Positions 1-64,000 of a DNA stretch of 64,000 nucleotides are shown here, piece after piece. Source of the stretch: Natranaerofaba carboxydovora (lineage in GTDB: Bacteria > Bacillota > Natranaerobiia > Natranaerobiales > Natranaerofabaceae); contig NZ_CP054394.1 of assembly GCF_022539405.1 (NCBI RefSeq), positions 932,501-996,500 of the forward strand. The letters are read 5' to 3'. Numbering within the stretch: the stretch's first letter is position 1; the number at the start of each line of letters is the position of its first letter. The notes beneath the pieces are model-generated. The model saw only the letters and a list, made by a program, of their open reading frames with translations, searched no databases and was not told the origin of the DNA. Position numbers and translations under genes: made by a program.

Positions 1-28
1 TTGCAAAACTCTAAAAATGTGATATACT
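1..28 (+). promoter_or_regulatory. Putative sigma-A promoter with extended -10
   Basis: TTGCAA at 1-6 and TATACT at 23-28 are separated by 16 bases, and a TGA directly before the -10 makes it an extended -10 element. It lies about 110 bases upstream of the aminomutase start, leaving an AT-rich leader with a small inverted repeat (GTAG...CTAC near 67-84). The site touches the window edge, so upstream context is unseen. Confidence 0.6.
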
Positions 29-137
29 CCTAAACAGAGTGGATATTATAATAGATATTTTATAAAGTAGCGTTTAAATACTACTTACTTAAAAAAATTA
101 AAAATTTTAAAAATCGGCTAAAGGGAGGGCTTTTTTG

Positions 138-1376
138 ATGAGCAAAGATGCTAGAGAAATTTCCTTAGAAAGGGCCAAGGAACTTAAAGGAAGAATATCG
201 GACTTTTTAGAAAAAAAAGAAGAAGTAGATACGGGTCTTAAGTTGAAAGATGAGATCCAAAAAAGAAAACAAAAAGTTATGGAATTATTTAATGCGACAG
301 AAGAAGACTGGCAAGACTGGAAGTGGCATACAAAAAATCGGATTTCTGATTCAGAGACTTTAGGTAAGATATTAAATTTAAGTGATAAAGAAAAAGAGGA
401 AATAGATAAAATAGGTGAACAATATAGATGGGCTGTGTCCCCTTATTATGTTAGTTTAATGGATCCAAATGACCCAATGGATCCTGTGAGAAGACAATCA
501 GTTCCAACTGCACAGGAAATGGTTGACAAAAGTGGAAAAGCAGATCCTATGGGTGAGGAATACACTAACCCAAGTGGAAGTATAACGAGAAGGTATCCAG
601 ACAGGTTAATTATCAATGTTACTAACCAGTGTGCAATGTACTGCAGGCATTGTCAGAGAAGAAGGAACATTGGTGAAGTGGATAAACCTACCCCACAAGA
701 AGAGTTAGAAGAATCTATAGATTATATTAAAAATTCTCCAGAAATAAGAGACGTTCTACTTACTGGTGGAGATGCCTTTATGCTGTCTGATGAAAAAATT
801 GATTGGATATTAACTGAGCTTAGAAAAATTCCGCATGTTGAAATTATTAGACTTGGCAGTAGAACGCCTGTAACAATGCCAATGAGGGTAACCGAAAATT
901 TATGTAATGTACTATCTAAACATATGCCAATATATGTAAACACTCATTATAACCATCCCAAAGAAATTACTGAAGAGGCAAGGGATGCGTGTTTTAGACT
1001 TGCAAAAGCAGGTGTTTCTATAGGTAACCAGGCGGTATTACTTAATAAAGTAAATAACAACCCACATGTAATGAAAATATTAAATCATGAACTTCTAAAA
1101 ATAATGGTAAGGCCTTATTATATATTCCATGCTAAGGAAGTCGTAGGAACAAAACACTTTATTACAAGGGTAGAAGAAGGCCTTGAGATATTGGAGCATT
1201 TGAGAGGGTATACTTCAGGTATGGCGATACCTACTTATCTTATCAATGCACCGGAAGGACATGGTAAAACGCCGATGCTTCCACAGTACTTAATTTCGAT
1301 GGGTAAAGATAAGATCAAAATACGTACCTGGGAAAATAAAGTTTTTGAATATCCTAATTCTTCTCCATCAGAATAA
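138..1376 (+). CDS. eam: Glutamate 2,3-aminomutase (KamA-family radical SAM/PLP enzyme)
   Basis: This is a radical SAM, PLP-dependent aminomutase of the lysine 2,3-aminomutase family, about 412 residues. The [4Fe-4S]/SAM motif CAMYCRHC (cysteines near 165, 169, 172) and the PLP-lysine motif GHGKTP (Lys near 377) are visible. In lysine aminomutase two aspartates bind the substrate side-chain amine; here they are Lys (FHAKEVVG, about 333) and Asn (LINAPEG, about 370). That is the published signature of glutamate 2,3-aminomutase, so L-glutamate to beta-glutamate, an osmolyte, is the likely reaction. A TTG lies one codon upstream; the ATG is chosen for spacing to AAGGGAGGG. No beta-lysine acetyltransferase gene follows. 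The gene stands alone between a promoter and a terminator. Confidence 0.85.
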   Translation: MSKDAREISLERAKELKGRISDFLEKKEEVDTGLKLKDEIQKRKQKVMELFNATEEDWQDWKWHTKNRISDSETLGKILNLSDKEKEEIDKIGEQYRWAVSPYYVSLMDPNDPMDPVRRQSVPTAQEMVDKSGKADPMGEEYTNPSGSITRRYPDRLIINVTNQCAMYCRHCQRRRNIGEVDKPTPQEELEESIDYIKNSPEIRDVLLTGGDAFMLSDEKIDWILTELRKIPHVEIIRLGSRTPVTMPMRVTENLCNVLSKHMPIYVNTHYNHPKEITEEARDACFRLAKAGVSIGNQAVLLNKVNNNPHVMKILNHELLKIMVRPYYIFHAKEVVGTKHFITRVEEGLEILEHLRGYTSGMAIPTYLINAPEGHGKTPMLPQYLISMGKDKIKIRTWENKVFEYPNSSPSE

Positions 1377-1388
1377 TAATGTTTATAT

Positions 1389-1415
1389 AAAGCCATGAGC
1401 TGGGCTCATGGCTTT
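1389..1415 (+). terminator. Hairpin terminator after the aminomutase gene
   Basis: A perfect 12-bp stem (AAAGCCATGAGC pairing with GCTCATGGCTTT) closes a TGG loop just after the stop codon. The downstream run is short (TTT then AATTA), so termination may be partial. It separates the aminomutase gene from dprA. Confidence 0.7.
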
Positions 1416-1444
1416 AATTACTCTCGAGAGGTGGCGATATATGG

Positions 1445-2557
1445 GTGGAAAGTTCCCGTTTGGAGTTTTTGTTAGGCCTTGTTAGAATTGAAGGTCTTGG
1501 TTCCAAAAGAATTAATTTATTGCTTGACAAATTTTCATCGCCTGAGATAGTCTGGAACGCGCCCTTTGAAAAATTAAAAGAGGTAGAAGGTATTGGCGAT
1601 AAACTTGCAATGAATATTATATCTTCTAGAAAAGAGATTGATCTTCGAAAAGAGATGAATCTAGTTAAACAGGCAAAGGTAGATATTTTATCAGTTGAGG
1701 ATGAAGTATACCCAAAGGGTTTAAAAGAAATATATACTCCTCCAACTCTGTTGTTTTGTAAAGGTGATTTGGAACTTTTAAAATACCCTATGTTAGGGGT
1801 TGTTGGCACTCGCAGTCCCACAAGATATGGTTATGAAGTATTGAAAAATATTATTCCTGAGTTAACTAAGGCTGGGATTGTTATTGTTAGTGGCCTCGCC
1901 AAAGGTATTGATGGGATGGCACATGAGTTATGCCTAAAAAATAATGGAAAAACTGTGGCTGTTTTAGGTAATGGTATTGACAGAGTTTATCCTCCTGAAC
2001 ATAATGAGTTATATAAAAGAATCTCTAATGAAGGGCTGATTTTAACTGAATATTCAATTGGTAAAAGCCCTTCTCCAGGAAACTTTCCGGCTAGAAATAG
2101 GATAATTAGTGGCCTATCAAAAGCAGTGCTTGTCGTTGAAGCTCCACAAAAAAGTGGGGCTATTATTACAGCCGAGCAGGCTCTAGATCAAAACAAGGAT
2201 ATTATGGTTATTCCTGGAAACATCACCAGCCCTAAAAGCAAAGGTTGTAATAAACTTATGGCTGAAGGGGCAAAGCCAGTACTTAATGCCAAAGATATAC
2301 TTGAAGAATTTGGATTGGAAGAAGTCTACCAAGAAGTTAAAAAAGAAAATAACAATGAAAATGTAAATATAGATTATAAAAAGGGAACAGAAAAAATATT
2401 AGAGAAAATTCCGCAATACCCATATAAACTTCATTTAGAAGAATTGTTTTTAGAATGTAGTGTTACATACGAAATATTTATTCAAGAAATGTTGGAATTA
2501 GAGTTAAATGGTTATATTATTAAGCAGGCGGGTGGTTATATATCTAGAATAAAATGA
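1445..2557 (+). CDS. dprA: DNA-processing protein DprA (Smf)
   Basis: DprA loads RecA onto incoming single-stranded DNA in transformation and is widely kept even in bacteria not known to be competent. The 370-residue protein has an N-terminal helix-hairpin-helix region (EGIGDKLA near 48), a Rossmann-like core with VVGTRSPTRYG, SGLAKGIDGMAH and the GAIITAEQA segment, and a C-terminal winged-helix domain from about residue 310. GTG is chosen as start because GAGAGGTGG lies about 10 bases upstream; the ATG four bases earlier is out of frame and soon hits a stop. It heads the dprA-topA-trmFO-xerC order also found in Bacillus. Confidence 0.93.
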   Translation: MESSRLEFLLGLVRIEGLGSKRINLLLDKFSSPEIVWNAPFEKLKEVEGIGDKLAMNIISSRKEIDLRKEMNLVKQAKVDILSVEDEVYPKGLKEIYTPPTLLFCKGDLELLKYPMLGVVGTRSPTRYGYEVLKNIIPELTKAGIVIVSGLAKGIDGMAHELCLKNNGKTVAVLGNGIDRVYPPEHNELYKRISNEGLILTEYSIGKSPSPGNFPARNRIISGLSKAVLVVEAPQKSGAIITAEQALDQNKDIMVIPGNITSPKSKGCNKLMAEGAKPVLNAKDILEEFGLEEVYQEVKKENNNENVNIDYKKGTEKILEKIPQYPYKLHLEELFLECSVTYEIFIQEMLELELNGYIIKQAGGYISRIK

Positions 2558-2653
2558 CAATGAACAGGCAAATAATATGATGATAAAACATAGAACATAA
2601 AGAAAAAGAACCTAATAATGTGTAAAGCTATAGTTAGTACGGAGGTGAATTTT

Positions 2654-4828
2654 TTGTCTAAGAAAGACCAAGGTGGGCAAAAGGATACTAAAAAAGCCAA
2701 GAAAACCAAAAAAACCAAAACAACAAAAAAGTCTAAACAGACTAAGAATCTGGTTATAGTTGAATCTCCTGCCAAAGCCAAGACTATTTCAAAATATTTG
2801 GGCCAAAGATATAAAGTTAAAGCTTCTATGGGTCATGTGATAGATTTGCCTAAGAGTCAAATGGGTATATCTATAGAGGAAGGCTTTGAACCCAAATATA
2901 TTACTATAAGAGGCAAAGGAGATGTACTTGCTGAGTTAAAAAAAGAAGCTAAAAAAGCTGATAACATATATCTTGCAGCTGACCCCGACCGGGAAGGTGA
3001 AGCAATTAGTTGGCACTTAAAGAGAGCTCTCAAAATTGACGAAAAAGGGCAGAATGGTAAATGTAGAGTGGAGTTTAACGAGATTACTAAAGAAGCTATT
3101 AAAGAAGCTTTTAAAACGCCTAGAGAAATTGATTATAATCTTGTAAATGCCCAGCAGGCAAGAAGAATTTTAGATAGGCTAGTGGGTTATCAGATAAGTC
3201 CGATATTATGGAAAAAAGTAAGAAAAGGGCTTAGTGCTGGTAGAGTCCAGTCAGTTGCAGTTAAAATGATATGTGAAAGAGAAGAAGAGATTAGAAAGTT
3301 TGAACCTGAAGAGTACTGGTCATTGACCGCTAACCTTAAAAAAGACGAAACTTTATTTGATGCAAAACTACATCAAATAGAAGGTAAAAAGGCAGAGATA
3401 CCAAATAAAGAAAAAATGGATGAAATTTTGTCTCATTTAGATGGTAAAGATTTTGTAGTTAAACAAGTTGAAAAGAAGGAAAGAAAGAAGAATCCATCTC
3501 CACCTTTTATTACGAGTACTCTACAGCAGGAAGCATATAAGAAGCTAAATTTTTCAGCAAGAAAAACTATGAGAATAGCTCAGCAGTTATATGAAGGAAT
3601 TAACTTAAAAAAGGAAGGGTTAGTAGGACTAATAACATATCTTAGAACTGATTCTACAAGGGTTAGTCAAACTGCGTTAATGCAGGCTAAAGAACATATA
3701 TTAAGTGAATATGGAAAAGAGTACTTTCCTGGAAAAGTAAAAGAATACAAAGGAAAGAAAAAAGCCCAGGATGCCCATGAGGCAATAAGACCTACAAGAC
3801 CTGATTTGACACCGGATAATATTAAGGATGAACTAGAACAAGATCAGTATCGACTTTACAAACTTATATGGGAACGATTTGTAGCAAGTCAAATGAGTCC
3901 TGCGGTTTTTGACACGGTTAGTGCTGATATTGAAGCAGGAGATATGATTTTTAGGGCTAATGGTAACAAAATAAAGTTTTTAGGTTTTATGAAACTATAC
4001 TCAGAAGAAAAAAAAGAAAAAGATAAAATTTTACCGGCACTTGTTGAAAATGACAAATTAGAACTTGAAGATTTGCTGCCAAAACAGCATTTTACACAGC
4101 CTCCACCAAGGTATACAGAGGCTAGCCTTGTAAAGACACTCGAACAAGAAGGTGTTGGAAGACCTAGTACCTATGCACCAATTATAGAAACCATTCAATC
4201 CAAGGGCTATGTGGTAAAAGAGGAACGTAACTTTGTTCCAACAGAGCTTGGCGAGATCGTGTTAGAGCAGTTGTTGGAATTTTTCTCGGAAGTAATTGAT
4301 GTTAAATTTACAGCAGAGATGGAAGATAAACTTGATCTTGTTGAAGAAGGAAAAGAAAACTGGAAGGATGTATTAAACGAATTTTATGAATCCTTTAAAA
4401 AGCAGGTTGAAGTTGCTGAAGAGGAGATGAAAGAAATAGAGTTAGAAGAGGAAGAAACAGATGTTATCTGCGATAAATGTGGTAAGAATATGATTATAAA
4501 ACATGGAAGATTTGGTAAGTTTTTGGCTTGTCCTGATTTTCCTGAATGTAAAAATACAAAATCTATTGTAAAAGAGTTAAATGTTAAATGTCCTGAATGC
4601 GAAGGGACTATAGTTGAAAGGAAAAGTAAAAAGGGTAGAAAGTTTTATGGTTGTAATAATTATCCTGACTGCGAGTTTGTAGTCTGGTATAAACCTATTG
4701 AAGATAAAAATTGTCCCGAGTGCAATGCTTTTATGGTGGAGAGGGGAAGAAAAAACAAATATTATCAGTGTAGCAACAAAAACTGTGAACATACAGAGCA
4801 AGAAGAAGCTAAAGCAAGTTATTCATAA
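2654..4828 (+). CDS. topA: DNA topoisomerase I
   Basis: Type IA topoisomerase relaxing negative supercoils. From the TTG start the protein has 724 residues. A Lys/Thr-rich basic tail of about 30 residues precedes the Toprim domain ([19 protein letters not shown] metal site). The active-site tyrosine is in [10 protein letters not shown], about Tyr329. Three C-terminal four-cysteine zinc modules follow (CDKCG...C, CPECEG...C, CPECNA...C). TTG is preferred because GGAGGTG sits 7 bases upstream; an in-frame ATG at 2618 has no ribosome site. The basic tail is longer than I expect for the family and could add DNA affinity at high ionic strength, which is an inference. Confidence 0.96.
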
Positions 4829-4886
4829 ACAAAAGCTGATTCTGGTGCAAAAAGTCTATTTCACAAAGAGTTTTGGAGGTATTTAG

Positions 4887-6215
4887 ATGAGTGATTTGGT
4901 AGTAGTTGGAGGTGGCCTTGCAGGTGTAGAAGCAGCCTGGCAGGCTGCAAATCGCGGCATAAAAGTGGATCTATATGAGATGAGACCAGAAAAGATGACT
5001 CCGGCACACAAAACAAGCAATTTGGCAGAGCTTGTTTGCAGTAACAGTTTAAGAGCCTCTTCTTTAGAAAATGCAGCAGGACTTTTAAAAGAAGAGATGA
5101 AAAAGCTTGGTAGCTTAATAATGAAAATAGCTGAAAGACATCAAGTTCCCGCAGGTGGAGCTATGGCAGTTGATAGAGAGAGATTTGCGAAAGATATAAC
5201 AGAAACAATAGAAAACCATGAGAACATAAACTTAAAACGGGAAGAATTTAAAAATCTTGATGCTGAAAAACCAACTATAATTGCAACTGGACCTTTAACT
5301 TCACAAAAGCTTGTAAATGAGATCTTAAACTTTACTGATAGCAAACTTTTATATTTTTACGATGCAGCAGCACCTATTGTAACTTACGAATCTATAAATC
5401 ATAATAAAGTTTTTAGAGCATCAAGGTATGATAAAGGAACTGCGGATTATTTAAACTGTCCTATGACAAAAGAAGAATATAAGCGGTTTTATCAGGAACT
5501 GATAAATGGAGACGTAGTCCAAATGAAAGATTTTGAAAAACAAATACACTTTGAAGGTTGTATGCCCGTTGAAGTCATGGCAAAAAGAGGCGCTGAAACT
5601 TTGACTTTTGGACCTTTAAAACCAGTTGGCCTTAAAGATCCAAGGACAGGTGAAGTGCCGTATGCAGTAGCACAACTGCGTCAGGATGATAAAGAAGGAA
5701 ATCTATATAATTTAGTAGGCTTTCAGACACAGCTAAAGTGGCCGGAACAGAAAAGGATATTCAGGCTTATACCTGGATTAGAAAATGCCGAATTTGTTCG
5801 CTATGGTGTAATGCATAGAAATACTTATGTTAATTCACCATCTATATTAAAAGCAACTTATCAATTAAAAGATTATCCAAATATATTTTTAGCTGGCCAA
5901 ATTACAGGGGTTGAAGGATATATAGAATCTGCATCATCTGGAATAGTAGCGGGCATTAATGCTTCTAGATTACTTATCGAAGAGGAAACTTTAACTTTTC
6001 CAGAAGAAACAGCTCATGGAGCGCTTTCTAATTATATAACCACAGCTAGTCCAAGAAATTTTCAACCTATGAACATAAACTTTGGCTTATTGCCACCGCC
6101 TGAAGACAAAAACAAGAAAAAAGTACCAAAAAAAGAGAAAAAAGCAAAGCAAAGTGAAAAAGCGCTCTCATCTTTAGAAAATTTTATCAATGAAAATAGC
6201 TTGCGTCTTGCATAA
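4887..6215 (+). CDS. trmFO: Methylenetetrahydrofolate-tRNA-(uracil-5-)-methyltransferase TrmFO
   Basis: The folate- and FAD-dependent enzyme that forms m5U54 (ribothymidine) in the tRNA T-loop, replacing the SAM-dependent TrmA. The 442-residue protein opens with the FAD-binding GGGLAGVEAAWQ motif and contains the family stretches SNLAELVCSNS and GQITGVEGYIES. ATG with TTTGGAGG about 8 bases upstream is clear. The C-terminus ends in a lysine-rich linker and a short helix. Position between topA and xerC matches Bacillus (older name gid). Confidence 0.95.
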   Translation: MSDLVVVGGGLAGVEAAWQAANRGIKVDLYEMRPEKMTPAHKTSNLAELVCSNSLRASSLENAAGLLKEEMKKLGSLIMKIAERHQVPAGGAMAVDRERFAKDITETIENHENINLKREEFKNLDAEKPTIIATGPLTSQKLVNEILNFTDSKLLYFYDAAAPIVTYESINHNKVFRASRYDKGTADYLNCPMTKEEYKRFYQELINGDVVQMKDFEKQIHFEGCMPVEVMAKRGAETLTFGPLKPVGLKDPRTGEVPYAVAQLRQDDKEGNLYNLVGFQTQLKWPEQKRIFRLIPGLENAEFVRYGVMHRNTYVNSPSILKATYQLKDYPNIFLAGQITGVEGYIESASSGIVAGINASRLLIEEETLTFPEETAHGALSNYITTASPRNFQPMNINFGLLPPPEDKNKKKVPKKEKKAKQSEKALSSLENFINENSLRLA

Positions 6216-6262
6216 AAATATTGGTTATGGTAGTATCGAGAAAAGGTGGGTGAGGTTGTTAG

Positions 6263-7182
6263 GTGGATGATATGCTTGGCAACAAAAAAAGAGAAGATAG
6301 TGCAATAGAGAATTATATATTTTTTTTGCAAGCTGAAAAAAACTGCTCGATATATACAATCAAAGGATATCGTAGAGATTTGTACCAGTTTTTGTTTTTT
6401 TAATTGATAATTTTAAACTAGAAACCTGGAAAGATGTAGATCACAAAATGATAAGAAGCTACTTAGCCCATCTAAAAGATAAAAGTTATAGTAAAACTAC
6501 TGTGTCAAGAAAACTATCTTCGATAAGGTCTTTTTTTAAATTTTACTCAAGAGAAAAAAATATCGAGAATAACCCCGGACGGCTCGTATCTACTCCCAAG
6601 GTAAATAAAAAATTGCCGTCTTTTTTTACAGTAAAGGAAATTAAATGGATTTTAGACGCTCCGGATAATTCGCCCTTAGGGGTTAGGGATAGAGCAATGA
6701 TGGAATTGTTTTACTCGACAGGACTTAGAATTAGTGAACTATGGCAGCTTAATATTGACAGTATTAATTTTGATGAAAAAAGCATAAAAGTAATGGGAAA
6801 AGGGAATATGGAAAGAGAAGTTTTTCTAGGAAGCTATGCAAAAAAAGCAATAGTGAGGTATCTAGAAGAAGGTAGAGGGCAATTATTAAAGAGAGAAAAT
6901 GAAACAAAAGCTCTTTTTCTTAATAAAAATGGCAGTAGGCTATCTGTAAGAAGTATCAGAAGAAGGGTAAATAAATATATCAAAAAAGCTGCTCTAGATA
7001 ATGAGGTATCCCCCCATAGTTTGAGACATACTTTTGCAACACATCTATTAAATGGGGGTGCTGATATAAGAGCAGTACAAGAGCTATTAGGACATGTGAA
7101 CATTTCCACAACTCAAACATACACCCATGTTACTAAAGACCACTTAAGAGAAGTATACAAGGACTTTCATCCAAGGGCCTAG
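6263..7182 (+). pseudogene. xerC: Tyrosine recombinase XerC, split by a frameshift at a T7 run
   Basis: XerC resolves chromosome dimers at dif. The N-terminal SAM-like domain begins at GTG 6263 (or ATG 6272, with AGGTGG before it) and reads in one frame to TAA at 6401, directly after a run of seven T (6395-6401). The rest continues in the -1 frame (FLIDNFKLETW...), giving a joined protein of about 303-306 residues, the usual XerC length. The catalytic set is intact: Arg in GLRISEL, Lys in GKGNMER, HSLRH, His in GHVNI, Tyr in TYTHV. One added T would restore the gene. A sequencing error, a true mutation or slippage at the T-run are all possible. Position before hslV matches codV/xerC in Bacillus. 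Confidence 0.85.
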
Positions 7183-7223
7183 TGGTAGTAATTAGGCCAA
7201 AGTGGAATAATTAAATAATAACT

Positions 7224-7252
7224 TTGACAAGATAGCTAAATTATAATAATAT
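7224..7252 (+). promoter_or_regulatory. Putative sigma-A promoter for hslV-hslU-codY
   Basis: A consensus TTGACA at 7224-7229 and TAATAT at 7247-7252 are spaced by exactly 17 bases. It lies in the 146-base gap after xerC and about 75 bases before hslV, so hslVU and possibly codY can be transcribed independently of the upstream genes. Confidence 0.65.
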
Positions 7253-7328
7253 CTAACTTAAAACTAATGAAACTATTATGATGATTGGGTTTTTGAAGCT
7301 ATTATTGTTGAAAAGGTGGTAAGATAAA

Positions 7329-7877
7329 TTGGAAGAGCTCCATGGAACAACTATTGTGGGAGTCAAAAATAGTGAGGGCTGTGCCCTTGCAGGTGATGGT
7401 CAGGTAACTCTTGGAAATAATACTATATTTAAGCATGGTGCAGTTAAAATAAGAAAGTTGTATAATAACAATATTATTGCAGGATTCGCAGGTTCAGTAG
7501 CAGATGCGATGACGCTTTTTGAAAAATTTGAAGCTAAACTTGAAAAGCAAAAAGGGAATATGGTAAAAGCTGCAGTAGAGTTGGCAAAGGAGTGGCGCTC
7601 AGACAAAATTTTGAGACGCCTTGAGGCTCTTTTACTTGTGGCTAACAAGGAACATTTACTTATTATATCTGGAACAGGTGAAGTTATTGAGCCTGATGAT
7701 GAGGTAGGAGCAATAGGTTCCGGAGGCCCTTATGCTTTGGGTGCGGCAAGGATGTTAAAAAAGCATACAGACCTATCAGCTAGAGAAGTTGCATATGAAG
7801 CATTAAAATCTGCATCTGAAATTTGTGTATATACAAATGACAATATTACGGTAGAAGAACTGAAAGGGGAAAAATAA
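7329..7877 (+). CDS. hslV: ATP-dependent protease proteolytic subunit HslV (ClpQ)
   Basis: Peptidase subunit of the two-component HslUV protease, an N-terminal nucleophile hydrolase forming double hexamers. The 182-residue product begins with a short propeptide and then TTIVGVK; the first Thr (residue 7) is expected to become the catalytic N-terminus after processing. AGDGQVT and the [11 protein letters not shown] segment are family hallmarks. The TTG start follows AAAGGTGG. One base separates it from hslU. Bacillus ClpQ uses serine at this position, whereas this protein has the threonine typical of most HslV. Confidence 0.95.
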
Positions 7878-7878
7878 T

Positions 7879-9330
7879 ATGCTTTTTGAAGAGTCACAGA
7901 ACCTGACTCCAAAGCAAATTGTAGAAAAACTAGACCAATTTATTATAGGTCAAAAAGAGGCCAAAAAGGCAGTCGCAATAGCCTTAAGAAATAGATATAG
8001 AAGGCAAAAGGTAAAGACTGAGCTAAAAGAAGAAATTGTTCCTAAAAACATTTTAATGATCGGTCCAACAGGAGTAGGGAAAACCGAAATTGCAAGAAGG
8101 GTCGCAAAATTAGTAAATGCTCCTTTTGTAAAAGTAGAAGCTACAAAATTCACAGAAGTAGGTTATGTTGGCCGAGATGTGGAGTCAATGATTAGAGATT
8201 TGCTTAATGAATCTTTAAGATTGGTGGAAAGCGAAAAGTTTAGAGAAGTGTATGATCAGGCCAAAAACCAGGCTGAAAAAGATATATTAAAGCTTCTTGT
8301 TCCCTGGCCGGGTAGTCAAGACAAAAGTGCTGATGAAAATAACCCCTTTAAGGCTTTCTTTGGAGGCCAAAATGAAGAAGCAGATGATGAAGAAGGTAAT
8401 AATTTTGAAAACAAGCAAGAAAATGATATAAGAGAACAAAGGAGGGAGATCAAAAGAAAGCGACGCGAATTAAAGAAAAAATTAGAAGCAGGTGAACTTG
8501 AAGAAGAATATGTAGAAATTGACATTGAAGAACAGCAATCTTTCAAAGATAATCCTCTTATGGGCCAAGGCTTTGAAGAAATGGGTATTAACTTTCAGGA
8601 TTTGTTTAGCAATTTGTTTCCTAAAAAAAAGACTAAGAAGAGACTGCCAATTCGCCAAGCTAGGGAAGTGTTGATTGAGCAGGAGTCACAGAAATTGATA
8701 GATTATGAACAAGTGCAAAAGGAAGCAATATATAGGGCAGAAAACTATGGAATTATCTTTTTAGATGAGATGGACAAAATAACAGCTTCGGCTGATAAAC
8801 ATGGGCCTGATGTTTCAAGAGAAGGTGTTCAAAGGGATATACTACCAATAGTAGAAGGTTCTACTATTAATACTAGATATGGCAGAATAAAAACTGATCA
8901 TATAATGTTTATAGGAGCAGGTGCTTTTCATGAAAAAAAACCCTCTGATATGATCCCTGAACTTCAAGGCAGGTTTCCTATAAGGGTTGAACTAAAAAGC
9001 CTTAAAAAAGAAGAATTTTATAGAATCCTTGATGAGCCTAAAAATGCTCTTTTGACACAATACAAAGTTTTACTGGAAACTGAAGGTATAAAAGTGGAAT
9101 TTAAAGAAGAGGCTATTACTGAAATTGCAAAAATGGCTGAGGAAGTAAATAGTCAAACTGAAGATATAGGCGCTAGAAGGCTTCATACCATAATGGAAAA
9201 ACTTTTTGAAGAAGTTTCTTTTCATGCACCTGATATGAAAGGGCAAAAATTATCTATAGACGAAGAGTATGTCAGACAACGATTAGAGGATCTTGTTAAA
9301 AAAGAAGACTTGAGTAGATTCATTTTATAG
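7879..9330 (+). CDS. hslU: HslU (ClpY) AAA+ unfoldase
   Basis: ATPase ring that unfolds substrates and feeds them to HslV. Walker A GPTGVGKT is at residues 62-69 and Walker [10 protein letters not shown] near 291-299. The stretch between them holds the family's inserted I-domain, here long, charged and rich in Glu/Lys. Sensor region GARRLHT and the C-terminal SRFIL tail, which inserts into HslV, are present. Length of 483 residues is slightly over the usual 440-465. Translation is probably coupled to hslV. Confidence 0.96.
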
Positions 9331-9432
9331 GATAAAATAGCAATATGTAGTTTTATTCAGTTTAATGCCAGCTAGAAACCTATAACCTATTATTGATCAT
9401 AGAACAAAGAAAAAAGTATTAATAAAGAAAGG

Positions 9433-10230
9433 ATGAAGGGAATGAGTAGTAATTTATTAGAAAAAACACGAAGTATCAACAGGATATTGCAGAAAGCAGC
9501 AGGTCAGCCGGTAGATTTTACAGAGGTGGCAGATGTACTAAAAGATGTAATAGAAGCTAACACCTATATTGCTACAAAAAGCGGTAAGCTTTTAGGTTAT
9601 GCTCTAGTAGATCAGTTTGAATGTGAAGTAATGAAAGAAGAAGTGCTTGAAGACGGGGCTTTCCCTGAGAGTTATAACGAATATCTTTTAAGGGTTAATG
9701 AAACCAGCTATAATTTAAGACAAAAAAATAATAAATGTGTATACGCAGATAAAGGTTGCTTATTTACGGAAAAACTAACCACGATTGTCCCAATAATAGG
9801 TGGAGGAAAAAGGCTAGGATCATTGATTTTATCAAGGTTTGAAAGTGAGTTCAATGATGAGGATCTAATTCTTGCAGAAAATGGAGCTACTGTTGTAGGT
9901 ATGGAAATTCTTAGAGCCAAATCAGAAGAAATAGAAGAAGAAGCTAGAAATAAAGCGGTTGCTCAGTTAGCTCTTGGAACATTGTCATATTCTGAGCTAG
10001 AAGCAGTAGAGCATATTTTTGAAGAGCTAAATGGCAACGAAGGACTTTTGGTTGCAAGCAAGATAGCTGATAGAGTAGGAATAACAAGGTCTGTGATAGT
10101 TAACGCATTAAGAAAATTTGAGAGTGCAGGACTTATTGAATCAAGGTCACTTGGAATGAAAGGGACCTACATTAAAGTATTAAATGACCAATTATTAGAA
10201 GAGCTAAAGAAAAATAAGCATTTTAGCTAA
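9433..10230 (+). CDS. codY: GTP-sensing global transcriptional regulator CodY
   Basis: CodY represses stationary-phase, nitrogen and often motility genes when GTP and branched-chain amino acids are abundant. The 265-residue protein has the N-terminal GAF domain ([14 protein letters not shown] and [13 protein letters not shown] segments) and a C-terminal winged helix-turn-helix ([21 protein letters not shown]). It resembles Bacillus CodY throughout. Two starts are possible (ATG 9433 or ATG 9442); the second gives MSSNLLEKT, closer to the Bacillus N-terminus. A terminator follows directly, separating it from the fla/che operon. Confidence 0.97.
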
Positions 10231-10234
10231 AATT

Positions 10235-10260
10235 ACAACCCTGGTGACAGGGTTGTTTTT
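10235..10260 (+). terminator. Rho-independent terminator after codY
   Basis: A 9-bp perfect stem (ACAACCCTG with CAGGGTTGT) around a GTGA loop is followed at once by a T run. It begins five bases after the codY stop, so the flagellar operon needs its own promoter. Confidence 0.9.
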
Positions 10261-10414
10261 CATTGATGATATAATTATAAATAGGGCAAAAGCACTACAA
10301 GGTCATAGGCATAAAGCATCAAATAAGTCAGTAATTAAAAAAAACTCTCCAAATAATATAGCAAATTGTGTAAAATAGAAAAATAAGGACAACAAGGTAG
10401 GATTTAATAGATTC

Positions 10415-10444
10415 TTGTCGAATCTTTGTAAGGATAGGTATTAA
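10415..10444 (+). promoter_or_regulatory. Weak candidate promoter for the fla/che operon
   Basis: TTGTCG (10415-10420) and TATTAA (10439-10444) are spaced by 18 bases in the 245-base gap between the codY terminator and flgB. The match to sigma-A consensus is weak. I saw no sigma-D-type -10 (GCCGATAT) and no convincing CodY box in the gap. The -35 overlaps a small inverted repeat, GATTC-TTGTC-GAATC. Confidence 0.25.
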
Positions 10445-10505
10445 TAACTATAACAGTTGAATAAGGCAATAAACACAAATTTTTATGGAGAGGTGTTTAT
10501 CTGTA

Positions 10506-10907
10506 ATGAAAATAGATAATACTAGTCAAGTTTTGGAATCTGCTATTGGTGCTGCTCACAAAAGAGATCAGGTTATTTCTGATAACATTGCAAATGTTAA
10601 TACCCCTGGGTATAAGCGAGGGAGAGTTTCCTTTGAAGAGCAGTTGAAAAAAGCATTAAGCGAAGATGGTATAAAAGGGAAAACTACCAGGGAAAAGCAC
10701 ATACCAATAGGGGAAAAATCACTAAATGAAATATCTCCAAAAGTTGTACGTGACAGTTCTCAATTCATGAGAAACGATGGTAATAACGTCGACATTGATG
10801 TAGAAATGGCTGAATTAAGTAAAAACACCTTACATCAAGGTGCCCTTGTAAGACAGTTAAACAGTAAACTGGGTAGGCTTAGAAGTGTCATTCAAGACGG
10901 TGGTTAA
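10506..10907 (+). CDS. flgB: Flagellar basal-body rod protein FlgB
   Basis: Proximal rod subunit, secreted through the flagellar export gate, first gene of the fla/che operon. The 133-residue protein carries the rod/hook family N-terminal signature ISDNIANVNTPGYKR and a C-terminal helix that pairs with the N-terminal one. ATG 10506 is chosen because GGAGAGGTG (10487-10495) is a proper ribosome site for it; an in-frame ATG at 10485 would overlap that site. flgC follows after 47 bases. Confidence 0.95.
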   Translation: MKIDNTSQVLESAIGAAHKRDQVISDNIANVNTPGYKRGRVSFEEQLKKALSEDGIKGKTTREKHIPIGEKSLNEISPKVVRDSSQFMRNDGNNVDIDVEMAELSKNTLHQGALVRQLNSKLGRLRSVIQDGG

Positions 10908-10954
10908 AAGTGATCACAAATTTTTTCATAAACTTCCCCTAAGGAGGATGAAAT

Positions 10955-11413
10955 ATGCCTTTTAATTCTTTTGATATTAGTGCTTCAGGTCTTACATCTG
11001 AAAGATTAAGGATGGATACAATTTCTAATAATATTGCCAATGCAAATACAACTAGAACTGAAGATGGTGAGCCATATAGAAGGAAAATGGTAGCAGTACA
11101 GCCAAGAAAAGCAACTTTTGCTGAGCATTTAAATCATTTTATTAAAGGAAGAAGAGGAGAAGATTTGAAATTGCCCGGAGGCGGAGTTAAAGCAACCTCT
11201 ATAGTAGAAGATGATTCAGCTTTTAAAGAGGTTTATGATCCAGAGCACCCTGATGCAGATCCAGACACAGGATATGTACAGAAGCCTAATGTTAATACAG
11301 TAAATGAGATGACAGACTTGATTACTGCATCTAGGGCTTATGAAGCAAATGTGACCGCTATGGATTCTTCAAAGGAGATGGCTAACAATATCCTGGACTT
11401 AGGATTAAGATAA
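10955..11413 (+). CDS. flgC: Flagellar basal-body rod protein FlgC
   Basis: Proximal rod subunit that stacks with FlgB. The 152-residue protein has the family N-terminal motif ISNNIANANTTRT and the C-terminal helix with RAYEANVTAMDSSKEM. The central region is enriched in Asp, Glu and Pro (DPEHPDADPD), in line with the acidic bias of exposed proteins here. AAGGAGG precedes the ATG at good spacing. Confidence 0.96.
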   Translation: MPFNSFDISASGLTSERLRMDTISNNIANANTTRTEDGEPYRRKMVAVQPRKATFAEHLNHFIKGRRGEDLKLPGGGVKATSIVEDDSAFKEVYDPEHPDADPDTGYVQKPNVNTVNEMTDLITASRAYEANVTAMDSSKEMANNILDLGLR

Positions 11414-11477
11414 ATCAATTTAATCAACTTGTTTAACCAATGTATAATGTTGTAGGACAAGGAGGGTGTTAGGTAAA

Positions 11478-11789
11478 ATGGAAATTGAAGGTACAGGAAT
11501 TAATCCTATTAGTATTGACAAGATAGATACAAATGATAAGTCAAAAAATCCTACTAAAGCGTCTCCAGGTACAAACTTTGGCGATATTTTAAGTGATGCC
11601 ATTTCGAAAGTTAATGATTTAGAAAATGAAAGTGACAAAATGAGTGAAAAGCTTGCAATGGGCGAAGCTGATAATCTTCATGATGTAGTAATAGCATCAG
11701 AAAAAGCCGATCTAGCATTAAACCTCACCGTTCAGGTGAGAAACAAACTCGTAGAAGCTCATGAAGAAATAATGCGGATGCAGATATAA
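11478..11789 (+). CDS. fliE: Flagellar hook-basal body complex protein FliE
   Basis: FliE links the MS-ring to the rod and is the first export substrate. The 103-residue protein shows the family pattern: a variable N-terminus, then FGDILSDAISKVNDLE, an ASEKADLALNLTVQVRNK region and EEIMRMQI at the end. ATG 11478 is chosen because the ribosome site AAGGAGGG lies about 11 bases upstream; GTG 11466 would abut it. Confidence 0.94.
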   Translation: MEIEGTGINPISIDKIDTNDKSKNPTKASPGTNFGDILSDAISKVNDLENESDKMSEKLAMGEADNLHDVVIASEKADLALNLTVQVRNKLVEAHEEIMRMQI

Positions 11790-11837
11790 TATTTTGTTCT
11801 AAAGCTATGCAGCTTATAAAGGTTTGGTGATATTATA

Positions 11838-13415
11838 ATGGAAGGTTTCCTAAATAGAATAACGAATACTCTAAAAGAATTTTGGACTAAGCTTTCGATA
11901 GTACAGCGCTTTACTTTTGCTTTTCTTGCTCTTTTTCTTATAGTAGGTGGGGTGTTTGCTGGAAGTTTGTTTTTCACTCCAGATTATACTGAACTAGCAA
12001 GGAATCTTGATGCTGATGATGCAGGTGCTATGGTTGATGTCCTTGAAGAACACGGGATATCTTACTCACTTGAGGATGGTGGCTCTACAATATTGGTTCC
12101 TAAAGATGATCACTCCAGGGTGAGGCTTCAGATGGCTGAACAGGGTCTGCCAAGGCATGGAGTTTTTGGATATCAGGACTTGGATGATGCCCCCCTTGGG
12201 CTTACAGAATCTGAAAGGCAGCTGCGTCAGAGGGTGGCCTTAGAAGGCGAACTTGTACGAACGATAAGTATGTATCCCGAAGTAGAAAATGCCAGAGTAC
12301 ATATAGTGACACCAGAGGATACACTGTTTAGAAGAGATGAAAGAGATGCTACTGCAGCAGTCTACTTGGATGTAGCAAGGGGTAGAGAGCTAGAAAATGA
12401 TCAGGTGAAAAGTATAATGAACCTTGTGGCTCATTCGGTAGAAAACTTATCTAACGAAAATGTTACAATCACTTCAGGATCTAAGGTATTAAGTGATGAT
12501 GTTCAAGATAGAGATAGGGAAAGTGGTGCAAGAGGAGAGGTTAGAGAACAGTTAGAGATACAATCGCAGTTTCAAGATACGCTGCAGCAAAATGTCCAAT
12601 CTATGTTAGAGGAAGTGCTAGGTGTCGGTAACGTTATTGTAAGGGTAACTGCTGAACTAGATTTTGACGAGCTACAATCGGTGTCAGAACTATTTGAGCC
12701 AGTGGATGAAGAAACTGGTGAGGGGATTCTTGTAAGTATGCACGAAGTAACGGAATTTTTTGAGGGAAGTGGAACCGGCCCGGGTGGTGTTGTGGGTGAT
12801 GAGGCAGTTGATACCCCGGAATATCCTGGCAAAGAAGGCAAACAGGAAAGTTTATACGAAAGAAGTGAAGAAACTAGAAACTATGAAGTAAATAGGATAA
12901 TAGAGGAATATAAGCAGGCTTCAGGGGATGTGCAGAATATTTCAGTTTCTGTTGCTATAGATGATGAGATTGAAGATGGCGACTTGGACGATGAACAAGT
13001 TGAATCAATCCAAAACCTGGTCCAAAACGCCCTCGGTCTTGAATTGGAAGAAGGTGGAGATCAGGTAACTGTAGAACGAATGCCATTTGATAGGACTATG
13101 GAAGAAGAATGGGAAGCAGAAAGGGAACGCGCTGCTGCATTAGAAAGAAGACAGCAAATTATTCAGGTTGCAATATGGGTAATTGGTCTTTTAGTGGCCT
13201 TTGTTTTGGCAAGAAGATTCTATAAAGGTTATAAGCGTCGAGCCCAAGAGGAAAGCTTAAGGCAAGAACAGGTGACACAGCAGACAGCAGCAGCTGATGA
13301 CCAGGTTGAAGTAAAAGAAGATTCTCAAGCAAAAAGGCAAATTTCTGACTTAGCAAAAGACAAACCTGATGAATTTGTAAAAATATTAAGAACCTGGCTA
13401 TCCGAAGATGGTTAA
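11838..13415 (+). CDS. fliF: Flagellar MS-ring protein FliF
   Basis: Membrane ring that houses the export gate and carries the switch. The 525-residue protein has one transmembrane segment near residues 22-46, a periplasmic/extracytoplasmic ring region with the YscJ-like part (VENARVHIVTPE near 150), an acidic Glu/Gly-rich loop around residues 290-340, a second membrane segment near 438-461, and a short C-terminal tail (DKPDEFVKILRTWL) that binds FliG. The acidic loop between the membrane spans is pronounced. fliG follows 15 bases later. Confidence 0.97.
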   Translation: MEGFLNRITNTLKEFWTKLSIVQRFTFAFLALFLIVGGVFAGSLFFTPDYTELARNLDADDAGAMVDVLEEHGISYSLEDGGSTILVPKDDHSRVRLQMAEQGLPRHGVFGYQDLDDAPLGLTESERQLRQRVALEGELVRTISMYPEVENARVHIVTPEDTLFRRDERDATAAVYLDVARGRELENDQVKSIMNLVAHSVENLSNENVTITSGSKVLSDDVQDRDRESGARGEVREQLEIQSQFQDTLQQNVQSMLEEVLGVGNVIVRVTAELDFDELQSVSELFEPVDEETGEGILVSMHEVTEFFEGSGTGPGGVVGDEAVDTPEYPGKEGKQESLYERSEETRNYEVNRIIEEYKQASGDVQNISVSVAIDDEIEDGDLDDEQVESIQNLVQNALGLELEEGGDQVTVERMPFDRTMEEEWEAERERAAALERRQQIIQVAIWVIGLLVAFVLARRFYKGYKRRAQEESLRQEQVTQQTAAADDQVEVKEDSQAKRQISDLAKDKPDEFVKILRTWLSEDG

Positions 13416-13430
13416 AAAGGGGGTGCAAAC

Positions 13431-14435
13431 TTGTCTGAAGAGCTGACGCCAAGACAGAAAGCTGCTGTGCTGATGATATCTCTTGGTAGTGATACTTCGG
13501 CAGAAGTTATGAAGCATCTTTCTGAAGAAGAGATAGAACAGTTAACTTTAGAAATAGCAAACGTGAGAAAGGTTGAAAGCGAAAAAAGAGAAGAAGTAAT
13601 AGAAGAATTTCATTCCATGGCTGTGGCTCAAGATTATATATCCCAGGGTGGTATAGGTTATGCAAAAGATGTGCTAGAAAGAGCTCTTGGTTCGCAAAAA
13701 GCGATGGATATAATAGAAAGACTTACTTCTTCATTACAGGTGCGCCCTTTTGAGTTCATGAGAAAAACTGATCCTAGCCAGGTGATTAATTTTATACAAA
13801 ATGAACATCCGCAAACTATAGCGCTTATTCTTGCATATCTACCAGCAGAGCAGGCATCTATGATACTCTCGGCTCTTCCATCTGAAAAGCAGGCAGACAT
13901 TGCTAGAAGAGTGGCGGTTATGGAGAGAACTTCTCCAGAAGTTATCAAAGATATTGAAAAAATATTAGAAAGAAAGCTGTCCTCAGTTATGTCACAGGAC
14001 TATACCCAGGCAGGTGGAATAGAGTCAGTAGTTGAAGTGCTAAACAACGTTGATAGAGCAACCGAAAAAACCATACTAGAGACTCTAGAAACCCAGGATC
14101 CTGAGCTAGCTGAAGAAATCAAGAAAAGGCTATTTGTATTTGATGATATTGTTCATCTTGATGATCGTTCAATTCAGAGAGTTATCAGAGAAGTTGAGCA
14201 AAAAGATCTCACCCTTGCACTTAAAGTTGCAGGTGAGGAAGTTAAAGATAGATTGTTTAAGAATATGTCTAAGAGAATGGGAGAGTTAGTTCAGGAAGAG
14301 ATGGATTATATGGGTCCGGTAAGATTACGAGATGTTGAAGAAGCGCAGCAAAAGATAGTTAATGTAATCAGAAGCTTAGAAGAGAGTGGCGAGATAGTCA
14401 TTTCTAGAGGTAGGGAGGATGACGTAATTGTCTAA
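13431..14435 (+). CDS. fliG: Flagellar motor switch protein FliG
   Basis: Rotor protein that meets the stator and converts CheY-dependent switching into rotation direction. The 334-residue protein has the N-terminal FliF-binding domain, the middle domain motif EHPQTIALILAYL (the EHPQR-type site binding FliM), and a C-terminal torque helix with charged residues (DDRSIQRVIREVEQKDL). TTG is the start, preceded by AAAGGGGG. It overlaps fliH by 8 bases, so translation is likely coupled. Confidence 0.97.
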   Translation: MSEELTPRQKAAVLMISLGSDTSAEVMKHLSEEEIEQLTLEIANVRKVESEKREEVIEEFHSMAVAQDYISQGGIGYAKDVLERALGSQKAMDIIERLTSSLQVRPFEFMRKTDPSQVINFIQNEHPQTIALILAYLPAEQASMILSALPSEKQADIARRVAVMERTSPEVIKDIEKILERKLSSVMSQDYTQAGGIESVVEVLNNVDRATEKTILETLETQDPELAEEIKKRLFVFDDIVHLDDRSIQRVIREVEQKDLTLALKVAGEEVKDRLFKNMSKRMGELVQEEMDYMGPVRLRDVEEAQQKIVNVIRSLEESGEIVISRGREDDVIV

Positions 14436-15225
14436 GGTCTTTAAGTCTAACCGGGTCCAACCCAAAAAAGAGCCTTACAGCTTACCTGTTAAATCAAAAG
14501 AAGAATTACTTAAAATGTACAGGAAAGTACAGTCTAAAAACCCAAACGAAGCCGAAGATCTAGCAACAGAAGAACCAGAGATATCCGAAGAAGAAAAAAA
14601 AGCAAAAGAAGAAGCCGAAAAAATTATTGAATCTGCTAAAGTAGAAGCTGAAAACAAAGCAAAGGAAATAATTGATAATGCTAAAGCCCAGGAAGAAGCA
14701 ATAAAAAAAGAAGCAGAAAAAACAGGATATGAGGAAGGATATAAGGCAGGTTATGATGAGGGGAAAAATTTAGGCCTAAAAGAGATAAAAGATCAAGAGA
14801 ATGATTTGTTAAAAAATGCTAGATCAGAGCTAGATAAGGCAATCCAAAAAAGAAATGATATGTTGACTTCTATTGAAAGAGAAGTATGCGAGCTAGTATT
14901 TTTGGTAGCAGAAAAGATACTTGAGAAGAAAGTAAATGATGAAGAGGAACTGATTAACACTATGGTGAAGAATGGATTATCAGCGCTAAAGGGCCAAAAT
15001 AATGTGACTATTAAATGTCATCCTTATGATTATCCAAAAATAGAAGATGCTTTTGAAAAAATCAAAAAAGAATTTAGTGAGTTGTTTTTAGAATTAAAAG
15101 AAGATACAAATGTATCTCAGGGAGCACCTCTTCTCTCCGTTGATAGTGGTTATGTTGAGTTAGATGTTTCTAAGCAGGCAAGAGAACTACACCAAAATGT
15201 TAAACAGGTGATTCAAAGTGAATAA
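14428..15225 (+). CDS. fliH: Flagellar assembly protein FliH
   Basis: Regulator and stalk of the export ATPase FliI. The 265-residue protein has a long Glu/Lys/Ala-rich coiled coil (about residues 45-150) followed by a V-ATPase subunit E-like C-terminal domain (AEKILEKKV, LSVDSGYVELDVSKQ). It starts at a TTG inside the end of fliG and its own end overlaps the start of fliI by 8 bases. Gene order fliG-fliH-fliI supports the call, since FliH is weakly conserved in sequence. Confidence 0.9.
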   Translation: MSKVFKSNRVQPKKEPYSLPVKSKEELLKMYRKVQSKNPNEAEDLATEEPEISEEEKKAKEEAEKIIESAKVEAENKAKEIIDNAKAQEEAIKKEAEKTGYEEGYKAGYDEGKNLGLKEIKDQENDLLKNARSELDKAIQKRNDMLTSIEREVCELVFLVAEKILEKKVNDEEELINTMVKNGLSALKGQNNVTIKCHPYDYPKIEDAFEKIKKEFSELFLELKEDTNVSQGAPLLSVDSGYVELDVSKQARELHQNVKQVIQSE

Positions 15226-16732
15226 AAAAACTAAAAAAAAGTCAGCAAACAAACCTGCAGCAGCGAAGACAAGGAAAAGGAAAAAGAAAGAAATTGATGA
15301 AACAGAAACTGTGTCAAGTGCAAAAAGTGCTCCTGAAAAAGAAAGTGCTGTAAAAGATGTTGATAAAACAGCTCAAACAGCTGTTAAAAGTAAGAGAGAA
15401 CCTATAACCAAAAAGCAAGTAAAAGAACCTGATACAAACAAAATCAAAAAAGCAATTAAAAAATCTAACTCGCTTCCGATTCAGGGAGAGGTGACAAGGG
15501 TTGTTGGACTTACGGTAGAAGCTAGAGGTCCTGCTACAAGGATAGGTGAGGTTTGTACCATTAGAAGTGACTCTCATGAGCTTGATTGTGAGGTTGTAGG
15601 CTTTAGAGATGAATATATTCTGTTGATGCCACTTGGTGATTTAGAAGATATCGCTCCGGGGGACAGGGTTGTTGCTTCAGGCATGCCTTTGTCTGTGCCG
15701 GTTGGAGAAGACATGGTAGGTAGGGTGCTTGATGGTGTAGGGCGTCCTCTAGATAGGAGAGGTAACTATTCATACGAAAAGTTTTATCCAATGCAGGCAA
15801 AGCCTCCTCCGCCATTAGAAAGAACTAGAATAAGCGAAACCTTGGAAACAGGTATTAAAGCAGTTGATGGAGTCTTAACAATAGGCAAGGGACAGAGAAT
15901 GGGTATTTTCTCTGGCTCGGGAGTTGGTAAAAGTACACTTCTAGGGATGATAGCTAGAAACACATCAGCAGATATAAACGTAATAGCGTTAATTGGCGAA
16001 AGAGGTAGAGAAGTTAGAGAGTTTTTGGAAAAGGACTTGGGTGAAGAAGGCCTAAAAAGAAGCATAATCGTTGTTGCTACTTCAGATCAGCCAGCCCTTG
16101 TAAGGTTAAAGGGGGGGTTGACTGCAACAGCAGTGGCTGAATACTTCAGAGATCAGGGTTATGATGTTATGTTGATGATGGATTCAGTTACCAGGTTTGC
16201 AATGGCTCAAAGAGAGATAGGTCTTGCTATTGGTGAACCGCCGACTACTAGAGGTTTTCCGCCGTCGGTATTTGCAATGTTACCAAAGTTTCTTGAACGT
16301 TCTGGTACTTCATCTAAAGGAAGCATAACAGGTTTATATACCGTGTTGGTTGATGGCGATGATTTAGACGAGCCTATCTCGGACACCGTGAGAGGTATTT
16401 TAGACGGCCATGTTGTACTTAGTAGAAGATTAGCAAGCATGAATCATTATCCCGCTATTGATGTCTTGAAAAGTATTTCCCGGGTAATGCTTGATATAGT
16501 TGATGAAGAACATCGGGAAGCTGCACACAAATTAAACGAAGCCCTTGCAGCATACGAAGAAGCAAGAGACCTTATAGAGATTGGTGCTTACAAAGAAGGA
16601 AGTAACCCCAGGGTAGACTGGGCTCTGACAAAGATTGACAAAATAAATGATTTCTTGCGTCAGGGCATAGATGAAAAAAGCGATTTTGAATCTACTGTAA
16701 AAGAACTTAAAAGTTTAATTAATGGTAGATAA
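15218..16732 (+). CDS. fliI: Flagellum-specific ATP synthase FliI
   Basis: Export ATPase related to F1-beta. Walker A SGSGVGKST lies at about residues 232-240, Walker B VMLMMDSVTR near 310, and the type III ATPase signature PSVFAMLPKFLERSG follows. At 504 residues it is some 65 longer than usual FliI because of an N-terminal extension of about 85 residues very rich in Lys, Ala and Thr before the beta-barrel domain begins (LPIQGEVTRVVG). The GTG start overlaps fliH and there is no better start downstream before the barrel domain, so the extension appears real. Confidence 0.96.
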   Translation: MNKKTKKKSANKPAAAKTRKRKKKEIDETETVSSAKSAPEKESAVKDVDKTAQTAVKSKREPITKKQVKEPDTNKIKKAIKKSNSLPIQGEVTRVVGLTVEARGPATRIGEVCTIRSDSHELDCEVVGFRDEYILLMPLGDLEDIAPGDRVVASGMPLSVPVGEDMVGRVLDGVGRPLDRRGNYSYEKFYPMQAKPPPPLERTRISETLETGIKAVDGVLTIGKGQRMGIFSGSGVGKSTLLGMIARNTSADINVIALIGERGREVREFLEKDLGEEGLKRSIIVVATSDQPALVRLKGGLTATAVAEYFRDQGYDVMLMMDSVTRFAMAQREIGLAIGEPPTTRGFPPSVFAMLPKFLERSGTSSKGSITGLYTVLVDGDDLDEPISDTVRGILDGHVVLSRRLASMNHYPAIDVLKSISRVMLDIVDEEHREAAHKLNEALAAYEEARDLIEIGAYKEGSNPRVDWALTKIDKINDFLRQGIDEKSDFESTVKELKSLINGR

Positions 16733-16773
16733 GAGAGTGAAATAAATATGGTGTTAGATTGGAGGCAAGCTCC

Positions 16774-17217
16774 ATGAAAAAGTTTCAGTTTCCCCTAGAA
16801 AGAGTATTAAGAGTAAAAGAAATAAAAGAAGATGAATTGCAGCAGCAGTTAAAAGATGCAAGGGACAAAAAAGAACATGAAGAAAATAGACTTTCTGGAC
16901 TTATGGATATACAAAAGAAATACAAAGAAGAATTTTTAGAAAACATAGATAAACCTACAAAAGTTTTTGAAGTGAAACACTATTGCTCTTATTTCCCAGA
17001 GCTAGAAAACGAGATTAACAACCAAAAACAAAGGGTAGAAAAAGCGAATGAATATCTGAACCAATGTTTGTTAGAGTGGCAGGAAGCCAAGAAAGAAAGA
17101 AAAATAATGGAAAACTTAAAGGAAAAGAAAAGAGATCATTTTAACAAAGAACAGCTGAAATTAGAACAAAAATTCTTTGATGAATTAGCACAGAATCCAA
17201 GTAGATTAAACAGTTGA
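16774..17217 (+). CDS. fliJ: Flagellar export protein FliJ
   Basis: Coiled-coil chaperone-like protein that sits in the FliI hexamer like the gamma subunit and escorts chaperones to FlhA. The 147-residue product starts MKKFQFPLERVLRVKEIKE, the family N-terminal pattern, and is almost wholly charged helix. ATG 16774 is chosen: GGAGGC lies about 8 bases upstream, while TTG 16759 would overlap that site. Confidence 0.88.
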   Translation: MKKFQFPLERVLRVKEIKEDELQQQLKDARDKKEHEENRLSGLMDIQKKYKEEFLENIDKPTKVFEVKHYCSYFPELENEINNQKQRVEKANEYLNQCLLEWQEAKKERKIMENLKEKKRDHFNKEQLKLEQKFFDELAQNPSRLNS

Positions 17218-17297
17218 TCTTAATATACTTTAATACACCTTAAGATAAAATATTTCACCAAACATAATTTGCCGTTTGTTTAAAGGGGAGAGAGTCT

Positions 17298-18215
17298 TTG
17301 GCCGAGGAAAATAACTCAGGTGACAGGTTACGTACCTTGTTATATATGATAATATTGCCGCTATTATTCACCTTCATAGGTGGTATAGTGCTTGCTCAGA
17401 CCTTTGGACTTATAAATTTGTTAGACTATGCAAGGGCTGTTCCCGTGCTTGGTGAGCGATTACCGGAGCCAGAACCTGAAGATCCTGATGTAATAGATAG
17501 AGAAGAAGAACTTCAAATATGGGCAGAAGAACTACAACAACGCGAAGAAGATGTTGAAGCTAAAGAAGAAAAGCTTGAAGAAAGAGAAGAAGCTGTGTTG
17601 GAATTAGAAGAAGATCTAACAGCTTTTGAAGAAGAACTAAAAGAATGGGAAGAAGAACTTGATGAAAGAGAAGAAGGGATTCTGGATGAAGAAGAAAGAA
17701 TTATAGAACTTGCTAATATATATGAAGGTATGGGGGCGAGACAAGCTGCTGAAAAAATTGTAGAACTTGATGATGATCTGGTTATTGATATGTTTATGCA
17801 TATGCCAACAGATGCAAAATCAGATATACTTGCTCAACTAGACGGAGACGTTGCAGGAAGATACTCAACCCTTCTTGCAGGCGAAAGAGAAAGGGTTACA
17901 GAAGGCGCCTTAGATCAGCGAGAAGCAGATCTAGATACAAGAGAACAAGAGCTTGATGATAGAGAAGACGAACTAGATAGTAGAGAAGACAGAATAGAAA
18001 GACTTGCAAATATGTATGCGCAGATGGACCCGGAAGTAGCCTCTGATATAATTAGCGGAATGATGGTAGAGAACAAAGATCTTGTGGTACAGATATTTAA
18101 CGAGATGGAGGAAGGTCCTGCAGCTGAGATATTATCTGAGCTGCCAAGGGACATAGCAATGGATATAATTACTTCTGTAGGAGGTGATTTATCAGATTTA
18201 GAAGATGAAATTTAG
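17298..18215 (+). CDS. ylxF: MotE/YlxF-like protein with two MgtE-N-like repeats
   Basis: Membrane-anchored flagellar-operon protein at the Bacillus ylxF position. One transmembrane segment (about residues 14-35) is followed by a very acidic coiled coil with a repeating REExLxxxEE pattern (about 60-135). Then comes a helical MgtE-N-like unit (ARQAAEKIVELDD... about 145-195), a second coiled coil of LDxREx(D/E)L repeats (about 200-235), and a second MgtE-N-like unit (DPEVASDIISGM... to the end). The coil-plus-unit module is thus duplicated. MotE proteins act as motor chaperones or stator helpers; that role here is inference. Start TTG follows AAAGGGGAG. Confidence 0.8.
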   Translation: MAEENNSGDRLRTLLYMIILPLLFTFIGGIVLAQTFGLINLLDYARAVPVLGERLPEPEPEDPDVIDREEELQIWAEELQQREEDVEAKEEKLEEREEAVLELEEDLTAFEEELKEWEEELDEREEGILDEEERIIELANIYEGMGARQAAEKIVELDDDLVIDMFMHMPTDAKSDILAQLDGDVAGRYSTLLAGERERVTEGALDQREADLDTREQELDDREDELDSREDRIERLANMYAQMDPEVASDIISGMMVENKDLVVQIFNEMEEGPAAEILSELPRDIAMDIITSVGGDLSDLEDEI

Positions 18216-18253
18216 GTTAAACATCAAAAACTTAATATTGCTACGGAAAGGGG

Positions 18254-20314
18254 GTGAAAAAACTGAGTCCAGGCAATGGAATGGTAATGCTTGATCAGAT
18301 ACTAAAAGGAGATGCAGTAAACGATAAGGGTAAATTAAAAGGAAAAGATAAAGTTAAGGATGGAGAAACAAATAATAATACATCATTTAAAGAATTCTTT
18401 TCTACATTACTTGGTAGTTCAGATGTAGATGTTAACGAATTAGATGGAGCTAAACTTGACCAAATAGAGAATCTTGATGATGAACTATTAGATGGAGACT
18501 TTTTAGATTATTTAACGGAGTTATTTGGTGATGAATTAATTGAGGAACTAGACATAGAGCTTGACGGGGAAATAATGCTTGATGATATAGAACTACTTAA
18601 GGATCTATATGACACTGTACTGATGATAGAAGATATAGGAGTAGAAATTGAAGATTTAGATTTTGAAACTATAGACGACATACTAGATGCAATTGGTCTA
18701 GAGTCTACCGTAGAAAATATCAGTGCAATGCTAAATGAACTATTAAACTTTGAAGACTATCTTGATTTACCAAAAACATTCGATAAAAATTATAAAGAAG
18801 AGAACTCAATGGAGAAAGTATTGATAGCATTAGAAGAATCAGAAGATGACCTGATTACACTTATAGAAGATGATGAAAAAGCTGCAGAAGCTTTGTTAGC
18901 ATTGATTTTGACACAGCAGTCTATAGAAGATACAACACTTAAATATCATCAAGAAAATAGTCAAAAGGCTAATGAAGAAAATTCAGAACTTGTTAAGCTA
19001 TTATCACAGGATTTTAAACATCAGCAAATGGGACTAAACATTACAGATGAAAATGCAGGCAATGTAGGCGTAAACAATTTAAATGATGAAGACAAACTAG
19101 TTAAACTAAAACAAGTTTTGGCTATGGAATTAAATCAGGAATGGAACATCAAAGATGCAAAAAAATCTAAAGACATAGAAAATCTTGACCTAGAAGAGCT
19201 AAAACAACTTAAAGATTTTTTAAATGAGGGGATAAAAAAATTAAAGGAAAATGCTAAGAAATTTACAGAAGAAAAAGCAACAAACAATGAATTAAAAGAG
19301 TATAAAGATGAGCTAAAAATACTATCAAAAGCAGCAAAAAATGAAGAAGGAGATAAAAGTAAACCCAAAAAACTTTTGGAAAACATACTAAGCAGAGCTA
19401 TCAACAAAGAAGATACTAAAAAATACTGGACAAAAGCCTTAGAAGATTACAACACACAAGCTCATACCTATGATAGCAAAGGGAGATTAAATGATAAATC
19501 TTTTAAAAACCAAATGATACAACAGATATTGCCAAGCGATGCCCAAAATGATAGTCAAGCTAAATTAAAGATAAACGCCTTAAGAAATGCTATTGATCAC
19601 AATACTGACTCCAACAACGACAGTGAAATAAAAGAGCGCTTGAGCCAAATGAAAGCAAATAATAATAGATACGGACTATTTAACTTGAGTAATCTAAATA
19701 ATTCAGGTAACCTAAATAGGTCAAGCCAAAGTCAAGATACAACATTTAATTTGCAGGAGTTCTTTAATCACTCTGAATTAGAAAACCTAAGAGGTAACCT
19801 GACAAACAGAGAAAATATGCTAAACGAATCAAGGACACTAAATCTACAAAACAGAGAAGCTTTTGTCGAACGACTTGCAGAAGAGATCATGAAATTTGCT
19901 AGTTTAAAAAGAGATCAAAACACTTTTACACTAAACATTAGACTAAAGCCAGAACGACTTGGAAATTTGAGGCTTCAGTTTACAAGTCAGGATGGTGTAA
20001 TGCAGGGAGAGATAGCAGCCCAAAGCCAGCAGGCGAGACAGATTATTCAAGCTAATTTGACACAGTTAAGAGAGCAGCTTGAAGCTCAAGGCTATGAGTT
20101 TGACAGCTTGGATGTAACTTCAGATGACAACAACACAGACCTTCAATATGAAAATAGAGATAATATGAATGAAGGCGGTCAGAGTAACAGCAAAAATAAT
20201 AAAACTAGCTTGGATGGAGAAGATTTTGATCTTTTTGGTAGTGGGGAAGAAGAGCTTTCAGAAGAAGATATGGTATCAGAACCTGGCATGTCAAAGGTGG
20301 ATTATTTGGTGTAA
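18254..20314 (+). CDS. fliK: Flagellar hook-length control protein FliK
   Basis: Secreted ruler that sets hook length and switches export specificity through FlhB. The 686-residue protein is long for FliK and mostly low-complexity, Asp/Glu/Asn/Lys-rich. The conserved Flg_hook domain is near residues 545-625 (LNIRLKPERLGNLRLQF and ARQIIQANLTQLREQLEAQGY). The start is uncertain: GTG 18254 is almost fused to its ribosome site GGAAAGGGG, so ATG 18281 is an alternative. Position between ylxF and flgD is the usual one. Confidence 0.88.
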   Translation: MKKLSPGNGMVMLDQILKGDAVNDKGKLKGKDKVKDGETNNNTSFKEFFSTLLGSSDVDVNELDGAKLDQIENLDDELLDGDFLDYLTELFGDELIEELDIELDGEIMLDDIELLKDLYDTVLMIEDIGVEIEDLDFETIDDILDAIGLESTVENISAMLNELLNFEDYLDLPKTFDKNYKEENSMEKVLIALEESEDDLITLIEDDEKAAEALLALILTQQSIEDTTLKYHQENSQKANEENSELVKLLSQDFKHQQMGLNITDENAGNVGVNNLNDEDKLVKLKQVLAMELNQEWNIKDAKKSKDIENLDLEELKQLKDFLNEGIKKLKENAKKFTEEKATNNELKEYKDELKILSKAAKNEEGDKSKPKKLLENILSRAINKEDTKKYWTKALEDYNTQAHTYDSKGRLNDKSFKNQMIQQILPSDAQNDSQAKLKINALRNAIDHNTDSNNDSEIKERLSQMKANNNRYGLFNLSNLNNSGNLNRSSQSQDTTFNLQEFFNHSELENLRGNLTNRENMLNESRTLNLQNREAFVERLAEEIMKFASLKRDQNTFTLNIRLKPERLGNLRLQFTSQDGVMQGEIAAQSQQARQIIQANLTQLREQLEAQGYEFDSLDVTSDDNNTDLQYENRDNMNEGGQSNSKNNKTSLDGEDFDLFGSGEEELSEEDMVSEPGMSKVDYLV

Positions 20315-20338
20315 ACACGTGCCTACAAGGAGGGTTGA

Positions 20339-21064
20339 ATGTTGGATATAACCCAGATGATGAATGTTGGAGATCAGAGTCAACAGTATAATAAGATGCA
20401 GGAAGATAAGATTGATAGTGAAAGACAAGTTGATGACCGTGAATTTGACAGGGGTGATCTTGGCCAAGATGACTTCACAAAAATACTTGTAACTCAGTTA
20501 AAATACCAGGACCCACTTGACCCAATGGATGACAGAGAATTCATCACTCAGATGACACAATTTAGTCAGTTAGAACAGCTAACTCAGCTTGGTACAGGCC
20601 AGGAAAAAACTTCAGCTATCAACTTATTAAATCAGGAAGTAGTAGTAAACACCGATGATGGTCAAAAACAAGGGGTTGTTTCTGGAGTTGTAGATCTTAG
20701 GACAAACCCAAAACTAAACGTTGATGGTGAATATGTTGAACTAGATGATGTAGTTGAAGTTATCGGAATGCAGGGTGGCGATGATCAGTTTGAAGAGATA
20801 GTCGATGAAGTATTAGAAAGAATGGATGAAAAAGTTACTGATGAAGAGATAAAAACCATGGAGGATCTAAATGAATTAGATGATAATCAATTTGAAAGCG
20901 TAATTGAAGATGCAGATGCAGAAGATCTTTTGATTTTACAAAACACAGGAGACCTTGAAGATGAAAAATTAAACAAAGTAATAGATGAACTTGAAGAAAC
21001 TGAAACTACTGATGAAACAGATGAGACTGATGAACAAGAAGATACAGAAGAATATGAAATATAA
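20339..21064 (+). CDS. flgD: Flagellar hook assembly (cap) protein FlgD with acidic tail
   Basis: Scaffold for hook polymerisation. The N-terminal FlgD signature is clear (DDFTKILVTQLKYQDP, ITQMTQFSQLEQL, about residues 40-80), followed by a short beta region (GVVSGVVDLRTNP). The usual C-terminal Ig-like/tudor domain is not recognisable. Instead there is an extension of roughly 110 residues, highly acidic and probably helical, ending in a TDETDE-type repeat. Bacillus FlgD is also short, so the core may be complete and the tail an addition. ATG at 20339 follows AAGGAGGG. Confidence 0.9.
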   Translation: MLDITQMMNVGDQSQQYNKMQEDKIDSERQVDDREFDRGDLGQDDFTKILVTQLKYQDPLDPMDDREFITQMTQFSQLEQLTQLGTGQEKTSAINLLNQEVVVNTDDGQKQGVVSGVVDLRTNPKLNVDGEYVELDDVVEVIGMQGGDDQFEEIVDEVLERMDEKVTDEEIKTMEDLNELDDNQFESVIEDADAEDLLILQNTGDLEDEKLNKVIDELEETETTDETDETDEQEDTEEYEI

Positions 21065-21122
21065 CTTAAAAGTGAACGAGTTTAGTTACAAGTTTACTAA
21101 CCTTGGGAAGGGGTAATGCAAA

Positions 21123-21539
21123 ATGGCTGGAATATATGGGCCGAATCAATTTAACAATATGAACCCCGGCAAAATTCCCGGAAAAAACATTGGTAAAGTT
21201 CAGGACAAGCAAGTTAAAGTTGGTTCTACAGGTGATAAAACAGCTAAAAAAGACTTTTCTGAAATTCTTAAAAAAGAAAAGGAAAAATCATTAGACTTTA
21301 CGAAGCATGCATCCCAAAGGATGAATTCTAGAAATATTGAGTTAACACCAGAAAAGTTAAAACAGCTTGAAGATGCCGTAGATAAAGCTGCATCAAAAGG
21401 TGCCAAAGAATCTTTAATAATGATGGACAAGACTGCTTTTGTTGTAAGTGTAGATAACAAAAAAGTTATAACTGCTGTAGATGAAGCCGGGATGAAGGAC
21501 AATGTCTTTACAAATATCGATAGTGCGGTAATTATCTAA
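21123..21539 (+). CDS. Flagellar operon protein, TIGR02530 family
   Basis: Small conserved protein found between flgD and flgE in many Firmicutes; its biochemical role is not established. The 138-residue product has a variable N-terminus and a conserved C-terminal half with FTKHASQRMNSRNIEL, LEDAVDKAASKGAKESLIM and a final TAVDEAGMKDNVFTNID stretch. The pattern fits a family described in relation to hook or rod export, but no function is claimed here. Two stem-loops follow before flgE. Confidence 0.82.
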   Translation: MAGIYGPNQFNNMNPGKIPGKNIGKVQDKQVKVGSTGDKTAKKDFSEILKKEKEKSLDFTKHASQRMNSRNIELTPEKLKQLEDAVDKAASKGAKESLIMMDKTAFVVSVDNKKVITAVDEAGMKDNVFTNIDSAVII

Positions 21540-21549
21540 AATGAGCAAA

Positions 21550-21605
21550 TGGGCTGGACCTCCTTTTTGAGGAAGCCCAGGGTTTACTGGTGACTGCAGT
21601 AAACC
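21550..21605 (+). other. Two tandem stem-loops in the flgE leader
   Basis: In the 140-base gap before flgE, TGGGCT...AGCCCA (21550-21579) encloses an inner CCTC/GAGG stem, and just behind it GGTTTACTG pairs with CAGTAAACC (21581-21605) around a 7-base loop. The second stem is followed by A residues, not T, so it is not a normal terminator on either strand. It may stabilise or process the mRNA ahead of the highly expressed hook gene, which is inference. Confidence 0.6.
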
Positions 21606-21679
21606 AAAAAAACTTTAACAAACTACAAGGAAAACTATTTTAGCTAAATTACGAAAAAAAAAGGAGGTTAATAAAACTT

Positions 21680-23332
21680 ATGTTACGTTCAATGTTTTCA
21701 GGTGTGTCAGGACTTAGAAATCACCAGGAAAGACTTGATGTTGTAGGTAATAATATTTCAAATGTTAACACCTCTGGATTTAAAAGAGGAAGGGCAACAT
21801 TTAAAGATATACTAAGTCAGACTCAACAGCCAGCTACCTCACCAAGGGAAAACATGGGAGGGACCAACCCACAGCAGATAGGACTTGGTATGACCATGAG
21901 CAGTATTGACGAAATCCATACCCAGGGAAGTCTTGAAACAACAGGTAGAGAAACAGACCTTGCTATAGAAGGGGATGGCTTCTTCGTTCTAGGAGCAGGC
22001 GAAGAAGAGATGTATACAAGAGCTGGTAACTTCGATGTTGACAGCCAGGGTAACCTTGTAGATCTTGACAGTGGTTATCTAGTGCAGGGTTATCAGGCTG
22101 AAGACGGTGAAATTTTAACTGACGAAGGTGCAGATGATTTGAGTATTCCTTTAGGAGATACAGTCGAAGCCCAGAGGACAACAGGAATAGATTATGATGG
22201 GAACTTGAATTCAGAGATAGGTAGTGAAGAGGAAGAGTTTGATTACAGTGAATTTACATCTGATATTGACGGTGAGATAGCTATCGATTTTGATATTGAT
22301 ACTGACGGTTATGTTTCTCATAAAGTAATTGACATAGATGATGAAGTTGATTTAAGTGATGAAGCATATATAGATAGCATAGCAAATGACATCTATGATA
22401 AAGATTTTACCGACCTTGATGAAAGTGAAGAAAATGAGCTATTAAATAATATTAACTACGCTTTACAAGGGGGAGAAACAGACGAATACGTAGGGATTGT
22501 TGTTGATGGAGAAGGACTTTATATTTTATCGGAGACAGATGGAGATGTAGCCGAATTAAGTAATACGGACGATGAGTTAGTAAAATATGATGGATTTACT
22601 CCTGAGAGTGGCTGGGTGGAATTTAAAGATGAAAATAATATCTTAACAGCAATAAACTACGAAACCGAAAGAACCACTATCGAAATATTTGACAGACAGG
22701 GGCAGGAACACGGTCTTACAATAAACTTTGCTAAGAAGCATCAAAACGAATGGGAAATTGAAATAGAAGAATTGGGTGTAGAAGAAACAATAGAATTTGA
22801 TAATAGTGGTAGAGTTGAAACTGGCGGGGAGATAACATTGACATATGATGATATAGAAGAACTTGGAGCTGATGCAAAATTTGAGTCAGGTGATGAAATT
22901 ACAATAGACCTTGAAAGTGTAACTCAATCAGCAGGCTCAACAACAGCAAATGCTGAAGCTGATGGATTTATGCAGGGTAACTTAGATACCTTTGAGATTG
23001 ACTCTGCAGGGGTTATTACAGGAATCTATGATAATGGTGAGACTAGAACCTTAGGCCAACTTGAGCTTGCAACATTTTCAAATCCTGAGGGTCTCTCAAA
23101 AGAAGGGGACAACATGTTTAGAGAAACAACAAACTCCGGAAGTGCTAACAAAGGCACTGCAGATAGCGGCGGAAGAGGTAGCATAGCTCCAGGGACTTTG
23201 GAGATGAGTAATGTAGATATGGCTGAAGAATTTACCGACATGATAATTACTCAGAGAGGCTTTCAGGCTAATTCGAGAACTATTAGTACTTCTGATGAGA
23301 TTTTGGAAGAGCTAGTTAACATGGTGCTGTAA
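21680..23332 (+). CDS. flgE: Flagellar hook protein FlgE
   Basis: Hook subunit exported through the type III gate. The N-terminal rod/hook signature (GNNISNVNTSGFKRGRATF) and the C-terminal helix (NVDMAEEFTDMIITQRGFQANSRTI) are typical. At 550 residues it is about twice Bacillus FlgE because of a large middle insertion (roughly residues 170-400), very rich in Asp and Glu. Such surface-domain insertions vary freely between species; the acidity fits a high-salt surface. AAAGGAGG precedes the ATG. Confidence 0.95.
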   Translation: MLRSMFSGVSGLRNHQERLDVVGNNISNVNTSGFKRGRATFKDILSQTQQPATSPRENMGGTNPQQIGLGMTMSSIDEIHTQGSLETTGRETDLAIEGDGFFVLGAGEEEMYTRAGNFDVDSQGNLVDLDSGYLVQGYQAEDGEILTDEGADDLSIPLGDTVEAQRTTGIDYDGNLNSEIGSEEEEFDYSEFTSDIDGEIAIDFDIDTDGYVSHKVIDIDDEVDLSDEAYIDSIANDIYDKDFTDLDESEENELLNNINYALQGGETDEYVGIVVDGEGLYILSETDGDVAELSNTDDELVKYDGFTPESGWVEFKDENNILTAINYETERTTIEIFDRQGQEHGLTINFAKKHQNEWEIEIEELGVEETIEFDNSGRVETGGEITLTYDDIEELGADAKFESGDEITIDLESVTQSAGSTTANAEADGFMQGNLDTFEIDSAGVITGIYDNGETRTLGQLELATFSNPEGLSKEGDNMFRETTNSGSANKGTADSGGRGSIAPGTLEMSNVDMAEEFTDMIITQRGFQANSRTISTSDEILEELVNMVL

Positions 23333-23395
23333 TTAATGATTGAAAAATTATGGCATTACTGATATATTAGACAGACAAATAAAGAGGTGTATCCT

Positions 23396-23659
23396 TTGAT
23401 AAAAGTGACCCGATTTAATGGAAAACAATATATTGTTAATGCAGATTTGATTGAATTTATTGAAGAGACTCCTGATACTGTACTAAGTCTTACCACAGGC
23501 AGGAAGGTGCTTGTCACAGAGGATGCAGAAGAGTTGGTTAAGAGGGTAATAGAATTTCGCCGGAGGATTCATACACCGCCCCCCTCCTCCGGCCCCTCTG
23601 ATTTTTCCGGTCAAAATGACATTGCTGAAGTTAATGAATCAGAAAAGGAAATTGAATAG
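23396..23659 (+). CDS. swrD: FlbD/SwrD family flagellar protein
   Basis: Small conserved protein next to flgE. In Bacillus SwrD (YlzI) increases motor torque. The 87-residue product starts MIKVTRFNGKQYIVNADLIE and holds the family core to about residue 60 (EFRRRI). Beyond it is a Pro/Ser-rich acidic tail not expected in the family, encoded by a C-rich palindromic stretch. TTG 23396 is preferred because GTG 23387 lies inside its ribosome site GAGGTG. motA follows after 51 bases. Confidence 0.88.
   Translation: MIKVTRFNGKQYIVNADLIEFIEETPDTVLSLTTGRKVLVTEDAEELVKRVIEFRRRIHTPPPSSGPSDFSGQNDIAEVNESEKEIE
23559..23593 (+). repeat. Perfect inverted repeat inside the 3' end of swrD
   Basis: GCCGGAGGA (23559-23567) pairs perfectly with TCCTCCGGC (23585-23593) around a C-rich 17-base loop, inside an AT-rich gene. 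A T5 run follows about 10 bases later. The composition differs sharply from its surroundings, and the right arm could also pair with nearby purine-rich ribosome sites. Confidence 0.7.
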
Positions 23660-23710
23660 ATGTTGAATAGATAAAATAGCGGAAATGCTTTTTGAAATGA
23701 GGTGTTTTCT

Positions 23711-24517
23711 TTGGATTTATCGACAATTATAGGCCTCATAAGCGGTATTGCACTTATATCAGGAGCCATAATACTTGGAGGAGATGTTGGAGGTTTTGTT
23801 GAAGGGCAAGCAGTGTTGATCGTTTTTGGTGGCACTTTTGCAGCCACTTTGGCGAGCTTTCCTCTTTCTAACTTCAAGGCTCTTATAAAAATTATAAAGA
23901 CTGCTTTTCAAGAAAAAACAATGCCTGCTAGTGAAACTATAGCTCTTTTGGTACAGCTTGCAGAGAAGGCAAGAAGAGAAGGCCTTTTGGCTCTTGAAGA
24001 TGATGTTGCAGAGCTAGATGATGATTTTTTGGAAAAAGGGATTCAACTGGTTGTCGACGGTACAGACCCTGAGTTAACAAGAAGTATTTTGGAGACAGAA
24101 CTCTCTTTTGTTGAGGAACGTCATAAAAATGGCCAGGGGATGTTTCAAACAATGGGTGCCTTTTCACCCGCTTTTGGTATGGCTGGTACGTTGATAGGAC
24201 TGATCCAAATGTTAGGTGATTTAGATGATCCTGATGCAATAGGTCCTGGGATGGCGATAGCACTTGTTACCACCTTATATGGGGTCTTGGCAGCCAACTT
24301 GATATTTTTTCCAATAGCGAACAAATTAAAAGCCAAAAGTGGTGAAGAAGTATTGTTAAAGGAAGTTATGCTTGAAGGGATCTTGAGTATTCAAGCTGGG
24401 GAAAACCCCAGAATTGTTGAAGAGAAACTAAAAGCTTTCCTTGCTCCACAGTCTAGAGAAGCTGTGGATGAGGGTAAAGAAGAAGAAATAGAGGTGGATG
24501 CCGGTGGCGAGGCATAG
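23711..24517 (+). CDS. motA: Flagellar stator subunit MotA (PomA/MotP-like)
   Basis: Ion-channel stator subunit with four membrane segments (two near the N-terminus, two around residues 150-205). The segment GMAGTLIGLIQML, then LDDPDAIGPGMAIALVTTLYGVLAAN, is of the PomA/MotP (Na+-type) kind rather than the Bacillus MotA kind, so Na+ coupling is likely (inference). TTG 23711 is preferred to GTG 23702, which overlaps the ribosome site GAGGTG. It overlaps motB by 20 bases. Placement of motAB inside the fla operon, after swrD, differs from Bacillus but is common in Clostridia. Confidence 0.93.
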   Translation: MDLSTIIGLISGIALISGAIILGGDVGGFVEGQAVLIVFGGTFAATLASFPLSNFKALIKIIKTAFQEKTMPASETIALLVQLAEKARREGLLALEDDVAELDDDFLEKGIQLVVDGTDPELTRSILETELSFVEERHKNGQGMFQTMGAFSPAFGMAGTLIGLIQMLGDLDDPDAIGPGMAIALVTTLYGVLAANLIFFPIANKLKAKSGEEVLLKEVMLEGILSIQAGENPRIVEEKLKAFLAPQSREAVDEGKEEEIEVDAGGEA

Positions 24518-25379
24518 CAGAAGAAAGAGAAAAGAAGAAGAAGCTGAGGACACTGAAGCGTGGCTTCGCACGTATGGTGATATGATTACCTTACTTCTTT
24601 GTTTTTTTGTTCTTTTGTTTTCTTTTTCGACAATTGACGACGAAACTTTTGATCAGATTATGATTTCTCTTCACCAGAGTTTTTCTGGAGTGTTGCCTGA
24701 AGGAAGGACTATGGTACCTCCGGAAGATCAAATAGATATAGGAAAAGACGAAGTTCCAGAAGATCCTGAATTGGATGAAACTCAAGAAGAAGAAGTTGAA
24801 GAAATGAAAGAACTACAGCAACAGATAGAAGAATATATTGAAGAAAGAGACCTAGATGATGTGATGTCTATTATAATGGATGAGAGAGGTCTGATGCTTA
24901 GGTTTCAGGACAAAATACTCTTTGATACTGCAAGGGCAGAACTTAGAGATGAAGCAGAAAATATATTGAGTGAGATTTCAGTTTTTCTTAATCAAGTTGA
25001 CAATGAAATAACCATAGAAGGACATACAGACGACAGGCCTATGCGTGGTCCTCAGTTTGATACCAACTGGGAACTATCCACAGGTAGGGCGACAAGTGTA
25101 CTTAGGTTTTTGGCTGAAGACAACGATATAGAGCCCCACAGACTTTCTGCTATTGGCTATGGGGAATATAGACCACTTGTTCCAAATGACTCGCCAGATA
25201 ATATGCAGCTAAACCGCAGGGTGGATATGACTATACTATGGTCTACCTTTGAAAGAGGAGAATTTTTGGATAGAGGTGCGGACGAAGACCTTATGGATGT
25301 AGATGATTTAGAGGAGTTTTTGCAGCAGCATGATGAGGATGTAGATAATATTGAAGAATTTATTGATGAAGGGGGCTAA
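24498..25379 (+). CDS. motB: Flagellar stator subunit MotB (MotS-like)
   Basis: Peptidoglycan-anchored stator subunit. One membrane segment (about residues 28-46) contains the essential ion-binding Asp in TYGDMITLLLCFFVLLFS; this looks more like Na+-type MotS/PomB than H+-type MotB. An acidic linker follows, then the OmpA/MotB peptidoglycan-binding domain (ITIEGHTDDRPM, LSAIGYGEYRP, NRRVDMTI), and an acidic tail after about residue 255. It begins within the end of motA, so the two are co-translated. Confidence 0.94.
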   Translation: MPVARHSRRKRKEEEAEDTEAWLRTYGDMITLLLCFFVLLFSFSTIDDETFDQIMISLHQSFSGVLPEGRTMVPPEDQIDIGKDEVPEDPELDETQEEEVEEMKELQQQIEEYIEERDLDDVMSIIMDERGLMLRFQDKILFDTARAELRDEAENILSEISVFLNQVDNEITIEGHTDDRPMRGPQFDTNWELSTGRATSVLRFLAEDNDIEPHRLSAIGYGEYRPLVPNDSPDNMQLNRRVDMTILWSTFERGEFLDRGADEDLMDVDDLEEFLQQHDEDVDNIEEFIDEGG

Positions 25380-25385
25380 AATAAT

Positions 25386-25850
25386 TTGGAAAAGAAAAAA
25401 TTTTTACCGGAAATCAGCATAGTTATAATAGTAGGAATAGTTCTCATAATTTTGGCCGCCGGGATTTCATACTTTATTGCTGTAAATATTGCAGGGTCAA
25501 ATGGTAACGGAGAAGTTGTTGAAGAAAATGGAGAAGAGGTTCCTGAAATGGGAGAAACTATGGTGTTTGATGAGGTTATTGGAAATATAAAGGGTGGCGG
25601 TATTGTTAGATTTAAAATGGAGCTAGAAATTTCTGAAGGAGATGTAGCTTCTCAGATTGAGGAAAGAAAAAGTAGAATAAGAGATTCAATCTTTGATATT
25701 GTTAGTTCTTATGATAGAGAAGAATTACAATCTGTAGAAGGCAGAAGGGATTTTAGAGAAGAAATAAAAGATGCAGTAAATGAAAACGTACAAGACGGAG
25801 AAGTATTAAATGTATATTTTACAGAGTTTTTTATTGATTCTCGAGGTTAG
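25386..25850 (+). CDS. fliL: Flagellar basal body-associated protein FliL
   Basis: Single-pass inner membrane protein that supports the stator. The 154-residue product has a short basic N-terminus, one membrane segment (about residues 9-33), an acidic linker (VVEENGEEVPE) and a FliL domain ending in GEVLNVYFTEFFIDSRG. The TTG start lies 6 bases after the motB stop. Its position after motAB suggests joint expression with the stator. Confidence 0.88.
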   Translation: MEKKKFLPEISIVIIVGIVLIILAAGISYFIAVNIAGSNGNGEVVEENGEEVPEMGETMVFDEVIGNIKGGGIVRFKMELEISEGDVASQIEERKSRIRDSIFDIVSSYDREELQSVEGRRDFREEIKDAVNENVQDGEVLNVYFTEFFIDSRG

Positions 25851-25928
25851 GATTACAGAAACAAGAGATATTATATAGAAAGTCTTATTGAATTGATACC
25901 CTGCCTTAGGGGGGTGGTGATGTAGATT

Positions 25929-26927
25929 ATGTCTGAAGTTTTGTCACAGTCAGAGATAGATGATTTGTTATCAGCTATTTCAACAGGAGATTTAGATGTA
26001 GAAGAAGCTAAACAAGAAAAACAAAAAGAAGTAAAAGTATATGACTTTAAAAGGCCAGCAAAATTCTCTAAAGATCAGATTAGAACACTGCAGATGATAA
26101 ACGATAACTTTGCCAGGCTTTTGTCAACTTTTTTGTCTGCTTATCTCAGGTCATACGTAGAAGTTACTGTTGCATCAGTAGATCAGGTAACATATGATGA
26201 ATTTATGCGATCACTGCCAAATCCTACTATAATGGGAGTTTTTTCAGCTGATCCGATGGAAGGCAGTGCAGTGATGGAAAGCCATCCGAAAATTATGTAT
26301 GCGATTATAGACAGGGTGCTTGGTGGCCCAGGTGAGACTGTTGAATCATCTAGAGAGCTTACTGAAATAGAGGAAACTGTAGCTATAAAAATCTATGATA
26401 AAATGCTTGAGAATATGAAAGAAGCATGGAAAAACGTGGATGATCTCAAACCAAAATTTGAAAGAATAGAAACAAATCCGCAGTTCACTCAGATAATATC
26501 GCCAAATGAGATGGTAGCAGTAACTGCTTTTACGGTAACTTTTGGTGAGATGGAAGGGCTTGTTAATATATGTCTGCCATATATTTTTCTAGAGCCTGTA
26601 ATTACAAGGCTTACTGCAAGGTATTGGTTTGCAACTGGTCATGTAAAAAAAGCTTCTGAAGAAGAATCACAAGCTTTGGACAAGAGGTTGAAAAAAACTG
26701 AAGTACCTTTAACAGCCCAACTTGGATCAACAAGTATCACAGTTGGAGAGCTAATAAGTTTAAAAGAGGGCGATGTTATATCAATAGACAAAGAAACTGA
26801 AGAAGAAATTGATATACTTGTGGGGAATAAATTAAAGTTTAGAGGTTCCCCTGGAGCTGTAGGGAAAAAGCTAGGTGTACAAATTACTGAGCTGATCAGG
26901 GAAGGAGAGGATTCCCTTGGAGAATAA
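25929..26927 (+). CDS. fliM: Flagellar motor switch protein FliM
   Basis: C-ring protein that binds phosphorylated CheY. The 332-residue protein begins with the CheY-binding motif LSQSEIDDLLSAI, has the middle CheC-like domain (with GGPGETVESSRELTEIEE) that contacts FliG, and ends in a FliN-like domain (VPLTAQLGSTSITVGELISLKEGDVI). The start is preceded by a very G-rich ribosome site (AGGGGGGTGGTG). It overlaps fliY by 11 bases. Confidence 0.97.
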   Translation: MSEVLSQSEIDDLLSAISTGDLDVEEAKQEKQKEVKVYDFKRPAKFSKDQIRTLQMINDNFARLLSTFLSAYLRSYVEVTVASVDQVTYDEFMRSLPNPTIMGVFSADPMEGSAVMESHPKIMYAIIDRVLGGPGETVESSRELTEIEETVAIKIYDKMLENMKEAWKNVDDLKPKFERIETNPQFTQIISPNEMVAVTAFTVTFGEMEGLVNICLPYIFLEPVITRLTARYWFATGHVKKASEEESQALDKRLKKTEVPLTAQLGSTSITVGELISLKEGDVISIDKETEEEIDILVGNKLKFRGSPGAVGKKLGVQITELIREGEDSLGE

Positions 26928-28149
26928 TGATAACAAAGATATTTTATCACAAGAGGAAATTGATGCCTTATTGAAAGGTGATTCTTCAGGTGGCGAAGAA
27001 TCTAAAGGAGAAGAAAGTGCTAGCCCGGCAGATGGAGATGTGGCTCCATCTGAATCAAGCGCTACTGATGCTAACCTTACAGATGTAGAAAAAGATGCTA
27101 TAGGTGAAATAGGAAATATATCATTTGGAACTGCAGCAACCACTTTATCTGTTTTATTAAACAAACAGGTTGAAATAACGACTCCAAAGGTAAGTATTAC
27201 TAATTATAAAGAGCTAAGGGAAAATTTCCCAAAACCTCATGTATTGGTAGAAGTAGAATATACTGAAGGGCTTCAAGGAGTTAATGTCCTTATTATCAAA
27301 ATGAAAGATGCTAAAATTATTGCAGATTTGATGATGGGAGGAGATGGAGAGAATGTAACTGATGATGATACAGATATTGAAGAGTTTCACTTAAGTGCTG
27401 TAAGTGAAGCAATGAATCAAATGATGGGTTCAGCATCTACTTCAATGTCAACTATGTTTAGTAATGATATTAATATATCACCTCCAAGTTCAAGAACAAT
27501 CGATCTTGCAGAAGATGATCTTGATAGTGAGTTTCCTGAGGAACCCATGGTTAAAGTTTCATTTGACTTGAAAATTGAAGGGCTAATTGATAGTGAAATT
27601 ATGCAAATCGTACCATTGAAATTTGCTAAAAACATGGCAGGGAAACTATTAGGTGGCAGCGAAGAACCTGCAGAACCAGAAAAGGAACCAGAAAGTGCAC
27701 CCGCCCCTGAAAAGACAGAAGAGCCACCGGCTGCAAAAGCTGAGCAGCCAGCTGCGCCAAGTGCCCAGGAGCAAGTGGCTGCAGCATCACAAAATTTACC
27801 AGCGGGGCAGCAACAGCAGCCTACAAAAGATTATCAACCTGTACAGTTTGGTTCTTTAGAAGAGCAACAACAACCTGCGCAGGCGGATACAACTAATATG
27901 GGGCTGATTCTTGATGTTCCGTTAGAAGTTACAGTTGAACTTGGCAGGACTAGAAAATCTATTAAAGATGTTCTGGAATTAGTGCCTGGTTCTATAATAG
28001 AACTAGAGAAGCTAGCAGGAGAACCTGTTGATATCAAAGTAAATGGCAAATTAATTGCCAAAGGCGAAGTAGTAGTAATTGATGAAAACTTTGGTGTTAG
28101 GGTGACAGAAATTGTAAGTCCGATGGAAAGGGTCAATAAATTACAATAA
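26917..28149 (+). CDS. fliY: Flagellar motor switch phosphatase FliY
   Basis: C-ring protein of Firmicutes that both replaces FliN and dephosphorylates CheY-P. The N-terminal EIDALL motif resembles FliM. Two CheC-type active sites (ExxN) are visible: EIGNISFG near residue 66 and EAMNQMMG near 166. A linker of about 80 residues rich in Pro, Ala, Glu and Gln leads to the FliN domain (LDVPLEVTVELGRTRKSI to VTEIVSPM). Length of 410 fits the family. The TTG start follows AGGGAAGGAGAGG and lies inside fliM. Confidence 0.96.
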   Translation: MENNDNKDILSQEEIDALLKGDSSGGEESKGEESASPADGDVAPSESSATDANLTDVEKDAIGEIGNISFGTAATTLSVLLNKQVEITTPKVSITNYKELRENFPKPHVLVEVEYTEGLQGVNVLIIKMKDAKIIADLMMGGDGENVTDDDTDIEEFHLSAVSEAMNQMMGSASTSMSTMFSNDINISPPSSRTIDLAEDDLDSEFPEEPMVKVSFDLKIEGLIDSEIMQIVPLKFAKNMAGKLLGGSEEPAEPEKEPESAPAPEKTEEPPAAKAEQPAAPSAQEQVAAASQNLPAGQQQQPTKDYQPVQFGSLEEQQQPAQADTTNMGLILDVPLEVTVELGRTRKSIKDVLELVPGSIIELEKLAGEPVDIKVNGKLIAKGEVVVIDENFGVRVTEIVSPMERVNKLQ

Positions 28150-28183
28150 AAAATGAACTGAATTAAAGGGAGGTCTAATAGTA

Positions 28184-28546
28184 ATGAGTCATAAAGTTTT
28201 AATCGTAGATGATGCCGCTTTTATGAGAATGATGATAAAAGACATACTTACAAAAAATGGTTTTGAGGTTGTGGGGGAAGCAGAAAACGGTGCACAGGCG
28301 GTAGAAAAATACGATGAGTTGTCTCCAGATATTGTAACTATGGATATTACTATGCCGGAAAAAGATGGTATACAAGCTCTAAAGGAGATTAAGGGCAAGG
28401 ATGCGAATGCTAATATTATAATGTGTTCTGCTATGGGACAACAATCTATGGTTATCGAAGCAATACAAGCTGGTGCAAAAGACTTTATTGTCAAGCCTTT
28501 CCAACCAGAAAGGGTAATGGAAGCCATAAAGAAAAGTTTAAGTTAA
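28184..28546 (+). CDS. cheY: Chemotaxis response regulator CheY
   Basis: Single-domain receiver that carries the signal from CheA to the switch. The 120-residue protein shows the acidic pocket VDDAAF, phospho-acceptor Asp54 in DIVTMDITMPEKDG, the Ser in CSAMG and the Lys in FIVKPF. Position directly after fliY matches Bacillus. GGGAGG precedes the ATG. Confidence 0.97.
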   Translation: MSHKVLIVDDAAFMRMMIKDILTKNGFEVVGEAENGAQAVEKYDELSPDIVTMDITMPEKDGIQALKEIKGKDANANIIMCSAMGQQSMVIEAIQAGAKDFIVKPFQPERVMEAIKKSLS

Positions 28547-28593
28547 TCAAATAATATATGTTAGAATGTTTAAATGGTGTAGGAGGATTTCAA

Positions 28594-29193
28594 TTGATGA
28601 AAAACTTGATTATGGTAACATCTATTGCTTTAGCTGATGCACCAGATATCACTAATGGTAAAGGAGAATTTTCTTCAAACACCGACCAATTTCTGAATTT
28701 TATTTTTTACATGATAATGTTTGCCTTTGTGATTGGTTTATTATTTCTTGTTTTAAAATTATTAAAAAGGCAAGCAGGTTTTTTTACCAAGGGTAACTAT
28801 TTTACTTTGATTGATAGCATAATGTTAAGTAAAGAAACGTCTATTCATTTAGTTGAATTAGGTGGCAAGATTATGGTTATAGGAACAGGAAAAGAAGTAT
28901 CAATTTTGACTATACTAGATGATCCGGAAATAATTAATGAAATAACTAAAGAAAGGATAAGAGAGGGTAGGGAAAATCAAGTAACCAAAAACTTTAAAGG
29001 CAAGCTCCTCGAACGCCTGCCAATTTTGAATAATCTTGCTTTTTTAAAAAACAAAGAAAATAATATAGAAACTGAAAATGTCGAGCTAGAAGATGATGAA
29101 AGCTCTGATTTTGAAAGAGAGTTAAAAGAGCAATTAAAAAAGTTGAAGCAGCTAGACAAGGATGGGCGGGGAGGAAATAAGGATGAAGAGTAA
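28594..29193 (+). CDS. fliO: Flagellar biosynthetic protein FliO
   Basis: Small membrane protein assisting FliP ring assembly in the export gate (FliZ in Bacillus). The product has an N-terminal hydrophobic or signal-like start, one strong membrane segment (IFYMIMFAFVIGLLFLVL) and a cytoplasmic domain with SKETSIHLVELGGKIMVIG, then a charged tail. AGGAGG 7-10 bases upstream suits either TTG 28594 or ATG 28597. Weak family conservation is offset by its place before fliP. Confidence 0.82.
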   Translation: MMKNLIMVTSIALADAPDITNGKGEFSSNTDQFLNFIFYMIMFAFVIGLLFLVLKLLKRQAGFFTKGNYFTLIDSIMLSKETSIHLVELGGKIMVIGTGKEVSILTILDDPEIINEITKERIREGRENQVTKNFKGKLLERLPILNNLAFLKNKENNIETENVELEDDESSDFERELKEQLKKLKQLDKDGRGGNKDEE

Positions 29194-29950
29194 ATATCTT
29201 AAAATACTATTAATTTTGTTAGTTACTACTGCATTATTGTTGTTTGCTTTCACTTCAACTGCTGAAGCTTTCCCCGTTCCAAACATTGAATTTGGCGTAG
29301 ATGAAGGGGATAACCCTGAAGACTTGGCTCTTAGTTTACAGTTATTATTCTTACTTACTATATTGAGTTTAGCCCCAGCAATTTTAATTATGACTACTTC
29401 TTTTACCAGGGTTGTTGTAGTATTATCTTTTGTGCGTAATGCCCTTGCAACTCAGCAAATGCCACCTAACCAGATATTAATTGGACTAGCATTATTTATG
29501 ACCTTTTTTATAATGAGCCCTGTTTGGGGACAAGTTTATGAAGAAGCATAGGTCCCTTACACTGAGGATGATATTACCTTAGAAGAAGCTTATGAAACTG
29601 CTCTTGATCCAGTAAGGGAATTTATGTATGAGCATACCAGGGAGAGAGATTTGGCTTTATTTTTAACATATAGTAATGTAGAAGAAGAACCAGAGACTAT
29701 AGCTGATGTTCCTACTACTGTACTTATACCTGCTTTTGTGATAAGTGAATTAAAGACGGCTTTTCAAATTGGGTTTTTGATTTTTGTGCCTTTTTTGATA
29801 ATTGACATGATTGTTGCTAGTACCCTTATGTCAATGGGTATGCTTATGCTTCCGCCTGTAATGATATCCTTACCATTTAAAGTTTTATTATTTGTACTGG
29901 TTGATGGATGGCATTTAATTTCAAGGTCTTTGCTACTAGGATTTAGTTAA
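29183..29950 (+). pseudogene. fliP: Flagellar export gate protein FliP with an in-frame amber stop
   Basis: Core subunit of the FliPQR export channel. From ATG 29183 (GGAGG 9 bases upstream, inside fliO) there is a signal peptide, then PAILIMTTSFTRVVVVLSFVR and MPPNQILIGLALFMTFFIM. At codon 123 (29549-29551) the reading frame has TAG, after which the same frame continues to the natural end with REFMYEHTRERDLALF and the conserved VLVDGWHLI. Restored length would be 255 residues, normal for FliP. By recall of Bacillus FliP the stop falls on a leucine (EALTP), one T-to-A change from TTG. Nonsense mutation, polymorphism, readthrough or base-call error are open. Confidence 0.88.
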
Positions 29951-29989
29951 CTGTTGATTAACCACTTGAGTATAAAGGTGTGATTGTAT

Positions 29990-30259
29990 ATGAGTGAAGA
30001 GTTTGTACTTTTTCTTGGAAGAGAAGCTTTAATTACTGTACTTTTGGCTGCTGCACCAATGCTTGGACTTGCTGTACTTACTGGACTACTTGTAAGTATT
30101 TTACAGGCAACTACGCAGATTCAAGAACAGACCCTTGCCTTTGTACCAAAGATTGTGGCTGTTTTGGGGGCTGTTATATTATTTGGTCCCTGGATTTATA
30201 ACCTGTTAACAGATTTTACTTTGACTTTGTATAGTGACATTCACCTATATATCCAATAA
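29990..30259 (+). CDS. fliQ: Flagellar export gate protein FliQ
   Basis: Small two-helix membrane protein of the FliPQR export channel. The 89-residue product shows two hydrophobic segments (about residues 12-40 and 52-75) and the family stretch ISILQATTQIQEQTLAFVPKI (here read as VSILQATTQIQEQ and so on). ATG 29990 has AAAGGTG at 9 bases; TTG 29984 is too close to it. Confidence 0.93.
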   Translation: MSEEFVLFLGREALITVLLAAAPMLGLAVLTGLLVSILQATTQIQEQTLAFVPKIVAVLGAVILFGPWIYNLLTDFTLTLYSDIHLYIQ

Positions 30260-30283
30260 GAAACTAAAAGGCGGGCGAGACTT

Positions 30284-31060
30284 TTGGAATTTGCAGAATG
30301 GTTGGTTGATCAAGCTGCTATATTTTTACTTTTAACTATAAGGATGACAGGTTTATTTTTGAGTGCACCTGTTTTAGGCAGTGATAACATACCAGCCAGG
30401 GTCAAAGTGGGTGTGAGTTTACTTTTTTCAATTATAATATTTCCTACTATTGCTCCAGAAGTACAAGTGTTTTATGATCCCATAGTATATATTGGCATTA
30501 TGGTTTCAGAGCTTTTGATTGGGTTAGGGATTGGTTTGGTTGCAAGTATATTGTTTGCTTCTATTCAAGTTGCAGGCCAGTTAATAGATATGCAAATGGG
30601 TTTTGCCATAGTTAACGTATTAGATCCTCAGTCTGGAATACAGTTTCCTTTGATGGGTTATTTTAAATATGTTTTGGCAATTTTGATATATTTCACCATT
30701 GATGGACATCACCTTTTAATTGGGGCAGTTTATGAGAGCTATGAGTTTTTGCTCCCTGGTCAATATGCTAGCTTTGTTGGTGGGGGAGAGGTAATAATGA
30801 GTCTTTTGACAGAAACTTTTACACTTGCATTAAGAGTAGGTGCCCCGGTGCTTGGAGTTCTATTTTTAACAAATATTATTTTGGGTCTTCTTGCTAGATC
30901 AGTACCTCAGATGAATGTCTTTATTGTAGGGCTTCCGATCAAAGTTTTTGTAGGATTTATTGGAATGATTTTATTAATGCCTGTTTATGCAATGATTCTT
31001 GATGTTATATTTGAAAGTATTAGTGGAGGGATTCTAGACTTCTTAAGAGCTCTAGTCTAA
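30284..31060 (+). CDS. fliR: Flagellar export gate protein FliR
   Basis: Membrane component that completes the FliPQR helical gate. The 258-residue protein has about six hydrophobic segments and family features FLLLTIRMTGLFLSAPVLGS, QLIDMQMGFAIVNVLDP and a C-terminal VPQMNVFIVGLPIKVFVGF. TTG start is preceded by a modest site (AAAAGGCGGGCG). No sign of disruption, in contrast to fliP. Confidence 0.95.
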   Translation: MEFAEWLVDQAAIFLLLTIRMTGLFLSAPVLGSDNIPARVKVGVSLLFSIIIFPTIAPEVQVFYDPIVYIGIMVSELLIGLGIGLVASILFASIQVAGQLIDMQMGFAIVNVLDPQSGIQFPLMGYFKYVLAILIYFTIDGHHLLIGAVYESYEFLLPGQYASFVGGGEVIMSLLTETFTLALRVGAPVLGVLFLTNIILGLLARSVPQMNVFIVGLPIKVFVGFIGMILLMPVYAMILDVIFESISGGILDFLRALV

Positions 31061-31082
31061 ATTATTTCTGGAGGTTTTCTCT

Positions 31083-32180
31083 TTGGAAATAGAACATAGG
31101 AAATTAAATCTGCAGCTTTTTGGTCAGCAGAGTGATCAAGGAGAGAAAACCGAAAAACCAACCCCAAAAAAGCGACGTGAAGCTAGAAGGAAAGGACAGG
31201 TTGCAAAAAGTAAGGAAGTTTCTTCAGCTTTTTTACTTTTTGCAACCTTTGGAGTTTTATATATTGCTGCACCATATACGTTTAATCGATTTGCTGCTTT
31301 TGTAACTAAGCTTTGGAGTGAATATCCTGTAGAATTTAATGAGCGAGGGATACAAGCATTACTTACAGAAGTTATCATGGAGTTAATGATATTTTTAGCT
31401 CCTGTTTTGGCTACAGCCTTCTTAATGGGGATTTTATCTAACCTGATTCAAATTGGCTTTCTTGTTACTGGTGAACCACTAAAACCAAAACTAGAGAAGC
31501 TGAACCCTGTAAAAGGACTTCAGCGGATTTTTAGTAAAAGAGCCATAGTTGAGTTGCTAAAATCAATTTTTAAAGTAGTAGTTATAGCATTTATAAGTTA
31601 TACTATTTTTATTAATAATGTTCATCATTTTTCAAGGTTTGCAGATATGGGAATAAGACAGGCTGCTGAGGAGACAGGAGAACTTGTCTTTCAACTTGTT
31701 TTATGGGTTTCGTTGGCTTTGTTGATTATGAGTATTTTTGACTATATTTATCAGTACTGGGAACACGAACAAAGTATAAAGATGACAAAATATGAAGTAA
31801 AACAGGAACATAAACAAACTGAAGGTGACCCTCAGATAAGGTCAAAAATTAAAGAAAAACAGCGAGAAGCAACGAGGAAAAGGATGATGCAGGATGTTCC
31901 TGAGGCAGATGTGGTTATTACAAACCCTATACATCTAGCAGTTGCTCTTAAATATGATGAAGAACACGGTGTACCTATAGTACTTGCCAAAGGGCAGGGA
32001 AAAGTTGCTGATAGAATAAAAGAAGTGGCAGAAGAAAGTCAGGTAGTAGTTGTTGAAAATGAATGGTTAGCAAGAAATATTTTCTATACTGTGGAGATAG
32101 GAGAAGAGATACCAGAAGAACTTTATCAGGCTGTAGCCGAAGTGTTAGCCTTTGTATATCGACTGCAGGGTGCAGTATAG
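31083..32180 (+). CDS. flhB: Flagellar export switch protein FlhB (NPIH variant)
   Basis: FlhB switches export from rod/hook to filament substrates after cutting itself between Asn and Pro of an NPTH motif. The 365-residue protein has an N-terminal EKTEKPTPKKRREARRKGQV segment, four membrane spans (about residues 45-70, 97-125, 160-180, 203-225) and a cytoplasmic domain. The cleavage motif reads NPIH (Asn281-His284) instead of NPTH. The usual threonine codon ACA appears as ATA, a single C-to-T step. Asn and Pro are kept, so cleavage may still occur. TTG start; flhA begins about 35 bases after its stop. Confidence 0.95.
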   Translation: MEIEHRKLNLQLFGQQSDQGEKTEKPTPKKRREARRKGQVAKSKEVSSAFLLFATFGVLYIAAPYTFNRFAAFVTKLWSEYPVEFNERGIQALLTEVIMELMIFLAPVLATAFLMGILSNLIQIGFLVTGEPLKPKLEKLNPVKGLQRIFSKRAIVELLKSIFKVVVIAFISYTIFINNVHHFSRFADMGIRQAAEETGELVFQLVLWVSLALLIMSIFDYIYQYWEHEQSIKMTKYEVKQEHKQTEGDPQIRSKIKEKQREATRKRMMQDVPEADVVITNPIHLAVALKYDEEHGVPIVLAKGQGKVADRIKEVAEESQVVVVENEWLARNIFYTVEIGEEIPEELYQAVAEVLAFVYRLQGAV

Positions 32181-32214
32181 AAAACAAATAATTTTAAGCC
32201 GGAGTGAAACTTTG

Positions 32215-34263
32215 ATGAAACATTCAGACTTAATTGTAATAGTAGCGGTTATAGCAACAGTTTTCATGTTAATATTGCCTGTGCCAGCTGGTCTATTGGA
32301 TTTTTTACTGGTAATAAATATTACCATTGCTTTGACTGTATTATTGGTTTCTATGTATACTTTTGAACCTTTGCAATTTTCTATCTTACCTTCTTTATTA
32401 CTCTTAACTACATTGTACAGGCTTGCGTTAAATGTTTCATCAACAAGGCTTATATTGCTAGACGCTCATGCGGGTGAAGTCATTGCTCAATTTGGCAACT
32501 TTGTTGTTGGTGGTAATCCGGTGGTTGGATTTATTGTGTTTTTGATTCTGGTGGTCATTCAGTTTATTGTTATTACAAAAGGTGCCGAAAGGGTTTCAGA
32601 GGTAACTGCGAGGTTTGTTCTAGATGCTATGCCAGGTAAACAGATGGCCATAGATGCTGATTTGAACTCCGGCCTAATTACAGAAGATGAAGCTAGAGAA
32701 AGAAGGCAGACCATTCAAAAGGAAGCAGATTTTTATGGGGCGATGGATGGTGCTACCAAATTTGTGAAAGGTGATGCAATAGCTGCCATTGTAATAATAG
32801 TAATAAACATAACTGGTGGTTTTGCAATTGGAATGATACAGATGGATATGAGTTTTGCTGATGCTCTTAGCACATATATATTGCTTTCCGTTGGTGACGG
32901 ACTTGTAAGTCAGATCCCTGCTCTTTTGATTTCAACTGCAGCAGGCATTGTTGTTACAAGGGCAGCTTCTGATTCAAACCTAGGGGTGGATGTCCTAAAT
33001 CAAATTTTAGCCCAGCCAAAAGCATTATTCTTAGTATCGGGATTTTTACTTATTATAGGTTTTTTACCAGGGCTTCCCCCACTACCCTTTATTGCTCTTG
33101 GCTCTATGATGGGCTTTATAGGATACCAACTAAAAACAGCTACAGAAGAAGGCATTACTAAAGAAGAGGAACTTGAAGAAGAAAAACAGAAGGCAGAAGA
33201 AGTTGAAGAATATAGAAAACCTGAAAATGTCATGTCCATGCTACAGGTTGACCCAATAGAATTTGAAATTGGATATGGTCTTTTACCCCTTGCGGACCCT
33301 GACCAGGGGGGAGATTTTTTGGATAGAGTTACTATGATAAGACGCCAGGTTGCTCTTGATCTTGGCCTAATTGTACCGGAAATAAGAGTTAGAGATAATA
33401 TACAGCTTGCGCCAAATGAATATGTGATAAAAATTAAAGGAATAGAAATAGCCAGATCAGAGGTGTACCCTAATTATTACTTAGTTATGAACCCAGAAGA
33501 TTCTGGAACTGACTTAGAAGGTATAGATACCACAGAGCCGGTTTTTGGTTTGCCTGCAAAGTGGATTGAAGAAGACAGAAAAGAACAGGCGGAGATGGAA
33601 GGACTAACTATCGTTGATCCTCCTTCAGTTCTAGCAACCCACTTAACAGAAGTTATAAAACAACATGCTCATGAATTACTTGGAAGACAGGAAGTACAAA
33701 GTTTATTGGACAATGTTAAGGAGAAATTTCCTACTGTTGTCGAAGAACTGGTGGGAGATATACTTTCAGTGGGTGAGATCAGAAAAGTTTTGGCTAATCT
33801 TTTAAGAGAAGGAGTTTCTATTAGAAATTTAGTTACTATTTTGGAGGCTTTGACTGATTATGCCTCTATCACTAAAGATACTGATGCCTTGACAGAATAT
33901 GTGAGGCAAAGTTTAAGTAGACAAATATCAAATGATTTAAAGGAGCTTCAGGGGCATCCGTTGAAGGTAGTAACGTTGAGCCCAGATTTAGAAAAAGCAA
34001 TTTCTGATTCAATACAATCAACTGATACAGGAAATTACCTTTCTTTAGATCCAAAAATAACTCAAAATATACAAAAGCAGCTAAAAGAATATTTTGATGA
34101 GTTTTCAAACCAGGGAATACAACCTATTATAGTTACCTCTCCTATGGTAAGACTATTTTTTAAAAGGTTGACAGAGTCTTTTATACCTGGATTGCTTGTG
34201 GTGTCTTATAATGAACTTGAGTCTGACTTGGAGATTCAATCTGTTGGGGTGGTGAAGGTTTAA
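32215..34263 (+). CDS. flhA: Flagellar export gate protein FlhA
   Basis: Large export protein that uses ion-motive force and docks chaperone-substrate complexes. The 683-residue product has about eight N-terminal membrane segments, the FHIPEP-family signature (LYRLALNVSSTRLIL), the cytoplasmic loop with DADLNSGLITEDEAR, and a C-terminal nonameric domain from about residue 330. ATG 32215 is chosen over an in-frame ATG inside flhB at 32152 because a GGAG site sits 11 bases upstream and the protein then begins like other FlhA. Confidence 0.96.
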   Translation: MKHSDLIVIVAVIATVFMLILPVPAGLLDFLLVINITIALTVLLVSMYTFEPLQFSILPSLLLLTTLYRLALNVSSTRLILLDAHAGEVIAQFGNFVVGGNPVVGFIVFLILVVIQFIVITKGAERVSEVTARFVLDAMPGKQMAIDADLNSGLITEDEARERRQTIQKEADFYGAMDGATKFVKGDAIAAIVIIVINITGGFAIGMIQMDMSFADALSTYILLSVGDGLVSQIPALLISTAAGIVVTRAASDSNLGVDVLNQILAQPKALFLVSGFLLIIGFLPGLPPLPFIALGSMMGFIGYQLKTATEEGITKEEELEEEKQKAEEVEEYRKPENVMSMLQVDPIEFEIGYGLLPLADPDQGGDFLDRVTMIRRQVALDLGLIVPEIRVRDNIQLAPNEYVIKIKGIEIARSEVYPNYYLVMNPEDSGTDLEGIDTTEPVFGLPAKWIEEDRKEQAEMEGLTIVDPPSVLATHLTEVIKQHAHELLGRQEVQSLLDNVKEKFPTVVEELVGDILSVGEIRKVLANLLREGVSIRNLVTILEALTDYASITKDTDALTEYVRQSLSRQISNDLKELQGHPLKVVTLSPDLEKAISDSIQSTDTGNYLSLDPKITQNIQKQLKEYFDEFSNQGIQPIIVTSPMVRLFFKRLTESFIPGLLVVSYNELESDLEIQSVGVVKV

Positions 34264-34264
34264 C

Positions 34265-35566
34265 ATGAGGGTCAAAAAATACGTTGCCAATACCGAGAAA
34301 GAAGCTATTCAAAGAATAAAAAATGAGCTTGGAAGCGATGCGATAATTTTAAATAGTAAAAAAGTAAAAAGAAATGGTTTGTGGGGGTTATTCGGCAAGA
34401 AAAATGCCGAGGTTACAGTTGCTATAGATGAAACTGGTACAGGCAAAAAAGAGAATAATGGCGAAAATAACTTACATAAAGATAATCAAATAAAAGAAGA
34501 ATTACAAAACAACTACCAGGCAGAAGCAGAAAAAGAAAAATTATTAAATAAAATTAATGAAGTTAAACAACAGGTAAATCAAAATACAGCTGATTCTGCT
34601 GGAATTACCGATCCTGTTGGACAAAATCAAAATTTTTCTAATCAAGAGCAAAAGCTCCAGAACAAAGAAAGTAATAATAAAACTACAGAGATAGATGAAC
34701 TAAAAGAAGAAATAAATGAAACAAAAAGTATGATGCAAAATATGTTATCAGAATTCAAAAAAATGCCATTAGAAGAGGAAAGGCTACCTCCAATTGCAAA
34801 AAAATATTATAATAACTTAAAGAATCAAGGAGTATTAGAGGAAATAAATAAAGATATGATCAATAACACCTTAAATAAAGTAACAAATAGTCAGCTCGAC
34901 GATGAGTACAGCTTCTTTAAAATGCTTGGGCAGGAAATATATAGTAGGCTTGATTATTCTGTCAAGAAAAAAAATAATAATTTGCCTGAAATAATAACAC
35001 TTATTGGGCCTACTGGTGTAGGTAAGACGACTACTGTAGCAAAGCTTGCAGCAAGATTTACCCTTGCAGAGAAGAAAAAAGTAGGACTAGTAACTGTGGA
35101 TACTTATAGAATAGCCGCTGTGGAACAATTAAAAACTTATGGTGACATTCTTAGCTTGCCAGTTGAAGTGGTACTAACCCCTCAGGAATTAAAAAATGCT
35201 ATAAAGAATTTTAGCGATAAAGATGTCATTTTAATTGATACTGCTGGTAGAAGCCATAGAAACGAGATGCAAATGTCTGAAATAAAGAACTTTATAGAGA
35301 CTGGCAATCCAAGTATAAGCTATCTTGTTTTGAGCCTTGGAACCAAATATGAGGATTTGAAGGAAATATTAAGAAAGTATGAGAATATAAGAGTAGATGG
35401 TTATATTTTTACAAAAACAGATGAGACAGAAACAATGGGTAATATCTTAAATATTGTATCACAAACAAAAACAGGGTTTTCGTATATAACAACAGGCCAG
35501 GATGTTCCTGATGATATCGAAAAGGTTGACATCAATAAAATAACTAAAATATTGTTAGGTGATTAA
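34265..35566 (+). CDS. flhF: Flagellar SRP-type GTPase FlhF
   Basis: SRP-family GTPase that sets the site and number of flagella. An N-terminal B domain (VKKYVANTEKEAIQRIKNELG) is followed by a long Asn/Gln/Glu-rich linker (about residues 60-170), an N-domain, and the G domain with [33 protein letters not shown] and TKTDET. It starts one base after the flhA stop and nearly abuts flhG, its GTPase activator. Confidence 0.96.
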   Translation: MRVKKYVANTEKEAIQRIKNELGSDAIILNSKKVKRNGLWGLFGKKNAEVTVAIDETGTGKKENNGENNLHKDNQIKEELQNNYQAEAEKEKLLNKINEVKQQVNQNTADSAGITDPVGQNQNFSNQEQKLQNKESNNKTTEIDELKEEINETKSMMQNMLSEFKKMPLEEERLPPIAKKYYNNLKNQGVLEEINKDMINNTLNKVTNSQLDDEYSFFKMLGQEIYSRLDYSVKKKNNNLPEIITLIGPTGVGKTTTVAKLAARFTLAEKKKVGLVTVDTYRIAAVEQLKTYGDILSLPVEVVLTPQELKNAIKNFSDKDVILIDTAGRSHRNEMQMSEIKNFIETGNPSISYLVLSLGTKYEDLKEILRKYENIRVDGYIFTKTDETETMGNILNIVSQTKTGFSYITTGQDVPDDIEKVDINKITKILLGD

Positions 35567-35567
35567 T

Positions 35568-36383
35568 ATGTTCGACCAAGCGGAGACACTTAGGAAGCTG
35601 GTTAAAGAAAAAAAGAATTTTGATGCAAACACAAAAACGATAGGGGTGTTTAGCGGCAAAGGTGGAGTTGGAAAGAGCTCTTTTGCCATTAACCTTGCTT
35701 TTGCATTAAAAGATTTAAATAAAAAAGTAATGCTAGTAGATTGTGATATTGGACTTTATAACCTTTCTTTATTAATGGGAATAGAACATGAGAAAACAGG
35801 TCAGTTCACAAAAATGCTGTTAGGAGAAAGTAATTGGGAAGAGAACCTGCAAGACACAGCTTATGATATAGATCTGTTAGGTGGTGGAATAGAAAAAGAA
35901 CAAAATATTTCTGACCCTAAATTTGATTTTATTAGCGAAATCAAAGCAAAAAATGCTTATCAATACATAGTTATAGATACCGGACCAGGAATTAATCAGT
36001 CAATTTTAAATTTATTTGAATTTACTGATATCAACACTATAATTACTACTCCAGAGTTAACATCTATTACTGATTCTTATGCTATGATGAAATCATTAGT
36101 AACAGAGAAAAAAACTAATTTATTTCATCTGGTAGTAAATAGATCTACATCAAGTGAAGAGGCAGATGCCACTTATTTTAAACTAGATAATGTGATTAAA
36201 AAATTCTTAAACGCTCATTTAGAGTTTTTGGGTTATATACCAGAAGATAGAATAATGAAAAGCAGTATAAAACACCAGTACCCTGCTTTTTTATCAAAGC
36301 CATACGCACCATCAATTATTGGTATCCGTAGTATAGCCAGAAAACTAATTTCTTTGGATTTAACTACTGAGCGCAGCGTATAA
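35568..36383 (+). CDS. flhG: Flagellum number regulator FlhG (MinD-like ATPase)
   Basis: MinD/ParA-type ATPase (YlxH in Bacillus) that activates FlhF GTPase and helps C-ring assembly. The N-terminal DQAETLRKLVKE helix is the FlhF-activating motif, and the deviant Walker A KGGVGKSS lies at about residues 31-38. DCDIGLYNLSLLMG and DTGPGI follow. ATG 35568 with AGGTGA upstream is preferred; GTG 35559 adds three residues. Confidence 0.94.
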   Translation: MFDQAETLRKLVKEKKNFDANTKTIGVFSGKGGVGKSSFAINLAFALKDLNKKVMLVDCDIGLYNLSLLMGIEHEKTGQFTKMLLGESNWEENLQDTAYDIDLLGGGIEKEQNISDPKFDFISEIKAKNAYQYIVIDTGPGINQSILNLFEFTDINTIITTPELTSITDSYAMMKSLVTEKKTNLFHLVVNRSTSSEEADATYFKLDNVIKKFLNAHLEFLGYIPEDRIMKSSIKHQYPAFLSKPYAPSIIGIRSIARKLISLDLTTERSV

Positions 36384-36413
36384 TGATATATCCTTTGTGA
36401 TAGGAGGATTTAA

Positions 36414-37073
36414 ATGTTTGAGCCAGGGCTTAATATTAAAATAAATATAGGACAAGAGACTTTTTCTAGTTATATCGAAGATGTTGAAGAAAAATCTCTT
36501 ATATTAGCAACTCCTATTAAGCAGGGAATGCCAATTATGATCAGGAAGAAAGATGACTTAAGAATCTCAATTTTTAAGGAAGGTGCAGTATATGAATTTA
36601 CAGCTAAGGTAACAAAAGTTATTACTGAACCATTACCTATGATAAAAGTACCAAAACCACAAAAGGTTAAAAAAATACAGCGGAGAAATTTTTTCCGCTT
36701 AGAAAAGACAATTCCTGTAGAATATTATGTTTTAGACGAAAAGGGAGAAAAAGAAATAAGCAGCAAAAAAGAAGCTAACTTTTTGGATATAAGTGGAGGC
36801 GGAGCCAAGCTTTCCACCGAAGAGATAATTCCCCTTGGTGCCCATGTTGAATTTAATATTCATTTGGAAGATGATAATGATAAACCCGTTAATTGTATCG
36901 GAAAAGTGGTGCACTCGAAAAAAGTTGATACAGAAAGAGTTAAAATATATCACTATGGGATTGAGTTTGTTTCTCTGCCTACAGCTGTACAAGATAGAAT
37001 TGTAAGGTATACTTTTGAAGAACAAAGAAAAATGAGACAAAAAGGCAGGTTTTCTAGTAATGATAGAGAATAA
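36414..37073 (+). CDS. PilZ-domain c-di-GMP-binding flagellar brake protein (YcgR/MotI-like)
   Basis: Cyclic-di-GMP effector that slows the motor. The 219-residue protein has an N-terminal YcgR-type domain and a C-terminal PilZ domain with both ligand-binding signatures: the arginine motif QRRNFFRL (about residue 85) and DISGGGAKL (about 125). Size matches Bacillus MotI (DgrA). Its position between flhG and cheB ties second-messenger control to the same transcript. It overlaps cheB by 14 bases. Confidence 0.88.
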   Translation: MFEPGLNIKINIGQETFSSYIEDVEEKSLILATPIKQGMPIMIRKKDDLRISIFKEGAVYEFTAKVTKVITEPLPMIKVPKPQKVKKIQRRNFFRLEKTIPVEYYVLDEKGEKEISSKKEANFLDISGGGAKLSTEEIIPLGAHVEFNIHLEDDNDKPVNCIGKVVHSKKVDTERVKIYHYGIEFVSLPTAVQDRIVRYTFEEQRKMRQKGRFSSNDRE

Positions 37074-38190
37074 AACAATTAATGTCTTAGTTGTGGATGA
37101 TTCTGCTTTTATGCGTAAAGTAGTTTCTGATATAGTGGAAAGTGGTAAAGGGTTAAAAGTTATTTCAACAGCTAGGAATGGAAAACAGGCAATTGAAAAG
37201 ATAAAAGAATTAAATCCAGATGTAGTAACATTAGATATTGAAATGCCGGAGCTAGATGGTCTAGAAACATTAAAAAAGCTTAAATCTTTGGGTATAAAAA
37301 TACCAGTAATAATGCTTAGCTCTTTTACAACAGAAGGTTCTAAGGCCACCCTAAAAGCCCTGGAGCTTGGAGCTGTGGATTTTGTTGCAAAGCCTTCAGG
37401 TCCTATTTCACTAGATATTCATACAGTAAAAACTGAACTTATTGAAAAAATCCAAATAGCAAGTAAGGCGAAAGTACATACAGAAAGAGATGAACAAAAG
37501 GACAAAAAAGATTTTGAGTCTACTACTGAAACTACTGTAAAGCCGGCAAGAAAACCAAAGCCAAAAGTAGAACCTGATTTAAAAGTTGTCAAACAAACAG
37601 GAGAAGAATTTATTATAGCAATTGGTGCATCAACAGGCGGACCAAGGGCATTAAATGAAGTCATACCAAAACTGCCGCAAAACATACCTGCGTGTGTGTT
37701 AATTACTCAGCACATGCCAGCGGGTTTTACAAAACTCATGGGAGAAAGGTTGTCAAGTGTATCCCAATTGAATGTAAAAGAAGCAGAAGACGGAGATAGA
37801 TTGGAGCCAGGAAAAGCGTTTATCGCTCCCGGAGGCTTTCACTTGAAGCTAAAGAAGGATTCTTCAGGTACTAAAGGGCTTAGGTCTTTGAAAATTGTTT
37901 TAGATAAAAGCCCTCCAGTAAAAGGACTTAGGCCATCTGTAGATATAATGTTTGAGTCTATTTCAAATTTGGCTGAAATAAAGAAACTAGCAGTTATACT
38001 TACTGGAATGGGCAGTGATGGAGCTGAGGGCGTTAAGATGATTAAAGACTCTGGAGGACAGGTTATAGTTGAGGATGAGTCAAGCTGTGTGGTCTTTGGA
38101 ATGCCAAGGGCTGCTCAAAAAACAGGGGTTGTTGATAAGACCTTACACCTGTCTTCAATTGCCTCCGAAATTATAAGGAGAATAAAGTAA
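37060..38190 (+). CDS. cheB: Chemotaxis protein-glutamate methylesterase CheB
   Basis: Response regulator that demethylates and deamidates receptors for adaptation. The receiver domain has VDDSAF, phospho-acceptor Asp59 (DVVTLDIEMPELDG) and VAKPSG. A Lys/Pro-rich linker (about residues 140-185) leads to the methylesterase domain with catalytic Ser in GASTGGPRAL, His in TQHMPAGFT and Asp in GMGSDGAEG. Length 376. Start lies inside the PilZ gene. Confidence 0.97.
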   Translation: MIENKTINVLVVDDSAFMRKVVSDIVESGKGLKVISTARNGKQAIEKIKELNPDVVTLDIEMPELDGLETLKKLKSLGIKIPVIMLSSFTTEGSKATLKALELGAVDFVAKPSGPISLDIHTVKTELIEKIQIASKAKVHTERDEQKDKKDFESTTETTVKPARKPKPKVEPDLKVVKQTGEEFIIAIGASTGGPRALNEVIPKLPQNIPACVLITQHMPAGFTKLMGERLSSVSQLNVKEAEDGDRLEPGKAFIAPGGFHLKLKKDSSGTKGLRSLKIVLDKSPPVKGLRPSVDIMFESISNLAEIKKLAVILTGMGSDGAEGVKMIKDSGGQVIVEDESSCVVFGMPRAAQKTGVVDKTLHLSSIASEIIRRIK

Positions 38191-38215
38191 ACGAAAACAG
38201 GAGGTGCCTGTATTT

Positions 38216-40432
38216 ATGGATATGTCGCAATATATGGAGGTATTTGTTGACGAAGGAAGAGAGCATCTGCAGACAATGAATCAAAAACTAATCGAACTTG
38301 AAAAGGATCCAGAAAATCGTTCGATACTTGATTCATTATTCAGGGTAGCTCATACCCTTAAAGGCATGTCTGCAACCATGGGATATCAAGGGGTTTCTGA
38401 ATACACCCATAAAATGGAAAACGTACTTGATGTACTTCGCCAGGGAAAAGCAAAAGCTACTGCTGAAATTATTGATTTGCTTTTGGAAGGAGCAGACGCA
38501 TTAGAAGAATTTATTGAAAGCGTGGCTGAAGGTGAGGAAGTTGACTTAGACTTTGCAAGTTTACAAAAGAAACTAGAATCTACTGCTAAAGGAATAATTG
38601 ATAAAGCAGATGAAAAAGAAAGTGAAACAGGCGATGTATCAGATAAGCAGCAGTCTAAAGAAGAGACTGCTGCAGCGGAAGCAGAAGCAGAAGCAGAAAC
38701 TGAAACTGAAACTGTAGAAAATGGGAGCGAGAGTTCTGGCTCTGGCATAATTGATGAGGGTCAGGAAGAAGTAGATTCATCTATTCTTCAGCTTAATGAA
38801 TACGAAAAAAACATAATTGCAGATGCGAAAGAAAAAGACTTTGGCACTTATTACATTGAAGTTACCTTAGATTCAGAAACACTTCTTAAAGGTGCTAGAG
38901 CTTTTATGGTTTTTCAAAAACTAGAAGAGATTGGAGAAATAATTAAATCGGATCCTGATGTTGAAGCAATTGAAGATGAAGACTTTGAAGATAAATTTAA
39001 TGTTATTATAGTTACTAAGTCTGATGCAGATGTAGTCAAAGAAAAAGTCGAGCTTGTATCCGAAATAGAAAAAGTCATTATAGCATCAGTCAACATATCT
39101 GGAAAATCAGAAACACCAGAGACAAATGAAAAAGAGCCTGCAGGTGTATCACAGGAAACGGCATTAGATAAAAGCTCAAAAGAATCTAGTTCTCAGGCTA
39201 TTACTGAAAAAGGTGAGCCAGGTAAGGATCAATCAGATGAAAAAGAAAAAGATAGCGGACAAAAAATAAAAACAGGTAAAACAGTAAGAGTTGATATAGA
39301 GAGGCTAGATAAGCTGATGAATCTTGTTAGTGAATTAGTTATTAACAAGACTAGACTTGAGCAAATCGCTGTTACAGAAGAGGTGCAGGGTCTACTTAAA
39401 ACCAGTGAACAGTTTAGTCGAATAACAAGCGAAATACAAAACGTTGTCATGCAGGTAAGAATGGTTCCTTTGGAACAAGTATTTAGTAGATTCCCAAGGA
39501 TGGTAAGGGATTTGTCTAGAAGTCTTGATAAAGAGGTGGAGTTTACCATAGAGGGTGAGGAAACAGAACTTGACAGGTCTCTTATTGATGAGATAGGAGA
39601 TCCGTTAATGCATCTAATCAGAAATTCCATAGATCATGGAATTGAAGATAGTGAAACCAGGAAGAAAAATTCAAAACCTGCAAAAGGGAAAGCACACTTA
39701 AAAGCATATCACAATGAAAATAATGTTGTAATAGAAGTTGAAGATGATGGCAAGGGAATGGATGCAAAAATAGTACGGCAAAAAGCCCTTGAAAAAGGTG
39801 TTATAGATACAAATCAGAGTGAAAAGCTATCTGACTCTGAAGTTTTAGATCTCTTATTTGAGCCAGGATTTAGTACTTCTGATAAAGTTTCGGATGTATC
39901 AGGAAGAGGAGTAGGGTTAGATGTTGTTAAAAGTAAGATAGAAGGCTTAGGTGGTAGGGTAGAGATAGATAGTGTAGTAAACCAGGGTAGTAAATTTACT
40001 ATGTATTTACCACTGACACTTGCAATCATTCAGGCACTTATGGTAAAGATAGAAGATGAACAGTATGCTGTACCCCTTGCTGCTATAGAGGAGACCACTC
40101 TTCTAACCTCATCTGACATTGATCAAGTATCTGGCCAGGATGTTTTAAGATTAAGAGATAGGATTGTACCTATTGTTAATATGAAAGATGTGCTAAAGTT
40201 TGAAAATGATCAAAGCCTAGAAGAAGATTTGAATGAAGAAAAATTTGCGATAATTGTAAGTAAAGGTGACAAAAAAGCTGGGTTAATTGTAGATGAATTG
40301 ATCGGACAACAGGAGGTTGTAATAAAATCACTTGGTACCTACCTGGGAGATATTAAAGGATTCACAGGAGCTACTATCTTGGGTGATGGTAGGGTTGCAT
40401 TAATCTTAGATGTTAACTCTCTAATATTTTAA
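38216..40432 (+). CDS. cheA: Chemotaxis sensor histidine kinase CheA
   Basis: Kinase that phosphorylates CheY and CheB under receptor control. The 738-residue protein has a P1 phosphotransfer domain with His46 (FRVAHTLKGMSATMG) and an acidic linker with a (AE)n/(TE)n run. A P2-like domain (about residues 185-300), P3 dimerisation (DIERLDKLMNLVSELVINKTRLEQ read in parts), the P4 ATPase with HLIRNSIDHGIE and the DDGKGMD and GRGVGLDVV boxes, and a P5 CheW-like end follow. ATG 38216 fits AGGAGGTG; GTG 38204 overlaps it. Confidence 0.97.
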   Translation: MDMSQYMEVFVDEGREHLQTMNQKLIELEKDPENRSILDSLFRVAHTLKGMSATMGYQGVSEYTHKMENVLDVLRQGKAKATAEIIDLLLEGADALEEFIESVAEGEEVDLDFASLQKKLESTAKGIIDKADEKESETGDVSDKQQSKEETAAAEAEAEAETETETVENGSESSGSGIIDEGQEEVDSSILQLNEYEKNIIADAKEKDFGTYYIEVTLDSETLLKGARAFMVFQKLEEIGEIIKSDPDVEAIEDEDFEDKFNVIIVTKSDADVVKEKVELVSEIEKVIIASVNISGKSETPETNEKEPAGVSQETALDKSSKESSSQAITEKGEPGKDQSDEKEKDSGQKIKTGKTVRVDIERLDKLMNLVSELVINKTRLEQIAVTEEVQGLLKTSEQFSRITSEIQNVVMQVRMVPLEQVFSRFPRMVRDLSRSLDKEVEFTIEGEETELDRSLIDEIGDPLMHLIRNSIDHGIEDSETRKKNSKPAKGKAHLKAYHNENNVVIEVEDDGKGMDAKIVRQKALEKGVIDTNQSEKLSDSEVLDLLFEPGFSTSDKVSDVSGRGVGLDVVKSKIEGLGGRVEIDSVVNQGSKFTMYLPLTLAIIQALMVKIEDEQYAVPLAAIEETTLLTSSDIDQVSGQDVLRLRDRIVPIVNMKDVLKFENDQSLEEDLNEEKFAIIVSKGDKKAGLIVDELIGQQEVVIKSLGTYLGDIKGFTGATILGDGRVALILDVNSLIF

Positions 40433-40453
40433 TAAAAGGAGGAAACCGGGAGT

Positions 40454-40936
40454 ATGTCTGAAAATAAAGAGGTTCAAGAGCAAGTAAGTCAGGAAAAACA
40501 ATTTATTGTATTTAGACTTGGAGAAGAACAATATGGGGTTGAAATTTTGCAGGTACAGACTATAGAGAGAATGTTACCTATTACCCGTGTACCTCATGCA
40601 CCAGAGTTTGTTGAAGGAGTTTCTAATTTAAGAGGTAGCGTGGTTCCAATTATAGATCTAAGAAGTCGCCTTGGACTTCCATCAAAAGAAGCAACCAATG
40701 AATCAAGGATAATAACTGTTAAGATGGATGATGTGATGGTTGGAATGATCGTTGATGCTGCTTCTGATGTGGTCAAAGTGCCAATAAATGCTATAGAACC
40801 TCCACCGAGTGTTATTGGTGGTGTTGAATCTACTTATTTAGAAGGTGTTGCGAAATTGGAAGATAGACTATTGGTATTATTAAAGCTTTCAGAAGTTTTA
40901 AAGAAAGAAGAAGTTCAGCAGTTAAAAAAGATCTAA
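40454..40936 (+). CDS. cheW: Chemotaxis coupling protein CheW
   Basis: Adaptor linking receptors to CheA. The 160-residue protein has the CheW fold signatures QFIVFRLGEEQYGVEI, ITRVPHAPEFVEGVSNLRG (read in parts), VVPIIDLRSRLGL and the C-terminal VAKLEDRLLVLLKL. AAAAGGAGG lies 11-12 bases before the ATG. Only one cheW is present in the window. Confidence 0.96.
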   Translation: MSENKEVQEQVSQEKQFIVFRLGEEQYGVEILQVQTIERMLPITRVPHAPEFVEGVSNLRGSVVPIIDLRSRLGLPSKEATNESRIITVKMDDVMVGMIVDAASDVVKVPINAIEPPPSVIGGVESTYLEGVAKLEDRLLVLLKLSEVLKKEEVQQLKKI

Positions 40937-40958
40937 ATCGTAAAGAGGTGTAGTGGTT

Positions 40959-41594
40959 ATGACAGAACAGCAGCCATATGAAGAATTTCATTTAGATGCA
41001 TTAAAAGAGATTGGGAATATAGGTGCCGGTAATGCCACTACCGCTCTTTCTAATCTTCTTTCACGTTCTATTGAAATGAGTGTACCCGAGGTCAATATTT
41101 TGCCTTTTGATGAGGTTCCATATGTGGTCGGAGGTCCGGAAGAGCTGGTAGTAGGGATTTATCTACAAGTAGAAGGAGAAGCCCCTGGTTCATTGATGTT
41201 GCTACTAGAAAAAGAGGATGCTATCAAATTAGTAAGTATATTAATGACTGGTGAAATACCTGATGATGTAAGCGATAAGAACATTGAAGATATGGAGCAG
41301 TCTGCTTTAATGGAAACAGGTAATATATTAGCAAGTTCTTATATTTCTGCTTTATCAGACTTTACAAGACTTGGTATGGCCCCCACTGTGCCAGCATTAG
41401 CAATAGATATGGCAGGAGCAATTTTGGAAGTTATATTATTACAAGTAGGCGATGTAAGTGAACATGTCTTAATGATAGGTACCGAGTTTAGTTACGATAA
41501 AAACAAAATAAGAGGCCATTTCTTTTTAATACCTGAAGACAATTCATTTTCAAAAATATTAAAGTCGTTGGGTATAGACGATGGCAGTAATTAA
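40959..41594 (+). CDS. cheC: CheY-P phosphatase CheC
   Basis: Adaptation phosphatase that is activated by CheD. Both ExxN active-site motifs are present (EIGNIGAGNAT near residue 17 and ETGNILASSYI near 115). The 211-residue length is normal. The start is ATG 40959, six bases after a possible GTG, with AGAGGTG upstream. It overlaps cheD by 14 bases, as expected for a pair that acts as a complex. Confidence 0.95.
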   Translation: MTEQQPYEEFHLDALKEIGNIGAGNATTALSNLLSRSIEMSVPEVNILPFDEVPYVVGGPEELVVGIYLQVEGEAPGSLMLLLEKEDAIKLVSILMTGEIPDDVSDKNIEDMEQSALMETGNILASSYISALSDFTRLGMAPTVPALAIDMAGAILEVILLQVGDVSEHVLMIGTEFSYDKNKIRGHFFLIPEDNSFSKILKSLGIDDGSN

Positions 41595-42066
41595 AATAGG
41601 TATAGCAGATCTAAATGTGGCCTCTGGATCTGATGTACTTAGAACAGCCGGTCTTGGATCATGTGTGGGGGTAACACTGTATGACGAGTCTACAAAAATT
41701 GGGGGTATGGTTCATGTAATGCTCCCTGAAAGCCCGAAAAACAAAAGTGGGTACAAAAAAGCAAAATACGCAGATACAGGGATACCAGAACTTATTAGTA
41801 AAATGGAAGAAAAGGGTTGTAATAAAAGTAAGCTAGTTGCTAAGATTGCAGGCGGAGCACAGATGTTCTCGTTTTCTGGAGAGGAAAGTAAGCTTCTTAA
41901 AATTGGTGAAAGAAATGCTAAAGCATGTAGGGATATATTGGGTGCCCATAAAATAAAAATACTGGCAGATGATACTGGGGGGAGTTATGGTAGGACCATA
42001 GAACTATATTGTGAGACCGGGAAACTAATGATTAAGACAGTTAAAGAAGGCGTGCAAGAAGTTTAG
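41581..42066 (+). CDS. cheD: Chemoreceptor glutamine deamidase CheD
   Basis: Deamidates receptor glutamines and stimulates CheC. The 161-residue protein has the catalytic Cys in GLGSCVGV (Cys28) and the His in GGMVHVMLP (His45), with KIAGGAQMF and DTGGSYGRTIELY later in the chain. Translation begins inside cheC. CheC, CheD and FliY together indicate the Bacillus type of adaptation. Confidence 0.96.
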   Translation: MAVIKIGIADLNVASGSDVLRTAGLGSCVGVTLYDESTKIGGMVHVMLPESPKNKSGYKKAKYADTGIPELISKMEEKGCNKSKLVAKIAGGAQMFSFSGEESKLLKIGERNAKACRDILGAHKIKILADDTGGSYGRTIELYCETGKLMIKTVKEGVQEV

Positions 42067-42079
42067 GAGAGTGAGCCCA

Positions 42080-42859
42080 TTGCCCGATTGGAGTTTTTAT
42101 GATTTACTAAAGACATACCAAAAAAATCATGATTCTAAAATATTAGAGGATTTATTGGAAAAAAACATTTCTTTAGTAGAACATCAAGTTAAAAAAATAT
42201 ATAGTAATCATCTAACTACATATTTAAACATTACAAAAGAAGATCTTATTTCATTTGGTTTAATGGGACTATTAGATTCATTTAATAAGTATGATTTTAA
42301 AAAAGAAATTTCATTTGAGAGTTATGCCAGGTTGAGGATTAAAGGTTCTATAATTGATGGTATCAGAAAGTTTGATTTTGCACCAAGATATTTTAGGGAA
42401 AAAGCTATAAATTACAGTGAAGCTAGTTTTAAATTAGAAAAAGATTTTGGCAGGCCTCCCACCGAAAAAGAACTAGCCTCTTATATAGGGATTACAGTTG
42501 GAGAATTACAAAAGTTTTGGCAAAAAGCCTCTTACTTAACTCCTTTGTATTTGGATAAATTGATTTCCTTTGAAGATGAGGATAGTGAGACATTTAAAGA
42601 TAGGCTAGCAGACGACAAACAGCCATCTCCAGAAGAAGCTTTTGAAAAACAAATAGATAGTAAATTATTAAAGGATTTAATAGAAGACTTGCCAGAAAGA
42701 GAACAATTGATTCTTTCCTTATATTATTATGAAGATTTGACAATTAAGGAGATTGCAGAAGTAATGGAGATCTCTGAATCACGGGTGAGCCAGTTACATA
42801 GTAAAGCTATATACAGGCTTAGGGGAAAACTTGCCTGGAGAAAAAATAGATTGAGTTAA
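42080..42859 (+). CDS. sigD: Flagellar RNA polymerase sigma factor SigD (FliA/WhiG type)
   Basis: Sigma-28 family factor for late flagellar genes. Region 2 (DLISFGLMGLLDSFNKYDF, FESYARLRIKGSIIDGIRK read in parts), region 3 (EASFKLEKDFGRPPTEKELASY in parts) and region 4 (DLPEREQLILSLYYYEDLTIKEIAEVMEISESRVSQL in parts) are all recognisable. TTG 42080 is favoured, since GTG 42071 directly abuts AGGAGA. Its late place in the operon suits a timing role, as in Bacillus. Confidence 0.95.
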   Translation: MPDWSFYDLLKTYQKNHDSKILEDLLEKNISLVEHQVKKIYSNHLTTYLNITKEDLISFGLMGLLDSFNKYDFKKEISFESYARLRIKGSIIDGIRKFDFAPRYFREKAINYSEASFKLEKDFGRPPTEKELASYIGITVGELQKFWQKASYLTPLYLDKLISFEDEDSETFKDRLADDKQPSPEEAFEKQIDSKLLKDLIEDLPEREQLILSLYYYEDLTIKEIAEVMEISESRVSQLHSKAIYRLRGKLAWRKNRLS

Positions 42860-42897
42860 GAATTTTAGCACCACTGCTGGTAGGAGGAGGAAATATT

Positions 42898-44790
42898 ATG
42901 ACTACCAAAAGTCTACCCAGGAAATATCAAGGAAAAACCGTTAAAGAGGCTTTAGAAAATGCAAAGAAGAATTTAGGAATAGATAATATTGAGGATCTTG
43001 AATACAAAGTGTTAGACAAAGGTGGAAAATCCGGAGGGTTAATAATAAAGAAAAAAAAGCCTGCCGTAGTGGAAGTGATATCAATAAAAAACTCAGAAAC
43101 AGCAGAACAGGAAAAAGAAGAGAGCTCCTCAGATTCACAAGAAGCTAGTCTGGATAATCTTTCAGAGCAAGAAGTAAAAGCATTAGACAAAGGTATTGAT
43201 GGATACTTTAATATTGAAGAAACTCAAGATGACAAGGTTTTTCTTACTGTTCATCCACCTGAAAACGAAGGCAAAAAAGTAAAATGGATGGATGTAAAAA
43301 AATATCTTGAAAATTATGGTTATGAAATCAAACAAGAAGAACCCTTAGTTGAGACTGTAAGAAAATCTAATGGTGAGAAAATTAACATAACAGATTTTGT
43401 GGAAGAAATCAGAATAGATGGAAGCTTTGAAGTAAGAGTGGAAGAAAAAAACATGAAAGCCATATTGAGAGTTGAATTACCTCAAGGTAAAGGTAAAAAA
43501 GTTACTTTTCAGGAGTTAACTGATTACCTTAAAGAACGGGGTATTATACACGGAATAAATAATGAAGCAATAAAGGAAGCTATAGATAAAGGGACTAAAG
43601 GAGATTATATAGTAATTGCCGAAGGAACAGAGCCAGAAAAAGGAAAAGACGCAGAAATAAATGTTCATTTTGAAAAAAAAGAAGCAAAACCCGTATTAAA
43701 AGAAGATGGAACTGTTGACTACTATAATGTGGAAAATGTAACAAACGTCAGTGAAGGCGATCTTTTAGCAACTAGAATACCGCCAGAGGAAGGAGTTCCG
43801 GGAACTGATGTTTATGGGGAAGAAGTACCTCCTCAACCACCTAAAGACAAACTTTTGAAAAAAGGAAAAAATACAATTCTTGATGAAGAAAATGATGTTT
43901 TAAAGGCTGAAATAGACGGCCAGGTGGTTTTAAATAATGATGGTACAATCCATGTATTTCCGGTATATGAAGTAAGTGGTGATCTTGACCTTTCAGTAGG
44001 AAATATAGATTTCGTTGGAAATGTAGTAGTAAAAGGAGCTGTAAAAAGTAACTTAAGTATCAAAGCTGAAGGAGATGTGGAGATAGGAAAGAGTGCGGAT
44101 AATTGTTTTATTGAAGCGAAAGGAAACATTTATGTAAGAGGCGGAATCCAGGGTAAAAGTAAAGGAGTAATAAAAAGTAAAGGTCAAATAGTATGTAAGT
44201 TTATTGAAAATGCTAATGTTATAGCTGATGGCGACGTAACTGTATCAGAGGCTATTATGCATAGTAATGTTAAAGGTAAAAATGTTTATGTAACTCAAGG
44301 GAAAAGAGGTCTTTTGGTAGGTGGAAGAATTGTAGCCAGTGAAGAGGTCCATGCTAAAATCGTAGGTTCAAATCTTGCTACAGCTACAACGATTGAAGTG
44401 GGTTTAAACCCTGATCTCAGGGAAAAGATAGATTACTTGAGGGATGAATACAGTAAAGCAAATGAAAATCTAGATAAGACTAAAAAAGCTGTAAACATAT
44501 TAGAAAAACTTGAACAAACTCAAGGAAAACTTCCGCCTGATAAGGAAAGTATGCTATTGAGATTACAAAGAACAGAGAAGCATTTAACAGAAAAAATTGA
44601 AGAGATAGAGAATGAAAAAGAAGAACTAGAAAGGGAATTGGAAGAAAATACTGATGGTAAAGTAAAAGTTCAAGATACTGCATATCCTGGTGTTAAAATA
44701 GTGATCAGTAATGTGGTTAGAAATAATGATGACACAAGAAAAAAAGTTACTTTTTATCTAAATGATGAGGGGGAAATAAGGGCAGAGTAG
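42898..44790 (+). CDS. FapA family protein (DUF342) with Jag_N-like N-terminus
   Basis: The 630-residue protein has an N-terminal Jag_N-like unit (GKTVKEALENAKKNLG), then two related acidic segments with DKGIDGYFNIEETQDD and VEEIRIDGSFEVRV, a FapA beta-solenoid (about residues 290-520: VSGDLDLSVGNIDFVGNV, KAEGDVEIG, KGKNVYVTQGKRGLLVGGRIVASE in parts) and a C-terminal coiled coil. Function in Firmicutes is unknown; a beta-helix scaffold at the cell envelope or on a protein partner is a guess. It lies after sigD in the fla/che operon and is likely co-transcribed. Confidence 0.82.
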   Translation: MTTKSLPRKYQGKTVKEALENAKKNLGIDNIEDLEYKVLDKGGKSGGLIIKKKKPAVVEVISIKNSETAEQEKEESSSDSQEASLDNLSEQEVKALDKGIDGYFNIEETQDDKVFLTVHPPENEGKKVKWMDVKKYLENYGYEIKQEEPLVETVRKSNGEKINITDFVEEIRIDGSFEVRVEEKNMKAILRVELPQGKGKKVTFQELTDYLKERGIIHGINNEAIKEAIDKGTKGDYIVIAEGTEPEKGKDAEINVHFEKKEAKPVLKEDGTVDYYNVENVTNVSEGDLLATRIPPEEGVPGTDVYGEEVPPQPPKDKLLKKGKNTILDEENDVLKAEIDGQVVLNNDGTIHVFPVYEVSGDLDLSVGNIDFVGNVVVKGAVKSNLSIKAEGDVEIGKSADNCFIEAKGNIYVRGGIQGKSKGVIKSKGQIVCKFIENANVIADGDVTVSEAIMHSNVKGKNVYVTQGKRGLLVGGRIVASEEVHAKIVGSNLATATTIEVGLNPDLREKIDYLRDEYSKANENLDKTKKAVNILEKLEQTQGKLPPDKESMLLRLQRTEKHLTEKIEEIENEKEELERELEENTDGKVKVQDTAYPGVKIVISNVVRNNDDTRKKVTFYLNDEGEIRAE

Positions 44791-44816
44791 TTCATTAACT
44801 TTTGGGAGTTGGTTTT

Positions 44817-45107
44817 ATGACACTTAATCCCATTGAGCTCCAGATGTTATATAATCAATCCACCGAAATATCAAGGGTAGCCTCCTATGAACAGATGCAC
44901 CCATCGCTGCAGATGCAGATGCACCAAGAATTTTTGAGAAGGTTGACTGAAGAAAAACAAAAAACGGTAAATAATACACCTTCATCCTCTGAAGATTCGG
45001 TCAAAACTGATGATAAAGATGAAGAAATAGCTGAAAAGAAAAATGAAAATAGAGCACAAAAAAACAGCAAAGATGGCAAAGGTAGATACTTAGACCTACA
45101 ATTATAA
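44817..45107 (+). CDS. Small hypothetical protein in the fla/che operon
   Basis: A 96-residue product starting MTLNPIELQMLYNQSTEISRV, then a Met/Gln/His-rich helix (YEQMHPSLQMQMHQEF) and a highly charged Lys/Glu/Asp tail. I do not recognise a family. ATG 44817 is preferred because GGGAG lies about 10 bases upstream; TTG 44802 has no site. It sits between the FapA-like gene and the SwrB-like gene, on the same strand, so it is probably part of the operon. The N-terminal half resembles hypothetical proteins often seen next to late flagellar genes, but this is recall only. Confidence 0.7.
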   Translation: MTLNPIELQMLYNQSTEISRVASYEQMHPSLQMQMHQEFLRRLTEEKQKTVNNTPSSSEDSVKTDDKDEEIAEKKNENRAQKNSKDGKGRYLDLQL

Positions 45108-45150
45108 TTTGATCAATTATACAATAAAAATTTGAAATGGGGGCTGAAGT

Positions 45151-45783
45151 ATGTTTTTATATTGGACAACACTTGTTATAGGTATTTTACTTATAATATA
45201 TGCTTTGATAAAAGTGGGAAAAGAAAAAAAACAATCAAATTCAGAAGAAGATACCAATAAGAAAAACAAACTGTTAGTTTCAGAAGTTATCGAAGAACTA
45301 CATGAAAATACAGAAAATATCATGGAAAAATTCAGCGAAAGAGAAGAAAAATTAGAAACTTTGTTAGAACAAGCTGATAGAAAAATAGAAGAGTTAAATT
45401 ATGAGTTAGAAAAAAAGCCTATAATTTATACGAAAACCGATGTTTTTGATGCTACTTTAAACAATAAAAGTAAAGCTAATAAAGCCTATAATAATAATAA
45501 TACGGATAAGTCTATTGAAGTTGACGGTAAAACTATTAATGAAGGTGATGAAACAGTTAACCAAGATGAAGCCAAAGTTTCTAATGATTATAGTAATGAA
45601 GACAATGTTCTTCCGTTTCCTTCTTATCAAAGAAAATATCCTGAGATTAAAGAACTTTATAAAAAAGGGTTTAGTATTACTGAAATTGCCAAACAAACTG
45701 GTAAAGATAAGGGAGAAGTACAGTTAATATTGAACTTAATTAACAAAGATGAGGAGTCTAATAACAATGAAATGGGATGCTAA
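45151..45783 (+). CDS. SwrB/YlxL-like membrane protein with C-terminal helix-turn-helix
   Basis: The 210-residue protein has one N-terminal membrane segment (WTTLVIGILLIIYALI), a charged coiled coil (about residues 30-85), an Asn/Asp-rich linker and a C-terminal HTH-like unit (IKELYKKGFSITEIAKQTGKDKGEVQLIL in parts). This matches the plan of the DUF6115/SwrB group, and swrB follows sigD in Bacillus, where it promotes flagellar type III export activation. The assignment rests on architecture and position rather than strong sequence identity. It overlaps the next gene by 17 bases. Confidence 0.65.
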   Translation: MFLYWTTLVIGILLIIYALIKVGKEKKQSNSEEDTNKKNKLLVSEVIEELHENTENIMEKFSEREEKLETLLEQADRKIEELNYELEKKPIIYTKTDVFDATLNNKSKANKAYNNNNTDKSIEVDGKTINEGDETVNQDEAKVSNDYSNEDNVLPFPSYQRKYPEIKELYKKGFSITEIAKQTGKDKGEVQLILNLINKDEESNNNEMGC

Positions 45784-46231
45784 AGTTGTTTTAGGTATTG
45801 GGATCGGCTTGATTTTAGCATCGGCTATGTTTTTTGTACTAGATCATGGAGAAGATACAGCTGATTATTATACAGATGAAAAATACGAATCTTTAAGATG
45901 GTTATCAAATGGTAACGAAAGCCATAATATTTTAGAAGATGACGCATACAGTTTAGATAATCTTGAAATTGAAAATAACAATGATAGTGAAGACAGTAGT
46001 AATGGGAATGCTAGTGATTATAACAACGAAGAAATATCATTTGAGATTCCTGAAGGTTCGAGAGCTTCTGAAGTAGTTGAACTTTTACTAGAAAAAGATT
46101 TAATAGAAGATAAAGAGGAGTTTTCTAGCAAGTTAGAAGACAAAAGGCTGACTCGTAGAATTGTATATGGAAGTTATGAAGTATCAACTGATATAGATAA
46201 TGACACTTTACTTTCTACTATTACAAATTAA
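45767..46231 (+). CDS. Small membrane protein with YceG/MltG-like N-domain fragment
   Basis: The 154-residue product has an N-terminal membrane segment (VVLGIGIGLILASAMFFV), an Asn/Asp/Ser-rich linker and a C-terminal LysM-like unit (ISFEIPEGSRASEVVELLLEKDLI in parts) like the N-terminal domain of MltG. The catalytic transglycosylase part of MltG is absent, so it is unlikely to cut glycan. ATG 45767 follows GATGAGGAG. It is the last gene before the operon terminator. Function unknown; binding near the cell wall is plausible. Confidence 0.65.
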   Translation: MKWDAKVVLGIGIGLILASAMFFVLDHGEDTADYYTDEKYESLRWLSNGNESHNILEDDAYSLDNLEIENNNDSEDSSNGNASDYNNEEISFEIPEGSRASEVVELLLEKDLIEDKEEFSSKLEDKRLTRRIVYGSYEVSTDIDNDTLLSTITN

Positions 46232-46256
46232 TAACATGATAATAATTTGTAATATT

Positions 46257-46284
46257 AAGCCCTTTATTTCATAAGGGTTTTTTT
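46257..46284 (+). terminator. Terminator ending the fla/che operon
   Basis: CCCTTTAT and ATAAGGG arms form a short stem around TTC-type loop bases, followed by a T7 run. With the codY terminator it marks an uninterrupted 36-kb flagellar/chemotaxis unit. Confidence 0.8.
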
Positions 46285-46305
46285 AGTTCTATTTGTCAAA
46301 AATAA

Positions 46306-46335
46306 TTGCCAAAGGGAAATTTATTATGTTATACT
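46306..46335 (+). promoter_or_regulatory. rpsB: Putative promoter of the rpsB-tsf operon
   Basis: TTGCCA (46306-46311) and TATACT (46330-46335) are spaced by 18 bases, with TG one base before the -10 (extended -10). It sits between the fla/che terminator and a structured leader, as expected for the strongly expressed ribosomal protein genes. Confidence 0.65.
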
Positions 46336-46359
46336 ACCTAAGAGTGTCAAAAACACGCA

Positions 46360-46424
46360 CGTTTCCCGATTTTATTAGAGGTGCTTTTTGCTCAAAAAAG
46401 TGCTAATAAAAGATGACGGAAACG
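46360..46424 (+). promoter_or_regulatory. Long structured 5' leader of rpsB
   Basis: Arms CGTTTCC (46360-46366) and GGAAACG (46418-46424) form an outer stem. TTTTATTA (46470-46477 minus 100, that is 46370-46377) pairs perfectly with TAATAAAA (46404-46411), and an inner helix (46381-46389 with 46395-46403) closes a small loop, leaving a GAG bulge. The element ends 14 bases before the rpsB ribosome site. It could serve S2 autoregulation, but I cannot match it to a named leader class from memory. Confidence 0.55.
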
Positions 46425-46453
46425 GAGGAAAAAAACCTAGGAGGTGTATTTTT

Positions 46454-47293
46454 TTGAGTGTAGTTAGTATGAAGCAATTGTTAGAAGCTGGAGTGCATTT
46501 TGGGCACCAAACCAGACGCTGGAATCCCAAAATGGATAGGTACATTTTCACAGAAAGAAATGGGATCTACATTGTAGATCTGCAAAAAACAGTTAAGCTT
46601 TTAGAAGGAGCCTATGAATTTGTTAGGGATGTATCAGAAAGAGGAGGAAAGATCCTTTTTGTTGGTACTAAAAAACAGGCCCAGGAAGCAGTAGAAAAGC
46701 AGGCCGAGCGTTGTGGCATGTTTTATGTTAATCAGCGCTGGCTAGGTGGTATGCTAACCAATTTTAAAACAATTAACCAAAGGATTAAGCGCTTATTTGA
46801 ATTGGAGAAAATGGAAGAAGATGGAACGTTTGATGTATTGCCTAAAAAAGAAGTTCAAAAATTAAAGCTTGAGCATGCGAAATTACAGAAATTTTTGGGC
46901 GGAATAAGGGATATGGTTGATTTACCAGAGGCTTTGTTTATTGTTGACCCAAGAAAAGAAAGAATAGCTGTCGCAGAAGCTAAAAAACTTGGCATCCCTA
47001 TTGTAGCTATAGTTGACACAAACTGTGACCCTGATGAAATTGACTATGTAATTCCAGGTAATGATGATGCTATTAGAGCAGTAAAATTAATATGTGAAAA
47101 GATGGCTGATGCTGTATTAGAAGGACAGCAGGGAGTACAGTTGTCTGAGCCTGATTTTGAAGCTGAAGAAGATGCTGATGAAAATGAAGCAGAGGCGATA
47201 AATGAAGCTTCTTCTGATAATGAAAAGAAAGAAGAAGCAGAACAGGTTGCTTCAGATGAAAATGATTCTGTCAAGCAAACTGAAGCTGAATAA
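46454..47293 (+). CDS. rpsB: 30S ribosomal protein S2
   Basis: Small-subunit protein bound late to the 30S head. From TTG 46454 the product has 279 residues, beginning [23 protein letters not shown] (in parts), with [10 protein letters not shown] and the second signature [12 protein letters not shown]. The last 50 residues form a Glu/Ala/Asp-rich acidic tail beyond the normal end, in keeping with the acidic trend here. TTG is chosen because AGGAGGTG lies 8 bases upstream; a frame-open extension back to 46388 would run through the leader hairpin. Confidence 0.97.
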
Positions 47294-47306
47294 AGATAAG
47301 CTTAAT

Positions 47307-47344
47307 GGGTGAGGGTAGCTTATAAGAGCTATTCTCCCCTTTTG
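47307..47344 (+). terminator. Hairpin between rpsB and tsf (attenuator-like)
   Basis: GAGGGTAGCT pairs with AGCTATTCTC (two G-U pairs) around TATAAG, with an extra GG/CC pair outside, followed by a TTTTG run. It may reduce readthrough into tsf. A partial terminator between these genes is a common way to set their ratio. Confidence 0.65.
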
Positions 47345-47381
47345 TTTGTAAAAGAAAATATATTAGGAGGGATAACTGAAT

Positions 47382-47981
47382 ATGATTAGTGCAAGCAAAG
47401 TAAAAGAATTGAGAGAGAAAACTGGAGTAGGAATGATGGATTGTAAGAAAGCACTGCAGGATTCCAATGGAGACCTCGATGCTGCGATGAAATATTTGCG
47501 AGAAAAAGGACTAGCTGATGCAGAAAAAAAAGCTGGACGCACTGCGAAAGAAGGTAGAATTGAGTCATACATACATTTGGGTGGTAAAATAGGAGTTATT
47601 GTTGAAGTTAACTGTGAAACAGATTTCGTTGCTAAAAACGATGAATTTAAAGAGTTTTGTCATGATATAGCGATGCATATTGCTGCAAGTAATCCTACTT
47701 ATATTTCGTCCGATGAAATACCAGAAGATGTTGAAAAAGAAGAAAAAGAATTTTTAAAAGATCAAGCAAAAAAAGAAGGGAAACCGGATCACGTTGTGGA
47801 AAAAATGGTAGAAGGACGTTATAAAAAACGTCTAGAAGAGCTATGTCTTTTGGAACAACCTTTTGTTAAAGATCCAGATAATACGGTTGAAGAGCTTTTA
47901 AAAGAAAAGATTGCAAAAATCGGAGAAAAAATAGTAATAAATCGCTTTATTAGATTTGAAATTGGGGAAGAAACAAGCTAA
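47382..47981 (+). CDS. tsf: Elongation factor Ts
   Basis: Nucleotide exchange factor for EF-Tu. The 199-residue form is the short type seen in Thermus, Thermotoga and some Clostridia, not the roughly 290-residue type of Bacillus. The N-terminal UBA domain (KELREKTGVGMMDCKKAL in parts) and the core signature (VNCETDFVAKNDEF) are intact. AGGAGGG precedes the ATG. Confidence 0.97.
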   Translation: MISASKVKELREKTGVGMMDCKKALQDSNGDLDAAMKYLREKGLADAEKKAGRTAKEGRIESYIHLGGKIGVIVEVNCETDFVAKNDEFKEFCHDIAMHIAASNPTYISSDEIPEDVEKEEKEFLKDQAKKEGKPDHVVEKMVEGRYKKRLEELCLLEQPFVKDPDNTVEELLKEKIAKIGEKIVINRFIRFEIGEETS

Positions 47982-47999
47982 CAAGTGGAGGTAGTTGCC

Positions 48000-48722
48000 A
48001 TGGAACAAAACGGACCAAAGTATAAAAGGGTTGTTCTTAAACTGAGCGGTGAAGCTTTAGCAGGGGGAGAAGGTTATGGAATAGATATGGAAACCCTGGA
48101 TACTATAGCTACACAAATCAAAGAAATAACGGATATAGGAACAGAGGTTAGCGTTGTTACAGGCGGAGGAAACATATGGAGAGGAGCAGCTGCAGGCAAA
48201 GAAGGGATGGATAGAGCTTCTGCTGATTATATGGGTATGCTAGCAACAATGATCAACGCTTTGGCTCTACAAGACATGCTTGAAAGATTGGACGTTGATA
48301 CTAGGGTCCAAACTGCTATCGAAATGAGACAAGTTGCAGAACCATATATAAGAAGAAGAGCTATCCGACATTTAGAAAAAGGCCGGGTCGTTATTTTTGC
48401 TGGCGGAACGGGCAACCCTTTCTTTTCTACTGACACAACTGCTGCTTTGAGGGCTGCAGAAATTGAGGCATCAGTTATACTATTAGCTAAAGGCAAAGTA
48501 GATGCAGTATATGATAGCGACCCCCTCGTTAACCAGAATGCAATGTACTACTCAGAACTCAAGTACATGGATATTTTGAATAAAGATTTAGGCGTAATGG
48601 ACTCCACAGCCGCCAGTTTGTGTAAAGATAACTCCATCCCTATCATTGTTTTCGGCTTATCTAAAGAAGGAAACATTAAAAAAGCCGTGTTAGGAGAAAA
48701 AATTGGAACGCTAATAAAATAG
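48000..48722 (+). CDS. pyrH: Uridylate kinase (UMP kinase)
   Basis: Hexameric amino-acid-kinase-fold enzyme making UDP from UMP. The 240-residue protein has [12 protein letters not shown], the GGGNIWRG loop, [20 protein letters not shown] (in parts) and [13 protein letters not shown] 48000 follows GGAGG by about 9 bases; the in-frame GTG at 47985 is inside that site region. It follows tsf by only 18 bases and leads into frr. Confidence 0.97.
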
Positions 48723-48732
48723 GAGGGATTCG

Positions 48733-49287
48733 GTGAAGGAGATTTATAATGATGCAAAGTCAAAAATGGAAAAGGCTGTAGAATCCTTGAAAAACGACCT
48801 TAACTCTTTAAGGGCTGGAAGGGCTAATCCTTCTTTGCTTGATGGTCTTACTGTGGATTATTATGGAACGAAAACTCCACTGAATCAACTGGCTAATATA
48901 TCTGCGCCCGAACCTAGAATGATTCTAATACAACCCTATGACAAAAACGCAATACAGAATATTGAAAAAGCTATACAACAGAGCGACCTTGGTTTAAACC
49001 CTAATAATGATGGATCTGTAGTTAGATTGACTATACCTGAACTTACTGAAGAAAGAAGAGAAGAACTAGTTAAATTGGTTAAGCAAAAAGGAGAAGAATG
49101 TAAAGTGGCAATTAGAAATATTAGAAGAGATGCAAATGATGCTCTAAAAGAAAAAGAAAAAGGAAAAGAAATATCTGAGGATGAATCAAAAAGGGAACAA
49201 GATAAAATACAAAAACTAACTGATGAACATATAAGTACTGTCGATGAAGTATTAAAGGCAAAAAATGAGGAGATAACATCAATTTAA
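48733..49287 (+). CDS. frr: Ribosome recycling factor
   Basis: Splits post-termination ribosomes together with EF-G. The 184-residue protein matches the family length and has LRAGRANPSLLDGLTVDYYG (in parts), NDGSVVRLTIPELTEERR and the C-terminal EDESKREQDKIQKLTDEHI stretch (in parts). GTG start with AGGAGGG 6-7 bases upstream. The stop codon abuts the next ATG. Confidence 0.97.
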   Translation: MKEIYNDAKSKMEKAVESLKNDLNSLRAGRANPSLLDGLTVDYYGTKTPLNQLANISAPEPRMILIQPYDKNAIQNIEKAIQQSDLGLNPNNDGSVVRLTIPELTEERREELVKLVKQKGEECKVAIRNIRRDANDALKEKEKGKEISEDESKREQDKIQKLTDEHISTVDEVLKAKNEEITSI

Positions 49288-49524
49288 ATGATAAATAAGT
49301 CAGAGGAAAAGTTAGAAGAACTCGATATACTAGGCTTACCTTTAGATAAAGCGCTAGAATTAATCAAAAATAAATCAATGGACGTTTCATATATTGAAAC
49401 TAGGACTAATAAAAATGATTTGTTTTCTAGTGATGTTAGTGGTGATTTAGATACAGTAAATTATCGAGTTGTGAAAGTTGAAGAAGTAGATAATCAAATC
49501 ATATTAACTATAGTGAGAAAATAA
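49288..49524 (+). CDS. Small hypothetical protein between frr and the ferredoxin gene
   Basis: A 78-residue product that starts directly after the frr stop. There is no ribosome site at normal distance (GAGGAG is about 17 bases upstream), so it probably relies on translational coupling to frr. The pattern LDILGLPLDKALELIKNK followed by a beta-rich end (YRVVKVEEVDNQIILTIV) recalls a single PASTA repeat, but the match is weak. No membrane segment or signal peptide. Function unknown. Confidence 0.6.
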   Translation: MINKSEEKLEELDILGLPLDKALELIKNKSMDVSYIETRTNKNDLFSSDVSGDLDTVNYRVVKVEEVDNQIILTIVRK

Positions 49525-49545
49525 GTGTAAAGGGGGTGGAGTTTC

Positions 49546-49713
49546 GTGGCTTATAAGATCACAGAAGAATGTTTAGCTTGTGGTTCATGCATTGATGTTT
49601 GTCCTGAAGAGGCAATAAAAGAAGGTGACGAAATTTTTGAGATCACTGACGATTGCTCAGAATGTGGGTCATGTGTAGATGAGTGCCCGGCTGAGGCTAT
49701 TATTGAAGAATAA
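49546..49713 (+). CDS. 2[4Fe-4S] ferredoxin, 55 residues
   Basis: Small electron carrier typical of anaerobes. The product MAYKITEECLACGSC... carries two CxxCxxCxxxCP clusters (cysteines near 9, 12, 15, 19 and 37, 40, 43, 47), with the acidic surface usual for clostridial ferredoxins. GTG start, preceded by AGGGGGTGG. The reading frame is too short for a common length cut-off but is unambiguous. It lies alone between a hypothetical gene and a terminator; partner enzymes are not in the window. Confidence 0.95.
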   Translation: MAYKITEECLACGSCIDVCPEEAIKEGDEIFEITDDCSECGSCVDECPAEAIIEE

Positions 49714-49723
49714 GAATTAATCA

Positions 49724-49743
49724 GGCCCCCTTTTTTGGGGGGC
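49724..49743 (+). terminator. Hairpin after the ferredoxin gene
   Basis: GCCCCC and a run of six G plus C form a GC-rich stem around a T6 loop. No T-run follows the stem on the + strand, so it may be a weak terminator or an mRNA stability element between the ferredoxin gene and uppS. Confidence 0.5.
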
Positions 49744-49768
49744 TATTCTAATCTTTAGAGGTGGGGCA

Positions 49769-50512
49769 ATGGCTGGTGAAAAAGATAAAATTATGGCAAA
49801 AATAGATTTAGACAAAGTCCCCGAACATATTGCAATAATTATGGATGGTAATGGAAGGTGGGCCAGAAAAAAAGGTTTACCCCGGATAGCAGGGCACCGC
49901 GCTGGGGTTGAGTCTATTCGTGAAGTTATAGAAACTTCATTAGAACTTAACATTAAAGTGATAACACTTTTTGCCTTTTCTACAGAAAACTGGAAAAGAC
50001 CAAGAAAAGAAGTGAACTTTTTAATGAATTTACCCTTAGAATATTTGAACAAGGAATTGGATAATCTTAAAAAACAAGGTGTGAAAATAAACAAGATAGG
50101 CTGCGAGGAAGATATTCCTGAAAAAACTTTAAATGCTGTTAAAAAAGGTATAAAAGAAACTTACAATAATAATAAGCTGATTTTAAATTTTGCCTTAAAT
50201 TACGGTGGTAGGGCAGAAATAATAAACGCTGTTAAAAGAATAGCTGACAAAGTTGAAAATAAAGAGCTTGACTCTAATAATATAGATGAAAATATATTTA
50301 ATGAATATTTGTATACAAAAGACTTACCTGATCCTTCTCTGATAATTAGATCTAGCGGTGAAAAAAGAATAAGTAATTTTTTGCTTTGGCAGATGGCTTA
50401 TAGTGAACTGTGGTTTTCACCTGTATATTGGCCTGACTTTAAAGGGGAACACTTGCTTGAAGCAATTTATGATTACCAAAACAGGGATAGACGTTTTGGA
50501 AAAGTTAAGTAA
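49769..50512 (+). CDS. uppS: Isoprenyl (undecaprenyl) diphosphate synthase
   Basis: cis-Prenyltransferase that makes the lipid carrier for wall polymers. The 247-residue protein has the catalytic-Asp motif IMDGNGRWA, ITLFAFSTENWKRP and the C-terminal RSSGEKRISNFLLWQ and YSELWF regions. Start ATG 49769 with GAGGTGGGG; an internal ATG 27 bases later is an alternative. It heads the uppS-cdsA-dxr-rseP group. Confidence 0.95.
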   Translation: MAGEKDKIMAKIDLDKVPEHIAIIMDGNGRWARKKGLPRIAGHRAGVESIREVIETSLELNIKVITLFAFSTENWKRPRKEVNFLMNLPLEYLNKELDNLKKQGVKINKIGCEEDIPEKTLNAVKKGIKETYNNNKLILNFALNYGGRAEIINAVKRIADKVENKELDSNNIDENIFNEYLYTKDLPDPSLIIRSSGEKRISNFLLWQMAYSELWFSPVYWPDFKGEHLLEAIYDYQNRDRRFGKVK

Positions 50513-50532
50513 AGTCTTAGGAGGCAATTTAG

Positions 50533-51327
50533 ATGAAAAAACGTATTATATCTGCCATTATAACAATACCTCTCTTGTTGCTTGTTTTTTACCTGGGAGG
50601 TATCTGGTTGTTTTTGTTAATTCTTCTAATATCTATAGGTGGTTTTAATGAGTTGGAAGGTATAATAGGTAATTTGGGTAATGGTGAGAGTTCAAAACCG
50701 AACAAGTTTATTGGTTATATGGGTATATTTTTGATTTATTTGGCTTTTTTCTATCAAAGTTTTAACTTGTTTATCCTTGCAATAACCGTGGTTTTACTAA
50801 TTTCTGTTGCATTCAAGTTGGCTTATTTTCCCAGGTCAAAATTTCTAGTGTTTTCAACTACTTTATTTAGTATTTTCTATATCACTTGGACCTTTGGATT
50901 TTTAATTTCAATAAGAAATTTACCTAATGGATTTTATTTTGTATTATTTCTTTTATTTGTTATTTGGGCAACTGATACAGGCGCTTACTTTACGGGAATT
51001 TCACTTGGGAAAAATAAGCTAGCCCCTGAGGTAAGCCCCAAAAAATCTATTGAGGGTAGTATTGGTGGGCTTATAATTGCCGTTATAGTATCATTAATTA
51101 TTGGTATGAGTGTGGGGCTATCCTTTGTACTTTCTTTATTGGTTGGAATTATTGTATCTATTCTTTCTCAATTAGGAGATTTGATGCAATCTACTTTAAA
51201 AAGAACAGCAAACATAAAAGATTCAGGTAATGTAATACCTGGACATGGAGGTTTATTAGATAGATTTGATAGTTTTCTACTAGCACCTTCTGTTTTTTAT
51301 GTTATATTAAGACTTATAGAAATATAA
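50533..51327 (+). CDS. cdsA: Phosphatidate cytidylyltransferase
   Basis: Membrane enzyme converting phosphatidic acid and CTP to CDP-diacylglycerol. The 264-residue protein has about seven hydrophobic spans and the family signature near the C-terminus (KRTANIKDSGNVIPGHGGLLDRFDS in parts), preceded by TDTGAYFTG and SPKKSIEGSIGG. TAGGAGGC lies upstream of the ATG. Confidence 0.95.
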   Translation: MKKRIISAIITIPLLLLVFYLGGIWLFLLILLISIGGFNELEGIIGNLGNGESSKPNKFIGYMGIFLIYLAFFYQSFNLFILAITVVLLISVAFKLAYFPRSKFLVFSTTLFSIFYITWTFGFLISIRNLPNGFYFVLFLLFVIWATDTGAYFTGISLGKNKLAPEVSPKKSIEGSIGGLIIAVIVSLIIGMSVGLSFVLSLLVGIIVSILSQLGDLMQSTLKRTANIKDSGNVIPGHGGLLDRFDSFLLAPSVFYVILRLIEI

Positions 51328-51360
51328 AATAATATTAAGTTTGTTTCCAGGGGGATAGTT

Positions 51361-52521
51361 ATGAAAAATATTGGTATATTGGGCTCAACGGGTTCAATTG
51401 GCGTTCAAGCCCTGGATGTTATCCGTAATAATAAAGAAAAATTCAATGTAAGAGTATTAGCTACTAACCAAAATATTGATTTATTAGTTAAACAAGCAGA
51501 GGAGTTTAAACCTGAGTTATTAGTAGTAGGAAAAGAAGAACTGTTTGATAAACTTGAACATAATACTTCTCATTTAAATTTAAGAGTTGAAAAAGGTGAA
51601 GAAGGACTAGAACTTGCATCTAGTTTTACAAATCTAGATTTACTTTTAATTTCTCTAGTAGGTTTTAGTGGGGTGCTACCTACTCTGAATGCAGTTAAAA
51701 ATAAAATTGATGTGGCTCTAGCTAATAAAGAAGCCCTTGTTGTAGCCGGTAGTCTACTAAAAAAAGCTAGTGAGCTATCTGGTAGTAAAATTATCCCTGT
51801 AGATAGTGAACATTCTGCAATATTTCAGTCTTTACTTGGAGAGAATATAAATAAAGTAAAAAGGTTATTTTTGACAGCATCTGGTGGTCCTTTCTTTGGG
51901 AAAAATAAGAGCCAGTTAGAAAATGTAGCCCCAGGAGATGCTCTTAAACATCCTAACTGGGATATGGGAAGTAAAATAACTATTGACTCAGCTACTATGA
52001 TGAACAAAGGGCTAGAAGTTATAGAGGCATACTGGTTATTTGATTTGCCATATGATCAGATTAAAGTCCTTATACATCCTCAGTCAATAGTGCACTCTAT
52101 GGTTGAATTCGTGGATGGTACATACAAAGCAGAACTTGGAACTGCAGATATGCGAAGGCCGATTCAATTTGCTTTAACCTATCCAGATAGGACAAATAAA
52201 GCATTTTCTAGCCTGGATTTAGTCGACAAAAAACTTGAGTTTCATGATCCAGATCTAAAAAACTTTCCCTGCCTGTCCCTTGCTTATGAAGCGGGAACAA
52301 GTGGAGGAAGTATGCCCTGTGTTATGAATGCTGTTAATGAGGTTGCTGTAGAATACTTTTTAAAAAATAAGATTAAGTTTCTACATATTCCTGAAATAAT
52401 TCAAAAGATCATGAATAAACATGAATTAATCGAAACACCATCTATTGAAGAACTTTATGAAATAGATGAATGGAGTAGGGAAAAAGCTATGTTAGAGATT
52501 AAGAACCTACCCGTAAGATGA
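51361..52521 (+). CDS. dxr: 1-deoxy-D-xylulose-5-phosphate reductoisomerase
   Basis: Second enzyme of the MEP isoprenoid pathway. The 386-residue protein has the NADPH loop LGSTGSIGVQALDVI, ANKEALV, the metal/substrate residues in VDSEHSAIFQ, TASGGPF and MGSKITIDSATMMNKGLE. Together with uppS and ispG in the same stretch it supplies isoprenoid precursors. Confidence 0.97.
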   Translation: MKNIGILGSTGSIGVQALDVIRNNKEKFNVRVLATNQNIDLLVKQAEEFKPELLVVGKEELFDKLEHNTSHLNLRVEKGEEGLELASSFTNLDLLLISLVGFSGVLPTLNAVKNKIDVALANKEALVVAGSLLKKASELSGSKIIPVDSEHSAIFQSLLGENINKVKRLFLTASGGPFFGKNKSQLENVAPGDALKHPNWDMGSKITIDSATMMNKGLEVIEAYWLFDLPYDQIKVLIHPQSIVHSMVEFVDGTYKAELGTADMRRPIQFALTYPDRTNKAFSSLDLVDKKLEFHDPDLKNFPCLSLAYEAGTSGGSMPCVMNAVNEVAVEYFLKNKIKFLHIPEIIQKIMNKHELIETPSIEELYEIDEWSREKAMLEIKNLPVR

Positions 52522-52544
52522 CTTTAAACTAAAGGGTGATAATT

Positions 52545-53570
52545 ATGACTTTAACAACAATTGTATATTCAATTATAGTACTTGGGATTTTAATTTTTGT
52601 TCATGAGTTCGGACATTTTATAGTAGCAAAACTTAGTGGTGTAAAAGTATTAGAGTTTGCACTTGGTTTTGGGCCTAAGCTAATCGGTTTTAAGAGAGAT
52701 GAAACTAACTATTCACTTAGAATTATTCCCCTTGGTGGTTTTTGTAGGATGCTTGGAGAGGATCCTGATGAGGCTGGACAGATAGGTAGTTTTACAAATG
52801 CTTCACCTCTCAATAGGATAGGGATTATAGCGGCTGGTCCATTGATGAATTTTATACTGGCTGTTTTTCTTTTCTTTATTGTGTATTCTATTATGGGAGT
52901 TCCAAATCCTGTGCAAACAGAGATTGGTGAAGTACTGCCAGGAAGTGAGGCAGAAGAAGCAGGCCTAGAACCTGGAGACAAGATAGTATCAGTTAAAAAT
53001 GAAGAAGTTGAGACCTGGGAAAGTATTGTTCAGTTAATAAATGAAAATCCAGAACAAGAAATAGAACTAACAATAGAAAGAAATGGTGATATTAGAGAGG
53101 TTAATGTAGTTCCTGAAGAAGACCCTCAGACGGGAGCTGGTCAGATAGGAATCTCCAATCTGGTTGATGCAGGGATATTTACTGCATTAACGGAAGGTAC
53201 CAGACAGACTGTTTGGTTTACTGGGATGATTTTGGTAAGTCTAGTCGAAATGGTCACAGGACAAGTAGAGCCTGATGTTGCTGGCCCGGTTGGGATCGTT
53301 CATATGATAGGTGAAGTTGCCGAAATGGGTCTTGTGAATCTTGCTACTTTTGCAGCATTTTTGAGCATTAACCTGGGTTTACTAAACCTACTACCTATAC
53401 CGGCATTAGATGGGAGTAGATTATTATTTATCCTGGTAGAATTTGTTCGTGGGCGTCCTGTTGACCCGGTCAAAGAAGGCTTTGTTCATTTTATAGGTTT
53501 TGCTATTTTAATTATGCTTATGATAATAATTGCATATCAAGATTTACTTAGATTGGATGTTTTTGACTAA
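52545..53570 (+). CDS. rseP: Site-2 zinc metalloprotease RseP (RasP)
   Basis: Intramembrane protease that cuts anti-sigma factors and signal peptide remnants. The HEFGH zinc motif is in the first membrane segment, one PDZ domain follows (EAGLEPGDKIVSVKNEEVE), and the LDG motif is in NLLPIPALDGSRLL. About 341 residues, four membrane segments. ATG 52545 is chosen, as the in-frame GTG at 52536 is within the ribosome site AAAGGGTG. Confidence 0.95.
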   Translation: MTLTTIVYSIIVLGILIFVHEFGHFIVAKLSGVKVLEFALGFGPKLIGFKRDETNYSLRIIPLGGFCRMLGEDPDEAGQIGSFTNASPLNRIGIIAAGPLMNFILAVFLFFIVYSIMGVPNPVQTEIGEVLPGSEAEEAGLEPGDKIVSVKNEEVETWESIVQLINENPEQEIELTIERNGDIREVNVVPEEDPQTGAGQIGISNLVDAGIFTALTEGTRQTVWFTGMILVSLVEMVTGQVEPDVAGPVGIVHMIGEVAEMGLVNLATFAAFLSINLGLLNLLPIPALDGSRLLFILVEFVRGRPVDPVKEGFVHFIGFAILIMLMIIIAYQDLLRLDVFD

Positions 53571-53571
53571 A

Positions 53572-54615
53572 ATGAGAAAACATAATACATTTCAAATAGA
53601 TGTTGGCGGTGTAAAAATAGGTGGCAACAACCCTGTATCTATCCAGTCTATGACAAATACCTCTACAAGTGATCCAAAAAAAACCCTTGAGCAAATTGAC
53701 AAGCTTTATGAAGTAGGTTGTGAGATTGTTAGGGTGGCACTTCCTGTCAAAGAAGACGTTAAATCTTTTGGGCAAATAGTAGAAAAATCACCAATTCCCG
53801 TGATTGCTGATATACACTTTGATTATACCTTAGCTATAGAGGCTATCTCTGTTGGTGCCGCCAAAATTCGAATTAATCCTGGTAATATAGGTACAATAGA
53901 CAAACTAGAAAAGGTTATAAATAAAGCAATATCTTTAGATACCCCAATAAGAGTTGGAATTAACTCTGGTTCTCTAGAAAAAGAGCTTTTAAAAAAGTAT
54001 GGTGGACCTACCCATGAAGCTTTGGTAGAAAGTGCAGTGAAAAATGTAAATTTGATAAAAGAGATTGGACATGATAAAGTAGTCGTTTCTTTAAAAGCAT
54101 CAGATGTTTTGACAACTATAAATGCTTATAGGGAGTTTGCAAAACAACTTAATAATCCACTTCATCTTGGAGTGACAGAAGCTGGAACTTTTCTAAAAGG
54201 AAGTATAAAAAACGCTATCGGAATTGGCTCTTTGTTAGCAGATGGTATAGGTGATACGTTAAGAGTATCATTAACTGGCTCTCCTGTTGATGAAATAAAA
54301 GTGGGGATCTATATCTTACAGTCTCTTGGACTTAAATCAGGTATAAATGTTATATCATGCCCGACCTGTTCTAGGACTGCTATAGATGTAGAAGAATTGG
54401 CAAAAATGGTGGAACAAAAATTGTTAGGGATAAAAAAGGATTTAACAATTGCAGTTATGGGATGTAGTGTGAATGGACCCGGGGAAGCAAGAGAGGCAGA
54501 TATAGGTGTGGCTGGTGGTAAAAATAAAGCTTTGATTTTTAAAAACGGCGAAGTTATAAAAACAGTTCAAAAAGGTGATCTAATAAATGAACTTATTAAA
54601 GAATTGAAACAATAA
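53572..54615 (+). CDS. ispG: 4-hydroxy-3-methylbut-2-en-1-yl diphosphate synthase IspG
   Basis: Iron-sulfur enzyme of the MEP pathway. The 347-residue protein has VSIQSMTNTSTSD near the start, VIADIHFDY, INPGNIG and the C-terminal cluster cysteines (SCPTCSRT and MGCSVNGPGEARE). The start is chosen at ATG 53572, one base after the rseP stop. Ribosome site is weak, so coupling to rseP is likely; an ATG 15 bases earlier inside rseP is possible. Bacillus has proS at this place instead. Confidence 0.95.
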   Translation: MRKHNTFQIDVGGVKIGGNNPVSIQSMTNTSTSDPKKTLEQIDKLYEVGCEIVRVALPVKEDVKSFGQIVEKSPIPVIADIHFDYTLAIEAISVGAAKIRINPGNIGTIDKLEKVINKAISLDTPIRVGINSGSLEKELLKKYGGPTHEALVESAVKNVNLIKEIGHDKVVVSLKASDVLTTINAYREFAKQLNNPLHLGVTEAGTFLKGSIKNAIGIGSLLADGIGDTLRVSLTGSPVDEIKVGIYILQSLGLKSGINVISCPTCSRTAIDVEELAKMVEQKLLGIKKDLTIAVMGCSVNGPGEAREADIGVAGGKNKALIFKNGEVIKTVQKGDLINELIKELKQ

Positions 54616-54663
54616 AAAATTATTTTAGCAAAAATATGTATAGCCCCAGGGGGTGGCCAAGAC

Positions 54664-55305
54664 TTGCAAGTTATTGCTATTGTCCCGGCTTATAATGAGG
54701 AAAATACGGTAGGTTCGGTGGTAAGTGTATTAAATCAGGCTCCGCTGATCGATGATATAGTTGTGGTAAGCGATGGGTCAACAGACAAAACTGTTGAAGT
54801 TGCCATAGAAAATGGTGCCCGTGTGGTTGAATTAAAAGAAAACAAGGGCAAAGGGGGAGCTATGAAAGCAGGGCTTGAGAAGTATCCTGCTGATGTCATT
54901 TTATTTTTAGATGCTGATTTAATTGGTTTAACAAGAGAACATGTGGAAAATCTGGTTTTGCCTGTGCTACATAGAGACGCAGATATGACTGTAGGGATAT
55001 TCGAAAAAGGTAGGTTTGCAACTGACTTAGCACAAAAATTTGCCCCAAATCTTTCAGGTCAAAGAGCAGTTAATAGATGGGTGCTTGAAAATATATCCGA
55101 TATTGATATGGCTAGGTTTGGAGTAGAGATAGCTTTAAATAGAATGATAGAGAAAAATCAAATTAAAGTTAAAGAAGTATTTCTTGAAAATATGAGCCAT
55201 GTTATGAAGGAGGAAAAACGGGGGGTTTTGAAAGGGCTCGCCGCAAGAATGAAAATGTACTGGGAAATAATGAAATACTTTACAAAAACCGGGGTAAAAA
55301 AATAA
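54664..55305 (+). CDS. Family 2 glycosyltransferase, short form
   Basis: Cytosolic GT-A fold transferase of 213 residues. It has IVPAYNEENTVGSVVSVL, VVSDGSTDKT, NKGKGGAMKAGL and the metal-binding DXD in ILFLDADLIG, then LSGQRAVNRWVL. No membrane segment is evident, although the C-terminus is basic and amphipathic. Donor and acceptor cannot be told from sequence; polyprenyl-phosphate, a glycolipid or a glycosylated small solute are possible. It lies between ispG and polC, where I do not recall a conserved glycosyltransferase. TTG start after AGGGGGTGG. Confidence 0.85.
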   Translation: MQVIAIVPAYNEENTVGSVVSVLNQAPLIDDIVVVSDGSTDKTVEVAIENGARVVELKENKGKGGAMKAGLEKYPADVILFLDADLIGLTREHVENLVLPVLHRDADMTVGIFEKGRFATDLAQKFAPNLSGQRAVNRWVLENISDIDMARFGVEIALNRMIEKNQIKVKEVFLENMSHVMKEEKRGVLKGLAARMKMYWEIMKYFTKTGVKK

Positions 55306-55317
55306 GGGGGAAGTAGT

Positions 55318-58300
55318 TTGCAAGTAAACCCGATCTTATCACCAGAAATTAAAGATAAAATTATAAAATGCGTTGTGTTAGAAAAATCCAGAGTTTTACA
55401 TTTAGTAGTGGAAACATCAGATTCTAAAATAGAATCTGATTCTAAAATAGAAGATGAAGAAGCATCACCTGAAATATTCAAAGAACTTCAAAAATATAAT
55501 ACAACTTTGACCAATCAAATTCCAGGTCTAACTGGAGTTTATTATATTTTTGTACCAGAAAAATTAAATTTACAATCAGAACTTTTAGAAGATGAGCTTA
55601 AAGAAATTATTAAAATAAATAAAAATATTTTTTTAAACTGTGTTAAAGATAAATTTCCTTCCCTATATGGGTGTTTAAAAAATACCGAATGGGATTATTC
55701 TGATGGAGTTTTGAAGATAATATTTTTGAGTCCGGTCAACAAAGAAATAGCTGGCAAAAAGAATGCACAAAAATTAATTAATGAGTACTTTTATCCTGTC
55801 TTCAGAAAGAATCTAAAAATAAACATGGAAACGAATACCAATAAAGGCCTAGAGAATACAGAGGATAGTCAATATGACTATGAAACAATAGTTATAGAGG
55901 AAGAAAAAGAAAAAACAAGTGAACAAAGTAAAAAAGGTAATACTTCACATTCTTCTAATGGAGTTATTCTTGGTAAAAAAATAAACACAGAGGCTACACC
56001 TCTTGAAAACGTAATTGAAGAGGACCGTAATCTAGTAGTTGAAGGAAAACTTTTTTCAATGGAAGTTCGAGTTCTAAAAAGTAAAAGGCAGTTAGTTATA
56101 TTCTATATCACAGATTATAAGGATTCTATAACGGTTAAGTTTTTCATGGGTGAAAAAGATACTTTATCAGATGATTTAAAAGAAGGAGTTTGGGTAAAAG
56201 TAAAAGGGGATGTAATAACAGATCAGTTTACCCAAGAGTTAACACTTCAAGCTAAAGATATAGTTATAACAGAACCAAAAGATATAAGAATAGACAGTGA
56301 AGAAAACAAACGTGTAGAATTACATGCTCATACAAAAATGAGTGCGCTAGACTGTACATGTAGTGCTACTGAATTGATAGAACGAGCTGAAAAATGGGGG
56401 CATAAAGCAATAGCCATAACAGATCACGGGGTTGTTCAATCTTTTCCTGAGGCTTACGAAGCTGCTTCAGGGAAAAATGTTAAGGTCATCTATGGAGTAG
56501 AGGCGTATCTAGTAGAAGATGAAAAAGATTATAAATCTACCTCATATCATTGTATTATACTGGTAAAAAACAAAGAAGGCCTAGAAAAGCTTTATAAGTT
56601 AGTTACAGATTCTCACATTAAGTTTTTCTACAAAAAACCTAGAATCCCCAAAAACAGATTAAAAGAAGTAAGAGAAAATCTTATTATTGGTTCTGCATGT
56701 GAAGCTGGTGAGCTAATAAGAACGATGGTAGATTATATAAAGAAGGGCAAGTTAGAAGAAAACTATGACAAAGTTAGAGACATAGCTGATTTTTACGATT
56801 TTTTGGAAATCCAACCTCTGTCAAATAATGAATTTTTGGTAAGGGAAGGTATACTAGAAGAAAAAGAATTACAAGATCTTAATAAAAGAATAGTCCAACT
56901 TGCTAAAGAAATGGATAAACCATATTGTGCTAGTGGTGATGTACACTTTTTAGAACCCTGGGATGAGATATATAGAAAGATTTTGATGGCAGGACAAGGA
57001 TTTTCGGATATTACACAACCTCCGTTGTATTTTAAAACAACGACAGAGATGTTAGATGAGTTTTCGTATTTAGGAGAAGAGGATGCTTACGAAGCAGTTA
57101 TTACTAACCCAAATAAATTATCTTCTATGGTTGAAGATATCAAACCTGTACCTGACGGGCTTTATACCCCGGAAATTGAAGGGGCAGAAGAAAAGGTTAG
57201 GGAAATGACTTATGATCATGCTAAAGAATTGTACGGGGACCCCCTTCCTGAAATAATTGAACAGCGGATTGAAGAAGAGTTAAAAAGTATAATTGATCAA
57301 GGGTATGCTGTAATATATTATATAAGTCACAAATTAACTAAAAAATCTTTAGAAGACGGTTATCTTGTTGGTTCAAGAGGGTCCGTTGGATCTTCTTTAG
57401 TAGCGACATTATGCGAGATTACCGAAGTCAATCCAATGCCTCCCCACTACAGATGTTCCGAGTGCAAATACTCAGAATTTATCCAGGATGGTAGCGTTGG
57501 ATCAGGTGTGGATCTACCAGATAAAAAATGTCCCGAATGTGGGGATGATTTATCTAAAGATGGTTACGATATACCTTTTGCAGTATTTATGGGCTTTCAT
57601 GGTGAGAAGGTCCCTGATATTGATCTGAATTTTTCTGGTGAATATCAACCAACAGCTCATGAGTATATTGAAGAACTATTTGGTAAAGATTCAGTATATA
57701 GAGCGGGTACAATTGGCACAATAGCTAAAAAGACCGCCTATGGTTTTGTACGTGGATTTTATCAAGATCAGGATAAAATACCAAGACAAGCCGAAATTGA
57801 TAGACTTGTAGAAGGTTGTACAGGAACTAAGCGTACTACAGGTCAACATCCTGGAGGATTAATGATTGTGCCGCAAAACCTTGATATTCACCAGTTTTGC
57901 CCAGTTCAGCATCCTGCGGATAATAAAGATGCCAAAGTGATGACGACTCACTTCGATTACGGGGCAGTAGGTGAAAAGTTATTAAAACTAGACGTATTAG
58001 GCCATGATGTTCCTACTATAATTCATATGCTTGAAAGTATGACAGAAGTTAATGCTCTAGAGATACCTTTAGATGACCAGAAAACAATGGAGATTTTTTC
58101 GAAAACGGACCCACTCGATGTTAGCCCTGAAGATATTGGTTGTGTAGTAGGGACTCTTGGTATCCCCGAGTTTGGCACTTCTTTTGTACGTCAGATGTTA
58201 GAGGATACAAGGCCTGATAGTTTTGCTGAGCTTGTTAGAATTTCAGGGCTTAGTCATGGGACTGATGTTTGGTTAAACAATGCCCAGGACCTTGTTTCTG

Positions 58301-59037
58301 ATGGAATTGCCAAATTAAATGAGGTGATATCAACAAGAGATGATATCATGGTTTATTTGATGTATAAAGGGATGGAACCGGGAACTGCTTTTAATATAAT
58401 GGAAAAGGTTAGAAAAGCTAAAGGGTTATCTGAGGATCTCCTGCAGGCCATGAAAGATATAGATGTACCTAATTGGTATATTGATTCCTGCTTAAAGATA
58501 AAATATTTGTTTCCAAAAGCTCATGCCGTTGCTTACACCATGATGTCTTTTAGGATCGCATATTTTAAAGTATATTATCCTGAAGCTTTTTATGCAGCGT
58601 TTTTTACAGTAAAAGCAGAGGATTTTGACTCAGATTTAATAGTTAAAGGTCCAGAAGCAGTTGATAATAGACTTGAGGAAATTAATTCTAAAGGAAATAA
58701 CGCTACACCTAAAGAGAAGAGTGAAATAGTGGTATTAGAGGTCGCAAAGGAGATGTTTGCTAGAGGTGTTAAAACAACACCGGTAGACCTATATAAATCA
58801 CATAGCTTTAGATTTCAACTTACTGATGATAAGAAACTTCTCCCGCCTCTTGTAACATTAAAAGGACTTGGTTTATCAGTTGCCGAGCAGCTGGTGGAAA
58901 AGAGAGAGAAAATGGAATTTTTGTCTATTGAAGATATGAAAAAAAGATGCAAGGTTCCTAAGACAGCTATAGAGGTCATGAAAGAACATGGCTGCTTGGA
59001 TGAGCTTCCAGAAAACAATCAGCTCAGCTTGTTCTAA
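55318..59037 (+). CDS. polC: DNA polymerase III alpha subunit PolC lacking the exonuclease domain
   Basis: Replicative polymerase of low-G+C Gram-positives, 1239 residues against about 1440 in Bacillus. Order: N-terminal region (about 1-235), OB-fold (about 236-320), PHP domain (VELHAHTKMSALDC near 333), polymerase domain with zinc cysteines (CSEC...CPEC), catalytic region PDIDLNFSGEYQ near 765, TGQHPGG, KLDVLGHD, and the terminal clamp-binding NQLSLF. In Bacillus the DEDD exonuclease (DVETTGL onwards) interrupts PHP after GLEANIVDD. Here GVEAYLVEDE at about 393-402 runs straight into YHCIILVKNKEGLEKL, so about 180-190 residues are missing cleanly. Start TTG. Confidence 0.95.
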   Translation: MQVNPILSPEIKDKIIKCVVLEKSRVLHLVVETSDSKIESDSKIEDEEASPEIFKELQKYNTTLTNQIPGLTGVYYIFVPEKLNLQSELLEDELKEIIKINKNIFLNCVKDKFPSLYGCLKNTEWDYSDGVLKIIFLSPVNKEIAGKKNAQKLINEYFYPVFRKNLKINMETNTNKGLENTEDSQYDYETIVIEEEKEKTSEQSKKGNTSHSSNGVILGKKINTEATPLENVIEEDRNLVVEGKLFSMEVRVLKSKRQLVIFYITDYKDSITVKFFMGEKDTLSDDLKEGVWVKVKGDVITDQFTQELTLQAKDIVITEPKDIRIDSEENKRVELHAHTKMSALDCTCSATELIERAEKWGHKAIAITDHGVVQSFPEAYEAASGKNVKVIYGVEAYLVEDEKDYKSTSYHCIILVKNKEGLEKLYKLVTDSHIKFFYKKPRIPKNRLKEVRENLIIGSACEAGELIRTMVDYIKKGKLEENYDKVRDIADFYDFLEIQPLSNNEFLVREGILEEKELQDLNKRIVQLAKEMDKPYCASGDVHFLEPWDEIYRKILMAGQGFSDITQPPLYFKTTTEMLDEFSYLGEEDAYEAVITNPNKLSSMVEDIKPVPDGLYTPEIEGAEEKVREMTYDHAKELYGDPLPEIIEQRIEEELKSIIDQGYAVIYYISHKLTKKSLEDGYLVGSRGSVGSSLVATLCEITEVNPMPPHYRCSECKYSEFIQDGSVGSGVDLPDKKCPECGDDLSKDGYDIPFAVFMGFHGEKVPDIDLNFSGEYQPTAHEYIEELFGKDSVYRAGTIGTIAKKTAYGFVRGFYQDQDKIPRQAEIDRLVEGCTGTKRTTGQHPGGLMIVPQNLDIHQFCPVQHPADNKDAKVMTTHFDYGAVGEKLLKLDVLGHDVPTIIHMLESMTEVNALEIPLDDQKTMEIFSKTDPLDVSPEDIGCVVGTLGIPEFGTSFVRQMLEDTRPDSFAELVRISGLSHGTDVWLNNAQDLVSDGIAKLNEVISTRDDIMVYLMYKGMEPGTAFNIMEKVRKAKGLSEDLLQAMKDIDVPNWYIDSCLKIKYLFPKAHAVAYTMMSFRIAYFKVYYPEAFYAAFFTVKAEDFDSDLIVKGPEAVDNRLEEINSKGNNATPKEKSEIVVLEVAKEMFARGVKTTPVDLYKSHSFRFQLTDDKKLLPPLVTLKGLGLSVAEQLVEKREKMEFLSIEDMKKRCKVPKTAIEVMKEHGCLDELPENNQLSLF
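55417..55452 (+). repeat. 18-bp tandem duplication inside polC
   Basis: Two adjacent copies of TC(A/T)GATTCTAAAATAGAA encode SDSKIE twice in the variable N-terminal region of PolC. It is in frame and probably neutral. Confidence 0.8.
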
Positions 59038-59087
59038 ATCTTAACTGCAAAAAATCTATTCACAAAAGTATAGAGTTTTTGGTTCTA

Positions 59088-59116
59088 TTGCACCCTGGTA
59101 GCTGTTGTGTTAAAAT
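59088..59116 (+). promoter_or_regulatory. Putative promoter of the rimP-nusA-infB operon
   Basis: TTGCAC (59088-59093) and TAAAAT (59111-59116) are spaced by 17 bases, with a TGT directly before the -10 (extended -10). It lies in the 205-base gap after polC, 130 bases before rimP. Confidence 0.65.
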
Positions 59117-59163
59117 TACTATGGTAAGCTATAAAGTTATCATTAATTAACCCGGTCAAGGCG

Positions 59164-59186
59164 AAGAGTGGGATTTTCCCACTCTT
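59164..59186 (+). terminator. Perfect 10-bp hairpin in the rimP leader
   Basis: AAGAGTGGGA pairs with TCCCACTCTT around a TTT loop, ending in TTTAA. It lies between the rimP promoter and the rimP start, so it can act as an attenuator or leader element for the nusA operon. NusA autoregulation of such leaders is known in other bacteria; its use here is inference. Confidence 0.65.
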
Positions 59187-59242
59187 TAATCGTATATATG
59201 GAATTTAAACAATTTATAGATAGTTGGGAGGTATATTAGAAT

Positions 59243-59710
59243 ATGGGTAATAAAAAGAATACAGACACAATTTTGGAAATGCTTGAACCCCATATAAATA
59301 ACTTAGGCTATGAATTAGTTGAAATAGACTTAATTAAAGAAAGCGGGCAGTGGTATTTACGAGTGTATATCGACCACCAAGGCGGAATTACTCTTGACGA
59401 TTGTCAAAAAGTCAGTCAAGAACTTGATTGGATTTTGGATGAAAAAGACCCAATACCGCATAGTTATATATTAGAGGTATCTTCACCGGGTGCGGAACGC
59501 CCGTTAAAAAAAGAGAAAGATTTCGTAAGATTTACAGGTCGCAAGATACAGGTTAGTACTTATAAACCAATAGATAATCAAAGAAGGTTTAAGGGAGAAC
59601 TATTAGGTCTAAATGAGGCGAAAGAAATATTATTACAAACTGAAGACAAAGGCGAGATTTCAATTCCAAGGGAAAATATTGCAAAAGCAAATCTCGTTTT
59701 GGAGTTTTAG
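59243..59710 (+). CDS. rimP: Ribosome maturation factor RimP
   Basis: 30S assembly factor. The 155-residue protein has the two-domain pattern with LGYELVEIDLIKE, LRVYIDHQGGITLDDCQKVSQELDWILDE (in parts) and the conserved YILEVSSPGAERPLK. TGGGAGG precedes the ATG. nusA starts 18 bases after its stop, the usual arrangement. Confidence 0.95.
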   Translation: MGNKKNTDTILEMLEPHINNLGYELVEIDLIKESGQWYLRVYIDHQGGITLDDCQKVSQELDWILDEKDPIPHSYILEVSSPGAERPLKKEKDFVRFTGRKIQVSTYKPIDNQRRFKGELLGLNEAKEILLQTEDKGEISIPRENIAKANLVLEF

Positions 59711-59728
59711 AGAAGGAGGTTGTGGAAT

Positions 59729-60844
59729 ATGAATCCTGAATTCATAGGAGCTATAGAGGAACTTGAAAGAGAAAGAGGTATAGATAAGGAAGTTCTTTTT
59801 CAGGCTATTGAAGCAGCACTTATATCAGCATATAAAAGAAATTTTGACTCTGCCCAAAACGTCAGAATAGTAATGGAAAGAGAAACAGGTGATATTCAAG
59901 TACTTGAACAAAAAGAAGTTGTTGAAGAAGTAAAGAATGAACAGGAAGAAATTAGCCATGAAGATGCAAAACAAATTCGAAGTGATTATGAAATTGGAGA
60001 TATAGTGGAGCATGAGGTTACTCCGAAAAACTTTGGTAGGATTGCAGCCCAAACTGCCAAACAAGTGGTTATCCAAAGAATTAGAGAAGCCGAGAGAGAG
60101 ATAGTGTTTGAAGAATATGTACACAGGCAGGATGATGTTATTACAGGAATAATACAGCGAACCGAACAAAATAATGTTATTGTTGACCTTGGTAAAGTTG
60201 AGGCTGTCATACCGCCTACAGAACAAATGGAAAGTGATAAATATGATCAGGGTGAGCGGATAAAAGCTTATGTGGTTGAAGTTAAAAAAACTACTAAAGA
60301 GCCCTATGTTATGTTATCTAGAACTCATCCGGGCCTTATCAAAAGACTGTTTGAATTAGAAGTTCCAGAAATCTTTCAAGGTGTAGTAGAAGTCAAATCT
60401 GTCTCTAGAGAGGCAGGACAAAGATCAAAAATAGCTGTTCATTCCAGGCAGGATGAAGTCGACCCGGTAGGTAGTTGTGTTGGCCCAAAAGGAAGTAGAG
60501 TTCAAACTATAGTTAAGGAATTAAATGGCGAAAAAATTGATATAGTAAAATGGTCAGATGACCCAAAAGAGTTGATATCTAATTCTTTAAGCCCCACTAA
60601 AGTGATGAAGGTTGACATAGATGAGAAAAATAACTATGCCCGTGTTGTGGTACCTGATGATCAGCTTTCCCTTGCAATTGGGAAAGAAGGCCAAAATGCC
60701 AGGCTTGCTGCAAAGCTAACTAATTGGAAAATAGATATTTTGAGTGAATCTAAAGCTTATGAACAGTCCGAAACAGGCAACATAGAAGATGTGCCAAATG
60801 ATGCATCGCCTGAATATTCCTCAATTGAAGACCCCGATAGTTAA
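59729..60844 (+). CDS. nusA: Transcription termination/antitermination factor NusA
   Basis: RNA polymerase-bound factor for pausing, termination and antitermination. The 371-residue protein has the N-terminal RNAP-binding domain, an S1 domain (DIVEHEVTPKNFGRIA, GIIQRTEQNNVIVDLG), and two KH domains (VGSCVGPKGSRVQTIVKEL, LAIGKEGQNARLAAKL in parts), then a short acidic tail. It has no C-terminal acidic repeats, as is usual for Firmicutes. ATG 59729 has AAGGAGG 8 bases upstream. Confidence 0.97.
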   Translation: MNPEFIGAIEELERERGIDKEVLFQAIEAALISAYKRNFDSAQNVRIVMERETGDIQVLEQKEVVEEVKNEQEEISHEDAKQIRSDYEIGDIVEHEVTPKNFGRIAAQTAKQVVIQRIREAEREIVFEEYVHRQDDVITGIIQRTEQNNVIVDLGKVEAVIPPTEQMESDKYDQGERIKAYVVEVKKTTKEPYVMLSRTHPGLIKRLFELEVPEIFQGVVEVKSVSREAGQRSKIAVHSRQDEVDPVGSCVGPKGSRVQTIVKELNGEKIDIVKWSDDPKELISNSLSPTKVMKVDIDEKNNYARVVVPDDQLSLAIGKEGQNARLAAKLTNWKIDILSESKAYEQSETGNIEDVPNDASPEYSSIEDPDS

Positions 60845-60881
60845 TTAGGTTGAGGAATGCTTCGAAAGGAGGCGACTTACT

Positions 60882-61169
60882 TTGACCAAAAAGAAGAAAA
60901 AAACTCCAACTCGTTTGTGTGTAGGATGTCATGAAAAGTATCCTAAAAAAGAACTGATAAGGATAGTAAAAACTCCTGATGAAGAAGTAAAATTAGATGA
61001 TACAGGTAAAATGAATGGGCGGGGAGTTTATATTTGTAAAAACGAAGATTGTTTAAACGAAGTACTTAAAAAAAATAAATTGCAAAAATCATTAAAAAAA
61101 GAGATAAAAGATGAAACTAAGGAAGAAATCAAGAAAAACTACTTTGAACTTATAGGTGAAGGACAATGA
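60882..61169 (+). CDS. rnpM: RNase P modulator RnpM (YlxR)
   Basis: Small nucleic-acid-binding protein; in Bacillus it was reported to bind and modulate RNase P. The 95-residue product has RLCVGCHEKYPKKELIRIV, GRGVYICKNEDCL and a lysine-rich end. TTG start with GAAAGGAGG upstream. It shares ATGA with ylxQ and keeps the conserved nusA-ylxR-ylxQ-infB order. Confidence 0.93.
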   Translation: MTKKKKKTPTRLCVGCHEKYPKKELIRIVKTPDEEVKLDDTGKMNGRGVYICKNEDCLNEVLKKNKLQKSLKKEIKDETKEEIKKNYFELIGEGQ

Positions 61170-61492
61170 ATTTGATTGGCCTCATATATAAAGCTAAAAA
61201 ACTAGAAATTGGGATGGATAATGTTATAGATAGTATTAAAGAAGGAAATTGTTATTTGGTGATTTATGCAGAAGATATAGGTGCTAATTCTTTAAAAAAG
61301 ATCAAAAAAATTTGTCAAGCTAACGGTATTAAAATAATACAAGGGAAAAATAAAAGAATAATTGGTGAATATTTGGGCAAAAGGCCGGTAGGCCTAATAG
61401 GTATTACTGATCCTAACTTTGCATCTAAATTAACTAGATCTATTTCTGAGGAGGGCAACAAAAATGGAGGTGGCGTAGATGGGAAAAATTAG
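61166..61492 (+). CDS. L7Ae-family RNA-binding protein YlxQ
   Basis: Kink-turn-type RNA-binding protein of the L7Ae/L30e/S12e family (YlxQ; RplGB in Bacillus naming). The 108-residue product has [35 protein letters not shown] and [14 protein letters not shown]. It overlaps rnpM by 4 bases and infB by 14 bases, so all three are probably coupled. The last ten residues are encoded by the ribosome site of infB (GGAGGTGG). Confidence 0.9.
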
Positions 61493-63494
61493 AGTGTATC
61501 AACTTGCAAAAGAACTAGGAGTTAATAGTAAAGAACTTGTAAATACTTTATTGGAACTTGATATATCTGTAAAGAACCATATGAGTACTCTAGAAGAGGA
61601 AGAAGCTGTAATGGTTAAAGAGCTTTATGATGTAGAGGTTGAAGATAAGACACAAGATAAAGATGATAATGAAGCAGCAGAAGAGAAACCAGGAGATAAT
61701 AAAGAAGGCAAAGAAGATAAAGACGATGCAGATGAACTAGTAGAAGTTAGTATACCCATTACAGTTGGAGAATTAGCTGAAAAGCTTGAAATCAATTCTT
61801 CAGATATTATAACTAAACTAATTAATAAAGGTATGATGGTAACCAAAAATCAAAATCTTGATGAAGATACTCTTGAATTTTTGAAAGAAGATTTTTCTTT
61901 TGAGATAAAGCAGGGTAGTGAAGAAGCTGAGGATGAAGATATAGCTCTTCTCGAAGAAGAACCTGTGGGAGAGGCGACAGAACGCCCGCCTGTTATTACT
62001 GTTATGGGGCATGTGGATCATGGAAAAACTAAAGTGTTAGACAATATTAGGAAAACGAATGTTCAAGAAAAAGAAGCTGGGGGAATAACTCAGCATATTG
62101 GTGCTTATAGAGTGATTTATAATAATAAAACTATAACTTTTCTTGATACACCAGGCCACGAAGCGTTTACAGCTATGAGGGCAAGGGGAGCTGAAGTTAC
62201 TGATATTGCTATAATTGTTGTAGCTGCTGACGATGGAGTAATGCCTCAAACAGTTGAAGCTATAAACCACGTAAAAGCTGCAGGAGTTCCCATGATAGTG
62301 GCTATTAATAAAATAGATAAACATAACTCCAATCCTGACAAAGTCAAACAGGATTTAATGGAGCATGGTCTCGTTCCAGAAGAATGGGGAGGAGATACAA
62401 TTTGTGTGTCCATAAGTGCTTTAAAAGGAGAAGGTTTAGACGAACTTTTAGAGATGATTGTTCTTGTTGCTGAAATGAATGAGCTAACAGCATATCCAGA
62501 GAAAAAGGCCGAAGGTACGGTAATAGAAGCAGAGTTAGATAAAGGTAGGGGGCCTGTAGGAACTGTTCTGGTTAGGGATGGCACATTAAAAATTGGCGAT
62601 TCATTTGTATGTGGTAATACCTATGGTAGAGTGAGAGCAATGGTTGATGATGAAGGCAAAAAAATAAAAGAAGCTGGTCCTTCAACTCCAGTAGAAATAC
62701 AAGGTCTTGCAGATGTACCACAAGCAGGAGAAATTTTTAAGGCAGTTAAAAGTGAAAAGCTTGCCAGAAGCATATCTGCGAAAAGACAGGAAAAACAAAG
62801 AGAGAAAGATCTTGCCAAAAATCAAAAAGTTTCACTGGATGACCTTTACTCGCAGATTCAAAAAGGTGAAGTAAAAGAGCTGAATATTATTATTAAAGGT
62901 GATGTAAGGGGTTCAGTAGAAGCTCTAAGGAAAAGTTTGTTGAACTTAAATGATGAAATGGAAGAAGTGCAGTTAAAGGTGATTCATGGTGGTGTTGGAG
63001 CGATAACAGAAAGTGACATTATGCTTGCAAATGCTTCTGGTGCTATCGTGATTGGATTTAATGTAAGGCCAGAACCAAATAGTAAAAAACTAGCTGAAAA
63101 AGAAAACATAGACATTCAATTATATACAGTTATTTATGAGGCTATAGAAGATGTTAAATCTGCAATGGCTGGTATGTTAGATCCGGAGTATAAAGAAGAA
63201 AGTCTTGGAAGAATAGAAGTAAGAAAAGTATTTAAAGTTTCAGGTATTGGAAATATTGCAGGTTGTTATGTTCTAGAAGGTCTTGTAAATAACGACTCAA
63301 ATATAAGAGTAGTTAGGGACGGAATAGTGATTCAGGAAGATGAAATTGAAACGCTAAAACGATTCAAAGATGATGTAAAAGAAGTTAAAAAAGGATATGA
63401 ATGTGGAATACTTTTAAAAAGTTTTAGAGATGTTAAAGAAGGAGATATTTTAGAAGCATACAAATATAAAGAAGTTGCAAGAACACAAGGCTAA
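61479..63494 (+). CDS. infB: Translation initiation factor IF-2
   Basis: GTPase that brings initiator tRNA to the 30S. The 671-residue protein has two IF2_N units ([16 protein letters not shown] and [17 protein letters not shown]), joined and followed by very acidic linkers. The G domain has GHVDHGKT (residues 177-184), [15 protein letters not shown] and NKIDK, and C-terminal domains run to [17 protein letters not shown]. The linker is shorter than in Bacillus. Confidence 0.97.
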
Positions 63495-63522
63495 AGAAAG
63501 AAAAAGAGGATGGTGAGTTTTT

Positions 63523-63909
63523 ATGGATTCATCCAGAAAAAATAGAATGCAAGAAGAAGTAAAAAAAACAGTGAGTGAGATAGTTCAAAAAGAAGCTAAA
63601 GATCCAGATATTGGTTTTGTAACAATAACTAATGTAGACCTTTCAGGTGATCTTAGACATGCGAAAGTTTATGTAAGTGTTTATGGTGATGAAGAGCAGC
63701 GTCAAAAAACTTTAGATGCTCTTGAAAGGGCAACCGGTTTTGTAAGAAGTGAACTTGGAAACAGAATGAGATTTAAACATGTACCGGAATTAATTTTTAA
63801 ATTTGATGCTTCTATAGAGCATGGTGATAATATTAATAAAATTTTGCGAGAACTTGATCTGGGAAAAGATGATAGGGAAACCGATGAAGAGGCTGATAAA
63901 GATGAGTAA
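63523..63909 (+). CDS. rbfA: Ribosome-binding factor A
   Basis: Late 30S maturation and cold-adaptation factor. The 128-residue protein has NRMQEEVKKTVSEIVQKE, VTITNVDLSGDLRHAKVYVS and LGNRMRFKHVPELIFKFDASIEHGDNI (in parts), then an acidic tail. The Bacillus ylxP gene between infB and rbfA is absent. It overlaps the next gene by 8 bases. Confidence 0.95.
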   Translation: MDSSRKNRMQEEVKKTVSEIVQKEAKDPDIGFVTITNVDLSGDLRHAKVYVSVYGDEEQRQKTLDALERATGFVRSELGNRMRFKHVPELIFKFDASIEHGDNINKILRELDLGKDDRETDEEADKDE

Positions 63910-64000
63910 ATCAGATGTTATATCGAAATTAAATGAGTTAGAAAAATTTGTGATCACATGTCATGTTAGTGCGGATGGTGATGCTATAGGCTCCGCAAAT
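63902..64000 (+). CDS. nrnA: DHH-family phosphoesterase NrnA, 5' part only
   Basis: Only the first 33 codons are in the window. They read MSKSDVISKLNELEKFVITC and then HVSADGDAIGSAN, the DHH-family motif I (HxxxDGDAxGS). NrnA degrades nanoRNA and pAp. Location directly after rbfA is common in Clostridia. The rest of the gene lies beyond the right edge. Confidence 0.8.
   Translation, partial: MSKSDVISKLNELEKFVITCHVSADGDAIGSAN

Follow-up and report, generated by a model that had tools for sequence, protein, structure and literature searches.

The window analysed here is a stretch of 64,000 nucleotides (positions 932,501 to 996,500 of NZ_CP054394.1) from the genome of Natranaerofaba carboxydovora, which is represented by one contig (C1) of 3,264,732 bases and is listed as 100% complete. 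Translation and the positions of stop codons indicate that a CodV-type xerC gene on the plus strand (6263-7182) is a single tyrosine recombinase gene spread over two overlapping frames. The first of these begins with a GTG at 6263 and encodes 46 amino acids before a TAA at 6401-6403; this N-terminal piece (6263-6403) comprises the start of the SAM-like core-binding domain, as judged from its translation, Pfam and NCBIfam profiles and a frame 2 match in tblastn searches. The second is open from 6376 onwards and from its first ATG, at 6448, encodes a catalytic piece of 244 amino acids (6448-7182), recovered both as an open reading frame and in profile searches, which is devoid of approximately the first 60 residues of the protein. 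It contains a tyrosine recombinase catalytic domain (PF00589, 180-181 bits; 6622-7140, corresponding to C1:939122-939640) without internal stops. The deposited gene is not a single open reading frame, unlike what is expected of an XerC of the TIGR02224 equivalog family.

The point at which the frame changes could be localized by using the complete XerC of one of the two closest relatives compared (G001 and G002, which belong to the same order as N. carboxydovora and to a different family) as a tblastn query against the window. Residues 8-39 of the G001 protein matched frame 2 as far as 6400 (E=3e-5), and a match in frame 1, with residues 39-302, began at 6397; with the G002 protein as query the catalytic frame alone was matched (residues 36-299) at the same threshold. 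With the G001 query the homology hence passes from one frame to the other at 6397-6400, inside a run of seven T residues (T7; 6395-6401) that is followed by AA and is the most likely site of a one-base frame change. This agrees with the original prediction that the N-terminal and catalytic domains lie in different frames, and also with its placement of the junction at the T7; that the frames join exactly there is more than the sequence by itself dictates, as the strict bound is the region in which both frames are free of stops (6376-6403). The T7 is the longest run in this region, and a T5 run just 5' of it, separated from it by one G, is a candidate alternative position for the change.

The genes around xerC, all on the plus strand, are those of a conserved neighborhood. 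Upstream lies a putative trmFO-like gene, named on inspection (4887-6215), and downstream are three genes (7329-7877, 7879-9330 and 9433-10230) which, following the original prediction, are putatively named hslV/clpQ, hslU/clpY and codY. All four neighbors are collinear in G001 and G002, and tblastn comparisons recovered an identical order, upstream neighbor-xerC-hslV-hslU-codY, in the three genomes. This collinearity is in line with the argument from synteny of codV-clpQ-clpY-codY for recent function of the gene, a conclusion that is well supported.

Profile analysis of the two pieces and of the protein obtained by reading through the junction suggests that a sound XerC is encoded here save for the change of frame. 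Against the TIGR02224 equivalog profile of NCBIfam (cut-off 335.15) the read-through protein reaches 357.1 bits, and against the XerD profile 327.7 bits, under the cut-off of 329.6 for the latter family, while the catalytic piece by itself reaches 321.2 bits and does not pass the XerC cut-off. The N-terminal piece matches positions 1-30 of PF02899 (E=0.0013; 19.3 bits, slightly under the cut-off of 22.3) and positions 3-37 of NF001399 in NCBIfam with 19.6 bits, which is far under the whole-protein cut-off, as expected of a fragment. The catalytic piece in turn supplies positions 47-83 of PF02899, i.e. the end of that 83-position domain, and the entire PF00589 domain. XerC proteins possess a catalytic set of the form R-K-H-x-x-R-H-Y, and this set is present in the read-through protein in an alignment to relatives that was read by eye. 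The alignment comprised 24 relative loci (14 unnamed and 10 of the 80 named loci described below); rows in the wrong orientation (L010, L012, L014, L015, L018 and L021) were left out, and the conclusions are drawn from L008, L009 and the remaining rows. At the junction the read-through protein aligns without a gap to the XerC proteins of G001 and G002, and no second lesion beyond the one frame change was found in xerC in the alignment. These scores and the alignment bear out the expectation that restoring the frame yields an XerC with all its catalytic residues.

The split is confined to N. carboxydovora among the genomes and loci compared. Of 30 relatives, 24 have a best match to XerC with an E-value below 1e-50, and in each of these 24 the stop-to-stop frame spans at least 295 codons, as against 268 in N. 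carboxydovora. The best match in the other six is weak (E-values of 1e-25 to 1e-40), which means that not every member of the phylum has XerC and that its loss is not unthinkable. A further set of named control loci, the best 80 of 185 confirmed, is biased in that it was retrieved with the catalytic piece as query and consists of Bacilli by title; in these best 80 of 185, xerC is unsplit in every case, and its N-terminal extension is nowhere shorter than 53 codons. A T run occurs at an overlapping place in both same-order relatives, as a T7 in G001, one codon off from that of N. carboxydovora in the alignment, and as a T6 in G002, and in both it lies in an open frame. By these sequence comparisons, the T run seems to be partly conserved and the split is not. 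Long runs are also common in intact copies of the gene: among the best 80 of the 185 named loci, all unsplit, the longest A/T run in xerC is of 7 bases in 49, 8 in 16 and 9 in one.

The abundance of A/T runs in xerC makes it a likely place for an indel. It contains eight A/T runs of at least 7 bases in 920 bp (8.7 per kb against a sample mean of 0.99), a density reached by none of 331 sampled coding segments, one of which is the catalytic piece of xerC itself. Within the gene, one T8 and two other T7 runs stay in frame in the alignment. The frame change is also isolated in its surroundings. When proteins of G001 and G002 were used as tblastn queries, xerC was the sole frame switch flagged among 87 reference open reading frames with a homologue in the window, a number that counts copies from G001 and from G002 separately and takes in some antisense shadow frames as well. 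It was likewise the sole frame switch in a homology search of a 459-kb sample of the genome against these two relatives, with the reference frames reaching about 107 distinct coding segments of the sample (56 of 59 in the window). The reverse comparison of N. carboxydovora proteins with stretches of G001 and G002 flagged no frame switch among 118 queries. A general collapse of homopolymers in the assembly was also looked for and not found, the run-length spectrum not being truncated relative to three relatives and the best 80 of the 185 named loci: A/T runs of length 8 and 9 occur at 21.6 and 1.1 per 100 kb in N. carboxydovora, as against 9.7 and 0.6 in G002, 13.3 and 1.7 in G001, 6.3 and 2.5 in G016, and 10.8 and 1.3 in the named loci.

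Two intrinsic scans for frame changes over the same 459 kb returned 86 pairs and 44 rows, most of which are judged from start codons near the junction, rather than from one-by-one checking, to be ordinary gene overlaps; six places were read in three frames. Neither scan picked up xerC, whose N-terminal piece falls short of their thresholds, and both are hence insensitive to short ends. Two other places look by eye like real frame breaks. At one of these (L147, around 19189 on the minus strand; C1 around 3119188), possibly situated at a homopolymer, an acidic protein of 260 amino acids with one putative membrane segment ends at an A-rich run, after which a coding-like tail of 75 amino acids continues in a different frame; it recovered one weak partial match (E=9e-4, in G002) in eight other genomes. 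At the other (L132, around 16060-16090 on the minus strand; C1 around 586060-586090) the N-terminal part of a WYL/WCX-domain regulator seemingly lies in another frame. Searches with it recovered WYL/WCX matches only, all in the second piece, and it is possibly a pseudogene.

The original prediction had proposed a search for a second Xer protein and a dif site, and XerD and a dif-like site were found. Genome-wide, PF00589 recovered six matches, namely XerC, XerD, two distant relatives, a fragment interrupted by a stop and a partial hit below the cut-off. XerD is intact (295 amino acids; match at C1:1580907-1581629) and scores 393.3 bits against its own profile (cut-off 329.6) and 335.9 bits against that of XerC. 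Its gene adjoins one that, from its sequence, is putatively phosphopentomutase-like. A replacement for XerC was also sought throughout the genome, and of the four full-length tyrosine recombinases just two pass the XerC cut-off, XerC itself and, by 0.8 bit, XerD. The other two, at 92 kb and 688 kb, reach 135.5 and 147.9 bits against the cut-off of 335.15, and neither is close to dif. These recombinases (C1:92391 and 688608; L003 and L004), of 310 and 314 amino acids, are similar to each other by eye and by cut-off are neither XerC nor XerD; one is encoded downstream of a putative RpoD-like sigma gene.

The dif-like site, ACGTCCGATAATATATCTTATGTAAACT, is a 28-bp intergenic sequence at C1:1139927-1139954 (1501-1528 of L119) with three mismatches to a Bacillus-type consensus. 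It adjoins a putative LexA-like gene and follows a putative LysM-like gene. The same search returned one other match with three mismatches, at C1:488561, which is less dif-like, and a reversed control pattern gave zero matches in the genome. A second pattern, fitted to the N. carboxydovora site, found C1:1139927-1139954 again and matched seven of eight genomes, G009 being without a match; the sites in G001 and G002 are ACGTCCGATAATAAATCTTATGTAAACT and ACGTCCTATAATAAATCTTATGTAAACT, respectively. The N. carboxydovora site has an asymmetric pair of 11-bp arms around a 6-bp center, and its left arm is conserved: these 11 bases are identical in N. carboxydovora, G001 and G022 and differ at one position in G002, and, as three of the 11 positions are unconstrained in the search pattern, their identity is not imposed by it. 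In 2.5-kb bins the GC skew changes sign at the site, from +0.137 in the bin ending there to -0.088 in the one that follows; at 21 sampled places it is positive before the site, negative after it up to 2.9 Mb, with 1.92 Mb as the sole exception, and positive at 3.1 Mb. We infer that this switch in skew marks the replication terminus. Dif-like sites also occur as pairs in two other genomes. In G002 two such sites lie 16.7 kb apart (C2:1579850 and 1596587; L122 and L126), and just inside the second are two tyrosine recombinase matches with one stop each (1594959-1595597 and 1595772-1596461), an arrangement that, from its sequence, resembles a mobile element inserted into dif. In G016 two sites in opposite orientation (C1:1365791, plus strand, and 1509915, minus strand) are 144 kb apart.

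The above observations closely recall the Xer system of Bacillus subtilis, in which XerC/CodV and XerD/RipX act at a 28-bp dif. The catalytic residues, the XerD partner and the hslV-hslU-codY order, which is presumably also that of Bacillus, are all alike, as are the two 11-bp arms and 6-bp center of the site, which lies at the switch in skew and at which recombination is predicted to occur; the deposited xerC of N. carboxydovora differs in being broken by a single frame change. CodV of B. subtilis is described as preferring the left arm of dif, and RipX, the counterpart of XerD, as being able to bind both half-sites (PMC5357621). The left arm is identical in N. carboxydovora and G001 even though their XerC catalytic pieces are only 58% identical, and was therefore evidently under selection until recently; this implies that XerC is working now or was very recently lost, and speaks against its replacement by another recombinase.

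The split in xerC is ordinary in kind, with an error in the deposited sequence as its most likely explanation and a genuine, very recent frameshift as a close second. The original prediction had listed four readings without choosing among them; of these, the results are compatible with a base-call error and equally with a true indel of recent date, and replacement of XerC has little support. To the first of these we give about an even chance: xerC would be complete and ordinary, with the deposited sequence off by one base at or next to the T7 through a homopolymer error left in the assembly, and we infer that the base count at this run is in error. The living cell would then make full-length XerC, which would pair with the intact XerD at dif near the replication terminus, and the two would resolve chromosome dimers. 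In favor of an error are the wide conservation of the gene, the presence of one lesion with no further decay, the intact XerD and the dif-like site with its conserved left arm, the exceptional density of A/T runs of at least 7 bases, and the fact that the split is a singleton. For singleton frameshifts validated by homology, the authors of a survey of 1106 genomes expect sequencing errors to be the cause, and not indels (PMC3711429). The xerC split shares with this class, as it is described there, its restriction to a single genome, homology on both sides, the unshared nature of the split and the T run, and no tested feature of the gene differs from it. Against an error stand the otherwise clean assembly over about 107 coding segments, its untruncated spectrum of A/T run lengths, the weak best matches to XerC in six of 30 relatives, the T8 and T7 runs elsewhere in xerC that are in frame, and the frequency of long A/T runs in unsplit xerC of the named loci (best 80 of 185).

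Some of the same observations make it distinctly possible that the frameshift is a real one-base indel that arose very recently, when replication slipped in the isolate or culture used for sequencing. In that case XerC would be absent or truncated, with XerD and dif remaining and dimers being resolved poorly or by XerD alone, and the lesion may be reversible at the run. Besides the cleanness of the assembly as sampled, the status of xerC as the most homopolymer-dense of the 331 sampled segments, which would make it a mutational hotspot, and the two further possible frame breaks (L147 and L132) in the 459-kb sample argue for such an event. Cells in laboratory culture can do without Xer recombination. 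XerD, which lies just over the XerC cut-off and whose counterpart RipX can bind both half-sites, may also partly cover for XerC. However, the indel would have had to strike a widely conserved housekeeping gene and to have left it with no second lesion and the left arm of dif without drift.

A third, unlikely explanation is that the split gene still yields full-length XerC through slippage, either of RNA polymerase on the T7 or of the ribosome by -1 with UUU in the P-site before UAA. The frame change needed is indeed the one that a backward slip on the T run would give, and G001 and G002 have T runs of their own at the overlapping place (T7 and T6, respectively). Insertions during transcription are found in A/T runs, growing exponentially more frequent as the run lengthens (PMC5574713), and slippage may occur on runs of fewer than nine bases in some bacteria (PMC1088944), while the latter paper also finds that selection against slippage is evident in many genomes only from nine A or T onwards. 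In G001 and G002, however, no slip is needed as the frame is open, xerC is unsplit in all of the best 80 of the 185 named loci, and the G preceding the T7 spoils a tandem -1 heptamer. A search for a stimulating RNA fold downstream of and across the site found none (z of -0.11 and +0.98 relative to shuffles), and the slippage readings of the original prediction therefore gain no support from shared splits or RNA structure. Compared with known transcriptional slippage on A/T runs, such as that in Thermus dnaX (PMC1088944), the T run at the frame junction is alike, but it consists of seven T rather than nine A, the split is not conserved, and the case is known from sequence alone. Equally doubtful, if not slightly more so, is the idea that the T run is a genuine switch, with xerC phase-variable by replication slippage or full-length XerC leaked by transcriptional or ribosomal slippage.

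It is very unlikely that the catalytic piece restarts at the ATG at 6448 and works as a recombinase of 244 amino acids. Its frame is open and retains all catalytic residues, but the start of the core-binding domain is missing, the PF02899 match beginning at position 47 of 83, the score of 321.2 bits is under the XerC cut-off, and on reading the sequence there is no purine-rich stretch closer than about 14 nt 5' of the ATG, a distance too great for efficient ribosome binding. Least credible of all is a true replacement of XerC by another recombinase acting on dif: the genome does encode the two further tyrosine recombinases of full length (at 92 kb and 688 kb), as well as an XerD just over the XerC cut-off whose Bacillus counterpart can bind both half-sites (PMC5357621), but the former two score far under that cut-off and are not near dif, and dif keeps its asymmetric pair of arms with the left one conserved.

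If the deposited base count is in error, as we favor, the result would amount to a small correction to the reference genome, in the absence of which XerC would be recorded as lost by automatic annotation. If the indel is real, the isolate would be a naturally occurring xerC mutant with XerD and dif retained, and would help in studying how well a single recombinase can manage. New biology would follow only if slippage or a switch operates at the T run; were the run a genuine switch, chromosome dimer resolution would be dosed or phase-variable in Natranaerofaba carboxydovora.
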